A stretch of DNA of 64,000 nucleotides from Allomyces arbusculus (Eukaryota; Blastocladiomycota; Blastocladiomycetes; Blastocladiales; Blastocladiaceae): positions 100,878 through 164,877 of the forward strand of contig JADHYV010000050.1 in assembly GCA_027604705.1 (NCBI GenBank). The letters are read 5' to 3'. Position numbers and translations under genes: made by a program. The notes beneath the pieces were generated by a model. It ran no database searches. It worked only from the letters and a program-made list of their open reading frames with translations, and was not told where the DNA came from. Below, piece by piece: positions 1-64,000 of this stretch; the stretch's first letter is position 1; each line of letters begins with the position of its first letter.

Positions 1-2
1 TT

Positions 3-833
3 ACCGACGATGCACTCACCGATGAGCTACTTGTCCACCTGTCGACCTCGTCCCCACTTTTGGCTGCGCTCAAATTGGCGCACTGCACACTGACACGTTT
101 GGGCACAAATCTGATAACTACATTTTCTTCCTTGGAGTGGCTCGAGGTGACTCGGAGAGCGACCGTGTGGGGACACTTGATAGAGACGGCGACGGCTCCG
201 CGGCTTGCTGAGCTCGTCCTTCATGATGGCGAGGTAAAGACTCTCACTGTGTTGTGAAAGGTGAAAGAGGGTCACGTCGCTCGATGTAGTGCTTGAACGG
301 ATCGACTTCCCCTTTTTGATTGCTGCATTGACGCACCTGAAGGCCGAGCAGGGCAATGCTTCGCAGTTGGTCGCGCACGGCGCGTTCGCGCACCTCACGC
401 ACGTGGACTTGCCCAACGACACGTACGGGATCATGGTCCAGACGCTGCCCATGACGGTGCGCAGCGTCAAGGCAAATTTCATGCACCCACAGCTCAATGA
501 ATGTCTCTCGCGGATCCTGGGCCTAGAATTTGTCGACGTCGAGTATGTGGTGCCTCATACTCGTGGCCGCTCGTGCACACGAGGCCGCGGCCGGCGCCGC
601 TCGACCTGCTGCACCTCGAGTACCATGCGGGCAGCGCGCTGTGGCCGGCCCTCCTGGATATGGGCTGGTTCCGCAACTGGCCGGCGAAGGCGCTCCGGAT
701 GGACGTGATGATTGTAGGTCCCGACGCGAACCGGACGAGTTATTTGCTGTTCAGTACGGTCTGTTGGGTGTACGGAAACGATGTGAATCTCGCGCTCGTG
801 TACGGCAATGAGGTCGACGTGGAGGACCAATGA
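3..833 (+). pseudogene. F-box/LRR-like protein gene, 5' truncated by window edge, frame-broken
   Basis: The reading frame is open from base 3 and gives a leucine-rich pattern (LLVHLSTSSPLLAALKLAHC) like the LRR halves of the F-box proteins further right. It continues in a second frame from about 289 to 560 (AFAHLTHVDLPNDTYG) and in a third frame from about 570 to the stop at 831-833 (LDLLHLEYHAGSALWPALLD). A GTAAAG donor follows base 233 and a TAG acceptor ends at 289, but the phases do not match, so an intron alone does not restore the frame. The second switch near 560 has no intron of plausible length. It is most likely a decayed copy or one with indels. The start and any F-box lie left of the window. 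No specific partner can be named. Confidence 0.45.
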
Positions 834-1671
834 CCACTAAGCGCTCCGCACCGATATCATCTTCATGCCTGGCGCCGACGATTCGGCGCGGCCGATGCTC
901 ACGGCCGCGCTCGTCGAATTCACAATGCTCGTTGACGAGAGGATGTCTGGGAATGTGCGCTCGGCGGGCGCTGACACCGATCAGGTGGACGATATTTAGG
1001 TGGACGTAGATGAGCTTGCTTGAAGATCGACGACGAGGACGAGGAGGAGTACGATGCGGATAAGGACAGCAGGACGAGGAGTCAAGGAGGAGTGACCGTA
1101 ATTTGGCCCTCCAGCACGAGTGCAACGTGCTTTGTAGATACCGCGATAGTGATGGGGGCGGCAGGCTCCGTCGTCCATGATTCTTGATCGATTCAAATCC
1201 ACCTGGTTTTTCGTGTATGGCCTGCTCCGTCTGCTTCGAATTTTTTGCGATGCTCAATTGCTCATGTGTACGGAGAGCCATACCTTCTTGCTCGTGCGAC
1301 GACTGACTTGGTAGTACGCATTGTTTGAGTCACACTTACTCTCCTTCCAACACGTCCACGATACAAACATCACAGAACAACCAAGATGCACAGCGACCCA
1401 TGCCAAGGACTCAAGACTTCCTGAAATGGTCATGGATATTTTGCGGCCAAAAGAGCGCCTTGTCTCCTATTCGATGCCTTTACACGCTGCAATCTTCGGT
1501 CGCGACAGGCACCCTGCACTGCCGCTACATTTTCACCGCAACGACTCGGCCGATACTACGACTTGTGCACTTCGCTTTCAGCGTTACAAGAATGGAATTC
1601 GGCATTACCATCGACCTCTCGCGCGCAACCTCGCCAAACCGACTGCAAGATTGAATCTCGTGTTTTCGCCC
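834..1671. other. Intergenic stretch, no supported gene
   Basis: Only short overlapping reading frames occur here, none with a recognisable domain. It separates the F-box/LRR-like remnant from the signal-peptide start of the receptor gene and should hold that gene's promoter, but no convincing TATA box was seen. Confidence 0.4.
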
Positions 1672-4600
1672 ATGGTCTGGATTCTTTGCGTCCTGTATCT
1701 CGTCGCAGGCGGGCCAAGTTGCTCAATATGGAGGTCATTTGCAGCTTCCGGGGTGCAAGGAGCTCTTGCCATGGTCCGGGTGACATTGCCAGTGTGATCG
1801 GCGATTCATTGCGGTTCCCTGACAACCATTCGCGCACGTTTCGCTCGCACCGATACGAATTTTGCCAAATGCACCGATCTTGTTTCTAGACCGCACCGGC
1901 CGTCAATGTTGTAATGACCCCCCTTGCATCTACGTTCCACGACGCAAACTTTCTCGCCAACTTTTCGCAACTTCTTGATGCGTGGTCCAACCAGACTGGG
2001 ATTCGAGTCAACGTTTGGTGGCCCGATGCGGTACCGATCAATGGCTCTTTTTACCGATCTGTCGCCATTGTTGAACCCCTCCCTCACAACAGTTCCCCAG
2101 TACTCGTATACAACCGACGACATGAGGGTGTTTCTCACGGTTTTCGCGCAGCAAAAGAGCAATACTTGGGACCTGTTCGGGATGGATGGTATTTTTCCAG
2201 ACCTTCTGTTGTTGTGGAAGCGCTCGTGCACTTTACTTCGCGCAAACGTTCTCAGACACCCTCTTCGCAATCATAGTCGTATGGACGGCTGCATTTGCCG
2301 AACTTCTCTACCCCATGAATGAAATTGCCTCAGCCGCGGCAATCTCTCGTCATGACCCATCTGCGCTCGTTCCAGGCACAGTAAACGGATCTCTGTATGT
2401 TCTGCCTTGCCCCGTTTATTCGACAGGCTTTGCGATCCGAGCGTGGAGATCGGGAGCTCATAATGGCCGTTCGGCTTTGCTTTGCAGGTACGCCCTGCCC
2501 TTGTTTGCTGACGGTGGGGCGTTATTCTTTCGCTCCGACCTCTTGGCCAAGTATGGGTTTCAACGACCGCCGACGACGGTCCGATCGATTCTTCTCTACC
2601 CGCTTCTTACTGCACTCCCCCCGCTTCTTGCTGCACTCCACCCGCTTCTCCACCCCCTTCTCGCTGCTCACCGCCTGTCTCACACGCTCTTAGTGGGAGG
2701 AGATGGAGACGATGCTCACGACGATTCTGTACGTTTGACGCTTCTGCAGGTGCGGGCTGACACTTTGGCGCGAATGAACTTATCGCCCTCGTTTTTTTGC
2801 GATTCAGACCCGGCGAACGTGCGCTTAACCCCTCACTCACGGGTTTCGTGGCGCAACTGCGCTCGTACGAGGGCCTGACGTGCAACGTCGCCGAATGGCT
2901 CGCGGGCGCCAACCTGACTATGTTCCTTGACACGGCCTCGTCGCTCTCGCTGTCCACACCCGACGCTCAGGCGCAGGCAGCGGCGGTCCTGGACCGGTTC
3001 CGTCGTTGGACCACGCAAGGGCTTATGTCTGGGCTATTTTTTGGCGAAGTCGAGACGATCTGGGTATTCGGCTTACAAAACAACGCCGTGTTCATGCGCA
3101 TGTGGAGCAGCCAGACCAAGTGGTTGCGCGAAAACTTGCCGAACCTGTCATGGGGTGTCGCACCCATGCCGGGCGAGTCGGCCGACCTGGTGGGCGCGTC
3201 GACGCTCGGCGGCGGCATGATTGCTGTCAACCGATTCACAAACAATGTGACGCGTGCGATGCGCGTCGCCGAGTTCATGTCGAGCCCCGAGGTGCAACGG
3301 CTCTTGACGATAGGTCTTGGTTTGCGGCCAACGATTCCGACGCTGTTCGATGGTACGCCATTCATTTGACGGTGATGCCGACGGGTTGTACTTTTTGTTT
3401 CAACCGCTTCACTTGATTGCCCTGATCCCGATTTGCCATTCCAGACCCGGCAGTGAACCGCGTTTATGGCGCCGACATGCTCAAGTCAACAAGGGTGGCG
3501 GTCCTTTCTCATGATACTTTCGATGAGAAAGCCGCTCAATATACGTAGCGTAGTACACTCACCCTTTTCGCCCTCTAGATTACGAACCGACCTTCGAAGA
3601 ACGGCCAGTACTTTGCCGTCTCGAACATCATTTACACGGCCGTCAACCTGGTTATTGCCGGGTTCGCTGACGCGCACGCCGCAATCGCGTCCATGAACTC
3701 GGACATTGCCGACCTGCTCAGAATTGACCATTTCGGCCCACCGCAAGACGTCATGTGGAATAGCGCGCCCGCGATTGCGGTCATGGTTATTGTCCCGTCC
3801 CTCGTTTTGGCCACTGTTGTGCTGCTCGCATACATGATCTGGTCTCGCTCCTCATTGCGCGCGCGCCGAATTCCGATCAACACGCTCGTCGGCATTCTTT
3901 TCGGGTCGTTGATAGGATCGCTCACGCCGCTGGCGTATATTGGCCCGCCGACGCCGATGACTTGCCAGCTGCGCGTCACTTTGCTTGGCATGGGGTTTGT
4001 GGTCATGACGAGCTGCATGGCTGCACAAGATTTTCGCGTCTTCCTGATTGTCTCGAGCCCATTGCGCCGCGTCGCTTCGGACATCAACCGCATCTTGTGG
4101 CAGTCGCTCCTCGCCGTGTGGGTCCTCGAGGGCGCGCTGCTGGGTCTGTGGCTTGGGATCGACCCCATGATGCCCGTCGACGTGATTGTCAACCACGAGT
4201 GGCGGTTCACCGGGTGCGCGTCGAAGAACCGAACGTTTTCCGGCGGCATGTTTGTTGCGCAGTGCCTGTTGTGCGGTGCCCTGGTCGTCGCGTGCATCTG
4301 GCTCGCTGCGCGCAGCCGGCGCGTCTCGCCAAAGACGAGCAGGTCGGCCGAGGCCATGTCGACCGCGTCGTATTTGATCGCCCTTGGCGCAAGCGCAACG
4401 GTCCGTTGGGGGGGGGGGGGGGGGGGCCGGGGCGGGGCCGGGGGGGGGGCGGCGGCGGCGCCGCCCCCGGCGGGGCGCGGGGGGGGGGCGGGGGGGGGGG
4501 CGGCCCCGCGCCGCGCNNNNNNNNNNCGCTGGGGGCAGCCGGGGGGTTCTGCCAAACCCCTGCCGGTCGGCCGTGGCCATTTCGCCCGCGTGGTTTTTTT

Positions 4601-5467
4601 TCGCCCTTGGGGCAACCGCAACGGTCCGTTCCCCCCCCCCCCCCCCCCCTGGCACTTTTCGACTCCGACCGCTCACATAATTCCACTAGCTGATTGCACT
4701 TAGCGCCCTCGACCTCGGCCCCGTCCCGCACATGCTTACCTTGACGTCGGCCATCGTTCTGTGCGTTTTCAGTGTCCGGTGGGCGTATATCGTCGCGCAG
4801 CTGCGCGCGTCCCCAGCGTCGGACGGCTCTGGTTGGATGGGTAATACCGTCCACGCCCTCTCGACGGCGCTCAACGACGAGGCAAATGCAAGCAGTGAAC
4901 TGCTGTTCGGCGAGTCTGACGGAGGTGCGCGCGCCATGATCGAGACCAAGTCGCTCGCCGTGCGATTTGCGCACACGGAGCGTGCGCTCGCCATATCGCC
5001 GTGGATGCAAGGTGTCGGCGTCGCTCTTGGACTGGATTCGCAGATTTTGGTCGTGCGTTCGGTGTGCACAACCTGCCCTTGATTCTCTCCATTTTCGGAC
5101 TTGCTGACCCAGATCTTGTACCCCCCATCCGCAGAAACCGCACGGTCTCGTGTTCAGCCTGCGCCGCTTTGTATCGGTTTCGCCGTGCGACGCCGCGTCG
5201 CGCTCATTCACGGCCGTCTTTGGAGCGGGTATTCTCGAGTTTCATGCGCAGTCGGACGCTGATCTCGCAACATGGCACGCGCGCCTCGAGGACGCAGCCA
5301 CCGCTGCAGGCTTTACGTCGACCCATTCGACACTCGTCAAGCGCACTGGCACGCTCGTGCCGCCACCGCAACTTCTGCCCGGGTCGGCCAGGGTCGTGTC
5401 AACGCAGGTCATGTCCGCTGGCGGCTACGACGTGGTCACCGCACGCGGTACTGTGGTGGACTCGTGA
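1672..5467 (+). CDS. Class-C 7TM receptor with extracellular bacterial-type solute-binding domain
   Basis: This is probably a cell-surface receptor of the fungal SBP-7TM_3 type. The ATG at 1672 begins a hydrophobic signal sequence (MVWILCVLYLVAGG). Later exons give a periplasmic-binding-protein-like domain: GTVNGSLYVLPCPV near 2380, ADGGALFFRSDLLAKYGF near 2510, and an uninterrupted block at 2797-3369 with YEGLTCNVAEWLAG. The tail of this domain (RPSKNGQYFAVSNIIYTAVN) reads from about 3580 straight into membrane segments at 3750-4350. Sequence after the N gap carries another membrane segment near 4740-4790. A last exon from 5135 (KPHGLVFSLRR) resembles the end of a PH domain and stops at 5465-5467. 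Several introns are needed and not all junctions could be fixed. The 4380-4690 part is damaged by assembly. The ligand is unknown. Confidence 0.65.
4379..4690. other. Assembly gap (10 N) inside poly-G/poly-C, probable misassembly
   Basis: Ten Ns lie at 4517-4526 between long G- and C-homopolymer-rich stretches. The sequence CGCCCTTGGCGCAAGCGCAACGGTCCGTT at 4379-4408 recurs almost exactly at about 4601-4628, once followed by a G run and once by a C run. This looks like one locus represented twice around a homopolymer. It interrupts the receptor gene between membrane segments, so any translation through it is unreliable. Confidence 0.8.
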
Positions 5468-5497
5468 CGGGCAGCGCAGAGGAGACTGGATGACTTT

Positions 5498-6220
5498 GTG
5501 AATATGAAACGGTCGATTTGTGCAACCATTCTGCAAGCTTGTCAACATTCGTCAGCCGCTCCTGAACTGACTTGGAATATGTGGTCAGATGTGCTTCCGT
5601 TGTCACGATTTGCGAAACCACGAGCGTCGACTCTGATGGCGATACGCAGTTGTTCATGCCAGCCGACGCGTATCAAACGCTCTCGCCAATGCTTCGTGCC
5701 TTGTTCGGCTTGCCAGCCGGCCCACATCTTTTACGAGAATTGGTTTCTACAATCTTGAATGGTTGCACGTGGAGAAGAACCCAAGACTGGTCCAGTATTT
5801 GAACGTCATCGCGGAAGCGCCCGTTCTCAACTGCCCTTTGGTGTCGCTGAACCTTGATTGTGACAAATTCAAGAGAGACATCATGTTGCGTCCCTTGGTC
5901 GTCCATCAAGTCGCTCACTGCCTATTGCAGGACTGAAGGCCTCTGTACGCTCGCAGCCGCAACAGCGTGATGCAGCAATGCGAAGACATTTGGTGGCAGC
6001 TAAGAGGCAGCTACGGAGGTGGCGAATTGCCCTACAGAGCGCGACCGACAACCCGATCAAGACCTTGCTGAACTGCAAGTGGCAGAACCTGTGCCGCGCC
6101 GCTGGTGATGCTGTCTGGCTGGGTGATACCTTTCTCGCCTCATTTGTATCAGGTGGGGGTGAGCGAATGAGGCTATTGGTGCTCTTGTCGCAGTGCATCA
6201 ATAGGAAAGAGCAAGCGTGA
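5498..6220 (+). pseudogene. Decayed member of a local paralogous pair (copy A)
   Basis: Coding-like segments occur in changing frames. One is DSDGDTQLFMPADAYQTLSP near 5630-5690. A second is VSLNLDCDKFKRDIMLRPLV near 5850-5900. The last is an Arg/Leu-rich segment at 5978-6220 with RQLRRWRIALQSATDNPIKT. This last segment is clearly related to the one at about 8430-8510 (RQMRRWRVALQTATDHPVKV), so the two loci are diverged duplicates. No domain family was recognised. The frame changes without obvious introns suggest decay, although missed introns are possible. Confidence 0.4.
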
Positions 6221-6247
6221 TCTTTCGCCAGTGATTTTGTGGAGTTG

Positions 6248-6296
6248 ACGGTTGATGGTTGATGGTTGATGGCTGATGGTTATGGTTGATCATTGA
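6248..6296. repeat. GGTTGAT short tandem repeat
   Basis: About six imperfect copies of the 7-mer GGTTGAT (variants GGCTGAT and GGTTAT) lie between the two decayed paralogues. It is a simple microsatellite and not the fungal telomere unit TTAGGG. Confidence 0.8.
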
Positions 6297-6344
6297 TCGC
6301 GGAAGGCAGTTGTTTACTGTCCACAGTTTCCGTCAGTTTGAATC

Positions 6345-8537
6345 ATGTCTGTACTTTCTGATTTTGTTTCTTCCTTGCATCAGCAAGTAGGCGGCTGTGA
6401 CGCGTGCGATGTGGGAATCAGTCTGGAACTAGTCGAGACGGCCAGGCTCGCACAACCCTGGTCAAGAATGTTAACACCTGTCAGTTCAACTTCTCCGAGA
6501 ATGTCGCATTGCCGCCAAAGACGCAATATTTGACGATGCCCAGGGTGGCGCTGTGCTTTCAGGAAGGGCCGTTTACATTGGTCGCAAAGTGGCGCACATT
6601 GCAACTGGCTGCAGCTTTACGCACTCATGTGTTTGATGTGTTTGCGGTCCCTGGCCACAAGAAGTGAATGTAGCGCGCCCTCTTCTCGCGCAGTTTACCG
6701 ACACGCGTGCATCGTGCCCCAAAGTATCAGCAACCACTCCACCCACTCGGTCGCCATTTCCATCGTGTTCCCATCATGACTGGAGGAGACACCTCCACGT
6801 CTGGTCGTGGCGATGTGTGCCTGTCAAGTGTGCGCAAATCCCTCGACCAGGCACTCAACAATTCCGACGATGTGCACCTCTCTCGTGTCATTCTCGCGGA
6901 GCGCATCGAGGACGCATTCAGTTCAAATCGGCGACGATGGTCTAGTTTTCGCTGTGCATGGAGTACCGTGTCCATCGGGCGTGTCGCACGTACATGGAGC
7001 ACGGAGGGGTCGAGGAAGACTGGCAAGATCCTCAGTTCCTGCGCACGGTTCGTGACATATCGACGAGCAATGGTGCAGGACGCTGCAGGGCTCCATGGCG
7101 CTGATCTCTTCATGCCCGTTCTTTCTGGCTGTAGATCTTGACACCAATCACGGTCCCGGGCGGCAGTCACGTCGGCCTCCTCGTCACGCCAGGCGTGCAG
7201 GACATTGACTATCACAATGACAGTAACGACGCGATTGGTGTCGATACGATCATGCCCGAATACCTCGATCCTGTGCGTCGCTCTGGCGCGCGTACGAGTC
7301 GATCATGGGCGACGTGTTCACAATGTTGGCCACCAACATCGCGCAGCAGTTTGCCAAGACGCTTACAACACAGGGCAAGACCGCCGTCATCCAGTTCGAG
7401 TGGTTTGTCATGAAACCCCCGCCCAGCGCCGCAGAACGTAACGTGCGCCAGGCCATGGCAAATCAAGAACAAATCACCATCAAGCGCCGTGATCGGACCC
7501 GCTATTTCAACGCATGAGCAAGTGGGTGAGCCGTACTGCCAAGATGAAGAAATCGCTGCTCGAAAAGACCATTCGGAAGTACGCAAGGGCTCTCGTCGGC
7601 TATGATCATAATCTCGCACAAAACCACGAATATGCCGAACTGGTCGCGCTTCCACGTGCTGTGGACGCTCTGCAAGCGTCGTGTCCGCCCAAATCGGGGC
7701 CAGTTTGCGCGCACTAAGTCGTCGATAATTCAGCTGGTGGAAACACCATGCCGCCCTTGGCGTTGCCGCCGAGGAATCTGGCGCGCAGGTGCGCAAGCAT
7801 AGGAGGAGGATGTCGGACCACTCGACGGCAACGTCGTCAAAGGCCCTGCATCTGCTGAAGAATCTGCTACCGCTCGTTCTCCCTACGACGCTGATCTTGT
7901 CGTCGCTGCATCTTCGCCCGCTGCGACTGAGCTTCCACGCGAGGATCTGTCCGTGATCTGGCCGGACAACTACCCCAACCTCGTCGCGCAACAAGTCAAG
8001 TCGGTCCTCAAAACCATCATTGCCATGCTGCGCGCGCCTCCGCGGCAACCAACGACCCCACAGAACCTGCTCTGGCTGATCATCCACCTGATCCAGACCC
8101 AGCTCGACCGTGTGTGGCTGCACCAGGCGCACCTGCAACGCATATTCGAGACGGGCGACCATGACGTGGACCGTATCAAGCAGGCCATGGACATCGCGGA
8201 GCACTTTGCACGACCCCGGGGCTGGTCCTGTCCTACGCGAACCGGCGCCGGTACGTGCTTGTCGACCGGGACTTGGCCGAGCACGCGCGCGCTGCTGGCC
8301 GATACCGACGTGATGCCGCCGTATATGGTGGACGCGGTCGTGGGCCAGTTGGCCGAGTACGCGCCGGCCGATGAATGGCGGCGACGTTCATGACTCTGCG
8401 CGTATTGTGTTGTTGCCGATGGTGGCGCGGCAGATGCGGCGGTGGCGAGTCGCGCTGCAGACCGCGACCGATCACCCAGTCAAGGTCTTGCTGAACAGTG
8501 AGTGGCAGTGCATGACGTGGGACGCCGGGGCTAGTTG
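6345..8537 (+). pseudogene. Decayed member of a local paralogous pair (copy B)
   Basis: A series of coding-like blocks changes frame several times: SSVRKSLDQALNNSDDVHLS near 6835-6890, PITVPGGSHVGLLVTPGVQD at 7142-7200, MGDVFTMLATNIAQQFAKTL near 7305-7365, and a block at 7953-8210 (WPDNYPNLVAQQVKSVLKTI). Near 8220-8260 the best continuation is in another frame (LVLSYANRRRYVLVDRDLAE). The end, near 8430-8510, matches copy A (RQMRRWRVALQTATDHPVKV). The blocks look like one ancestral protein of roughly 600 residues, unrecognised in family. Multiple frame changes favour a pseudogene, but unpredicted introns cannot be excluded. Confidence 0.4.
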
Positions 8538-9397
8538 AGCGAGCTTACCAATGGTGAGCAGGTGCACATTCATCCTGTCAGTCACGCGCGGACGAGCAAT
8601 TGAGGTTCTCCCAAGAACGCCGTGTATATCGTGTCATGTGTCATTGTTTTGTCCCGTCGTACTGTGTCCATGTCAATTTCTCAATACACATCGCGTGGAC
8701 GGCGACGGCGTGGGAGCTGCGCTGAAGTATCAGCGCAACAAAAATGGGAGCGCGGCCATGCTCTGCTCACCCACGGGCCTGTATGGTCCGTGAAATCAGC
8801 AGCATGGCCGGCATCCACTCGACGCGATGCCATAAGCGATGACGAGGCGCGCCGTGCGAGCAAATCAAGTCATGACTGTTACAATGGAGCGTCAGCGCGA
8901 GCACACGAGTGAACGAGAATGGAACAGGCATCAACGTGAAAGCCCTGAGCGTAGTGTGCCACGCTCGTGTGATGTGCAGGCGGGGTAGCATGCGGTTTGT
9001 CACTGAGCGGCGGTGCCAGGCAAGTCATACGAACCATACGATAGAATGCAGGTGTAGGTGAAGCCGCTGGGCCTGGATCCGCCGACAAGTGCTGCTCTGA
9101 ATCTGCATCTATTCGATGGTCAAACCGAAACCAGAACCCCCCAAAAGGGGCTCAACGCGGGGCAGGAGTGCGGTGTCTCGTCGCACCGGACGAGAATGAA
9201 TAAAATGCCGATGGGCACGGAAAAGGTGGGGGTAATCAAGACGCAAACCAAAAAGGAACCAACGCCAAAAAAAAAAAAAAAAAAAAAAGCAAACTCACAA
9301 AAAGCGATACCGGCGCGATGATACCGCGCGCGGCCTAGAGAGGGGAGAGAGCGGGAAAAAGAGCGAAAACAAACGCAAGAACGACCCACGTGTCCGC
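8538..9397. other. Intergenic, contains a 20-base A tract
   Basis: No supported gene was seen. A run of about 20 A residues lies at 9270-9289, close to the 3' end of the leftward-read gene that stops at 9398. It appears in that gene's downstream region as poly-T. Confidence 0.4.
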
Positions 9398-11845
9398 TTA
9401 CGCGACCCAACTCTTCACCTTGACCACCCTCGGCGCCGGCGCCGGCACCGTCGCCTCTGCTGTCGTGGCACTCCGCGACGCACTCGCTGCCGATGCACCG
9501 TCACCATGCGACGCGCCGCGCTTACTGCGTCCGGCGGCCGCGGCGGCCGCGCCCGCGCGGCCGACCCACGACCCGACGAGCCCGCCGAGCGCACGAGGCG
9601 ATCGTGGCGCATGGTGCGGCGGTGCGGCGGTAGAACTGCCACCGGAAACTGCGCTGCTGGCGTCAGCGACCAGGAGCGATCGGCGGGACCCGCGCGGTGC
9701 CGCCGTGGAAGTAGGCGTCGTAGGTGCGTCAGAGGGTGGCGGAGAGTTGGCGGTCACGACGACGCGCGGGTGGGATGCGGTGGAGATGACCGATGCCGGG
9801 CGGTCGGGGACGGTCGAGCCGGTGGCCGAGGGGCGACGTAATGGTGGGGATGGTGGAGCCGTGCGCTTGGACTTGGTCGTGGCCGAGTCCTTGCCGGCCG
9901 CACGGCGTGCGGGCATGCGCGATGGCTGCTTCTGCTTCTGCTTCTGCTGCGGCAGGTACGTGAACCCCGAGTAGTTGGACCGCGTACTCGATGCGTTGCT
10001 GCGCAGGTCGTCGAATAGACTAAGTTCCGACGTCATGGACTCGGCATTGTCGTCGTTGTCGTTAATACCGGTTTCGGCGGCAGCGGCAAGTCTCGGCTTG
10101 CCTGTGCGCGGCGGGAACATCACGTCGCAGTCCATGGGCGGCGGCGCAGCGTGCGGCGGCGGCGGGGCCAAGATCACACTGCCGCGGTCCGACGCCGCGC
10201 CCTGGACCCGTGACGACAGCGTCGACGCGGCCCCCGACGGCCTTCGCGCGGCATACGCCGCGTCCGGGTCCAAGTCGACGAGCATTTCGGCGACCTCCTT
10301 CATCTCGACCCCCGCCGCGCGGCACAGTTCGAGCACGAGGTCCTTGCACTGCGTGACAATGGCTCCATCCTGGGCGGGCGGTGCGGGAGCGGCAAGCGCC
10401 TCCTCGCGCTGTTCCTGCAAGTCGAGGACGAGACCAAGACCGTGCCGCGACGCGGGAGGTGCCGATGAGACGGCCGAGCCGCTGGCGCCACCGCCGCCCG
10501 TGACGGATGCGGCGGTCATGGACGTGGTGCGCGACCGTGCGGCGAATCCGCCGAGAACGCCCAACAGGCCGAGCGACCGGCGCGCGGCGGTGGCGGTCGA
10601 GGCCGCGCTGACTATGGATTCGCCCGATCGGGTCACGGCGACGGGGGACCGGGACCGTGGCGGTGGGGTCGTGCTGACAACGCTGTCCTTGCGGCCAGAC
10701 GCCCGGCGGTCGGGTAAAACCGAGGCTGCGGCCGGAGCGGCGGCAGGGGTGCCAAGCAGGTGTACGTGGTACGCGAGCGACTTGAGCAGCGTCTGCAAGT
10801 GCCGCTGCGACGCCGCGGCCGGCGACGCGGTCGATGCCGATGCGGCGACCGACGCCGCGGTCGCGACGGGGAAAACCTGTGCGTCCGGGCCCGGGGACGT
10901 GGTCGACGCAATCCCCGAGTCGGTCGACTGAATCGACGACCTAGAACTGCTCGACGGCGCGAGCTTGACACGCGGAGCGTCGGCCGGGGCCACGACGAGA
11001 CTCGGCCTTGGCGACGCACGCAACCTTGCAGACGATGTGGTTGAAGTCACGACCGATGGCGCGCGAATCCGAGGTGCCGGTGGCGGGTCGTCGAGCATCG
11101 GATCGAGAGGTACCGGCGGGGCGCACGCGATCAATGCCTGCTGGGCGGCGCGGAGCATGCGTTCGGCGCGCACGCACATGCGGCCGAGGACGAGGCTGTG
11201 GTCAAAGACGGCGGGTTCGTCACCATCGGTGCAGCCGTCGTCTGGGGTGTGATCGGCGTCGGCGGCATCGCCATCGAGGTCGACCTCGGATTCGACAATG
11301 GGCGCAGTTGGTGCAGGTAACGCGATTTGGCGCTCGAGCTTGGCCACGTGGCTCTGCAGGAGCGCAATCGTGTCGGCCTGCTGGCGCACGGTCGCGGCCA
11401 GGTCCTCGTTGAGCGCTGTCAGCGTGCGGTGCGAGATGGACAGGTCCTCTTCGCGGCGCGCGGCCTTGGCCGTGGCGGCGGGCGTTGCGTGCCGTGAAGC
11501 GCCGGGCGTGGCAGCATCTTTGGCGGTCGCAACGGCGGCAGCGGGAAGCGTGACAGGTGCCGAGGTCGGGCGTGATGGCGGGGTGCGAGTGACACCGCGG
11601 GCCAACGGTGACGAGGCGGAAACAGTCTTCTGCGCTGATCCGGGCGCAGTCGGCGTCGTCGAGGCCAGCCGGGTTCGCGCGGGCGCTGCTGCCGCCGCTG
11701 TCCTTGCACGGGCCGGCAGGCTTGCCGTCGACGAGGATCGTGAGAGCGTGGCAGCAGCTGCCGGGGCAGCACGCGGGCGGCGCGATGTCGTGGAGCGCAC
11801 GGCAGGCGGTGCGGTGGCCGCGGCGGAGGCGGCGGCGGGTGGCAT
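9398..11845 (-). CDS. Large Ala/Ser/Pro-rich protein with short coiled coil, unknown function
   Basis: An uninterrupted frame of about 815 codons reads leftward from the ATG at 11845. Non-ATG extension upstream is possible. The N-terminal 160 residues are low-complexity Ala/Pro/Thr/Ser. They are followed by a conserved-looking heptad segment (SISHRTLTALNEDLAATVRQ, then QADTIALLQSHVAKLERQ) at roughly residues 155-195, predicted coiled coil. Further on is LGRMCVRAERMLRAAQQALIA, and near the middle an acidic, leucine-rich helical stretch around CKDLVLELCRAAGVEMKEVA. The rest is disordered and serine-rich. No enzyme motif was seen. It is divergent from the FOP-like basal-body gene 600 bases away, which may hint at co-regulation but does not prove a ciliary role. 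The extreme third-position GC creates long open shadows on the other strand. Confidence 0.75.
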   Translation of the reverse strand: MPPAAASAAATAPPAVRSTTSRRPRAAPAAAATLSRSSSTASLPARARTAAAAAPARTRLASTTPTAPGSAQKTVSASSPLARGVTRTPPSRPTSAPVTLPAAAVATAKDAATPGASRHATPAATAKAARREEDLSISHRTLTALNEDLAATVRQQADTIALLQSHVAKLERQIALPAPTAPIVESEVDLDGDAADADHTPDDGCTDGDEPAVFDHSLVLGRMCVRAERMLRAAQQALIACAPPVPLDPMLDDPPPAPRIRAPSVVTSTTSSARLRASPRPSLVVAPADAPRVKLAPSSSSRSSIQSTDSGIASTTSPGPDAQVFPVATAASVAASASTASPAAASQRHLQTLLKSLAYHVHLLGTPAAAPAAASVLPDRRASGRKDSVVSTTPPPRSRSPVAVTRSGESIVSAASTATAARRSLGLLGVLGGFAARSRTTSMTAASVTGGGGASGSAVSSAPPASRHGLGLVLDLQEQREEALAAPAPPAQDGAIVTQCKDLVLELCRAAGVEMKEVAEMLVDLDPDAAYAARRPSGAASTLSSRVQGAASDRGSVILAPPPPHAAPPPMDCDVMFPPRTGKPRLAAAAETGINDNDDNAESMTSELSLFDDLRSNASSTRSNYSGFTYLPQQKQKQKQPSRMPARRAAGKDSATTKSKRTAPPSPPLRRPSATGSTVPDRPASVISTASHPRVVVTANSPPPSDAPTTPTSTAAPRGSRRSLLVADASSAVSGGSSTAAPPHHAPRSPRALGGLVGSWVGRAGAAAAAAGRSKRGASHGDGASAASASRSATTAEATVPAPAPRVVKVKSWVA

Positions 11846-12444
11846 CCTCGACGGCGTGGCGCCAGCGTGGCCTGGCACGGGCGAATGCGGGCAGTCGCGG
11901 TGTTTGGCAGAAGAGCGCGAGCGCGCGGGCGCGTCGTGCGCTGGGTGCGGTGGAGGTCAACGCGGCGATGGCGGCGGTGGTGTCGCTGACGGCGGCGGTG
12001 AATGTCTTTCCAAAGAGCCCTGGTGCGGGGGCGCCACGCGACATGCGCCCGCATGCGCGCCCCATGCCATGCACCAGCAGCAGCCACGCGCCCTCGCTCC
12101 GCACGCATTTCTGGCATCACGCGCACGCATTTCTTGCACAGGCACGTGTGCGCCGAGCGTGCCGCACGTGGAGCACGCATGACTGCAATGGGAGACGTGT
12201 GCACTGTCCCGCACCGCAACCGGTTCCGACCCGGCCCTCGTCGGCCTGCCGTCGTGCTGCCCGCTCGGCCGCCCACCCGCCCACCCGCCCTCTTCGGCCC
12301 GCTCTCCAGCCTCCGCACGCCGCCGCTACTTGATCGACCACACTAGACGCTTCGGCCGCGCCACGCCACCCAGCTGCCGCACGCGCACGCGCACCCCCAG
12401 CTCAACCCGACCCGACACCCTCCCTGCTCCATGCTCACGGCACC
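11846..12444. promoter_or_regulatory. Shared divergent intergenic region
   Basis: The 600 bases between the start of the leftward Ala-rich gene and the start of the rightward FOP-like gene must contain both promoters. The sequence is very GC-rich with CCCACCCGCCCACCCGCC-like runs near 12270-12300. No TATA box was seen. Confidence 0.4.
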
Positions 12445-13822
12445 ATGCCCGCCGCCGTTGCGCTGACCCCGTCGCCGTCGGGCCTTCTCGCCGACGCCTT
12501 CGCTTCGGCAACCGCCGCATCTGCGACGCTGCACGCACTCGTCCCAGCGCTCAGCCGACCAGCGCCTCCACCACCCGCCGACACGGCCAAGGTCCAGCAG
12601 CTCGCATCGCTGTTGAAATCCGATCTGCTCAAGTCTGGAGAGCTCGGCCAGATCCGGGCCCAATTGTCGGCGCGCGCCTTCCAGCTGCTGTCGGCCCAGC
12701 GTGCTGACGGACCAGTGGCACAGCAACAAGCGCACGATCCGGTCGTATTAGGCCTAATTGCCGAGTACCTCGCGTTCTACGGGCTCGAGCACTCGCTCCA
12801 CACGCTCTTGCTCGAAACGACCACGGTGCGCTGCGGTGCGGATCCAGCCCGGCCTGGGTACTCGACTTATCAACCGGATATCCTAGGACCGTTCCACTTT
12901 GCCGACGCGCGCGCGGCTCGAGTCGACGCTGTTTGCGAGCACACCGGCGCCATCAGACCGAGCCGCCGCGCTCCTCGCTCAACTGCCTGCTCTTCTTGCT
13001 CGATCCGCGCCTACCGCTGCTTTGCTCACCTCCTTGGATACACGGCCCGCATTCGCTGCTCCGTCCACCACCGCTACAAGGAACGCGGTCACCACGGCCC
13101 CCCCAGCACCCGTCATCGCTTCTCCACCTGCATCTGCGACGCCCTCCCCACCACTCGCCCCCAACCCAGCTACCCCATCCGTAATCACTGCGACTGCACC
13201 GACACCAAGTAACGTCACTTCTCCACCACCCGCGCGGGTACCGCTCTGTCCCGTCGCCGCACCGCTCGTGCAACGGCTTCCGCCCATGACGTCGTCGACT
13301 GCCGACCCGACCCTGCTCTCGACCGATTCGCCGCGCACCGACAGCCCAGGCGACGTGTCCGAGTTCTCAACATCCCTCTCCACCCGCGCCCCCGCCGCCG
13401 TGTCGCGCGCGACCGACGCGCCCACAGCATCGGCATCTGCGTGCAGCGCACCGCCTTCGCGGTCCAGCGCACCCGCACGGTCCGCGGCTTCGCCGTCCCT
13501 CGCCGTTCCCGCGCCCGTTTCTCGTTCCGCATCGAGCGTGTCGAGTCTGATTGCCGACGGGTGCGACACGTCGATCGGGTCGGCCTCCGCGTCCATGTCG
13601 TTTTCGCGCATGCGCGGCGATACGACCGACGACGCCGACTTTTCGCTCGATACGTCCGACTACTCGTTGTCGACGGCGTCGTCCGTGTCGTCGCTCGGCG
13701 GCGCGGGTGGGCGGCGTCATGGCAGCGCGGCGCAACCGCGGCGGTCGCGCCGGTTTAAGGGGTTGAAGTTGCCGGACATCGACGCGTATTTGCTGCACAA
13801 GGATGTGGTGCTGGACTTGTGA
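12445..13822 (+). CDS. FOP/FGFR1OP-like protein with LisH dimerisation motif
   Basis: Exon 1 (12445-12825) encodes SGELGQIRAQLSARAFQLL and then LIAEYLAFYGLEHSLHTLLL. This has the layout of the N-terminal LisH dimerisation domain of FOP, FOR20 and OFD1 proteins, which act at centrosomes and basal bodies. A 61-base intron (12826-12886, GTGCGC...CCTAG, phase 0) removes a frame change. Exon 2 continues with LPTRARLESTLFASTPAPSD and a Ser/Ala/Pro-rich disordered region, and ends with LPDIDAYLLHKDVVLDL at the stop near 13822. The total is about 438 residues. The LisH family call is solid; orthology to FOP specifically is inferred. A basal-body role would fit a zoosporic fungus. Confidence 0.65.
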
Positions 13823-14190
13823 TAGGTGGAGATAGTGGAGGGGGGAACTGCTGGATAGATGGATAACGATGGGTATGGCGATGTGACACTTGGTTGGACA
13901 TTTTAGTTGGCCAGCGATGAAATTGTGAAAAGAGGGATGCAATGACACGAGTGACGACAAGGTGGACAACACAGATGTGGCTCTAGACGCGTCGTGTAGG
14001 CGGTTATCGTGCGATCTTGAGCCGCTGCTTCATGGCATGAGCCAGGGTCAGCGGCGCAACTGCATTCAACCTCCGCGTATTTGTCCATACAAACAGCGAC
14101 GAAAGGAAATGATCGAGCATCCAGCACCATGTGTTCATAATTTTACTCCCCCACCTCATCCACGATCTCGATCGATAGCTCAATCCACGG
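13823..14190. other. Intergenic between convergent genes
   Basis: No gene was seen. This is the 3' region shared by the FOP-like gene and the leftward F-box pseudogene. Confidence 0.4.
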
Positions 14191-15703
14191 TTACCCTCCC
14201 AGGCTCATGTTGACCGCCTGCACCAGCAACTGCACTGCTGGGCTGGTCGCAAGACGCACCACGACGTGGACCGGCGCTCTCAACGGCCGCTGCTCCACCA
14301 TCCACATATCTACCACGGCCATCTCGTCAGCGGCAACCTGCAGGTCCGTGACGTGCACGACGCGCACAACAGGATTGCCCAACGTCGCGCCACTTGACAT
14401 GATCCGCTCTGCTTGACATGATCCGCATCGTAGGCAAGTGGCGCCAGAGAGCATAGCCTTGGCGGTGCTTCATATCAAGCATGTCGAGCGGATGCTGGTT
14501 GCCAATCACGAGCGTCTCGGTTATGACCTTTTCAAGCCGCGGCGTGCGGGCCAACGCGGCCAGAGCACGCACATGGATGCTGGGGGCACGAATGCGCTTC
14601 ACCGCGGGATACTCGCCATGCAGCACACACAACATTGGCCGGACGGTCAGGTGCTCGACGTTGGGCATGGTCAGGCTCTTGAGGTTTTTGGCGTGCGCAG
14701 TGAGAGTCGTAATTCCTGGAAGCTCCAGTAGGCCATCACCATCGGTCCAGGCAGTCACCACGGTCATTTGAGCTCCATAAGACACGGCAGCATTGAAAAC
14801 GTGGCGCGGGAAACAAGGAGGGTCGTGGGCTGGGTCGTGTCTTGCTCTCGATTCAGTCAGCCGCGCCTTCATCCCACGCACAAACGCCAGCGCGATCAAA
14901 CTGAGGGCCACCCTCACATCAACGGAGAACTTTGGCCAGGCATGCATCTCCTACCACCAAACAAAGGGTCCCGCAAAGGGAAAACCCGTTTATGAGGGTC
15001 ACTACTCTCGACCACCTTTCTTCTTCCAATTTCCAGTACGTGTAGAATCCCCGTGAAACGTCATTAATCACGGCGGAATAATCGACATCAAAGCAAGGAG
15101 TGTCGATATTTAAATGCTCAAGGCGTGGCGTGGTCCGCACAGCCCGAATTGGCTCCTCCTTTGCATCGACCAGACATCAAGTTTCCGCATGGCATCACTA
15201 CTGCATCCACCATCTTCGACCATCCACTTTTCACACTCACGATCAGGTACATGGGCGTCGGTGCAAGAAATTGTAGTGCCGAAATGAGAAAGGTCGCGGA
15301 CAATGGCACCTTGATCAAAAACAGGCCCGTCAAAGTCGGGAACCGCGTCGCAATGCTCATAAGCAGTTGTGGGGTTGCAATCGTGATACCATTCCACGAA
15401 GTGAAGCCGTGAACAATGGCTCCAATCCTACTATCGGAAACCGGAAATTTTCCAGGGCGGTCCAGTTGGATCGAGCGAGACAAGCCAGTGCAGTTCTTGG
15501 TTGACAACATTCTGCCATGCGCGGCACGTTCGGCGCAAGGCAAAGAGCGTGCGCCAAGAGGGAGGGCACAGTGACGTGAAGCGGTCAGTGGAATGCTCCG
15601 CAACGAGCAATTGGGCAATCCAGTGGAGAATGTCAGTGCACAAGTATGCAAGGCTGGTTGGCGGTCGTGTTGCGGGAGAGTACGACGAGCCTGAGTAGCG
15701 CAT
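14191..15703 (-). pseudogene. F-box/LRR protein pseudogene
   Basis: The ATG at 15703 starts an F-box-like N-terminus (LCTDILHWIAQLLVAEH, then LFALRRTCRAWQNVVNQELH). That frame closes at about 15431. The protein continues in another frame (SDSRIGAIVHGFTSWNGITI, down to about 15150), then a third (PRLEHLNIDTPCFDVDYSAV near 15100). It continues again near 14780-14380 with LPGITTLTAHAKNLKSLTMP and RIRAPSIHVRALAALARTPR, and ends in a further frame at 14191 (VVHVTDLQVAADEMAVVDMW). The order matches an F-box followed by LRR-like repeats. At least three frame changes lack convincing GT...AG introns, so I call it a pseudogene. Confidence 0.6.
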
Positions 15704-16365
15704 GATAAATGAAATTGGAGCTACGGTTTGTTGCAGCGAGTGTCAGAAATGGGGGATTTTTGGAAGCTTCCGCAAACCGTCGGGCAGACGACACGCTAAG
15801 GGCGGAGTAAAGGATTGATACAAAAGGGAGTCCAGGCAAACCACGAGCGAGAAGCAAAAACACTGTAGACGAGGCGAAAAACTACAAGAAAAAACGATTT
15901 GCGCAGAAAAAGCGCTGAAGTCACGTTCAGTATTTCGTAAATCTGTTGAGTGTAGGCTGGTCGCCTTCAACTATAATTGTATTACGTCAATACCAGATGC
16001 ATTGAGCAACGTTGTTTGCTCTCGTGGAATCGTTCACATCTATTCAGAGAAACTCATCACCACGTACTCTGTATTTTCCGTTGAAATTCCTCTTTCCCAG
16101 ACCGAAAATGAATAGAACACCTGTGCGGCTGCAACAACATCGACCATCCAATCAACATGGGGAAGATACAAAGCCAGGGGCTCTATACAAGACACTTTGC
16201 ATCAACCAAAGATGCTGGCTTTAGCGCTCTTATCTGGAGCTGAAGTAGCCACGACTCCATTACAGCACTTTCGACCATGAGCAGAGATTGATCCCGCACA
16301 CACTCGAGGACGGGTATGGAATTGAGCGTGCACCGTCGTTGAGCAAGTCGGTGCTGCCTTCTGGT
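15704..16365. other. AT-richer intergenic stretch
   Basis: No supported gene was seen. It lies between the start of the F-box pseudogene and the stop of the intact F-box gene, both read leftward. Confidence 0.4.
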
Positions 16366-18093
16366 TTACACCTGCCGCATCTTGAACGACATGACTGACG
16401 GCCACGGAAGTTTCGGTACCGGCTCTAGCGCTGTGACGCCTTCGACTTGGTTGAGCACGGGCGCGGCCACTTTCGCGATCAAATGCGCCAGAATCTCATC
16501 GCTACGCCGCACCACGAGTTGCTTCAGGACATTCATTGTTGCCTTGGAACCCGTACCTGGGTTGCCCATGCGACAGCGCACAAACTTGAGGGTGGTAAGC
16601 CGCGGCGCTTCTGCGAGTTGCAAATACCGCTCGGACGTGAATATGACGCCCATAAAGGTTGCGTTCATGAGGTTCGGGCAATACGGCAGCGGAGCAATGA
16701 CCTGGTCGTCGCGTGCCAAGACATGCAAAGTCGTGAGATGCGGCAGTACGGTGATGTTGCACGTGGCCATGACCGAAAAGAGCGCGGCGTGGGTGTTCAT
16801 CTTGCACAAATGGCTCCAAAGGACTGGATCGTCAGCCGTTAAAACATTAGCACGCTGCAGGTGCTGCGCGGCAATGCCTTCTGCAGGTGGCTCGGCATTT
16901 GCGAACATCTCGTGAGCGTGAGCGTGAGCGTGAGCGTGAGCGGGTACGGCTGTGTTATCTGGCGCGACGATCGGTGGCCCCATGGTTGGCGGAGCTGGCT
17001 TGATCGACAAGTCCAATTCGCGCAGAGTGTTGGCCACTTTCCAAAGCGCATGACGATCGACTGTCGCAGCATGGACGTGAAGAACAAGCAAGCGCGGCGC
17101 CTCGGGCATGGAGGATACATGGTGCATGTCGTGGAGATAAAGCTCTTGCAACTGAGGAAGCGAATGCTTGCGCACGACGGACCAATCCGCCATAGAATAC
17201 TTCACGCGCAGGACCGACAGTGTCGAGATCAGCTGCGATGCGGCTAGAGCGTCAAACAGTGTTCCAGTCGAGAGGCCACGCGATTCCGTCAGCGCCACGA
17301 TTTTCAGGTTCGGGAAGAGCGCCTTCGTCTGGGAGAGGAGAGAAACAAAGGCCGTGCGGTAGCGCTTGATTTCGTCGAAATCGTAGTCCCAGGTGTTGCC
17401 TGGAACCGGAATCATGTTGATCATATTCAATGAATGCACGCGACTTGCGCTGATGCGCAGCGGTTGACGCTTGATCACGGCCAAGCCGCTGTTGTCAGGC
17501 TCTGCATCAAGACTGGCCGAAGTGGTGCCTTCACTCAGACTTGCTTGCGTGATTTCGCTAATGTCCACCTGAATCCGCGGCGCCCGACGATGCTGCAAAC
17601 TCTGAGCCGTCCCCGCCGCTTCCCAAAAATCCGACACGGAGGCATCGATCCCGGTATCGATTTCCATGCTGCTTGGGGACCGCCAGGCAACCCGCTGACC
17701 TGATGGCGCAGCGTCGAGGCACAGTATATTGAGAATTCGCGTCTCCTCGGGATGAAGCTTTCGGTACGTCTTGATTGTCAGATCGACTTCCAGATGCCAG
17801 CAGACAGTCGCATCCACCGCGGCCCAGCACACTGGACTTACACGGCGCAACGCCAAGAGAGTCGGGGCAGACGACGAGCCGAGCGGTAAGAGCTTGCCAC
17901 GCGTGGTGATTTTGGTGTCTGGGTCGCTTTCAACAATCAGATCAACAATGTCGTACAAGAGTTCGACTGGTAGCCCTTCAAGACACGGTGATGCTTCCTG
18001 GCGCGCTGTTCTGGCTGCCATTTGAACTAGACGGTTCTTGGCGTCCCGGTTACCCACAACATTTGCAATGGCGACGTGTCTGTCCATTTTCAT
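16366..18093 (-). CDS. F-box protein with LRR-like C-terminal region
   Basis: An uninterrupted frame of 575 codons runs from the ATG at 18093. The open frame extends 33 codons further upstream without another ATG. The F-box lies at about residues 38-90 (LEGLPVELLYDIVDLIVESD, then LLALRRVSPVCWAAVDATVC). The remainder has irregular leucine-rich units (LPQLQELYLHDMHHVSSMPE, LPHLTTLHVLARDDQVIAPL, APRLTTLKFVRCRMGNPGTG) typical of fungal F-box/LRR substrate receptors of SCF ubiquitin ligases. An Ala-His repeat (AHAHAHAHAH) near residue 395 is encoded by a hexanucleotide repeat at 16912-16942. The substrate is unknown. Confidence 0.8.
   Translation of the reverse strand: MKMDRHVAIANVVGNRDAKNRLVQMAARTARQEASPCLEGLPVELLYDIVDLIVESDPDTKITTRGKLLPLGSSSAPTLLALRRVSPVCWAAVDATVCWHLEVDLTIKTYRKLHPEETRILNILCLDAAPSGQRVAWRSPSSMEIDTGIDASVSDFWEAAGTAQSLQHRRAPRIQVDISEITQASLSEGTTSASLDAEPDNSGLAVIKRQPLRISASRVHSLNMINMIPVPGNTWDYDFDEIKRYRTAFVSLLSQTKALFPNLKIVALTESRGLSTGTLFDALAASQLISTLSVLRVKYSMADWSVVRKHSLPQLQELYLHDMHHVSSMPEAPRLLVLHVHAATVDRHALWKVANTLRELDLSIKPAPPTMGPPIVAPDNTAVPAHAHAHAHAHEMFANAEPPAEGIAAQHLQRANVLTADDPVLWSHLCKMNTHAALFSVMATCNITVLPHLTTLHVLARDDQVIAPLPYCPNLMNATFMGVIFTSERYLQLAEAPRLTTLKFVRCRMGNPGTGSKATMNVLKQLVVRRSDEILAHLIAKVAAPVLNQVEGVTALEPVPKLPWPSVMSFKMRQV
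16910..16942. repeat. GTGAGC hexanucleotide repeat in coding sequence
   Basis: Five copies of GTGAGC read as alternating His-Ala on the opposite strand, inside the F-box gene. The unit keeps the reading frame, so copy-number change would only lengthen the Ala-His tract. Confidence 0.85.
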
Positions 18094-18469
18094 CCGTGAA
18101 GGCGACGCTGGTGGAATTGGGACGTGTGAAGGGGGCCAGAGTCGCTCTTTGTACTCAACTGGTGGCGTGGCAACGAACTGGCGTGGACACAAGTTGATGT
18201 GCTCCCAAATGACGTGGATTCAGACTGACATGGCGATGAAGGCGTGATCCAGCACAGTTCATTACTTCAAGGTGATAACGGACAGCTTCTGACTTTGAAA
18301 AAGGCGCTCACGATACCAGGCGACCGGCAGACCGTTCGGAGAACGATGTTGGCCAAGGAGGGTCGGCAATTGGACAAAGGAATGATGTATTGATGTTGAC
18401 TTGTGCCCAGCCGCGGAAAGGAAAACTCACCAATGACCGGCACCCGACCGCGCTGCAGCGCGTGCTCTC
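18094..18469. other. Intergenic between leftward F-box gene start and RPT2 3' end
   Basis: No gene was seen. It should contain the F-box gene promoter and the RPT2 terminator region. Confidence 0.4.
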
Positions 18470-20087
18470 CTACAGGTACAGCCCCTCGGGCGTGCCCTCC
18501 GACTTCTGGTAGAGCACTTTCTCCTTGGCCTTGCGCAGATCGTCCGCGACGACCTTCATACGGCGCTCGCGCAGCGCGAGCAGACCGGCCTCGGTGCAAA
18601 TGGCCTTGATATCGGCGCCCGACAAGTCATCCTTGGACATGACAAACTCCTCGAGGTCGACATCGGGCGCGAGCGTCATACGCGCCGTGTGAATGTGGAA
18701 GATGCGGCGCTTGGTCTTGACGTCCGGCAGCGGGAATTCAATCTTGCGGTCAATACGACCGGGCCGAATCAGCGCCGGATCGAGCGACTCGATGCGGTTC
18801 GTGGCCATGATCACCTTGACGTCGCCGCGCGAGTCGAACCCGTCGAGCTGGTTGAGCAGTTCGAGCATCGTGCGCTGAATCTCTTTTTCGCCGCCCGACG
18901 TCGAGTCGTACCGCTTGGTCCCGACCGCGTCAATCTCGTCAATAAACACAATCGACGGCGCATGCTCCTCGGCGACACGGAAGATCTCGCGCACGAGTTT
19001 CGGGCCTTCGCCCAGGTACTTTTGGATCAGTTCCGAACCGACGACGCGCAGGAACGTGGCCGAGGTTTGGTTGGCCACGGCCTTGGCCAGCAGCGTCTTG
19101 CCGGTACCGGGTGGACCATAGCTATGGTGCGAAGCAGGGACGACGGTGAGAATGCGGTCATGAGAGGGCGAGACCGATGTGCAATAGCGGCTCAAGCGTA
19201 CAGAATGACACCCTTGGGTGGCCGAATGCCCATTTCCTCGTAGAGCTCCGGGTGCGTCAAAGGCAGCTCAACGGCCTCCTTGATCTCCTGCACCTGCTGG
19301 TCGAGCCCTCCGACGTCGGCGTACGACTCGGTCGGGGCCTTTTCGAGCTTCATGACCGAGACGGTCGGGTCCGTGTCGTCGCCCAAGATCCCAACGACGG
19401 CGTTGGTCCTGTGGTGCATGAGAATCGTGGATCCGGGCTCGAGCAGGTCCTTGTCGACAAACGACATGATGGGCACGTAGTATTCGGGCCCTGTGTTGGT
19501 CGAGACGATCGCGTGGTCGTCGTCGATGATCTCGTCGAGCGTGCCGACGGCCATGGGCGTGCCGCGCAGGTCGTCCACTTTGGTGCGCTCGTCGGACATG
19601 TCCTCGGCGGCACCGGCAGCGGCGCCGTTAGCGGGTTTGTCGTCCTTTGGCTTGAGCCGCTCCTGGTTGGTCACGTACTCCTCCTCAATGTTGAGGTAGT
19701 CCTTGATGCGCTCCATCTTGAGCAACTTGAGGCGGCATCGCGTCGTCGGGAAGACTATGGAGGGGACGCGTCGCGTCAGCTCGTACGGTTCGTGCCGGGA
19801 TGGGACGCGGCGTGACGCATCGAGGAAACGTACCCGGTGGCAGCTTGTAGGCCGAGTCAGGGCCCTTGGACTTCTTCTTCTTGCCGACGCGCGTGGCGAC
19901 GGGTGGCTCCCACTTCTTCTTGTCCTTGTCCTTGTCGCCCTTCTTGGGCGGGCCGCCAGGCATGCCCGGGAAGCCGGACTGTTGGTTACCCTAGACGCGT
20001 GCGTTTTCGACGAGCGTCAGCCAATGAACGCACATCAATTGAAGGACCTTATGAGTAACGGCCGCGGTCCAATTTACCATTCTGGTC
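18470..20087 (-). CDS. RPT2: 26S proteasome regulatory ATPase subunit 4 (Rpt2/PSMC1)
   Basis: This is one of the six AAA+ ATPases of the 19S base that unfold substrates and open the 20S gate. Four exons are read leftward: 20085-20087 (the ATG alone), 19834-19990, 19202-19754 and 18470-19121. All joins are in phase and give 454 residues, against 437-440 in yeast and human. Visible marks are MGNQQS at the N-terminus, which fits the N-myristoylation seen in yeast Rpt2; a Lys-rich stretch ([19 protein letters not shown]); the OB region; Walker A GPPGTGKT at the start of the last exon; Walker B IVFIDEID; the second region of homology [12 protein letters not shown]; and the C-terminal gate-opening LYL (HbYX). 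Introns are 70-95 bases. It is divergent from COQ5. Confidence 0.96.
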
Positions 20088-20463
20088 GAGCTGGTTGGTG
20101 TCGAGGATGGTCGTGAGGTTGGGGCGGTGGTGCGCGATCAGCAGGTGGTGCGCGATCAAGGCGGTGCGCGTGGTCCGGGTCGATGCAGAGCGTCTTCTGC
20201 GCGTGGTGATGCTAGAGCGCGTTGCCGTCGTCGTGGTGGTCGGTCGCTGTCGTCGATGGGCTGGTTGGATGGAGGCCAGCAGATTACCCAACGCGTCGGT
20301 CGGGCGGGGAGACGTTTTCGAGGGATGACGAGGAGCGGTCACGTGAGACTCCAGATCATAATTGCTGTTTTGTTGACCACTGCCTTTCCGGTCAGCCATC
20401 GCTCGACAACCACTAACACTGCTGTCGACCACAATCTCAACCTGCTGCAGAGCAACCGCAAGC
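20088..20463. promoter_or_regulatory. Divergent promoter region of RPT2 and COQ5
   Basis: These 376 bases separate the RPT2 start codon and the COQ5 start codon and must serve both genes. They include GGTGCGCGATCAGCAGGTGG-type direct repeats at about 20128-20165 (GCGGTGGTGCGCGATCA, then GTGGTGCGCGATCA). No TATA box was seen. Confidence 0.45.
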
Positions 20464-21532
20464 ATGATCAGGCCCTCTACGCTCGCCGCCGCCGCACGCC
20501 CGCTCCTGGCCGGCACCCCACGCACCATTCCCGCAGCAGTCGCCGCAGCTGCCGCGACCACCGCACGCCTGTCGACGACGCGCATGCTCCGCGACCAGAA
20601 CGATGCGTCCGGCACGACGCACTTTGGGTTCCGCACCGTGCGCGAGGAGGAAAAGGAGTCGCTCGGTGGGTGCATTCCCGCCTTCACTCTCCCGTGATCT
20701 CCACCGCTCACACGCATCCGACCCGCCCCGCTAGTCCGTGGCGTTTTCAGTTCCGTCGCCGACAGCTACGACCTGATGAACGACGCCATGTCCGGCGGCG
20801 TGCACCGGTGCTGGAAGTCGGCCTTTATCGAGCGTCTCGCGCCCGCACCCGATACGCGCCTCCTCGATGTGGCCGGTGGCACGGGTGATATTGCGCTGCG
20901 GTTCCTCGACTACGTGCGCGCCCAGAACGGTGGGGCGCTCGGTGCCGCGCACGTTACCGTGTTCGACATCAACCCGGAAATGCTGCGCGTCGGTGCGCAG
21001 CGGTTCTCCAAGCTCGGGCTCGAGAATGGCGGGCCGCACGTGTCTTTTGTCGAGGGCAACGCGGAGGAACTGGCCGGGATCGAGGATAACTCCATGGACG
21101 CGTACACGATTGCGTTTGGCATCCGCAACTGCACGCACATTGACCGCGTGATTCGCCAGGCCTACCGCGTCTTGAAGCCTGGGGGTCGGTTCATGGTGCT
21201 CGAGTTTGGCAAGGTCAACAACCCGCTCCTGTCCACGTACGCTTTCAGTTTCCAGTTGGTGCGGATGGCTCCTTTTCAGGGGACTGACCCGACCCAATTC
21301 CTCGCCAAACAGCCTCTACGACGCCTACTCGTTCCGCGTGATCCCGCACCTCGGCCAGATACTCGCCAACGACCGCGACTCGTACCAGTACCTGGTCGAA
21401 TCGATTCGCAAGTTCCCGACGCAGCAGCAGTTTGTCGACATGATGAAGCACGAAGGGTTCCAGGTCGTGGGTCAAGGATACGAGGACCTGACATTTGGCG
21501 TGGCCACGATTTGGAGCGGGTGGAAATTGTAG
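20464..21532 (+). CDS. COQ5: 2-methoxy-6-polyprenyl-1,4-benzoquinol methylase, mitochondrial
   Basis: This is the C-methyltransferase of ubiquinone synthesis, acting on the matrix side of the inner membrane in the CoQ synthome. Three exons (20464-20665, 20735-21236, 21313-21532) splice in frame to 307 residues, the same length as yeast Coq5. The N-terminus is Ala/Arg-rich and lacks acidic residues ([20 protein letters not shown]), a mitochondrial presequence. UbiE/COQ5 signatures are [17 protein letters not shown], the SAM-binding [33 protein letters not shown], and [13 protein letters not shown], with the conserved end [12 protein letters not shown]. Introns are 69 and 76 bases. It is convergent with PPP4R2, whose stop is about 70 bases away. 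Confidence 0.95.
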
Positions 21533-21603
21533 GTCAAGCGAGAGGGGGGGATCCTCGATAGGCTTCATAATATATATTTACAAACACGTCGACGCAGATT
21601 CGG

Positions 21604-22635
21604 TCACGACGTGGTGGTGGCGGCGGGCTCGTCAAGCGCCATGCTGTTCGCCGTCGGCATCGGCCAGTCGGAGCTCACACCAACGACCTTTTCAATCGCG
21701 CGCAGGTACTTTTCTAGCGTCTTGTGCTGCCCATTGCCCGGGAACAGCACCAACTCGCACACGCGCTGGATCGTGAACGGCGCCCTACAGAAAAAGTGCC
21801 GTCAAAAATGAGGGGAGAGGGCCATGATGGAATGACGAAAACAGGTCAAGCGCACTCGGTCAGCGACCGAAAGTGCCGTCCAATGACGTGCAGCTGCCGG
21901 TTGATTCCCTCCACGTCGAGCGCGCGGCCTTCAGTCGTGGCGCGGTCATTTTCCGACGTGACAATCTTTCGATTAAAAACATGGTCGATCGGTCAGCGCG
22001 TTGAGCGAGGTTTGGCGACAGAACACGACGGCAGCGGGCGCGTTCGTACCAACAGGAGCCGACCCTTAATGATTTCGCGGTACCAGTCCCACGAGCAGCT
22101 GAGCATTCATGCGATGTTAGTGGAAGGCTCCGCGGTTTTCCACGGGGCGGCGGCGGACGTACGCGAGCTTGCCCGTCTCGGACGTGAACGTGAGCAGCTT
22201 GAGGAAATCTACCGCAATTCGTCAGCGTGTCGTCCCACCGTCGGCCGACGGCAGCAAAGCCTTTCAGGTACCTTCACTCCAATGTCGCACGCGGTCCTTT
22301 TCCGGGATCTGGCAGTACGCTACGGGTGTTGGCCGTCCACCGTCATTTCATGGTCCTCTTGGCTCCCATGGGCGTTCTCGCAGCAGCTCACCTTCGATCG
22401 CAGCGTAGTCGATCTCCGGCAGGTCGGTCATGGACGCATTCAAGCTTGGCAGCGGCAAACCGGGCCGGTCGGGCGCATCGCTCGGCGGGTCCGCGACAAG
22501 TCCATTTCCGACCTCGAGGCGACCGTGGTCGGTCGGCGCTGTCACAGTGACGGGCTCTGCGGGCGAATTGGTCGAATTTGGTGCAGCGGGGGTCGTTGCA
22601 GTCGATTGCGGTTGGTCATTGGTGGTGCCGTTCAT
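21604..22635 (-). CDS. PSY4: Serine/threonine-protein phosphatase 4 regulatory subunit 2 (PPP4R2/Psy4)
   Basis: This is a regulatory subunit of the PP4 phosphatase, which works in DNA-damage recovery and centrosome function. The hallmark PPP4R2 segment PFTIQRVCELVLFPGNGQHK, followed by TLEKYLRAIEKVVGVSSDWP, lies in the last exon, which ends at the stop 21604-21606. Earlier exons carry DFLKLLTFTSETGKLAY near 22200, CSWDWYREIIKGRLL near 22080, and DVEGINRQLHVIGRHFRSLT near 21880. The ATG at 22635 opens a Pro/Thr/Ser-rich N-terminus (MNGTTNDQPQSTATTPAAPN). At least four introns are needed, and their exact ends were only partly resolved. The length is short for the family because the acidic C-terminal tail of animal proteins is absent, as in other fungi. 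Confidence 0.75.
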
Positions 22636-22739
22636 GGTGATTCGACATTGACAGTGCAAGAAAAGAGAACAGCGAAGAGAGAGTCGAGCCGAACCACACA
22701 GGAATGACTTGGCTGCTGAATGAAACCAAAACACATGTG

Positions 22740-22920
22740 TACAAGACCTGACTAGGGTGAGAAAAACTCGAGTTTCGACTCAGTCAACGTTGGAGTTCTG
22801 CCTGAGCTAACGTCCAGCTTGACTGGGGCTCCAAGAATGTCTGAGCTTTAGTTCAGTCGAGTTGGGGTGCAGACTGAGCTGCGACTGAGTAACTCAATCG
22901 AACCGAACCTGCGACAGCAG
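22740..22920. repeat. Imperfect CTCAGTC/GACTGAG subterminal-type repeats
   Basis: Several short inverted and direct motifs (CGACTCAGTC, GACTGAGC, TTCAGTCGAGTTGG, CGACTGAG) cluster just outside the 3' end of the hAT transposase gene. Their density resembles subterminal repeats of hAT transposons, but no paired terminal inverted repeat was found at the other side. Confidence 0.35.
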
Positions 22921-23015
22921 CAAAGGCACAGCAAAAGGATGATAGATGATCAAAATTGAGCACAAAAACGACAGCAAATCAAAAACCACTGGTTCAACAT
23001 CACCGAACCAACTTC

Positions 23016-24695
23016 TTACTTGGCAACAAACACATCAGCATCACCTTCAGAATCGAAAGCAAGAGCAAACTCCTGCGCCGTGCCCAAGTCCACCCTCTGC
23101 TGCAGCACGTCGTTAGCAATCATGGGCAGTGCATGCCGGCTCCAGTCAGAACCAAGCAGCCGCCCCTCCAGCGTCTCCGGCGTTTGCTGGTTGCGCATGT
23201 CCATGGTAGCAAGCTTGGCCCGTGAAAAGAGCGACTCGCACGGCACACAAGTCGGCTGCATCCCAAAGAGCCCACGCGCCGTGATGCGCATGCACGGATA
23301 CGTCTTGTTGTCGTGCCAATACTCCACCGGGTCCTTGTGGTCCTCGTTCGCTGCCAAATAAGCCAGAACCTCGGCGCGCGGGCCTTGGCCCCCTGCTGGC
23401 ATGGCCACTGGCGTGTTGCGGATGGGCTCGCGAACCCGGCGACCTTTTTCTGCTGGCGGCTTGACGCACGGTGTGCTGACGCTGGCCCAAATGTCGATGC
23501 CTGCACGTGCAGCAAAAAATTCAAAAACCTGAATCAGTCTACATGCGAGAAAATCAGGCAAGAAACTGCACAAAAGTGATGCTGCATGTTGAATATGGAC
23601 GCGTACGCCTTGGCAGAATAACTGCAACGCTCGTCGATGATCGTCTGGTCGAGCCCCGCATTCTGCCACGTCATCTTCCAATGGTAGAGACGGACGGCGG
23701 GATCGAGCATTGACGCGACCATGAAATGCAGCGTGTTGTCCATGGTCCAGTACTGATCAATCTTTTTCAACATGGCGGTCGTCGTTTCCTGAAGCGTGGG
23801 CATGTGGACGAGGTGGGCAACTGATGAGGAAGCAAAGTTCTTGTAATACTGAACATGTTCATGAACCTGGTCAATCACAATCGCCGTCTTGGTGATGGTC
23901 GGGCCACGCTGCGTTAAGAGCACGTTTGTCACAACGGTCGATACCTTTATGTCAGCGGACGGATGGAGAGAAGCGAGCCATGAAGTGATAAATCGTACCG
24001 TCAACAAAAAACTCGAGAAACTCATACATGTACTTGACGGCCGCCCAGTCGTCAGGTTCCGGGAGCCAAATCGATTCAGGGAGGCCGTTCCTATGTACCC
24101 ACTGCTTGATTGCGTGCCACAAGTCGTATGCGCGCTTGAGCATGGCGTGCGTCGAGTTCCAGCGCGTTTCAATATCCATCATGAGCGCGGGCAGGTTCTT
24201 GTCCTTAGCCTTGACCCACTCCTCCTCCTCCACCGTCTCGACCAAATCGACCATGAGGATATTCGGGTACTCAAGCCCAAACGGCTCAAACTCGAGCGTG
24301 TCAACGGCAGCTGGGTCCATGCCACTGCGGCGTTTGACCTCGTTCCACACGAGCACCAAACGATAGACGTTTGTGAAGCCATGGTTGTTGTGGACGCGGA
24401 CGGGCAAGGCCTTGATGTGCGACAGGAGCTTCTTGATTTACTCAATGTGCACGAACTGGGTTTAGGAAATATAAGCATCTCAGGCTTGTTGCATCAGCAG
24501 CAGAAGACAGCTACCTTGGCGATACTTGGCCCCAAATTGGCGAGCGCATCCTTGACCACGAGGTTAATGATGTGGGCGGTGCAGCCAAGCCCAAATGGCC
24601 ACACACCCGTCGAGAAAGATGGCACAACGGGGCGGTGCATGTGCTGCACGATCTCCTCAGATGCCCTGCACAAAAACGCCGTGTTGGCCTAAGTG
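23016..24695 (-). pseudogene. hAT-family transposase, 5' truncated
   Basis: The leftward coding blocks carry hAT features in order. Near 24580 is FGLGCTAHIINLVVKDALAN, the conserved region around the catalytic core. At 24410-24100 is a helical segment with DIETRWNSTHAMLKRAYDLW. At 23780-23600 is MLKKIDQYWTMDNTLHFMVA, then SMLDPAVRLYHW. At 23360-23200 is the C-terminal dimerisation domain (DPVEYWHDNKTYPCMRITAR, then CVPCESLFSRAK). The stop is at 23016. GT...AG introns can join several blocks (for example about 24527 to 24440), so the remaining part need not be frame-broken. The N-terminal BED finger is missing, and the sequence upstream is replaced by the retroelement/tRNA block at 24.8 kb. 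It is presumably non-autonomous. Confidence 0.75.
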
Positions 24696-24852
24696 TTGTC
24701 GGCTGTCGTGGAGCAGATCTAGCAATCTAACCCAAAAAACGTGGTCAGCTCGTGAAGATGGTAAGACAGGATTTGAGAGCTCATGCAGCATACAAACTCG
24801 TTCACAAAACAGACTTGACAGTACGGGATTCTGTTGTAGAGATCAGGTTTCG

Positions 24853-25004
24853 CGGGACGGTGGTGTAGAGACGAGGTTTATTAGCAAACTCCTTATGCCG
24901 CAGTGCGACAAGATTGCCGCTAGGAGACATAAATATGCGAAACAAGCCTTGCATCGGGCCGCTCAGGGAACCACGGTGGTGGTGGCCACGGGACGGTGGT
25001 GTAG
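24853..25004 (-). mobile_element. 5'-truncated copy of the non-LTR retrotransposon at a tRNA-Pro 5' end
   Basis: Bases 24869-24986 (118 bp) are the exact reverse complement of the 3' end of the full-length element at 33577-33694. The copy is bounded by a 16-bp direct repeat CGGGACGGTGGTGTAG at 24853-24868 and 24989-25004. The second copy overlaps the first 15 bases of the tRNA-Pro gene. This is the signature of target-primed reverse transcription with 5' truncation. Two extra bases (CA) sit between the body and the tRNA-side repeat. Confidence 0.9.
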
Positions 25005-25061
25005 TGGTATCATACTCGCTTTGGGTGCGAGAGGTCCGGGGTTCAATCCCCCGTCGTCCCC
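24990..25061 (+). tRNA. tRNA-Pro(UGG)
   Basis: The 72-base cloverleaf has acceptor stem GGGACGG paired with TCGTCCC and discriminator C (usual for eukaryotic tRNA-Pro). The anticodon arm is CTCGC-TTTGGGT-GCGAG with anticodon TGG, and the T arm is CGGGG-TTCAATC-CCCCG. No intron is present. A T8 run starts right after the gene and is a good RNA polymerase III terminator. The internal A and B boxes are intact. Its 5' end abuts a truncated retrotransposon insertion. Confidence 0.95.
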
Positions 25062-25200
25062 TTTTTTTTGGGCCTATTCGGTGGCGGCACACTTCAGAGC
25101 TTGTGCAAAGAGGCGCACGCACGCCAGGCTGGTGCGCCTGTTATTGCAGTGCACCTGCAAACAAGCATTGTGGTGCTAGTTCCAGCAACACATGAGGATA
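25062..25200 (+). repeat. Left arm of inverted duplication downstream of tRNA-Pro
   Basis: The 139 bases after the tRNA (T run, GGGCCTATTCGGTGGCGGCA, then to CTAGTTCCAGCAAC) recur almost identically in inverted orientation at 25555-25693, downstream of the second tRNA-Pro. With the tRNA included, each arm is about 210 bp. Differences are few (for example CAGTGCACCTGC against CGGTGCACTTGC). Confidence 0.9.
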
Positions 25201-25554
25201 AAATTCCACTTGGCATGGATGGCAACTGAGACAGGTTTGGCCAAGTATTGCCAACATGCATTGGGAAACGTCATGAATAAGCCTGAACTTGCCAGCCAGT
25301 GACAGAGCCGATTCTCGTCTGCAAAGCCTGCATCCAGGAGCCATCATGATCAAACTAGAGAGTAGTTCTGGCTTGTTTGAGTTGTTTGCTGTGACTGTGT
25401 TGCCCTCAGCAAGTGAAGTGCTGCTGCATGATTTGGTTGCTGATTGTTGCACAGCCCGCTTCATGTTTTGTGGTGCTGCAGTGCCATGACTGCTTCAGCG
25501 CGCGTACTTTTGGCCTTGGATGTGTCGTGCAAACGCCATTACCTTGATGAGTGT

Positions 25555-25693
25555 GTGCATATGGGTTGCTGGAACTAGCACCACAATGCTTGTTTGCAAG
25601 TGCACCGCAATAACAGGCGCACCAGCCTGGCGTGCGTGCGCCTCTTTGCACAAGCTCTGAAGTGTGCCGCCACCGAATAGGCCCAAAAAAAAA
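25555..25693 (-). repeat. Right arm of inverted duplication downstream of tRNA-Pro
   Basis: This is the inverted near-copy of 25062-25200. The two arms are separated by about 350 bases (25201-25554) with no recognised gene. Confidence 0.9.
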
Positions 25694-25765
25694 GGGGACG
25701 ACGGGGGATTGAACCCCGGACCTCTCGCACCCAAAGCGAGTATGATACCACTACACCACCGTCCC
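25694..25765 (-). tRNA. tRNA-Pro(UGG), inverted second copy
   Basis: It is identical over its 72 bases to the copy at 24990-25061, with anticodon TGG, discriminator C and a downstream T run (leftward). The first 15 bases (plus-strand 25751-25765) also form the left target-site duplication of the full-length retrotransposon, which begins one base beyond the tRNA 5' end. The tRNA gene itself therefore stays complete. Confidence 0.95.
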
Positions 25766-25846
25766 GTGGGTCCCTTTAGACCTCCCCCCCCCCGGCCCCC
25801 ACGACGACCTAACTCGCTGCAAACGGTTTTCCAACGTTCCCCGACA

Positions 25847-27075
25847 ATGTCCACGAGCGCGCCCGCCGGTGTGGTGGGTGGCGCCCCGCCGCCCGAAGTG
25901 GTGGTGGTTGATGGTGGAGGTGACGGTGGTGGCGGCGTGAACACCACCCCCGCCTCAGCGCACGAAACCTCGACCGCACTGACTGCTGCGACTGCCATGG
26001 AAGTCGACACGCCCGCCGGCGATACCGACCAACCCGCGGACCAGCAGGACGATCCCGACCTCGACCGGCCGTGGCGCGACCACCGCGGCCGCCGCATGCG
26101 CCACGTCTCGGCGGGCTTCAAGCTCGACGATTTCCGCACCCAGCAGACCGACTCGCACAAAGCGCTCATCGACCGTGCGGCCCGTCTCGTCCCTCGCTAC
26201 TGCGCCTCGGCCACGAAGTTCCGCGTCGAGCGCCTGGGCACCGTTCCGTACATCGCGTTCGATGTCTTCGACGTCGCGGAGCTCCGCGCCCTGCAGCAAG
26301 CGGGTCTCCCCATCGCGCCCGCGAACGGCCCCGACGGCGGCCGCGTTGCGGTCCGCGACATGACCATCGAGGGGGAAGGGTCTGGTCTCGTCACCGTGTG
26401 GGTGATGGGGCTGGCGCCACAGTGGACACGCGAGTCCCTGCTGAATGCTCTCCACGGCGCCAAGTGTGATGTGCTCGGCATTCGCGAGCTGCGCGCGGTA
26501 GACCGGTCGCAGCGCAGGTGGACGGCGCAGCTCGTTTGCGAACCGGCAGCCCACGATGAGATGTTGAAGAAGGGCGGCGCTGTGCTCGGCGACAATATTG
26601 TCTATTTTGCCTCTGGCCGGACGTCACTCAGTGACCACCTGGACGAGGTTCGCGGCCGCACACTATGGCTCCACGGCCTGCCCCGCGGGTACACGGACCC
26701 GGACCTGTGGAATGCACTGCCAGGCGGCCTCTTCGGCCACGCGACAGTGCTGCGCGCCGTGCGCGACAAGAAGGTAGCGCTGACCAGCACGGCCGAAGTC
26801 ATTCTCAAATCAGAATCGGACCTCCGTGCCGTAATCAAGTCTGAAATGGTGCTCGACAAGAACGTGATTTTTGCCACCAGGGTTGGTGAGCATGTGTGCT
26901 ACGCTTGCGGCTCGCGTGAGCATCGTCTCTCGAGCTGCGCCCGAGCGCACCTGGCCCGCATGCGCGGTGCGAACTGGAATCTGGCCCCGTCGCGCGCGCG
27001 CCGTGAGGGGCGTGCCATCGCCCCGCCCCGAGCCCAGCCATCTGAGCGGGATGCGCAGTCCCCGCCCGCCCCGTT

Positions 27076-27106
<31 letters not shown>

Positions 27107-28098
27107 CCCCCGCCCTCGCCGCCGCGCTTGGACCCAGCGTCGGGCCCGCGGTGGTCGCACGTCGCTGCACCCGTGTCGGTGGAGGTGGACCGGCAGCAGG
27201 GCGCTCCCAAGCCGTGTCGGTGGAGGTGGACCGGCAGCAGGGCGCTCCCAAGCCCGCACCCAAGTCGGCGCCCAGGCCAGCCCAGCCGGCATCGGCGCCC
27301 CCGGCGCAGCCGGCAGTGCAGGACGACCCCGTGGCTGCCGCGGCTGCCCATGTCGGTTCGCAGATTGTCCTCGCCCAAGTCGACGCGGCCGTCGGGGCCC
27401 TCGAGCGTGGTGACCACACCGCTGCGCGTGCGCACCTCGACGTGATCGAGACGCTTGAGCGCAAGTACGAGTATGCGTTCAACCAAGGGCTGTTGCTCGC
27501 GTGCCGGGCAGTGCGCGCCGCCATCCGGTCAACTTCGTCGTCCTCTACCTCAAACCCCGCCAAGGCGGGCGCAATGGCCGCGTCCTCGTCCGGTCCCAAG
27601 TTGGCCCGCGCGGTGGCCGCCGCCCCGCCGCCAGCGGGTCCCGCCGCTCCACCCGCCGCCCCGTCCGGGAACACGGGCAAGCGCCGCAAGGTGCCCGCGC
27701 CGAACGGCGCCCGACCAATGGTGATCGACTCGGATTCGGACGGCGACTCGCAACCGCCGTCCCGACGCGCACGCGCGGGCGAGCCGGGCGCTGGGAGCGC
27801 AGCGCCGCCAACGCCAACGCCGTCCTCGTCGCCGCCGTCTCGGGCTCCAGTCCAGGCCCCCGCCCAAGTGCCTGCGCCTACGGCGTCGCCTGCTGCCTCC
27901 GCGCTGCCGACTGCGACTCCGTCGCACCTCGCGCCCACCGCTGTGCAGCCGTCCGCGCCCGCCGCGTTCGCGCCGCCCAGTGATCCCGCTCCTGCTTTCG
28001 CCCTGACCGGCGCGCCGGCTGGCTCGTCTCCCTCCACGAGCCATGCTGCGCCGGCGGGGCTGTCCGTCGTGAACGCACCCGCACTCGCCCATGAGTGA
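25847..28098 (+). pseudogene. LINE ORF1 (gag-like, CCHC zinc knuckle), frame broken by a 41-bp tandem duplication
   Basis: This is the nucleic-acid-binding ORF1 protein of the retrotransposon. The ATG at 25847 starts a Pro/Val/Gly-rich leader. A structured middle follows (26100-26880), then a CCHC knuckle CYACGSREHRLSSC at about 26899-26940, then a Pro/Ser-rich tail. The sequence 27173-27213 is repeated at once at 27214-27254. Because 41 is not a multiple of three, the frame entering the repeat (ending near 27445) differs from the one leaving it (27151-28098). The last four bases of ORF1 overlap the ORF2 start in an ATGA-like arrangement (28091-28098). Confidence 0.85.
27173..27254. repeat. 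41-bp perfect tandem duplication inside ORF1
   Basis: The unit begins GTGTCGGTGGAGGTGGACCG and ends CTCCCAAGCC. It occurs twice back to back with no mismatch seen, which suggests a recent event in this copy or an assembly duplication. Confidence 0.9.
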
Positions 28099-31000
28099 GG
28101 GCGCGGCAGATGGGCCAGCAGGGCCGCCAGGTCTCACGCTGCTGGTCCAGAACGCCCGGGGGTTGAGGGGCCCTCGCAGCTGGGAGACCCGAGCCGACGC
28201 GCTCAAGTGCCTGCTTGATGAGTCGGGCGCGACGGTGGTCATTTTGACGGAGACTCATTTGACGACGAGTTTGACTGCGGCGGTGAACTTTCGGCTGCGC
28301 GACTTGCAGGGCGAGCGGAGCTGGGTTGCGCGGCATGCAGTGACTGCCGATGGCGAGTTGCCAGAGGGCGAGGGGACTGGTGTCGCGATATATTTCCGTA
28401 CCGAGTTCCATCCGTTTTTAGCTGAGGCCGCGACCTTCCGAGGTTACGTCCTTCAGCAGAATCTCCGCACAGCGGAAAACGGCCGGTTGGCCGTCTTCGC
28501 GGTGTACATGCCGCACGACCGGCGGAACAATGGCGTGGCTTATCGCGCGGCGGGCGAGTGGCTCGTGTCGCGTGTGCGCCGCGCTGTGGAGTGTGGTCAT
28601 TCAGTCTTGGTCGCGGGGGACTTCAATTCCAGCTCGATGAGTCGTGATGCCGCTGTTGTTATCCAGTCGCTGACCCGAATTGGCTTGGCCGACGTGGCCG
28701 AAACCCTCAATGTTTTAGACGGAACCGGCCCGGTCCAGCAGCGCACGAACGGGACGACAACAAGGAACCGGATCGACCGCGTCTTTGCGACGCCCCTAGT
28801 GTCCCGGGCGTGCTGCCGATTCGCAGTGTCGCTCACGGCCACAGTCGGCGCGCTAAGCCCGGGGGTGGAGAAGGTCGCGTGTGTGAGCCCGTGTTCGATC
28901 ACGCATCGGTCATAGTGGAAACGACGCTGTCCGGCCTCTTCGACCGTGATTTCGTGCGCGCGTTACGTCGCGAGCTGGCGGGCGCGGCCCGGCAGCTGCC
29001 GGATCCGCAGTCGACGACAAGGGAGCAGTGGGAAGCGTTTGCCGCGGACTTGGAGGTGCGGTTGCGCGGCCCATTGTTTGCCAGGCGGCAGCAGGATGGC
29101 GACGTAGACGGGATGTGGGAGGTGATCCGCAACGCGGTCGAGTTGGCAGCACGCGCGAAGTTGCCGTTGCGTCGTGTTGGCGGTAAAATGGCGGAGTGGC
29201 GCCCGACGGCGCGCACCGACCCGCTTTCGCTTGCGCTGAGCGACCTGTGCAGGTGGCTGCGCGATTACCCCTCCCTTGCACTCCCGCCGCGTGTGGTGGA
29301 GGCTGCGCGCAGTGCTGGCGCAGATGCAGGGATCATCGACCGGCTCGCCGGACCGCTGGACGTGGGCGCACCGGAAGAAGCACGCGCGGCACGCAAGGCC
29401 GATGGCCGGCGCCTGCGCAAGCACCTCTCGGTCGCGCGCAGTGTCGCGGACGCAGAGAGGCAGCGCACGCGCATAGACCGGCTCATCGACGAGCGCGACG
29501 AGTACTTTGGGTCGGATTTGCGCCAGTTCATCAATTCAGCGCTCCTGCGGCATCGCATTCCTGCGTCGGTGGACCGTGTCGTAGGCGCAGACGGGACGCT
29601 GTCGCGCGAGCCAGAGGCAGTCAAGGCTGAGATCGCGCACCAGGTGCAGACGTGGTTCGATGCGCAGGCAACGGTTGCGTTGGAGGCCATGGACCCGTTT
29701 TGGCGAGACGCGTTTTCCCCTGTCGCGCACGTCGATGGCGACATTTGGGAGGGTCTCATGGCGCCCATTTCGGCCGAGGAGATTGGGCGCGTCCTTCAGC
29801 TGTGCGCGCTCGATCGCGCACCTGGCCCATCGCTGATAACGCTTCGTCTCTTTGCCAAGGCTGGCGACGCGGCGCTCCGGGCACTCTCCACCTTGTTTTC
29901 CGAGTGCCTGGCGAATCGCCGTATGCCGGCGGCATGGCGCATGGGGTTGATCTATTTGATCCCCAAGACGAGCGAAGGGTTCACAGGTTTGGCCGCTGGG
30001 ACACGCCCAATCACCTTGCTCGAAACCGCGTCCAAGCTGCTGATGAAGGTCATGCTCGAGCGCGTGCACGGCGTCCTGGTCACGCACAAGGTGCTACGCG
30101 GAGCGCGCTTTTCCGGGGTACCCGGATCGGACACGTCGGCACCGATCGCGATTCTGCACGCAGCCGCGATGCAGGCGCACGCGAGTGGGGAACCAGTCTG
30201 GATCTACTTCGAGGATAAAAGTAAAGCCTACGACTCAGTCCCCCACTCACTGTTGCGCCTTGCCATGGCGCGCATCCACCTGCCGCCGGCGTTTGTCGAG
30301 TTCTATTTCGCGGGCATGATAGAGGGTCGCACCGTGCGGGTCATCACGCCGTTTGGGCCGTCGGACGTGATTCGCGTCGAGCGCGGGATCCCGCAGGGAG
30401 CTGTCGAAAGCCCATTCCTTTGGAACGTGTTTTACGACGTATGTCTCGCAGCGATCGAGGCTGAGGCGAGCAGGGAAGAGAACGCAGCGCTCAAGATGGG
30501 CGTGACGTTGGTCGCATCCAAGGGTGCACACGAGCGCAGCAGCAGCGAGGGTGAAGGTGCGGTCGTGGAGGAGGAGGACGGGGTCGCACGCCTGCGTGGT
30601 GGGACCGTGGTCGCGCGCCTGCAGGTCGCGGCCATCGCGTTCATGGACGACGCTGCGTTCTACGCGCGCAGCAGGGCCGGGTTGCAGCGCACTATGGACT
30701 TGGTCAACCAGTTCAACGAACTGGCCAAGATCCGTGCGAACCCGGCCAAGGGCGCCATGCTGAACATCAATGCGCACGGCGACGAGACGGCGACGCAGCT
30801 GGAAGTCGGTGGTGTCGCCGTCCCGTGGGTGGGCGCGTCGTTTCGCTATCTGGGTGTGTTCGTGAACCGGACCGTGTCGCCAGCAATGGGGTTTCGCGCC
30901 GCGCGCGACGAGATCAAGCGCGGCCTGGACCTGCTTAAGCCGCGTCGGATCACGGGCAAGGCCGCCGTCTACCTCATGAACGCGGTGATCCTGCCCGCGG

Positions 31001-33450
31001 CCGCGTACCGCACGCGCGTCGCAGTCCCGACGCACAGTCAGCTAGAGAGGCTCGATGCATCGATTCGGGCCCTGGTCCGCTCCAAGTTCCATTTGCCATA
31101 TCTGTTCCCGTCGGCCGCGCTCTACCTGCGGTCGCTGGTCGGTCTCGGCTCGTTCGAGGATCTCGTCGTTGCTCAGCACTTAACCGACATCGCCGTCATG
31201 CTCCAGGATCGCGGTCCCGGCGGCGTTCCTGTGCGCGTCGAGATCGGTCTGCTTCAAGCCAAGACGCTGTGCCCAGTCTCGCCGCTGTCGTGCCCAGACC
31301 TCGCTAAGCCGTACATCAACACCAACCAGAAGGGGCCGCGCGCGTGGTTCGAGCAGCTCATCCCGATGCTGGTTGGCCGAGGCCTGTCGCTCATCGACGT
31401 GCGAGACGAGTTCTCACTCGTGCGTGACAATGCACGCATCCCGATGTCGCTCGTGTTTCCCGATTTCGTTCGGCCGCAGCGCGGCGGGCGCGTCGTTTGG
31501 CAAGTAACGACCATGGAACGGGGCCTGTACCTGTTCGAGGACGCAGTCCCGCGCAACCTGTGGCGCGACCGTGTGCCGCCGTACGATGTCGCAACGCGGT
31601 TGGGAGCTGTGCAAGCGCGGTGGGCAATTGCACGGCACCGCGAGACTGACCACGACTGCAGCGGCGTGGCCCACACGGGACGCGACGACTGCCGAATGTT
31701 CGACGCAGTCATGGAATGGCGCGACGGCGCGTATGACGACCTCGCACTTCCTCTCCACCAGGTGGAGACGGTGCGTGGGGCCGGTGCGGTGATTGACGAG
31801 CGTCCGGGCACGCTGGTGGCGGCCGCAGATGGCGACGCGTACTGGTGGAACCGGACCGTTCACCGCGACCGTGGCAAGCGTGTGCTACAAGTATATACAG
31901 ACGGTTCCCTCGACGCGACGACTGGCTTCGCTGGCTCTGGTGTGTACTTCCCCGGACCCGACGAGCGCGCCATAGACGTGCGCCTGCCGCCGGGCCCAAT
32001 GTCCTCGACACGCACCGAGCTGTTCGCTCTCCTCGTCGCGGCCGACCATGTGCCGGCGGGCACGCAACTCGACGCGCGACTCGACTCGCGCGCGATGATT
32101 GACGGAGCCGCGGTGCAGCTGCGTGCTGCTCCTGGTCTGACAGCACGCCGTGTGGTTCGCGCGACAAATACAGATCTGTGGTCCGCGCTTCGGCTCGCCA
32201 AGTCGGTGCGCGGCGTCGATTTCAAGCTGACATGGGTCAAGGGCCACTCGGGCGACATTGGCAATGAAACGGCAGACCGGCTCGCCAAGCTCGGCGCACG
32301 GCGCGACGCAGGCCAGTTTACCGCGATCTCAGAGGCAGCCGTCAGGAGCACACGTTGGGACCTGGCATCGACGCCCGCGGTTCTTGGCGTCCCGGCATGG
32401 TCGGACCCGCGCCGACTTGTGCTGCAGCTCGCTGATGCTGAGCGGTGCGCGGCGGTCATGTCGATCGCTCTCGAGGGTGTGCCGTTTGCCTCGGCAATCG
32501 ATTGGGGGGCGACGGGTCTTGCGATTCATGGTGGGGTGCGCCCACTTGCGCGAGTCACGTCGCGCGAGCAGAATTTGGCCACCTCTTTTCGGCTCCGCTC
32601 GCTGTTCGGCCAGCTTGTGACGCGTGTCGTGCTCACCGAGATGCCCGGCACGCGGTACCGGGGTGGGCCCAAATGCTTGTGCGGTTCTGACGACACGCAG
32701 GACCACTACCTCGCATGCCCACGCAGTGCGGGCGACCGGGCACGCGTCATTTCGCAGCTGCGCGCCAGCATTGCTGCCACGGTCCGGTCTGCATTCCCCG
32801 AGGGGATGCAGCGTGGCCTGGGCGACCGTCCCGACCAGTTCGCGCAGTGGCTGCTGCCGCACGACCCAGGCCCCGCCCGCCTCCGCCGCCTCGCGTCCAC
32901 GGCGATCACGCGCGACGACCTCACCCGGTGGAGAGAGTTGTTTCCGGCCACCGTGAGCGCGTCCCAGGTGGGCGACGTCGCGCCGCAACTGCCGCGCCCG
33001 CGCCGCATGCTAGCGCTGGTGTTCGACCTGTGCTCAACCACGGTCCAAAAGGAGCTGCGCCGTCCGCACGTCCGGGCCCTCGTCGCCGACTCGCCAGTCC
33101 TGCCACCGCAGCGGCCGCCCCGTCCACGCGCACCGCGCAATGACGGCCGTCGCCGTCGTACAACCGGCGCCGATGCTGTTGCAGCCCCGGCTGGGGCTGC
33201 CGCCCCTGCAGCGCCCGCTGCTGAGGGTGCTGCCGAGCAGCAACAGGCCCAAGCACCCCGGGCTGGCCGCCAGCGCGGTCCGCCACGTCGCCGCTACCGT
33301 GAGCCACGGTGCGATATTTGTGCGGTGCGCGAGTCGCGCCACTCCCTCGCTGTCTGCCGTGCGCGGCTCACAGCCCGCCAACGCGTCGCGGATGTTCTCC
33401 GTGGCGCCGATCCGTCGAATTTGCCAGGTTGGTCGGGTGGAGGGGGGTGA
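28091..33450 (+). pseudogene. LINE ORF2: APE endonuclease, reverse transcriptase, RNase H
   Basis: This is the polymerase protein of the retrotransposon. The endonuclease part (28091-28915) has QNARGL, TETHL, AGDFNSS and RIDRVFAT. The expected catalytic DH follows only after a switch to another frame (FDHASV near 28890), at a GTGTGTG run. The second frame is then open to 33450. It carries RT motifs (YLIPKTSEGF, DKSKAYDSV, GIPQGAVESP, and FMDD at about 30643, a variant of the usual YxDD). RNase H follows at about 31890-32310 (YTDGS, TELFAL, DSRAMI, KGHSGDIGNETADRLA). Two Cys/His clusters (CLCGSDDTQDHYLAC and CDICAVRESRHSLAVC) close the protein. It is about 1,785 codons if continuous. Confidence 0.9.
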
Positions 33451-33742
33451 TGTAGCGTTCTGGACCGCGTGTCTGGGGGCGTCTTGAGCGTCCCCCTCAT
33501 GGCGCTCCGTGCGTTCCTGAGGAGTGTTAGGCCCGGGTTCCGGTGGGCGAAGGGTTGGACAGACCAATTTTAGCGAGCCACCACCACCGTGGTTCCCTGA
33601 GCGGCCCGATGCAAGGCTTGTTTCGCATATTTATGTCTCCTAGCGGCAATCTTGTCGCACTGCGGCATAAGGAGTTTGCTAATAAACCTCGTCTCTACAC
33701 CACCGTCCCGCGAAACCTAGTCAACACACCACGATGCCGTAC

Positions 33743-33827
33743 TGTGTCTCCTTGCGGCAATCTTGTCGGACTGCAGCGTAAGGAGTTTGCTAATTAGCCT
33801 CGTACGACTCTTCACTACTGTCCCGCG
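33743..33827 (+). mobile_element. Diverged 3'-end fragment of the same LINE (second in stack)
   Basis: TGTCTCCTTGCGGCAATCTTGTCGG onward matches the last 70 bases of the full-length element (33626-33694) with several substitutions. It is followed by a diverged target-like sequence ending ACTACTGTCCCG at 33814-33825. It is older than the full-length copy by mismatch count. Confidence 0.8.
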
Positions 33828-33986
33828 CGAAGGGTTGGACAGACCATTTTTAGCGAGCCACCACCACCACAGTCCCCTGAGTGGCCCAATGCAAGGCTTG
33901 TTTCACATATTTGTGTCTCTTAGTGGCAAACGTGCCACACTGCATGAGGAGTTTGCTAATAAACCTCGTCTCTACACCACCGTCCC
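33828..33986 (+). mobile_element. Diverged 3'-end fragment of the same LINE (third in stack)
   Basis: The body 33828-33971 matches the last 150 bases of the full-length element (from GAAGGGTTGGACAGACCA) with scattered changes, and ends in the shared AATAAACCTCGTCT. It is followed by CTACACCACCGTCCC (33972-33986), again the tRNA-Pro 5' end in antisense. Confidence 0.85.
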
Positions 33987-34108
33987 TCTAGTTTTCTCCT
34001 GGTGGAAATAATTGGGAACGGTTTATATTGCGTTTTGTGGTTGCATTGCAAAGCCAGGGTCGACTTCTCATCCCCTGCTCACACCCCATCACATCTTTCG
34101 TGAGTTCA

Positions 34109-34130
34109 TATACCACTACACCACCGTCCC
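34109..34130 (-). tRNA. tRNA-Pro 5' fragment (about 21 bases)
   Basis: On the minus strand the sequence reads GGGACGGTGGTGTAGTGGTAT, the first 21 bases of tRNA-Pro, and then diverges. It is followed leftward by no anticodon arm, so it is only a remnant. Its 5' flank (CTCCAGTTTTC on the plus strand) resembles that after the third LINE fragment (CTCTAGTTTTC). Confidence 0.75.
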
Positions 34131-35470
34131 CTCCAGTTTTCAGCTGCTGGATTTGTGACAGACCAGGTTTTCAACCATTTATGGAACTGCAGCCCATCTC
34201 AAATCAATCCTGACACGGCCAGTGTGTCGCCGAGTTTCTCGACTTCCAGGGCTTCTGCATTCTCACAGAAATCATGAAACAGTTGTTTATATCTGCACAT
34301 CACAGGGGTCACGTCACAAGTTGGCAGATTGGTGTTCCTCCCTTACCCAATTCCCTCTGCATGATGTGCTGCAGGAAGTCTCTGGGAATAAAATTACCGC
34401 TCAAATATTGGCTTTTGGCGCCAGGACATGAGCCGGATTCATGGACTTGGGATGGAATGTCAAGTCTTGATCACAGCGTTTTGTGTGAACGTTTGAGTAT
34501 CAAAACAGGGCTGGCTGAGCAAAAGTCAAAGTCAACACATCATCTCAGTTCACAGGAATACTAAATAATACCATTGATTTACGTGAGTCGACCTCGGTGC
34601 TTGCCTCATTCCAGGGGCAGCATCACAAAATCAGTGGGCCTGCAAGCTGGACACCATTTCAACTCTTGGTGGTGATGCAGGCGATTCGCAATTGAACAGC
34701 AGCAACCCGCTGAGATGCGACAACGCCGGCCAAACGCTCTGAATCATGAGCGTGGGGAGGAAGAGAGAGGTCAATGTCGACTCTTCAAAATCTGGCTGGA
34801 AATCTCATATTGCTGGCTGGCTTGCCTGAACGAGTAAGAATATTAGTTTTGCTTGGGCCTCACATCCTGACCATGCAATTGTTCTGAACTTTCCTAGCTT
34901 GCTGTTGGGTGTGTTCCTCTGCTTTTGCGGCTGCTGTGATGAAGATGTCCTTGGTATGCTTTTCCACAATCTCCACCCACACCTACGCATCAGATTCCTC
35001 GTTGCTGTCGCCTTCCTATTTTTGTACGGAATTGCCCAGGTCTTTTGCTGGTTGCTGCTTGTTATCGTCCCTCAGTTGTTCCTCGCTCGTGCAACTGTTG
35101 CTTCCTCTCGCGTCCGGCGAAGCCGTATCACACACCCCCCACGGTCATCCAACGAGCCCCTGTTTCCCACATTCATTCCACATTCGATTTACCACCCCAG
35201 AGCGCACCATCTCGTGCTGCACGGTCTTCTCAATATCTATGCGAACACAGCGCGGGCCCCCTCCAGCAATCGCTCTAACCACGCGGTGTGGCCGACGCGC
35301 GCACTGAACTGGTGCCGCCCGGCCGGCGAGCAGCACGGCGCGGAAAGAGAGGGGGGACAGGCCAAAAACAAATCAACAAAATACGGAAAAGAAAGTACTG
35401 AAACCACATGGCGGAATCCGACCGCGGCTACCAGAGCCGCGTCGACTCCGGGTCGCTTCTCAGGTGCGCA
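34131..35470. other. Intergenic, no supported gene
   Basis: The stretch is AT-richer than its neighbours. A hydrophobic open frame near 34899-35100 lacks a recognisable family and lies opposite the expected 3' UTR of the MADS gene, so it is not annotated. Confidence 0.4.
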
Positions 35471-37969
35471 TTACTCGGCCGCATCGGCCGGCGGCCGCGC
35501 ATCGCTTTCGCCCTCGCCCGCACCGCCCTCGTCTCCCTTCTCCACCTTTAACCCAACCTCTCCACTCTCCGCCTCCCCTGCACCCGCATCGTCCCGACTC
35601 CCGCGCCTATCCGCGCACGCGGCCGCCGCTACACTCGCCGCCGACGCCGAAATCGCCGGCATCGGCACAACCCCCAGCGGCGACGGGAACACGGGCGACG
35701 CGAGCAGACTCGCGCCGCCGAGCAAGTGCGACCCGCGGTGGTCCGGGACAAACGCCGACGGCGATGGAAGTGCCGCGGCGGTACTCCGCTGCAGGAGCGC
35801 CGACAATGGACCCGGTGCGGTGCCCGACGCCGACGGTGGTGGGAGCAGGAACGCGCTCGACCCCTGAGCGCCGCCGCGGAACGCTGTCGAAGCCGCGGGG
35901 AACGGCGAGGGAAGGGACGGTGGGAACGCGCTTGCGGGAAGCGCCGGGTCGCTGGGCCGCGATGCAGCGGTGGAGGGCGGTGGGCGTAAGGCAATCGCGG
36001 GCGGCGCGCGCGACGTCGCGGTCGTCGTGGTCGTTGTGGCGGTCGCACCGGTGCCGGACCCGTTCGACCCTGTGGAGCCAGACCGCATCGGCGGCGGCGG
36101 TGGGGGAGGGAGCGACGGCGACCACGTCGTCGGGGTGTTCGGGTTCGGCTCGAGCGTGAGCGGTGCGACTGCCGCTCCCGCACCTGCCGTCATATCCCCT
36201 TCGCCCGTGGCCGTGCCCGGGATCTGGACCTTGAGTGAGAACGGCGCGCGGCGGGCAAAGTGTGGCTTGCGCTTGGCCGATTGCGGCGACGCCGATTCGC
36301 GGTCGGCATCCGGGTCATCGCGAGCACGTTTTTGACCGACGACGAGGGGCGAAGGGGCGACGGACGCGCTCCCGGCGCGCGCGGTCATGGCTGGGGAACC
36401 CATGGCAGCGGTCAGGGCGGGGGACCCAGCGGCCGCGGCGGTGGATGCGGGCGAGGGCGCGATCAGTTGCGTCGCTTGCGTGAGCGGGTTGGCCAGATCC
36501 GGGGCGCCCGACGACGACGGCGGTGGGACTTGGTCATAGGCGAGGAACCCGGTCGTCGGTTCGGCGGCAGGTGCGAGTTGTGTCGGCGCGCCGCTGGTGA
36601 AGACGGCCGGCTGGAACGGCTGCTGCTGCTGTTGCTGTTGCGGGTGCGTAACCTGCTGCATCGAGTACCCATGCTGCTGCTGCTGCTGCAGGTGCTGCTG
36701 CTGCGGGTGCGGCTGCGCGTAGGCGTGCGACTGGACCGTGTACGAGTGCTGTTGTTGTTGCGGCTGCTGCAACGGGAACGGCGGCTGCGGGTGCTGCTGT
36801 TGCTGCTGCTGTTGCGGGTGGAAAATCCCGCCGGCCTGGTACGCCGCATACTGGTCGTTCGTGTTCCCGCGCGCCGCCGCCGCCGGGTCAACGGCGGTCA
36901 CGTACCCTGTGGCCGGGTCGACCGTGTAGCTGAGCTGCGGCGGGACCGAAACTTGGCCCGCTGTCGCACCATACATGGCCGCGGCCGCACTCATGTCGTT
37001 CGAGAACATGGGCGGCCCAAACGGTTGTTGCGGGTGCTGCATCGGCGTGCCCTGGAAGTGCTGCGCTTGCTGGTGGTGCTGGTGCGGGTGGTGCTGCTGC
37101 ACGGGCGCGGCACCAAACGCATGGAACGGACCCGTCATATCCTGCCCACCGCCGTACGCCGACGCCTGCGGCTGTGGTTGCTGCTGCGGTTGCGGGACGT
37201 GGCCGTAGAATGCGCCGTGCGTCTGGAATGGCTGCTGCTGGTACTGCGCAGCTGGCGGCGGCGGCGGCGGCGGTTGCGGCTGTTGCGGCTGCAGCTGGAT
37301 CGGGTACGGACCGGCTTGCGGGTGATGGCCAACGTGATGCATGACGCCGCCCGTGCCGGGCGCCGGCATGATCGACTGCGGGTTCGGCGCGAGCAGGGGC
37401 GTCGCGGCAGGGCCGGTGTTAGTCGTGCCGGACGGGCCAACGGCACCGGCGGCGGCTGCGCCGTCGTGGTCCGAGTCCCCGCCAGCGTCGTCGTCATCGT
37501 CGTCGTTGCGCACCGATTTGGCTGACTTGGACTTGTCGGCAGCGCCGTCGTCGAGGAACTGGAGCGAGGCGAACGGGGTGCACGTCAGTGGCGTAAAACA
37601 ACGAGCATGGCGTGAGCGAACAGTATGCGCGCCGTACGTCCTGGTTGCTCTTGATTTCATGCGGCTTGGTGTACTCGGTGTAGCGCAGCAGCACGCTGTC
37701 GAGGTCGCCGTTGCTCGCATATTCAGTCAACTAATCAAGAAATCAATCATGATCAGCGTTAGCTCCACTCCCATCATGTTTACCCCACCGCACACGACCA
37801 GAATAAATACCTTGCCTGTCGCTGAAAAAATGAGCACAGCGACATCGCACGAGCAGAGTGTCGACAGCTCAAAACACTTCTTGAGCAGGCCCGTCTTGCG
37901 TTTGATAAACGTGACCTGGCGCGGCCTCGCGTCGGCAATAGGCTGGATGCGCACTTTCTTGCGGCCCAT
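35471..37969 (-). CDS. MEF2-type MADS-box transcription factor with Gln-rich region
   Basis: This is a DNA-binding regulator of the MEF2/RlmA class. Exon 1 (37811-37969) encodes a MADS box: [20 protein letters not shown], then [20 protein letters not shown]. Exon 2 (37638-37730) supplies the MEF2 extension [20 protein letters not shown], then [11 protein letters not shown]. Exon 3 (35471-37558) begins [14 protein letters not shown], continues through an Asp-rich stretch, a long Gln/Pro/His-rich region (about 37260-36600), and a Ser/Ala/Pro-rich tail. Both introns are about 80 bases and phase 0, giving 779 residues. MADS identity is certain. The target genes are unknown; in fungi RlmA-type factors often act downstream of cell-wall MAP kinase signalling. 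Confidence 0.92.
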
Positions 37970-38971
37970 GGTCGGATGGCGGTTCAGTCGTCCGGTCCTG
38001 GTGGGTGAGCGTGCACATGTCTGCCGGCGTTAGCTCCCATTTCATGGTCGAACGAGAACGAGTGGGGCCAAGGCGTGAACGGCCGCGAACACGGCCCGAG
38101 CTGGGCCAGGAGCGGGTCGACGCTTACCTGGTTCGTTCGACGGTTGTTCGGTTGAGCGGGCAACGAAAACGGAACGGAAGCGCACGCGAGCGCAAGAGCG
38201 GAGTGCGCACAGGGAGGTTGCTCTTGCGGCAGCGTGACTGCAGGTCGAGCAAGTCGGGTCGGCGGTGTGTGCTCGTGCAGGGCAGCCAGTTGCCGTGCAG
38301 TCGTGGTCGGGTGGTGGAGCGCTGAGAATGCGGGGGTCGTGCCTGCAGCTGTTGTCCGTTGGCGTGGGCCGGCACTTGCCCGCCAAAGAGCCAACTGTCC
38401 TGCACAGCTTGCAGGGGCGTTGCGCTCGGGCGGCCGGCGTGGGCCGCTTGCGGGGGGTCGGGAGTTGCTCGTGCTGGCGTCCTCGGCCGTCAGCTGCTGT
38501 ACTTCTTGTCGTTGGTGCTGGCGTGGCCAGCGTTGGCCGTCGCGGTGGTTGGTGGCCAACGCCGCGCGTCCGTTTCCTCTTTTGCTTCTTGAACAGCAGC
38601 CGGCCGGCCGACAGGCCAATGACTTTTTTGACGAGGCGACCGGCAAAGCGAGTTTCGACGCCATGCGAAGCGAAGGAGGAGGCGAGGTGCGCCGGCCCAT
38701 GTGGCCAGAGGGCGTGTGGCGAAATTGTGCGGGCAGAGTGCGCACACGCCCTCAACATGGCTTTTCCACACGGACTCTGGCCCTCTGACTCAAACGTGCT
38801 GGGCCAATCACACAGTCCCCCTTTCTTCGCCGTTGGCCGCGTTCGCTTCGAAAAATGTGCCTTGGACGGTGATCTGCTGCACCATCATCACGACGGCACG
38901 GCTGCCGGCAATCCAGATATTGTACTAGCAACGCGTGGGACCCGCTGCACCGAACGTTGGATCCCCCAACA
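37970..38971. promoter_or_regulatory. Divergent intergenic region of MADS gene and CCDC97-like gene
   Basis: About 1 kb separates the two divergent start codons. Many short open frames occur on both strands because of the high GC content, none recognised. No TATA box or clear operator was seen. Confidence 0.35.
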
Positions 38972-39869
38972 ATGCCTGCCCCCAGAAAGCTCCAGTTTGC
39001 GCCGCGCAGTACCACAGTGCGGCAGACCCCACGACCCAGTCCTGCAACCCCAGACGCCCGGGATGCTGCTCGACCAACACCTCAAGACCCTGCTCTGATC
39101 TCTCCACCGTCACGCGACGCGGCATCTCGTGGGCCGCCGCGATGGGGCGACTTGGACGACGGCACCAACGGCGTCCGCGCGCCGGCGCACTGGGGCACGA
39201 TTGCTCCCGATGCGTCGCTCGTCGCTCCCATGACCACCGACGCGGCACTATCACGTCGGCCTGCATCTCATTCGGGGCGCGCGCGCGTCCGCAACCGCCG
39301 CCGCATGTACCTCGACCGCGTCCTGATCCCCAGCGGCTACTTTGTCGAGTCGGCGATGCAGTTACGCGCGCCGCGGCTCTACCGCGATATGGTCTCTCGC
39401 CTCCCGCCACGACCGCACAACGACGACCGGAACGGGATCGTCGCGTCCCTATTTGACTGTATTGATGCTGAGGCGGCGACGGCGGCGTTGGCCAAGGCCG
39501 AGGCGCAGGACGACGAGGAGGTTGATTCGGACGAGGAGAGGGGTCACGATGAGCAGGAAGAGGAGGAGGATGTGCTGCCCGACGTGCACGAGGAACGTGT
39601 TGAGGAGTTGCGGCAGGCGCTCATCGACGCATGGTTGGCGGGTGAGGTGCGTTGGATTGATGTTTTTGTTCGTACCAGGGTTTGGACTCAAGACAAATGA
39701 TTTTGGACGCGAATTCCAGGACGTAAAGTTCGACTATTCTGTCGTTGACAGCAACCCAGAGTATGACGATCTCGCGACCATGGCGGCCGACGACGAGGAC
39801 GCATATTTCGACTCGGAGGAGCCCGACTGCGACGCTGTCTGCACCGATACGGGCATCCTGGATTATTGA
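38972..39869 (+). CDS. CCDC97-like protein
   Basis: Two exons (38972-39646 and 39720-39869) join in phase across a 73-base intron (GTGCGT...TTCCAG) to 274 residues. The middle RNRRRMYLDRVLIPSGYFVE, then SAMQLRAPRLYRDMV, the acidic stretch, and the C-terminal FDYSVVDSNPEYDDLATMAA, then DDEDAYFDSEEPD, follow the coiled-coil domain-containing protein 97 family. In animals that family has been linked to the SF3B part of the spliceosome. The N-terminus is disordered and Pro/Arg-rich. The ATG at 38972 (MPAPRKLQF) is the first in frame. Confidence 0.8.
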
Positions 39870-40311
39870 CCGTGCCGTTCCTCCTTGTAAATACAATGGC
39901 CATGTCGATTGCAGTGGGCCAGTTTCTTTCAACTCAACCACCCGATTTCCCCTCACATCGATTGCCTTTTCTCAAACTGCATCAACTTGACCCTTCCGCA
40001 TGGTCGTTCGACCGTGATTGACCGTGCTTGAGCAGCGATTTATTGGTTCCTGCGCTCTGCTGTCAAGATGGAAATGCGTGACGAGGTGACGGCGGTCGGA
40101 GATGCAAAGCAACACAGTCAGGTTTGGCTGCAGACCACGTGCCGGCGCGTGATGCGTTACACACGCCTACCGCTGCTCGCGATCTGTCGCCTCGAATCTC
40201 ACAGCGGTGACGCGGACGAGCATTAGCACACACGACACGTTTCGCAGCGCGCGGCAAGTACACGCTCGCGCGCCGACCAACTTCCCGCACTCAACCCGTC
40301 GACACCTCACC
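39870..40311. other. Intergenic upstream of RPB6
   Basis: No gene was seen. It should hold the RPB6 promoter, but no TATA box is evident. Confidence 0.4.
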
Positions 40312-40993
40312 ATGAGCGACTACGGCAGCGACGACGGCGGCCGGTATGCCATGCCACCCACCACGGGCCGCCATTGGCATCGCACCGGACCGAAATTGAC
40401 CCATTGCGCGGTCCCCCCCATCCAGCTACGGCGAGCCCCTCGACGATTTCCTCGACGAGCCCGAATACGACGATGTCGATGCGATGGCCGACGGCGCCGA
40501 GGTCGCCGACGACGCGATGCTCGTCGAGGTCGGTGCCGATGGCACGTCGGTCAACGTGACGCAGGCCAACGGGCACAAAGGTCCGAAAAAGCACGCAGGA
40601 CCGGGCGGGTTGATGGCGCTGCAGGCGCCCGGCGCGCTGACCGAGGCCGAGCGGCAAAAGCAGGCCGAGGAGAGCAAGAAGAAGCGCATCACGTCGCCTT
40701 ACATGACAAAGTACGAAAAGGCGCGCATTCTCGGCACGCGCGCGCTGCAGATTAGGTACGACGCGCTTTGTCTCTGCGTGCGAATGATCATGATCGGCGA
40801 TTGACTGATGGGACCGCGTGCTCGCTCGCACAGCATGAACGCGCCCGTCATGACCGAACTCAATGGCGAGACCGACTCGCTCGTCATTGCCATGAAGGAG
40901 CTGCGCGAGAAGAAGATTCCGCTGGTCGTGCGGCGACACCTCCCGGACGGGTCGTACGAGGACTGGGGTGTCGACGAGCTGATTGTCGATTGA
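40312..40993 (+). CDS. RPB6: RNA polymerase I/II/III shared subunit ABC2 (Rpb6)
   Basis: This small subunit is common to all three nuclear RNA polymerases and stabilises the clamp-to-core contact. Exons 40312-40343, 40426-40755 and 40834-40993 splice in phase to 173 residues (yeast 155, human 127). The acidic N-terminus ([16 protein letters not shown]) is followed by the conserved core [20 protein letters not shown] across the last intron to [20 protein letters not shown] and the invariant end [17 protein letters not shown]. Introns are 82 and 78 bases. Confidence 0.96.
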
Positions 40994-41226
40994 ACATAGT
41001 GCTGGCTCCTGCTCTCGTTTGTATTTATGGATGTGATTTTCTCGTTTTGTGCTCCCACCCTGCAGCTCGCTGTTTCTCGCATCCACGATCGACAGTCCTT
41101 TCTCTCGACGGCGCCCCTCGGTTGAAGCAAACGTCGAGTCAGGCCATTTTTACCGAAGCGCTTCTGCAACTTGCCGCATTTCATCGACCACCAACCGAAC
41201 ACGACGACACCTTCTGGACAAGTGTC

Positions 41227-41801
41227 ATGACGGCCGCGACCACCTCCTTGTCACGAGCGGGCCCACACGGCCCTGAGTGCGGATGCACGGCGCACGCGCC
41301 CACGAATCCATCCGTCTACGAGACGCTCGACGAGCTTGAATGGGCCCGATCGCTGCACGGCGCGAGCGCGTCGGGCAACCTGACCCGCGTCAAGGCCAAA
41401 CTTGCATCCAGCGTCCACACCACCAACATCAACGCCCTCGACGAGCACGGGTACTCGCCGCTGGTCCGTCACGCGCTCCACTATCTTCTCCACTCTACGG
41501 CTCACCTCCGCACATCGTGTAGCACTATGCAAGTCGCCAAGGCCACGTTGAGATTGTGCGCGCGCTATGCGCGGCGGGCGCCGACCCGAATATGGGTCCT
41601 CGCGGCGGGTCGCGATTGCCGCCGTTGCACCGCGCGGTTCTGGCGGGTAGCGCGGCCACGGCGCGCGTGTTGCGCGAGTTTGGCGCGTGCGTGGCGGTCA
41701 TCGACGGCGACGGGCGCACGGCGCACGACGTGTTTGATGAGGAGTGTGCCAAGGGCCGGATCAAGCGCGTCGATGAGTGGGAGAGCGTGTGGAGAGCGTG
41801 A
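41227..41801 (+). CDS. Ankyrin-repeat protein, ANKRD39-like
   Basis: Two exons (41227-41463, 41523-41801) join across a 59-base intron (GTCCGT...GTGTAG, phase 0) to 171 residues. The N-terminal CGCTAHAPTNPSVYETLDEL, then EWARSLHGASASGNL, and ankyrin units SPLHYASRQGHVEIVRALCA, AAGADPN and LPPLHRAVLAGSAATARVLR follow the layout and length of animal ANKRD39. It has about three ankyrin repeats and probably acts as a protein-binding scaffold. The binding partner is unknown. Confidence 0.8.
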
Positions 41802-42197
41802 GCGGCCCCGGAATGCAAAGCATGCCGTTTTATCCTTCGCGACGTGGTCAGTTTGAGGGTCAAAGTTTGTGGACAGGGGGGGAGGGGCTGCTTGCAGTGA
41901 CGTGGAGTTCCGCACCATATCAGTCGCTCACCTCATCAGATCACGCCATTTTTGTGATCAGCTGGGCGCGCGTTGGTTGTTCGTTTCTGTTTTCCTTTTA
42001 GCAAGTCGCGCACTTTGCCCTGCTTTCCATGAAGGACGTGTGCTGGCGCCATTCAATTCGTTTGCTGCCGGTGCTGCTGCACGATGGCAACGCTCCGCTC
42101 CCGGCCGTGTTCTTTCTCCCTTGCTCGATTGCTCGACCGGCGGCCAAGCCCAAGCAATAACTCAACTTGATCAACGAGTGCCCAGCCGTCAGCAATC

Positions 42198-43747
42198 ATG
42201 ATCCGTCAGCTTGTCCTCCGCGCCCCGGCGGCGCACCGTCAATCCGCTGCCGCGGCAGCTCGCCGTACCATGGCATCGGTCGCAGCAAGCCGTCCGTCGG
42301 TGCCAGCACACAACCATTACCGCGTTGTCGTCGTGGGTGCTGGCACGGCGGGTCTTGCCGTCGCGCACCAGCTCGGCGAGGTGCTCAAGGGGGACAAGCT
42401 CGCGATTGTGGATCCGTCGCCGGTGCACTACAAGTGCGTTTGATTTGATTTGCTGGAAGGGTCGTACTCCGTGAAGATGTGCTGCTGACTGCGCTCTCGT
42501 ATTCCCTCTGTTGTCGTTGTGCGCTGCCAGCCAGCCGTTGTGGACGTTTGGTGCGTGCTTCAATTGTCAGGTGACAAATTTCGAATGGAGCTAACCAGTC
42601 TGGCCTCATTCTCCACGATGTAGTCGGTGCCGGCATCAAGTCTTTTTCCGACTCGGTGCGCCCGACCGCGCACCTGATCCCGTCCTCGTTCCAATGGCTG
42701 CCGCACGCCGTCGCACGCATCGACCCGACCAGCCAGCACGTGCATCTCGTCGACCGCGGCACACTCTCCTACGACTACCTCGTCGTGGCCCCCGGCCTGA
42801 CGTTGCGGTGGGACAAGATCTCGGGGCTCGCCGAGGCGATTGCCGATCCGGCCGAGTCGGGTGTCGTCTCCAACTACCACGCCGACGCGGTGCGGTCGAC
42901 GTGGCCCGCGATCCAGGCGCTGAAAAAGGGCAGGGCGCTGTTCACGATGCCAAGCACGCCCATCAAGTGTGCGGGCGCGCCGCAAAAGATTGCCTACCTG
43001 GCCGAAGAACACTGGCGGCAGAATGGGGACAATGTCAAGGTCACGTACCTCGCCGGCGGCCCGAAACTATTTGCGATCGACAAGTACGCTGCGGCGCTGA
43101 CTGACGTGTGCAAGGCGCGCGGGATCGAGACGCGGCTCGGGCACGAACTGGTCGCTGTTGACCCGTCAATCCGGACGGCCACGTTCCGCCGTGCGGCGGA
43201 TAACGAAGAGGTCACGCTGCAGTACGACTTGCTGCACGCGACACCGCAAATGGCTGCGCCCGCGTTCCTCGCCGACTCGCAGCTGACCGACGCGGCCGGG
43301 TTTGTTGCGGTCGATCGCGAAACCCTGCAACACGGCACGTTCCCGTCCGTGTTTGCCCTCGGCGACGCGTCGTCCGTCCCGACCTCCAAGACGGCTGCGG
43401 CCGCCGCTGCGCAGGCACCTGTTGCCGCAGCCAATATCCTGGCGCACATGTCGGGAAAGGCATTGCCGGCGCGGTACGATGGGTACACGTCGTGCCCGCT
43501 CGTCACGGGCCGCAAGTCGCTGATCCTGGCCGAGTTTTCTGGGTTCACCGCGCAGCCCATGGAAACGTTCCCGGTCGACCAGGCCGTCGAGCGCGCGAGT
43601 ATGTTTCATTTGACGGCGCACGTGCTGCCCGAAGTCTACTGGCACGGGCTCGTGAACCGCGGGTGGTGGAAGGGGCCCAAGCCCGTGCGTGAGTGGTTTG
43701 CCAAGTGGGCGACCGCAGGAGACAAGGTGGAGAAGGTGGCGGCGTAA
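42198..43747 (+). CDS. SQR: Sulfide:quinone oxidoreductase, mitochondrial
   Basis: This FAD enzyme oxidises H2S and passes electrons to ubiquinone at the inner mitochondrial membrane. Exons are 42198-42433, a 20-base microexon 42531-42550, and 42624-43747, giving 459 residues. Marks are an Arg/Ala-rich presequence, the dinucleotide motif VVVVGAGTAGLAVAH, NQPLWTFVGAGIKS made across both introns, and the two redox cysteines in STPIKCAGAPQK and YTSCPLVTGRKSLILAEF. The second FAD motif is VFALGDASSVPTSKTAAA. The microexon carries the conserved PLWT element, so skipping it would destroy the protein. Confidence 0.93.
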
Positions 43748-45381
43748 GAGGAGAGGCGCGAGGGTAATGCGTAATGGAATTGGAATGAGGGAGAGGTCGG
43801 ATCATGTAAATATAAAGGAATGGGTCGTGCAGGACCGAGTCCTGGTGGAGAATGTCATACAGAAATCGACTCATGGCCAATTCGAGGATATTGTCGAGAG
43901 CTGTTGGGTTCATCGGGGCTCGCATCGCCGCACACCAGGCCATATCGAGACCATGTTATCGGCCGCTGCAACAGAGTTGGGGTTCTAGTCCAACCGGCCT
44001 GTGAAAAGCTCGATCTGGGATTTGCTTTGCATTCGGGTCATATATAGCAAGGAGATTCCACTGTTTCAAGCCTCAGGCTTCAGCGCCACTCACCCAAACA
44101 AAAATGGCCGAGAGCGTCGGGTCCATGATCACGCGCGACTGCGAGAACTTGTCGTTATTGACCTGGTCGTGCGACGTGACTAGGTTCTGTCGTTGCCCCG
44201 CGTCTTGGTGTCGGTGGGGTCGTTCACGTCCCTCAACGCAGTCGCCGTGCACGACTCGCAAATCACGTAGTCGAGCCCGCCAGACTGAATCACAGCCTTC
44301 TCCATTCTCTTGCTCTCTACCTCTGATCTTGATCGAAAAGGAACTGTCAGGGATATTGATCAGGTTCATAGAGCCTGTCACGGACGAGACACCCGGCATG
44401 ATGCTATCGACGGGAGCGGCCGAGTGAAGACGGCGGCCGACAGGACCAGCGCGAGAACGGCGGCGAGAATGGTGCGAGTATTGAAGGTCATAGCTGGGTG
44501 GCTGGTTGGGGTGCTCGTGTGCCTGGTCGGTTAGCTTGAAGTGGTGGAGAAGTTTGCGGGGAGCTGCTCGTATAAATTTGAGGGCGGGCTGGACGTGGTG
44601 GACCGGTAGTCTAGTGTGTGTCAACACTGCTCCATGCCGAAGCACCCTTGCTGAATGACAGGACACGCAGCGAATAGCATAATTGCCCGTCTGGCGGAGC
44701 CAAGCCGCCGTCGATTCGCGCGGTGACCATGCGCTGCTCCGATCCAAACGATCAAACGTTGCCAACACTGCTAATCGTCCCAGCGACGTGGTAATCAGCA
44801 AAGCGGGGCAGTGGATCGATTGCCAGGTTAGCGATGCGGAGCGGTTGCGATGTGCGCATGGGTGCCATACCAGGTTAGAAAACGGCCGCAGACTTGGTTT
44901 TTTTCACATCAACACCCGTTGAAAGCGGTGCGGATTGTTTCATGGAAACCGTTGGCGAAGTATTTGCGAGTGGAAAGTGGTCTGAATAACCGTGAGAGCT
45001 CTGCCGTTCCTTACCCTGGGAAACTGAAACGTCAGCCTTTGCAGTATGATGGGCAGGATGCCATTTCAGTTTCGTGGGTGCGCTCACACATCGTGCAAAC
45101 TCGCACATGCTCCAACACAGCGTGCTGCGACCAAGGAAGTGGTAGGCGAGGGCAATCGTGGGGACTCGTGGGAGGCAGAGTTGCAGGCAGAAGAATTGTT
45201 CAAGAATGGAACAACGCATCAAACGTGACCGCGTGTTCTGGTTGGGCATGTTCTCTTCTGACGTGTCCCTCGTTTTCGATCCGCTGAGTTTCAACAAGCT
45301 TGCCATCGCTCAAATTCATTCTTTCTGCCCGCATTCGGCACGCACCACTCGGCAACGCAACTGCAATCCGGATCCAACATC
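43748..45381. other. Long intergenic region, one possible tiny gene
   Basis: Apart from the weak small frame at 44378-44491, no gene was supported in these 1.6 kb. Confidence 0.35.
44378..44491 (-). CDS. Possible small secreted-type peptide (weak)
   Basis: The ATG at 44491 gives a 37-residue frame starting MTFNTRTILAAVLALVLSAA, a convincing signal-peptide shape. A TTTATA element lies about 80 bases upstream. A longer protein by splicing into the coding-like stretch at 44080-44370 is possible (for example VIQSGGLDYVICESCTATAL in another frame). No family was recognised, and it may be a chance frame. Confidence 0.25.
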   Translation of the reverse strand: MTFNTRTILAAVLALVLSAAVFTRPLPSIASCRVSRP

Positions 45382-46666
45382 ATGGCGACGCAACAGGACG
45401 CGACCACCTCGCAGCTGGGCGTGCACGACGCCGAGCCCACTTCACCACCTGTACCCGCACCACCAGCACCCCGCGCAGGCGTTCTGCTGGAACTGCCTGA
45501 AGAGCTGCTCGAAAATGTGATTCTCGCGCTCGCGCCGCGCGAGATGATGCGGTTTGCCCGGGTTTGTGGTGTCGATGTCGCAGGTCGCGTCGCATTCTTG
45601 AGCATCACTTGACCGGGCTTTGTTTTGGCGTAGACCTGCCGGAAAGTCTACAATCTCTGCCATCAACCGCACGTCTGGTCTCAGCTTTGCTGGCGCGTCG
45701 GGTGCGCACCGGACGAGGTCGACAAAGTGTTGTCGACTCTGGCCGCGTCGTCGGCGCCTGCGTCCTCAGAGGACACGCCACGCACCGAGCAAGATCAGGC
45801 AGCAGAGGTGGAGAAGCAAAATGCGGCCGTATGCGTGCTCAAGGCGCTGTTTGCCGAGCAAAGTGCGCCAATTTCGAGTCACTCGTTTGTCTTCGCAGAT
45901 TGATATTCACTGACTGGCTCCCCGAATCCAGCGGTTCCTCGCCGTCTCGCTGCGTACGAAATGGAGGGCGCCTGGCTCGAGGCCGACTACAATGCGCCGC
46001 GTGAGGACCCGATGAGCTGCACCGGCACCGTGCTCCGGACCAACGTGTGGTGGTTGGATGTACGTCACCCTTGCTCCCCTTGTTCACCCCCGCAACCAAA
46101 CTGACTCCCTTGGCCCGGTGCGTCGCTAGCTCTCAACGTCCCTCATCGTGCCAAATGGCACTTGGGACATCCTCGCGCGCCTGCGCGGCCCAACCAATCA
46201 CTGGTACGGCGCGTTTCCAGACGTGACCGTGACGCTCACCGTCGAGTACCCGCGGCACGGCGCGCGCCCGACAAGCGAAACAACCTGGCATCTCGCCCAG
46301 ACCTTGACGGTGCGCGTCAGGACGGGCACGTTCCCCTCGATCGAGTTCGCGCATTGGCGGCACCCGCTCGGCCCTGTGGAAATTCGCTCGCCCGTCGGGT
46401 ACGCGCGCGTCACGTTCAACATGTTCGACCACGACACGTCCACATTCAAGTCGGGCATGTGCATTGATTACATCGAGGCCGTGCGGACCGGCGAGGAGCG
46501 GCCCGTGCACTGGAGCGATAAGCGGCCGCGTGTGCCGGGGAGTACGCCGGCGCCGTGGGAGCGGCGGAATATGGCGGCGATGCGGGAGTTGGAGGAAACC
46601 ACAACGACGCCACCACCGCCGCCACCGACGGTGACGGACGGGCAGGACGTGTGCGTGATCATGTAA
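45382..46666 (+). CDS. F-box protein with PP2-like C-terminal half and CaaX prenylation motif
   Basis: Four exons (45382-45561, 45634-45862, 45932-46059, 46130-46666) splice in phase to 357 residues. An F-box lies at about residues 33-85 (LLELPEELLENVILALAPRE, then ARTCRKVYNLCHQPHVWSQL). The second half (ADYNAPREDP, TNVWWLD, VPNGTWDILARLRGPTNHWY, FDHDTSTFKSGMCIDYIEAV) resembles the lectin-like region of F-box/PP2 proteins. The protein ends in a Pro/Thr linker and CVIM at the stop, a textbook farnesylation CaaX box. It is likely a membrane-anchored SCF substrate receptor. The first intron is 72, the second 69 and the third 70 bases. Confidence 0.8.
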
Positions 46667-47005
46667 TCCTTTGATCGCTATCAGAGCGTTTAATTTTGGC
46701 ACAGGGTGGATTTGCTCTTGTTCCAACAGGTCGCCTCGAAAAACAGCAACGCCCTCATACGCCAGAGACTCAAAATCACAGCGGGAAAATTGCACCTTAC
46801 ACACGCGTGTCGGATGCCATGTTGCTGGCGGTGATGGATCCCCGCCGCGTTTCGTACCACTCGGGAGTTCGTTGCTCGGGCTGCGGCTTTTGCATCAACC
46901 GAACAACGCGCGGGTCAAAGTACTCGGACTCTGATTTGCCATGGTGGTAGTAGAGTGGCGGCACTTGTCTGACTGGACCAGCCCACTGGCGTGCTTCAAA
47001 CGATC
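46667..47005. other. Intergenic, left border of the virus-like cluster
   Basis: No convincing gene was seen. A short Cys-containing frame (SGVRCSGCGFCINRTTRG near 46870) ends at 46948 but has no family match. Confidence 0.35.
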
Positions 47006-50000
47006 CTATTCATGATTGATGGTGCGGTGTGTACAGGGGATACAGCTCGTCAAAGTGCTGGACACACAACGTAGGCTGCCGCTCCGTCCACTGTTCGCTG
47101 TAGTGGTCGTTGTTGAAGGACCTGACGCGGTCCCGACCGGACAGCGGCGAGCACGGTCCGGGGGTTTGCGATGCCCTGCTTGACGACGACAGTGGACGGA
47201 CCACGATGGTGGTGTTGACGACGTTGTAGTTGCGGTCGACCCGCAAGGTCCCTTGGATGGCGATCGGGTCAGGGCACAGGTACTGCACCGTACCGCACAC
47301 GGTCGTGCCCCAGTACGAAAAGTACTGCGAAATGTCCGCGAGGTCAACGGTGATCTTGGCGAGCAAGCTGACTTCGCTGTGCACGGCAATGGATCGTGAC
47401 TGTTGGCGCGCCACATGTTCAGGGGCGGACGCTCCAGGTACGTTCGGAGCTCAGCGTATTGATGCTTGTCGAGGGGCGGATCGAGGATGAGGGGGACCCG
47501 CGACAAGACGGCAGGGTTTGCATTGACCGCTTGTTCTTGAGACAGCGCCACATCTTGGTACTGAGTGAACGTTACGGCGATTGTGCTGGGAGTTGTATCC
47601 ACGAGTTAGCGATGGACATCGCCAAACACTTTGCGGACTTGACGCTCAAGGTCATCGGTGGCCGGATGCAGGATCTGGTTCACGACGTGCTGGTAGTGGG
47701 TCGCTCCTGTAGGCAGATAGCCATTGCTGTCCCGCTGGCACTCTACAATCAACACGTTGCGGTAATACCTGCCCGTCATCTTGAGGCACGATCCATTGTC
47801 GACGGAGGATCCCAGGTCGTCGAATTGGAGCGTGAACAGGTGCCGCATGTTCCGGCCATTGTCCCTGGGCACAAGGGCTGGCTTGGGATGGACTGCTGCA
47901 AGGTCCCGGGCCCAGTTGCGGTACCCCACCCATGGTCTGTACGGCGGACTGATCGTCCGAATGAGATCAACAAGGCTGTCTGTGTCGTCCTCGATCAACG
48001 TCAGAAGACCGGACGGAGTCCCATGATGAAGTCCGTACGATTCGTGAAAGGCATCCAGGACGTCGTGGCTGGGACGGTCGTCCCTGATGAGCCGGATCCG
48101 ACGGTACGCCGAGGACTCCCGCCAGGACTTGACGAGGTCCATGGGCCCGCCGCCATGCTGGAGTCCGGCTCCTGCCAGTGCAAGTGACGCCTGGTTCATT
48201 TGTGCTACGGCCCGGTTGGTCTCCTTGACAAGATAGTCAGTCAGCCCCGGGTACTCTTCTGGAGGCAGGTTCTTGGCAGCGCCGAGGACCCGCTGGGGCA
48301 ACACGTTGGCAACACCGCGTACGACTTGTGCCAAGTCCCGTAATGTGTCCAGGACACCTTGTACTGTTTCCCGTTGCGGATCTGGTTGACGGAGTCCGCG
48401 ATGGGCCTTGTCTGTCAGGTCGGCCGGGACGCACGTCATGGTCCAGGTCAAATCCATGGCTGCACTGGCCATGTCGCCGAGTGGGTCCTTGATGTCCTGC
48501 GCTGGTGGAGCAGTCAACAAGGGTTTCAGGACAGCGTCCCCGGCGTCCACGTCCTGCACGTCAAAGATTCTCTGGATGATGCCGTCCGCGTCTGTGTGCG
48601 CAGAGTACATGGTCTGGAGCACGGGCATGTCCGCTGGATTCCAGAGATTTGTCTTGGAGTACATCTCAATGGCGGAGACCGTGTTGATCATCTCGCGGAT
48701 GTACGTGTCAGCGGAGATCGAATCGTCGTCCACCAGTGCTCCCAGGAGGGCTGTCACGCCGGACATGACCGTGGATTTGTATGCGTGGGCGTCAATGAGG
48801 TCCGGGGTGTCCAGCCCTGACAGGACCGCGTCAGTGACTGGAGGGGCGACATGGAGCTTACCTGCCAGGGCGCGGAGGAGACTATCTCACTGGAGTCGTG
48901 GACGCACTGGTCGAACGCATATCAGCGTGTTCGCCTGGCAGACATCCGCACTTGTCCGCACGTACTTGACAAAGTGCTAGAAGACTTGGGTCTTTATTTC
49001 CTTTCCGTACGCTTCACCCGCCATGACGTGCGTCGCGGCGGCCTTTTTGCATGCATTCAAGAATGTCGTACTGGCCGTCTGACTGGACTGCTGCAGGGGG
49101 ACAGTAAAGTCTTGGAGGATGCGCTGATCTCCAGAGGCCTTTCGGATAGCCTCCAGGCATTGCTGCACGTCTCTGGAGACGGTACTGGCGTTGTGTCGCT
49201 GGTCTGGGATCAGCTGGACAATGATGGGGTCGTGGATGCTTGGCAGATCCAGAATCGTCTGCGCATTGGTGACATTGTGCTCCAGGACGTCAGCTTTGAG
49301 CAACGCGGACGTCGGGGCACTGGCGCGATGAGAGGTGCTCAAGACATCCTGAATGGTGGTTTGCAGCGGTGTGCGGAGATCAAGCGCAGTTGCGTTCGCA
49401 GGCGGGGCCGGTACATTGGCTGCCGGCGTTGGCTCTGTCACGCTGACTGGGACCATATTGACATTGACCGTGTCCTGCTGTACGGTGTTGTGGCTCGAGA
49501 ACAGGTAGGCCGCTGTACCGGCCGCCAAAATGAAGCCTACGCCCAGCAGGATATTGCCTGGGGTCAGACCGTGGATTGCCTTTTTGGAGACGTGGACGGT
49601 TGTGCTGCGTGCTCGCGTCTGGACTGGATTGGGTCTGTCATGGGACGGGACTCGATCCGCCGACAAGGTCACCGTGGAATTCGTGGACATTGAACTTGTC
49701 GAGACTGGTGATGTCTCAAGGGAGTCGGGGAGCGGGACCGATTTGGGGATGCGGATGAGGGTCGGCGTTTGATCAGCAGGACTTGCCGGACGCGACGGTA
49801 CAGGAATGCGGATCGTGGGCAGTTTCGGACGCTGCACTGGACTGGGCGGACGCGACGGTACATCAGAAATACGGACAATGGTCGGTGACCGGACTGTGGA
49901 GGGACGCAGCATCGGACTGGACGGGCTCGACGGTGGGAGCAGCACTTTTGAAGAAACAGGACTTGATGTTACGTGGACTCTCAACGGCGAGAACGTCCTT

Positions 50001-50526
50001 GCGTGGGCTCGTGGACTTTGTTCCACGGGACTTGCTGGATGCGACGGTGGGAGCGGGACATTGTACGGTAAGGGCATGCACACCTCTGGACTCTGGACCT
50101 GATTCTTGGCCGCATCATAGTAGAACTTTGAAGTGGCCCCCGTCGCCAAGAGCGTCACATGGACGACGGGGCTGTGTCCGGGACTTGGAAACGTCACCTC
50201 AAAGTCGGACGGTGGATCCGGACCAGGACCGTCTGGGGGTGCGGCGCGAGGATCTTTTTAGTGAACCAAAGGAAGGCTCACCGAGACGTGGACGGACGTC
50301 GCGGACGTCTTCCGCGCATTAGCGACTGCAGAAACACGGGCCCATCCGTGACCAGTTGCCATTGGCTCTGGATGATCCTGGTGTGTGGTGAGTGTCTCGG
50401 TCCCTGTCGTCGTCGTCCGGGCTCCCTGGATCACCTTGGATGCGCGCCTTGGACGGTCCTTGGCTGGCGTAAGCAGGGACCGTGATCGTGTCTTCCGTTT
50501 GCTTTTGTGATTGGTCCGCAGGGTCA
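47006..50526 (-). pseudogene. Long membrane-protein reading frame with four in-frame stops
   Basis: From an ATG at 50526 a single leftward frame runs about 3.1 kb with only four stops: TAA 50258-50260, TAG 48977-48979, TGA 48887-48889 and TAA 47606-47608. Near 47410 a frame change leads to a final segment ending at 47010 (VDLADISQYFSYWGTTVCGT). The N-terminus is basic (TLRTNHKSKRKTRSRS). It is followed by a Pro/Ser-rich stretch with repeated PSRPPSPVQRP-type units and one clear transmembrane helix (NILLGVGFILAAGTAAYLF, near 49520). A large helical domain follows (47606-48766; MSGVTALLGALVDDDSISAD). No family was recognised. Alternatively it represents four or five separate small genes that happen to share a frame. 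Confidence 0.5.
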
Positions 50527-50601
50527 TGGTCGCCCGGCGCTCCTGGAGTCGGCGATACATTTACTGTGTGCCTCGAAAAAGACGCCTGTTGGGCCAATTA
50601 A

Positions 50602-52540
50602 GTGACTGGAACGAAGGATGGTCACCTTTTCCTGACAGTGGATGTGGAGTTCCTGACACATTACGAGTTGAAGTCCGAGGCAGGCACGCAGACCCATTTG
50701 TGGTCCGTACCAAAGTTCCGGGACAAGCTTCTGAGCATCCCCAAGGATCAACTCGAGATGTTTACCGGCGGTACGTCGAGGACATTGCCCGGTCGGGCCA
50801 GGACGTGACGGAGGATCCGGCGAGCTCATGGATCACACCCACGGGGACTTTATGGACGCGCACGTGTACCGGATCACCCACCCGGAGACGTTCCAGCGCA
50901 AGACCGACTTGACCCTCGACGACGTGATGGCCACGTCCATTTTCGCCGAGGACGCGGAGCAGGAAGTCGTCTTGCGGGATGATCTTGATAGCATGATTGA
51001 CCTCGTGTCGGAGCGGCAGCTGGAGCAACTCCAAAACAATGCCGTGCCGTGGACGAGTGGGTTCACTGAAACGGTGTCGTGGCTCCTTCAGCGCTTCAAC
51101 CACGTCCTGGATCCAAGCAAGGGCAAGATCTTCCCCGGTGCCTGCGCCGTGTTTCCGCTGACGACCAGGGATTGTCTCCACGCTAGGCGCGCCCATCGGT
51201 CCAATCATCAATTTCTCAAGGTGACCTCCGGCGGCGCGTCCCAGATGTGCCACTCGTGCCGTTGCAAGGTCGCGACAAAGAAAGTCTCGAAACTACCGGT
51301 GGGCGTCCGCCGAGAGCTCGTTGCGGCTGGGTCATTGTTACGGAGACACTTGGCACAGTGGATCCCAGCCCGGCCGCACCGCGTCCCACGCCCGCGCCAG
51401 CCTTGGATTTGACGTCAAGGGACATCGTGGGTAGTGTGACGGTCACAGATGATCCGTACACGAGCGAGGACAAGCGAAGCGCCATCCGGCATGAGATGGT
51501 GGCATTTGTGGCCAAGTTCCCCGAATCCATTGAGGACTTGGATCAGCAACCGTGCAACTGGGTCCAGTCCCCAATCGGGTACCACGTCGATCTCGAGCAG
51601 CATTGGTGTGCAGTGTGCCGCGAGACGCACGCCAATCCCCAGTGCGCGTTCAACGTCGTCGAGAACGGGAAAATGTACATCTCTTGCTTCCAGCGCCGGT
51701 ACATTGTTTTTCCCGAGGATGCCCAGCCATGCATGTCGGAGCTGAAGCGGAACGTCCTCTACTTCAACGCCAACGTGAGCATCCAGCAGACCATTGTGAA
51801 CAACTACGCGTCCGTGGACGAGGTCGACTTTGCCTTTGACAAGATCCAATTCACGGACGACCCCACCTTGGACGACCTGCTCTATGACGCCTTGACGACG
51901 CCCACGTACAGTATTGCCCGATGGTATCTGGCCCGCGAACGGTTCAACTATGTCAGCCAGGGAGTGTGGTACGAGTTCAAGGACCATTACTGGGTGGAGG
52001 ACCGCGTCCAGTCCTTGATCGTCTTTCTGTCCACGGTCGTGGCACCTTTCTTCCGCCTCGTCAAGGAGCTCGGCGATTGATCTCGCGTTTCTTCACGGGA
52101 ACTACGTCACGTCAGAAGAAACACTTCGATCATTGAAGCCACTTCTCAACCGGAGATTTTCTCCGGTTGTCACCCCGTGCGATTTTGAGGAAATCGGCGG
52201 TGAGTTTGCAGGCCCGGACACACAGGAATCTGAAGAGGATGCGCTTGCCACCGCAAGCTCCAACGAGTACGCCTGGGCCAACGTGAACAATGGTCGCGCG
52301 CTGTACTGTTCCCTGGCCATGTTTGACGCAAAGATTTTGCCCCATATTCGCGGCGGCATCGCGCCGATTGTTCGCCGGTGCAAGGCGGCTGCAGGGACGC
52401 TGGTGGAGATCGGGTCGCCGGCGGCAATCGACCTCACGTTGCGGAACACGGCAAACATTCAGGATCTAGTCGACGACGTCCCGGCTGCGGCCGAGGCTAT
52501 CCTTGCGCATGAACAGCACGTGAAGGAGACTCGCGCCAGT
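50602..52540 (+). pseudogene. PrimPol/D5-type primase remnant, frame-broken
   Basis: Four consecutive coding blocks alternate between two frames. Block 1 (50602-50790) has HLFLTVDVEFLTHYEL, where DVE could be the AEP/PrimPol motif I (DxE). Block 2 (50828-51300) ends with TTRDCLHARRAHRSNHQFLK, then GGASQMCHSCRCK and KLPVGVRREL. This has the spacing of the PrimPol/UL52 zinc site. Block 3 (about 51300-52080) has a second Cys/His cluster (HWCAVCRETHANPQC) and SIARWYLARERFNYVSQGVW, then YEFKDHYWVEDRV, a D5-N-like signature. Block 4 (52076-52540) reads IDLAFLHGNYVTSEETLRSL. No superfamily-3 helicase motifs follow. It would make primers or restart replication in the parent element. It is not expected to work now. 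Confidence 0.5.
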
Positions 52541-53357
52541 GGTTGGCGTCCAGGCGCCTCAGCGGGCCCTCGTCGATCAATCCAATCAATCCGAGGGCAC
52601 GCTCACCATCTTTGTGGACCCCAGCGACGGGCCGTCCAGAGCTCTGGTGGATGGTGGGAACGCGACCACAGATGAGGTGGAGAGGCTGCATGTGCTTTAC
52701 TTTTGGCATGACCCTGGACACAAGACGGTCAAGTTTGGGATCCCACGTGCAGGCAACATCGGAGACCGCGACGATCACTACCGCACTGAGCACCCTGGGC
52801 TGGTCCGACAATACAACCTGTTTGCGGTGTGCCTTACGGCAATCAAGGAAGCCGAAAAGAATTTCAAGCAGATTACCCGGGACAGGTGCGTCAACGTGTA
52901 TGCCCGCAGTCACGAGTGGATCAGTGAAAGGATGATGTCCGAATACATCCACAAGGCGATCAAGGACATCCAGCCAAAGTATGTCGTTATGACCAAATGC
53001 GCGTCGCCGACGAGAGCGGAACTTTCGGAGGACGAGTACAAGTCTGTCCAGCGAGAGATCAACGCCCAGGGTTTACAGTCGGAACTTGAGGAGCGTATAG
53101 CACGGTTGCAGCAATCACTGCGTGAGGATGACGCTGCTTCCAGGGCCCGCACGGCAGAGATCGAGGCGACGTCCCTGACCCGCACGGGAGAGATCAACGC
53201 CCGCACTGCAGAGGTCAACGCCCGAACTGCAGAGGTCAACGCCCGCACTGCAGAGGTCGAGATGAAGTCTAAGGTCATCAGCAACCTTTACGAAAAGCTC
53301 CTGAGCACAGGTGACATGGCCATCCTGGACATTATCTGCAAGCTCAAAGGTGCGTGA
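52539..53357 (+). CDS. T5orf172/GIY-YIG-like protein with coiled-coil repeats
   Basis: A 272-codon frame without an early ATG begins where the primase block ends, so it may have been fused to it or lost its start. The segment VLYFWHDPGHKTVKFGIPRA, then HPGLVRQYNLFAVCLTAIKE, resembles T5orf172 (MUG113-type GIY-YIG-like) domains common in viral Bro/KilA-related proteins. The C-terminal third is a predicted coiled coil with a Thr-Ala-Glu-Val-Asn-Ala-Arg unit repeated three to four times (53190-53260). The domain call is by pattern only. Confidence 0.4.
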   Translation: MVGVQAPQRALVDQSNQSEGTLTIFVDPSDGPSRALVDGGNATTDEVERLHVLYFWHDPGHKTVKFGIPRAGNIGDRDDHYRTEHPGLVRQYNLFAVCLTAIKEAEKNFKQITRDRCVNVYARSHEWISERMMSEYIHKAIKDIQPKYVVMTKCASPTRAELSEDEYKSVQREINAQGLQSELEERIARLQQSLREDDAASRARTAEIEATSLTRTGEINARTAEVNARTAEVNARTAEVEMKSKVISNLYEKLLSTGDMAILDIICKLKGA

Positions 53358-53821
53358 TGGGGACCGTCCGCGAGATCTACAAGGACAGCCCGGGGATCCT
53401 TGTGGGATGTCCACGTCCGCCCGGGATCACGGGGACTTTCTCACGTCCAACACAACAGGCCATCCAATTCGCCGTCCGAAGATTGTCTCATGGACAGATC
53501 CCGTTCTGGATCGTTCTGTCCAGGATCCAGGAACGTTCCCCCACGTCCCCATCTGGTCCGGCGAGTCCGGCGTCCACAGTCCCGGGATGGATCGATCCGT
53601 TATCCCAAACCCTACTCATCGCCCCCTCGCGCTACCTACGCTGGTGGATCGTTCGCTGTGACGTGGATGACTTGGGATGCTTGGATTGCACTGACGTGGG
53701 AGGTCGCAGAAGATGAATAAAAGGTCGTCGCCGCCGCGTGCATCGTGAGTTCCGCGCTTGGTCCAGCACCAGCTGCACGCGCGCTTGTCAGTCAGTAATT
53801 CCGTCCTCGCAAATCACCGTC
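53358..53821. other. Intergenic; right border of virus-like cluster
   Basis: No gene was supported. The stretch is rich in GGAC/GTCC words (CTACAAGGACAGCCCGGGGA near 53380) also seen in the repeats at 61.5 kb. An AATAAAAG element at 53714-53721 lies about 105 bases before the next start codon and could be its TATA box. Confidence 0.35.
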
Positions 53822-54872
53822 ATGCAACTCACTCCACGACCAGCCCAACAAGCCGTTGCTCCCCGACCTGCTGCCGGTGCCCCCGCTCCACGTCCACCGG
53901 CTGGCGCGGTTGTGGCCCCTCCTCCCCGCCAAGCCTACGCTCAGATCGTCCGCGCCGCGTTCGGGTTGCCGATTTCCGGTGGTGCAACAGAGCCCAACGC
54001 CGGCCCTCTTGCGAATGGAAACAATACTGCGGGTCCTGTAGCAGCCGGACCAACTGCCGCGCCAGTGGGGCCGCAACCGGCCAGGCCAAGTGATGCGGCA
54101 ATTGCAGTCCGGCCGGGGGCGCCCGTTGGTCGCGTTGGACCAGCGGCGACACAAGTGCCCGTTGCTGGAAACGGCTCGGCAGGTATAGTCTCGTCCCATT
54201 GGCCTATCGACTTGTGGAGTCAGATCATGAAAGAAAAGAGCGCTCACTGACGCGTCTGCGGATGCCGGCTTACCGACACGGATAGATGCTGTCCTTGAGG
54301 ACGTCTATTACCCCCGCAATAGCGCCTTGGCGGCCCTCGAGCCGCTCAATACGAATGCAAGTCTCAGCGCCCTCATCAATTCCGTCGCTGTCAGCAAGTG
54401 CACAGGGCTTTCTCTCGAGCATCTCGACGAGCAATTTGTTGTACCAGCATACATTGCTTTGGGGTATGATGAGTACGGCTCGACCGTGGCGACTCGTGCC
54501 GATTTGCCGAGCTGGACGAGAGCGTACAAAGAGCACCAGGTGCAGGCGCGTGCGATCCTCGGCCAATCGGTCAACCTGTCGACCAATTTCCAAGTTCATG
54601 AATGGAAAAGCGCCTTATGGCAGGTGACCGACATGAACCAGCTGCGTGAAATTGCCATGCATCTATCTCACGTGTACGTGCTCCGAATGCTCGAGGCCGG
54701 CCGCACGAATCACAGTCAGATCGCCACTTCATTGCGCGGTCGACAGTATTTGGCGCTTCTCATGCAACAGACGACCGAATCGAAGCACTTGAATTTCGCG
54801 CAGCAGAGCATTGGGCCAGTTCTTGAGTACGCTCTGCGCCTGCTTTCGAGTAGTAACCACATTCACATTTAG
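53822..54872 (+). CDS. Unknown protein, Pro/Ala-rich N-terminus plus helical domain
   Basis: The ATG at 53822 (MQLTPRPAQQAVAPRP) opens exon 1 (to 54182). A 103-base intron (GTATAG...GGATAG) leads to exon 2 (54286-54872), in phase, for 315 residues. The N-terminal 120 residues are Pro/Ala/Gly-rich. The second half is a helical domain with ALGYDEYGSTVATRADLPSW and REIAMHLSHVYVLRMLEAGR, ending in SSSNHIHI. No signal peptide or membrane segment was seen. I do not recognise the family. It follows directly on the virus-like cluster but has a host-type intron. Confidence 0.6.
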
Positions 54873-55491
54873 TTTCTTCGGCCCATGCCACGGTTTTTCT
54901 TGTTGTTTCTCCTGTGAATGACCCCTCAGCGATGCTCTGTTTGATGTCTGCCGTTGGATTCAATTTGTTGATCTGTGCATAAATTTATTGTCTATTTCTC
55001 GAAAAACACCCAATATGGCCGCATTTCTTTGTGGTGCGGAAGCAGCCTTTGTTTCTCCACCCAATTCTATTCTCGTGGCCGGAGCTGTGATGTCAGGCTG
55101 ATAGCACGCCACGCTGGCAGGTGTTGGTTGCCCGTTCAACGCCATTATCAGAAGAAGACTACTCGGCCGAATGAGCACAAGTAGCGCACGTCGCACGACA
55201 AGGCGACGCCATTTGGTTTCGAGGGCCAAAAAAGAGAAAGACAATTGAAGCTATAAATGGAATGCTGGGGATTAATCGAGCGCCCCTCCTGGCGCCTGTT
55301 TCATGCTCAGGTAGGAAATCAGTCCACAACAACAAGCACTTTAGGGAGATCTGCATTTACTCCTTGACTGAGTGCGTGCCGCGCAATACCTATTTGAAGT
55401 CATGTCTTCGCGGCAGTAACAAAATACAATATTCAAACTGCTCTCAAATGTAAAATACACGAATAAATCTCAAGGTCCTTCAACGGCCAGC
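54873..55491. other. Intergenic between convergent genes
   Basis: The stretch is AT-rich, no gene was seen, and it holds two 3' ends. AATAAA-like elements occur on both sides (for example 55460s). Confidence 0.45.
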
Positions 55492-56602
55492 TCAAAACGG
55501 TAAAGCAAACTGGCCTGATTCGCCAACAATCGTCCACGTCGACCCAAGCACATCAAAATCAAACAGCGCGTCCACCGTTCCATCTGTCTTGGCCCGCGCT
55601 CGGATCCAGCGACTGGCCGATTCACCCTGCGACTTGAACTCGCACCGCAGGCGCACCGTGTCGCCAACCCGCACATACCCGTCATTGACCGCACCCGAAA
55701 ATGCGGGCTCCACCTTGAACTGCTCGCGCCAACTCTCATTCCCCGAAACCTGCACGTTCTCGGCCCCGACGTCGCGCTTGGACAAGCGCATACACGTGTC
55801 CTTGAGCTTGATAAAAATCGCGGCGCCATACTTGATCCCGTCCGTCAAGTTGGCGGCGCCTCCAATTGCAGGCGACATGGTGAACCGCATATTGCCATAG
55901 ATGGTGGTCCCGTCGGCCCGAACTGTCCACGCGCCAGGATTGCTCCGGTCGACACGCAAGAGCAGGCCGTATTGGGTGGACACGAGGGCAATCGGCGTAT
56001 TGGCGGTGACGATAGGGTTGGTGCGGTTGAATGCCGTCTGGAAACGCAGAAGGTAGAGCGCTGGGGCAGCGGGAAAGGCTGTAATGATACGCTGGTAAAT
56101 GAAGAGGAGCCGATTCGTGGCATTTTGCATCGACTGGATATCGGCCAAGGTCATTTCCTGGTACTGGCGCGTGGACAAGAACATTTTGATCTGCAGAACG
56201 CGGCGAGTTTGAGGGATTCGGCGGTTATTTACAGCCAGTATAGATGACAAGGAAAGCCAAGAGCGGCAGTGCCGGCTGCACAAGGAAATTGGTACTTACA
56301 TTATCCACGACTTCAAGCCAGTCCACGGCCAACTCCTGCTGTTCGTGGTTGAGGGTAGTCGCAACGTTTTTGAGATTATTGGCCAGGCCCTCTCCGCGCG
56401 ACACGGCCGTCAGCACATTGCTCAGCAGCAGACGGCAATGCTGCTGCACGACGGGCAGGGGCGACGGTACTGCTTTGGGCGGCTCAGGCGTTTCAGGTTC
56501 GTTCCGACGCCCTGCGGCATTGGCTGCGATGGACATGCCTGTAATCCCCACAATGGCTTGGACAATTGCGGTAAAGATGAGGACTGTTGTCATTTCCACC
56601 AT
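55492..56602 (-). CDS. Unknown single-pass membrane protein
   Basis: The ATG at 56602 gives MVEMTTVLIFTAIVQAIVGI, one N-terminal membrane helix. Exon 1 (56300-56602) joins exon 2 (55492-56190) across a 109-base intron with a perfect GTAAGT donor and CTGCAG acceptor, giving 333 residues. Exon 1 also holds a helical stretch (CRLLLSNVLTAVSRGEGLAN). Exon 2 has a beta-rich region (ADGTTIYGNMRFTMSPAIGG, ESASRWIRARAKTDGTVDAL, ending GQFALPF). No family was recognised. A TATATATA element at about 56782-56790 lies some 185 bases upstream of the start. Confidence 0.65.
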
Positions 56603-57071
56603 GGTGTGATATTTCTCGAGTCGTGCCAAATCGGATCAGGGCACGTCGGGGCTGCAGAGGCGAAAGAATTGAACGCGTGGTGCAGCACGGATGTTTGCAG
56701 CAATGGGTTCAGAGTGCGCGCGGGTCGAGGACTAGAGTCGAGCGGCAGAAAATTGATATGCCAGATCCCGACCGCGCCGAAATATATATACGGCCAACGT
56801 GAACGCTGTGCACAGTTGCGCGCAGACTGCAGAGCCAGAGGTGCCCCACGTCACGGACTCGGACGTAGAGTTCAACACGCCGCAAGTCTAGCACCACGTC
56901 AGTCAGTTCCGCGATGACGTACGTACTCCATTCACGCTCGGCACCAACCAACTCAGTCATTTCACTGACTTGGACCATCGGCTCAGCACCCCGCCCGCCG
57001 CGAAGTTCGAATATTTCTCTTTCCCCCGCTCCTTTTTGTTCTCCACCCGGAAAGTGAACGGCCAAACAACC
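56603..57071. promoter_or_regulatory. Divergent intergenic region with TATATATA element
   Basis: This is the promoter region shared by the leftward membrane-protein gene and the rightward J-domain gene. The ATATATATA at about 56782-56790 is the best TATA candidate in the window and suits the leftward gene. Confidence 0.45.
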
Positions 57072-57887
57072 ATGGCCAGCATTAACTCCGCAGGCACTCT
57101 GTATGAAATCTTGGGCGTGAGTCCAACCGCGTCTGCAAACGAGATCAGGGCTGCCTGGCATCAGCGTGCATTGGAATCCCATCGTGCGTCACCCTTCTTT
57201 TCTATTCTTTGCATTTTTACTCGTGCCGACTCGGTCTCACTTTGGTTAGGCGAAAAAAAAAAAAAAAAACAAACTGACCATCACAATGGCATCGATCTAC
57301 CTCCAGCCGACCGCCATATGCGGCGCATTCCCGGCCAGCAACAGCAGCAGCAGTCCGTTTGTCACGAACAGTTCCAGCGTCTCAGCAACGCGCACGACAT
57401 TTTGGCCGACCCTGTGAGGCGCGCCGAGTACGACGTGTCATTGCGCGGTGCAGGCGGCGGCAGTGGTGCGAGCGGTTCAGGTGGTGGTGGCGCGGGCGCC
57501 GTCGGGCCTGCACCGGCGAGGCGCGACGCCAATGACCGCACGTATGAGATAATTGGCATCATTCAAAACGTCGGGGCAATTATTACCGACAGCATTGGCA
57601 TTGGCATGCACCTTGCGGCAGCGGCAGAGCCAGCACCCAACCCCACGCCAGTGCAGTATCTCGAAGGCGAGCAGGACCGCGCGTGTGACCGCGTCAACGC
57701 TGGTGGGTACGCGGGAGGGATTCCTTCGTCCTCAGTGGGGCATGTGCTTGGGTTTTCGGCGAAGGAGGTTCGAGCGGCAAACTTGGCGGCCAGTCAAGAC
57801 CAGCTGCCGTTTGAACGGTCGTTTTTCCACGCGACTTTGTTCACGCCGCGCCCTCAAGAGGATGAGGAGGAGGAAGAGGATGAGTGA
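57072..57887 (+). CDS. J-domain (DnaJ/Hsp40) protein
   Basis: This is a probable Hsp70 co-chaperone. Exon 1 (57072-57183) encodes TLYEILGVSPTASANEIRAA, then WHQRALESH. After a 123-base intron, exon 2 (57307-57887) continues PDRHMRRIPG, so the catalytic His-Pro-Asp loop is formed across the splice junction. Helix III/IV follows as FQRLSNAHDILADPVRRAEY. The rest is a Gly/Ser linker, a hydrophobic stretch IQNVGAIITDSIGIGMHLAA, and an acidic tail. The total is 230 residues. There is no zinc-finger domain, so it is type C or B-like. The intron contains a run of about 17 A. Confidence 0.85.
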   Translation: MASINSAGTLYEILGVSPTASANEIRAAWHQRALESHRASPFFSILCIFTRADSVSLWLGEKKKKKQTDHHNGIDLPPADRHMRRIPGQQQQQQSVCHEQFQRLSNAHDILADPVRRAEYDVSLRGAGGGSGASGSGGGGAGAVGPAPARRDANDRTYEIIGIIQNVGAIITDSIGIGMHLAAAAEPAPNPTPVQYLEGEQDRACDRVNAGGYAGGIPSSSVGHVLGFSAKEVRAANLAASQDQLPFERSFFHATLFTPRPQEDEEEEEDE

Positions 57888-58892
57888 CAAGGGCGACGCT
57901 GCTTAGCTAATTGGACCAAGGAACCTGCCATTTGGACGAGCGTGTGGTCTTCAATTGCAGTCGCTTGATCGATCGGTTCTTAATTTGTTCATTTGACTGC
58001 GCGCCAAGCGAATCGGTGTTGCTTAATGTGCTGTTGCCATAACAAAATCAATATGCGGAGAACAGCGAACCGTTTCTTGTTTTCTTTGATTTTCAGCATA
58101 AATGGCCTGGCAGTCAATGTGTTTGAGCATCAATTTCCAGGCTCGCCACATCCCAATATGACTCTGTACTGCGAGATCAGGTATCGAGTGATAAGAGCAA
58201 TGTGCAGGGGTCCACGGCCGCTGCAACTGCAGTCGTTGTGGTTTGGTTTGTGCCGGCTGTTGTGATTTGTCCATTAGCGAATAATACAACGCCCGCCCAT
58301 GTTCCTTCACCAGAGTGCTCTCGCGCCACAAGAATTCATGGGCTCGATGACCGGGGCAGGAGTGTGATGGCCCATGAATCCAGTATCAGTTGCAGCGTGG
58401 GCAGCATGGAGCAAATGAAATGGAAGGCCAGCCCTTCTCTCTTCTGGTGTAATGAAAACGACACGCCCGTCACACCTGGCCCATATCGAAATAGAATAGA
58501 TTTCGTAAAAATAGCAGATGCCCGATATAAAACGAGCGGCCCCTGCAAATTGCAAGTCGAGAGTTGGACGAGAAGCTGCGCAAATCAGAAAGTGCGGTGT
58601 GGTTGCCCACATCAGTCAGAGACCGACGTAGAACGTTACGACGTGGAACGTTACTGACGTGGAACGTTACTGACGTGGGCCTCAACGACGACGACCTTCA
58701 CTGAGCTTCATGTGCGTCGCGGTCCCTCCACTCCCTCCGTCCCGACTACAAATTTGCGGGCGTGCCTTGCACCATCTGGTTGGTCAGAACACTAGCAACG
58801 CCAGCTGCCCACGCATTCTCACGTCGACTTCATCACGACCCCAATCACTAACTCTCAGAAAACCGCAACCACCAGCGCCATCTCGGGTTATC
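57888..58892. other. Intergenic, about 1 kb, promoter-proximal 16-bp repeats at its end
   Basis: No gene was supported. The right end holds the tandem repeat listed separately. Confidence 0.4.
58622..58677. repeat. Tandem GACGTGGAACGTTACT repeat
   Basis: Three to four copies of a 16-bp unit (GACGTAGAACGTTAC, then GACGTGGAACGTTACT twice, then GACGTGGGCC) lie about 230 bases before the start at 58893. Each contains TGACGTGG (a CRE/bZIP-type core) and the palindrome AACGTT, so it may act as an upstream regulatory array. Confidence 0.7.
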
Positions 58893-59485
58893 ATGGGCCA
58901 GACGTTTTCGTTTGAAGTCAAGAATAACTCGCCCTACACGCTGCAATACGTGGGCACCGGTTTAGGCTACCCCTCGGGCAGCTGCCGGACAGGGTGGTTT
59001 GAAGGCCAGTTTGAGACGTCGCTGGAGCCAAAGAAGTCGTGTACAGTCAAAGCTGGCGATCATCGAGGTGGATTGCTCTCGTCGTTTATCGGGGGCGTTT
59101 GCTACAAAGTATCCGTGGTGCGTTGCAATCAAATCCACTCGACATGATCAATTTTGCCATGGCGTTCATCTGACTTCGTGTTGCTGCTGCCGGCTGGTTT
59201 GTACGTGGGGAAATGACATAGCCATCGTCTGTCATGGATGCGCACAAGTGCACAAGCACTCTCATCTACTTGTTTTGCTACAGTCACAAGCACATTGCTG
59301 TCGCCGAGTTTCAAGACGAGGGCAACATTGAAAAACGGCGATTGACGGGATGGATGTGCATCTACAATGAAAGCACTGGACGCGTCGTGCACGAGTCCCC
59401 GACCAAGGGCAAACTGCTCGTCGTTTCGGCCCAATGGAACGGAGATCAAGCTGTGTTTGTGATTACCGAAGAAGCTGCTCAATAA
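58893..59485 (+). CDS. Small protein of unknown function, possible N-myristoylation
   Basis: The ATG at 58893 gives MGQTFSFEVKNNSPYTLQYV, and the MGxxxS start fits N-myristoylation. The first exon runs to about 59108 or 59117 (GGVCYK, donor GTATCC or GTGCGT). The second, from about 59291 (HIAVAEFQDEGNIEKRRLTG), ends at the stop 59483-59485 (AVFVITEEAAQ). The total is about 136-139 residues, with alternating beta-type hydrophobicity. The exact splice site is uncertain. The family is not recognised; it somewhat resembles small lectin-like or aegerolysin-like beta proteins, but this is only an impression. Confidence 0.5.
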
Positions 59486-60021
59486 GTAGGTAGCCACGAG
59501 GGATCGGGCCTCACGGGGTTGTGCAACGCTGCAAAAAGGGGAAAGCAATTTGTATTGGTGAATTTATTAATGTCTGTTCGCTGGACGATGGAGGCAGCGT
59601 TCATTTTAAGGATTCCGTCAGCTCCTTTGTATCTCACAAACGGAAGTACTCGAACGACAGGGTGGAGAGTTTGGATTGCACTGGTTTGTGCAATCTCAGG
59701 AAGGTCAAAAGATGTGTAACGGGAAAAGCGATGTGTTGGTGGCCAGAAAAAAAACTCAGTATACCGACGGCACCGTTTTCTTTCCATTCAAAGCGTCTAC
59801 TGCAGGTTTCAGCACGCGACCGGGTTCACTGGCATGTAGAGCATCAACACGCCACCGTCATTGCAGAGCTCAAAATGGTGCGGGAACAACAAGGCGAGTG
59901 CGTCGACGCTGCAAACGCTCCCAAGCTTGCCGGCATGCTGCGCAAACATGGCGGCCGCATCCGCATCCGCATCAAGAGGTGTTCGCAGGGCAGCCGGCTG
60001 AAAGTTATTATAAGACAGAGA
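59486..60021. other. Intergenic, no supported gene
   Basis: Short overlapping frames only. It lies between the 3' end of the small rightward gene and the 3' end of the leftward ATPase-like gene. Confidence 0.4.
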
Positions 60022-61465
60022 TCAGCAGCAGCACGATGGCGATTCTTTACATTTCCACTCACAAACCCCCTTCTCCACATCGAACATAAATGCCCTTGAC
60101 AAGTGAACGCCGGTCCCATTCATCACGCGCTCGCTCGAAAACCTACTCCACCTGGGCCCAGAACGTGCCAGGCTCCACTGCATCTGGCCATCCGCATCGG
60201 CCTCGGCCGTCCTCACCGCCTTGTCGGCCCACGGCAACCACCTGCGCTGGTTCGCGTTCTTCCTGCGCACGCGGCCATCCCTGACGCGCTCGATATCACG
60301 CACGACGTGCACGACGCCGCGCTCGCCCATTTCCACGACCGTCTTGAACACTGCTCCGCCTGAGAGCAACGGCTGCCAGTCGACGCTATGCACGACTTGC
60401 TTGAGCGATCCGGGCGCCGACGTGATGACAGCGCGCACGCGCGGAGCGACGGCGCGCAGGACGGCAAAGTCGTCGCTGGTAATCACGTCGTCAATAATCA
60501 GTACGACGAGCGCGTGGTTGAGCACGGCCTCACGAATCAGGTCGGGTTGCCGCGAACGGTCTTCCACCTGCACGCGACGCGCACCACCGAGCGCCTCGTG
60601 CAGAATGTCGTTCGGGCCGCCCAGGTCATTGTGCGTGTCGATAACGAGGACGCGATGGTCGCGTGCAGCAAGACGTGCAGCAATGTCGCGGAGAGCTTGA
60701 CTCAGTTGTAATGCGTTAGTGGAGAACAAAGAAAATACGAGTGATAGAGAAGGTGAAAAACGCCACGTACGTTCGGCCACGCCCGGCCTTGCCAACAAGC
60801 AGCACCGACTGGTCACCGCAGTCAATCGCATCAAGGAGCATCCCTGCGACGCAGCGGCCCGGCTCGCGCGTGCGACCAATCCGAATCGTGAGCCCAATCG
60901 TGTTCCCCTTGCGGCCCACGATCCGGTTAATCCGGTGCAGAGTCTCGTCAAATCCGGCCCGGTTCCGTCGCCCAAACTCGAGCGGAGCGCAAATCGCGTC
61001 CAGGTCCTGCTGCGTGACGGGGTTTGCTGCTGTGACTTGTTCGACGCGCGCGCTGGCGCCATCAAACCAGGCCAGCTGTGGCACGTGGCCGAGGTCGAGC
61101 ACCAGTTCGTCGACCTGGTTGAGCTTGTCCGAGGGACAGTGCCGCAGGAGCGCGGCACGCAGCTGCGCCGGGAGTGCACACAAAAGCAGCTTGAATTCAA
61201 ATTCGTTGCGATGCGGCACTTCCACCGAGTCGAGCTCGTCAGGTGAGGGAGTGGCAGTCGACGGCGAGTCGTCGTCAGCGCCTGTCGCATTGCGCCACTC
61301 GAACGTACCGCTGCCCACAACGAATCGGGCGGGATGATGGTCCAGCAACACCGGCGTCCTTGGGACCGCTTCTAGACATGTCCTGGAAGCCGTCCGCGAC
61401 ACGTCCAAAGGCGACCCGGGGACCTGTCGTGGATTGTCCACGACAGGTCTCGGACTGTCTGCCAC
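60022..61465 (-). CDS. Ycf45/SpoIIIAA-like ATPase-family protein with degenerate Walker motifs
   Basis: Exon 1 (60771 to about 61465) carries LPAQLRAALLRHCPSDKLNQ, VDELVLDLGHVPQLAWF, FGRRNRAGFDETLHRINRIV and GRKGNTIGLTIRIGRT. After a 70-base intron (60701-60770, GTACGT...ACTGAG), exon 2 reads QALRDIAARLAARDHRVLVI, then DTHNDLGGPNDILHEALGGA and RRVQVEDRSRQPDLIREAVLNH. This order matches the Ycf45/SpoIIIAA family of ring ATPases from bacteria and plastids. The P-loop spans the splice as GKAGRGRT, with Arg for the usual Lys, and the Walker B region is VVLIIDDVITSDD instead of a DE core. The start is unresolved: the frame opens at GTG after a TGA, so an upstream exon is likely. Confidence 0.7.
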
Positions 61466-63216
61466 GAGAGTTCAGCAAATGCGGAGGCCAGGATACGGCT
61501 CTTGGACTCGTGATACTGCCTTCGCGACCGGCGGGATCCCGTCCTAGGGATGTACAAGAACAGTCCCGGATACCGTCCTGACAGTCTGGGACGCCCGTCC
61601 CGACAGCCCGGCGTCCCGTCCTGGCGATGTACAGGGACAGTCCTGGATCCCTCCCGGTGATGTACAAGGAAGAATGAGCAAGTCGTTACTCAGCCATGGT
61701 CGTCATGGTAAAAACGCCGACCGCCCGCGCGACGCTTGTGCGCCAGCGAACCAGAACATTTATGGCGCGATTAACGAAGGCTGTGACCATATCGATTCTG
61801 GCCATGCTGTCCTCTCCCGCTCTGACGGCGCTCAACTCAAGGACGAGACTCTCGCGAATGCCACACACACTCCTCAAGACTTCACTCTGCAACCGCATCT
61901 GGCACCATCGCTGCCGCGTAATGTGCAAGAACCACCACCATCGACCTGCATAGACGTGCCTGCCACAACAGCTGACAAGGGCGTCCGAACGTCGTTCCCG
62001 CTTTGTTTTGACTGTCCCCTCGACTTTTATGGGCAGCCTACTATCCATTCTCAAGATTTTGCTCTGCTGGCCCGCCCATCAACATTTGCAGCGAGTGATT
62101 GGGCTTTGCGTCAATTTTCGATTTCGCTCTGTGGCCACGGTCATCCTGTCGAGTACCATGTTCACCGTGCTACAGGTGTGACCTGGGCCTTTTTACGCTA
62201 TGTGTTCCCTAACTACGTGTCGCCGGGGGTTGGTTCCGGTTCCTACAGTGGGCCGATTCGACTGGCCAGACGCGCGACGACCTCATTGCACGCGCGGCCC
62301 GCTGCGAGGATCTGTTCACGCAATGCCATCATCTCAGTTTCGAGCGTGCTAACCTCACTCATGTCGGCGTCCCGCGTAGGTTCTCGAGCGAGTACTTGCC
62401 TGGGTTGCGGTTCCGGAATGTGGATCCGAAGGTGCCTGGGCCAACTTATCAACGCTGATATGTATGGAATTCACAAGTATCCGCACCGGCCCTACTTTGA
62501 AGACAAATACTGCCAAAAGGATATAAGCGCGGCCATCCCCATCCTGACTGGCCCGCAGAGGCTGGTGATGATTGAGAATTCCGTTTTGCGAGTCTTTGAA
62601 TGGATCGAGTATCAGTGGATCAAGTACCCATTTGAAGCGCTCGCCGTTGCGCTCACGCAAGCGGTCGCGTGGTGGCCATGCCTTGCTGGGTTTGTCACTC
62701 ATGAGTTTATGCAGCGATTGGAACGCATTGCGTGCTGGGCGATTATACAGGCTCACAATTTGCATTGACCGCGCGATCCTGAACCATGTCGTCTTTTCGC
62801 TCAGATCGGATGCGTTTTGGCGCCACGACGGTGACTGGCCTGAGCAGCCCGGGTCCAACTTTCCTGCGTCGATTAAGTCACCCTCACTCTCGCACATTCC
62901 GAATGATTGCAAACTGACCGGCACCTTGCCCATGCCGCAGACCAGGACTCGCGCTCAACCGGTCGTGTCTTTGCCGCGTGATCCGGCGGCTAGAAGTGTC
63001 GGATTAGAACCCCGACCAGGATCAGTACTACCGCATCGAGCTGCGAAACATCAAAGACGAGTGGAACCTGCCGCCTGACCCACACGCGCTGCCCGGTTTC
63101 GCGTCCAGCGAGGACCTTCTCCGGTACCCGTACGATGGCCAACAACGAGAGCCACTCCAGTTTCGCTCCTGAGCGTTTGGCACAGTCGTTCAGTCGTTGC
63201 GTCGCGCTGCCCCAAA
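61466..63216. other. Region with unresolved coding-like pieces
   Basis: No gene could be assembled. Coding-like pieces are a long rightward frame 61674-62768 (PYFEDKYCQKDISAAIPILT near 62490), a short leftward helical piece at 62243-62365 (MSEVSTLETEMMALREQILA), and a rightward piece ending in a stop at 63170-63172 (DQYYRIELRNIKDEWNLPPD). They overlap or conflict in strand, and none has a recognised domain. Confidence 0.3.
61530..61675. repeat. GATGTACA(A/G)G(A/G)ACAGTCC imperfect repeat
   Basis: Three imperfect units share GATGTACAAGAACAGTCC, GATGTACAGGGACAGTCC and GATGTACAAGGAAG, spaced about 70 and 40 bases apart, within a stretch of repeated CGTCCCGACAGCCC words. Similar words occur near 53380. 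Confidence 0.6.
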
Positions 63217-64000
63217 ATGGCGCGGATGCACGATTATCCCCTCGGTGCAACCGGCAGTTTGCTCTCAAACTATCAGCGCGCAAAGGATTGTTTCCTCTTT
63301 GAGGACCAAAGTAATTTTCAGATTGAATTAACCAATATCGCCAAGTCCTGGCGCCAGCAGACGCCCTTAACTCGGATCTGCATCTCCTGCACAATTAACT
63401 ACGCTCTCCACCCAGTGGCTTCACGCGACGGTGCCAGTAAGTGCTATTTGCACAAGCACACTTCATCATGACTGATGAGTCCAAAGGGGACATGCCTACT
63501 GGGATCGTGGCAATGCGCCTGCGACAGGTGATTGATGAGCGACCCTGCATCCCGATCTTGCTTCTACGATTCAATGGTGTGGTGTTTGTGATGTCTTATG
63601 CGGCTGCACTCGCAAAATCCCTGCTTTTGTATCACATGATCAAGGGCCATGAAGAGATACTCCTGGGCCCGGGTGGAAACCGGTTGCCTGAGTGTGATCT
63701 CGTGTGCATGAAATTCAACTTTATCGCTCAGGTACAAACAATATTTGCTTTCTCGCGGTTTCATTATGCTTCAGGAACTGATAACCCACTCTCAAACTTG
63801 TGAATGCTTACAACATAGCTCATGAATGCCGCAACGTATGTGGGTGGTGACAAGGAACCGCCGCTCGTGAGGCACGACGTTGGATACGTCGGCAATAGCA
63901 AGACTTTCCTGTGGTGGTGGTATTGCAAGTTGTTTGGGAGCAGCGCAGCTGCTGGGGGAACAACACGCTGTATCGACCGAAACTCTGGCTGTCCCAACTT
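63217..64000 (+). CDS. Unrecognised gene, 3' truncated by window edge
   Basis: The ATG at 63217 opens a segment with CFLFEDQSNFQIELTNIAKS. A GTAAGT donor follows base 63436, and an acceptor at 63485-63486 would restore frame to DMPTGIVAMRLRQVIDERPC. It then runs PILLLRFNGVVFVMSYAAAL to FIAQ at 63732. A second intron (GTACAA...ACATAG) leads to LMNAATYVGGDKEPPLVRHD, then VGYVGNSKTFLWWWYCKLFG, open to base 64000. The coherent exons suggest a real gene, but no family is recognised, and the first intron (50 bases) is short. The start may lie further left. Confidence 0.4.

What the first reader, a model, noticed from the sequence alone, without database searches (positions are those of the whole stretch)
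24853..33710. Non-LTR retrotransposon that inserts at one exact position: the 5' end of tRNA-Pro(UGG)
Two independent insertions, a full-length 7.9-kb copy and a 118-bp 5'-truncated copy, are both flanked by the same 16-bp target duplication (25751-25766 and 33695-33710; 24853-24868 and 24989-25004). In each, one repeat is the first 15 bases of a tRNA-Pro gene plus one flanking base. The element always lies head-away from the tRNA and leaves it complete because the duplicated bases rebuild the 5' end. Dictyostelium TRE elements also favour tRNA genes but insert at a distance. Use of the tRNA coding sequence itself as a fixed landing site by an I/Tad-like LINE looks unusual.
Basis: partly seen in the sequence, partly recalled or inferred. 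Interest (0 to 1): 0.88.

Follow-up and report, generated by a model that had tools for sequence, protein, structure and literature searches.

The report
LINE that lands inside tRNA genes
A jumping gene, probably of a fungus, inserts at one exact point near the start of several kinds of tRNA gene, and the short piece it duplicates rebuilds the tRNA gene, so the same site can be used again.

Summary
Both insertions and all four 16-bp repeats are at the stated coordinates. In the host genome (25.9 Mb, probably a blastocladiomycete) I searched with the element's own 3' end. Of 17 3' ends, 9 run into an exact 15-nt head of a tRNA gene (Pro, Gly-UCC, Val-CAC, Gln-UUG), 4 into decayed or uncertain heads, 4 into none. 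A second lineage, 54-63% identical in ORF2, does the same in tRNA-Met. So the target is nt 14/15, in the A box of several tRNAs, not tRNA-Pro alone. The 14-20 bp duplication reaches back to about the gene's first base, so insertion rebuilds the gene; stacked copies, each ending in a tRNA head, show re-use. The element encodes an APE-type endonuclease, RT and RNase H; this copy is frameshifted. tRNA-gene-specific LINEs are already known (NeSL-1_TV, LIN15_SM, LIN25_SM; Dictyostelium TRE/NLTR nearby). An APE/RNase H LINE cutting inside the A box of several isoacceptors and restoring the gene looks like a new variant.

The parts
25767..33694 (+). Full-length element (7,928 bp), no poly(A) tail, 3' end AATAAACCTCGTCT
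   Evidence: Bounded by a 16-bp duplication; genome copies share this 3' end
25751..25766 (+). 5' copy of target duplication = tRNA-Pro nt 1-15 plus one flanking base
33695..33710 (+). 3' copy of target duplication
25694..25765 (-). tRNA-Pro(UGG), complete, divergent from the element
   Evidence: ARAGORN
24990..25061 (+). tRNA-Pro(UGG), complete, beside the truncated copy
   Evidence: ARAGORN
24869..24986 (-). 118-bp 5'-truncated copy (element nt 7811-7928, 100% identical)
24853..24868 (-). 3' target duplication of the truncated copy
24989..25004 (-). 5' target duplication of the truncated copy
25847..27442 (+). ORF1, open from an ATG; CCHC-like motif seen by eye (Pfam zf-CCHC only E 4.1, below cut-off)
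28073..28912 (+). APE-like endonuclease frame (Exo_endo_phos, E 2.2e-10); one base out of frame with the RT frame
28648..33447 (+). ORF2 frame with RT (residues 438-737) and RNase H (1080-1217); C-terminal C..C..H..C motif read by eye
33745..33824 (+). Older truncated copy (element nt 7868-7926, 90%) ending in a degenerate tRNA head
33827..33986 (+). Older truncated copy (element nt 7781-7928, 87%) ending in an exact 15-nt tRNA-Pro head (33972-33986)

Best explanation
It is a site-specific LINE of the APE + RT + RNase H kind in a probable blastocladiomycete fungus. Most likely its endonuclease nicks the sense strand of a tRNA gene inside the A box, after the conserved A14 (or R15), in A boxes reading TRGTGTAG. 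The freed 3' end primes reverse transcription of the element RNA from its 3' terminus. A second nick on the other strand about 14-16 bp upstream, at the gene's first base, completes insertion. Shown by sequence: the fixed junction, the duplication of the tRNA head, one orientation, 5' truncation, a complete tRNA gene left beside the element, and stacking of copies. Inferred: which strand is nicked first, recognition by the enzyme itself rather than by tethering to the Pol III machinery, and pairing of the RNA end (..CUC[UAC]) with the GTAG primer. A sister lineage does the same in tRNA-Met, and a related copy abuts a tRNA-Arg.
For: Element-only pattern: 17 3' ends, 9 followed by an exact 15-nt tRNA head (four isoacceptors, 7 tRNA genes) and 4 by decayed or uncertain heads; random 30-mers from the held DNA, which itself holds these tRNAs and copies, reached 0 mismatches in 26 of 20,000. 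Paired duplications, head-away, at C50 (x2), C54, C107, C30, C178 and C71. Met lineage: 7 of 12 3'-end matches lie within about 500 bp upstream of tRNA-Met genes by coordinates, and an eighth sits between two perfect 14-bp Met heads; 7 of 11 tRNA-Met matches have an element just upstream. Both lineages join at the same tRNA position: AATAAACCTCGTCTC|TACACC and AATAAATATCGTCCT|TGCGCC. Stacks: four heads upstream of tRNA-Gly on C107, two at tRNA-Met on C32. APE, RT and RNase H domains.
Against: Four of 17 3' ends show no tRNA head: C2, C3, C7 and C30:18029. No tRNA was found near C2, C3 or C7; C3 and C7 look like insertions elsewhere with imperfect 12-16 bp duplications, so specificity is not absolute. 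Only 8 of 27 confirmed GTGTAG-type tRNA genes carry the element, and 1 of 13 Val genes. Related old copies lie near tRNA-Ala and tRNA-Thr of another A-box type (C46, C187). No enzyme assay. This copy's endonuclease and RT frames are out of register. The 3' end shows no unusual fold (z -0.10).
Confidence: 0.88

Rival explanations
1. The element is steered by protein contact with the Pol III machinery (as for TRE5-A or Ty3), and the exact site only reflects where the complex holds it; the endonuclease has little sequence preference.
For: Several isoacceptors with different heads are hit at the same geometric position; the upstream end of the duplication stays near nt +1 although the sequence there varies.
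Against: The junction is fixed to the nucleotide. 8 of 27 GTGTAG-type tRNA genes are hit but 0 of 14 control tRNAs with other A boxes (Fisher p 0.023, weak; tRNAs fetched with element loci were not used as controls). Two lineages use different A boxes. TRE5 lands 40-54 bp away (PMC5911963).
Confidence: 0.3
2. The two window insertions are one event copied by the inverted duplication, the short one being an internal deletion.
For: Both 5' junctions read CCCG-TG; the 118 bp are identical; the tRNA-3' arms are 129/132 identical.
Against: Flanks just beyond the elements share only 26/35, a score reached by shuffles.
Confidence: 0.25
3. The element has no preference, and only copies next to tRNA genes survive selection in a compact genome.
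For: Compact host genome; copies near tRNAs are probably harmless (inference).
Against: Selection does not explain one nucleotide position and one orientation, nor several stacked hits in one gene.
Confidence: 0.03

Closest known systems
NeSL-1_TV (tRNA-Pro), LIN15_SM (tRNA-Arg), LIN25_SM (tRNA-Glu), Kojima and Jurka 2015, PMC4640811 (section 10 and passages seen; the supplementary figure with their sites not seen)
   Same: Non-LTR retrotransposons specific to tRNA genes
   Different: Discussed there with the NeSL clade and relatives, which carry a restriction-like endonuclease (partly recalled; the position of NeSL-1_TV is called unresolved); each named for one isoacceptor. Here APE-type with RNase H and several isoacceptors. 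Whether theirs restore the gene was not seen.
Dp_NLTR-A of Dictyostelium purpureum, PMC5006619 (section 9 and passages seen)
   Same: LINE with an RNase H domain downstream of RT, found 2-6 bp upstream of the mature tRNA, close to where an element of our kind would appear; the word TSD does not occur in the main text and 'duplicat' occurs once, about something else
   Different: Insertion inside the tRNA is not reported; the authors could not place it in a known RNase H-bearing subfamily; its sequence could not be compared here
TRE5 / TRE3 of Dictyostelium (PMC5911963 and PMC5006619, passages seen)
   Same: APE-type LINEs tied to tRNA genes
   Different: Insert 40-54 bp upstream or 40-150 bp downstream; APE-RT-zinc finger layout; poly(A) tail
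Dada DNA transposons (PMC3706591, PMC8869645, passages seen)
   Same: Hit specific positions inside tRNA genes; some families use nt 8-13 in the A box
   Different: DDE transposase, 6-7 bp duplications
Ty3 (PMC5911963, passages seen)
   Same: Inserts at the start of Pol III genes
   Different: LTR element; inserts at the transcription start site

Membership tests
Non-LTR retrotransposon (LINE) using target-primed reverse transcription | RT of RVT_1 type | tested here: met
   E 3.8e-15; PDB matches R2 and LINE-1
Non-LTR retrotransposon (LINE) using target-primed reverse transcription | 5'-truncated copies sharing one 3' end, with target duplications | tested here: met
APE + RNase H LINEs (I group) | APE-like endonuclease, RT, then RNase H, in that order | tested here: met
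   (in two frames here); 7 of the 8 unnamed relatives P0006-P0013 carry all three in one protein
APE + RNase H LINEs (I group) | Placement in a named clade by RT tree | tested here: inconclusive
   The tree holds no named clade references; the element groups with Blastocladiella emersonii and unnamed proteins
NeSL-type tRNA-specific LINEs | Restriction-like endonuclease | tested here: not met
   APE-like domain found; no restriction-like endonuclease among Pfam hits of the pieces scanned
Dictyostelium TRE | Insertion 40-54 bp upstream or 40-150 bp downstream of the tRNA | tested here: not met
   Junction inside the tRNA
Dictyostelium TRE | APE-RT-zinc finger layout with poly(A) tail | tested here: not met
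   RNase H present; no poly(A)
Dp_NLTR-A-like elements | RT/RNase H similarity to NLTR-A | not testable with these tools
   No NLTR-A sequence held

The most novel reading that the evidence does not exclude
A LINE clade of blastocladiomycete fungi has solved the harm problem of site-specific insertion by geometry: it nicks the A box of tRNA genes at A14/R15 and its duplication reaches back to about nt +1. Every insertion therefore regenerates a complete tRNA gene and a fresh target, an endlessly re-usable 'self-healing' site. Lineages then diverge by switching A-box type (GTGTAG to GCGCAG). Dp_NLTR-A, reported 2-6 bp upstream of tRNAs, may be an overlooked case of the same thing.
Probability: 0.5. 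Interest if true: 0.75.

Novelty: new variant of a known kind. Interest (0 to 1): 0.62.

Why it matters
Site-specific LINEs such as R2 are studied as gene-insertion tools but normally break the gene copy they enter (recalled). An APE-type LINE whose duplication spans the gene from its start to the nick leaves a complete tRNA gene and a re-usable site, with several natural target variants in one genome. It makes two questions testable: does the endonuclease read the A box itself or ride on Pol III factors, and how does a LINE switch between tRNA isoacceptors?

Tried and rejected
Organism by small-subunit rRNA: searches did not complete; a host protein was used instead (best 58% identity, Allomyces macrogynus), so the host name stays open. 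Relatives with DNA context: the viral contigs and genome-contig scans found none. A whole-length protein search gave one weak relative; a search on the RT region gave 25. A structured 3' end was looked for and not found. A 5'-end search found only the window copy and one partial relative. A tRNA-Pro-only target was rejected. A clade name was not given for want of named references.

Full report
What was checked. The full element is 7,928 bp (25767-33694); the short copy is its last 118 bp, identical. The tRNA head CTACACCACCGTCCC occurs six times exactly in 64 kb; the scan with up to two mismatches gave seven matches against 0.09 expected. Beyond the full element two older truncated copies follow in tandem, one ending in a degenerate and one in an exact tRNA-Pro head.

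Genome-wide test. A 22-nt pattern taken from the element alone, up to 3 mismatches, gave 17 places and none for the reversed control. Of the 17, 9 continue into a perfect 15-nt head of a tRNA gene: tRNA-Pro three times in the window contig, another tRNA-Pro on C71, tRNA-Gly(UCC) on C54 and twice on C107, tRNA-Val(CAC) on C30 and tRNA-Gln(UUG) on C178. Four continue into degenerate or uncertain heads: C6 and C36 (2 mismatches), C50:134681 (3) and C120 (4). Four mismatches are weak alone, because 674 of 20,000 random stretches reach 4 or fewer, but C120 lies beside a tRNA-Gly(CCC). Four do not: C2, C3, C7 (also 4 mismatches, but no tRNA nearby) and the old C30:18029; cmscan found no tRNA in the loci of C2, C3 and C7. 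The 141-nt search (18 matches) agrees but contained the tRNA-Pro head, so it is not used for the count. All such counts are lower bounds, as the tool says.

Paired junctions. Where both ends could be read, the element start abuts the 5' end of a complete tRNA gene and the element end carries a second copy of its head: C50 (two), C54, C107, C30 and C71 (16 bp each, tRNA nt 1-15 plus one base) and C178 (20 bp); C6 shows the same with mismatches. The element lies head-away in each. In one search, 18 head copies lay upstream of the 40 tRNA genes in held DNA, against 3, 2 and 2 for three control words. Four of the 18 are heads of neighbouring tRNA genes (C16, C3), not insertion footprints, and one at C178 has 2 mismatches and is uncertain.

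Stacking. On C107 one tRNA-Gly is followed by four heads (at 1343, 1433, 1551 and 3328 bp, the last with 2 mismatches), each after an element fragment; on C32 a tRNA-Met has two. On C107 the copies most like the window element lie nearest the tRNA and the most diverged lies farthest, as expected if each insertion rebuilds the target. The third C107 copy stops early, at TTTGCTA, which may be internal priming or a deletion.

A second lineage. The C32 copies end AATAAATATCGTCCT and are followed by TGCGCCAAGACGCT, tRNA-Met nt 1-14 (the outer copy has one mismatch there). Searching the genome with that 3' end gave 12 matches; a separate pattern for tRNA-Met gave 11 places. Seven of the 12 lie within about 500 bp upstream of such a gene, in the expected orientation (C32 x2, C44, C30 x2, C24, C149); of these only the C32 pair was read as sequence. 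C21:266487 is flanked on both sides by the perfect 14-bp Met head. C25 belongs to a copy abutting tRNA-Arg(CCG), for which no second head was found. Seven of the 11 tRNA-Met places have an element just upstream (C32 x2, C44, C30, C24, C149, C21:163); at C21:163 the tRNA head itself is lost. Met copies are 54-63% identical to the window ORF2, the Arg copy 34-40%. On a short C-terminal tree the Met, Arg and C36 copies form one clade (support 1.0), apart from the Pro copy, the old C107 copy and the C46 copy near tRNA-Ala (0.979) (few, partial rows; the own target of C36 is unknown). Aligning the two 3' ends places the junction after A14 in both.

Which tRNAs. Of GTGTAG-type tRNA genes, 27 were confirmed. 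One search gave 36 raw matches, with 22 in the reversed control; 22 printed rows read as tRNAs and 7 do not, 5 unprinted ones are confirmed, and 2 on C166 were not checked. Eight carry the element: Pro 4 of 5, Gly(UCC) 2 of 4, Gln 1 of 4, Val 1 of 13; the one on C146 is cut by the contig end. None of 14 control tRNAs with other A boxes has one (Ala, Lys, Trp, Ser, and one that ARAGORN calls Val with an Ala-like head; 13 were fetched because one search listed them, one came along) (Fisher p 0.023). tRNAs fetched together with element matches (Ala C46, Thr C187, Arg C12 and C25, Ser C71) were left out of these controls; at C46 and C187 the nearest element match is 585 and 381 bp away.

The element. 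ORF2 holds RT and RNase H; an APE-like endonuclease lies just upstream, one base out of frame. tblastn on the C107 relative shows a one-base difference near residue 71, and all 8 unnamed relatives P0006-P0013 carry endonuclease and RT in one protein, so this copy is probably inactive or the assembly has an error. Its RT groups with two Blastocladiella emersonii proteins (support 0.74, weak) inside a set with eight unnamed proteins that is set apart from Rhizophagus and other elements (0.993). A host protein is 58% identical to Allomyces macrogynus. The host is therefore probably a blastocladiomycete; not proven.

How it works. The element's 3' end joins the sense strand of the tRNA at nt 14/15, so under target-primed reverse transcription (established for R2; recalled) that strand's 3' end primes cDNA synthesis. 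The duplication ends near nt +1 whatever the sequence there, so the second cut seems set by distance. Direct reading of the A box fits best, because the two lineages use different A boxes and the junction is exact; tethering to Pol III factors is not excluded.

Known or new. tRNA-gene-specific LINEs are in print: NeSL-1_TV for tRNA-Pro, LIN15_SM and LIN25_SM (PMC4640811, section 10 and passages). Dp_NLTR-A has RNase H and sits 2-6 bp upstream of tRNAs (PMC5006619, section 9). TRE elements insert at a distance (PMC5911963, passages). [quoted passage not shown] In nine library searches nothing that I saw (titles, abstract starts, passages) described an APE-type LINE that lands inside the A box of several isoacceptors and restores the gene. 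Hence: new variant of a known kind.

Noticed in passing
window 34110-34130: A 21-nt tRNA-Pro head relic, longer than the 15-nt footprints, beyond the last stacked copy; not explained.
   Followed up: partly
window 25062-25193 and 25561-25692: Inverted repeat arms between the two tRNA-Pro genes, 129/132 identical.
   Followed up: yes
window 27171-27254: Perfect 43-bp tandem duplication in the C-terminal part of ORF1.
   Followed up: no
window 3579-4700: Class C GPCR-like frame (7tm_3), 58% identical to Allomyces macrogynus proteins.
   Followed up: partly
C107:40887-40989 of the host genome (L008): Copy whose 3' end stops early at TTTGCTA before the tRNA head; possible internal priming at CUA.
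   Followed up: partly
C12:332035-332269 of the host genome (L068): A weak match (E 9.8e-5) to element nt 77-156 starts 83 bp from tRNA-Arg(CCG) in the expected orientation, which would place a full-length 5' end at the tRNA.
   Followed up: partly
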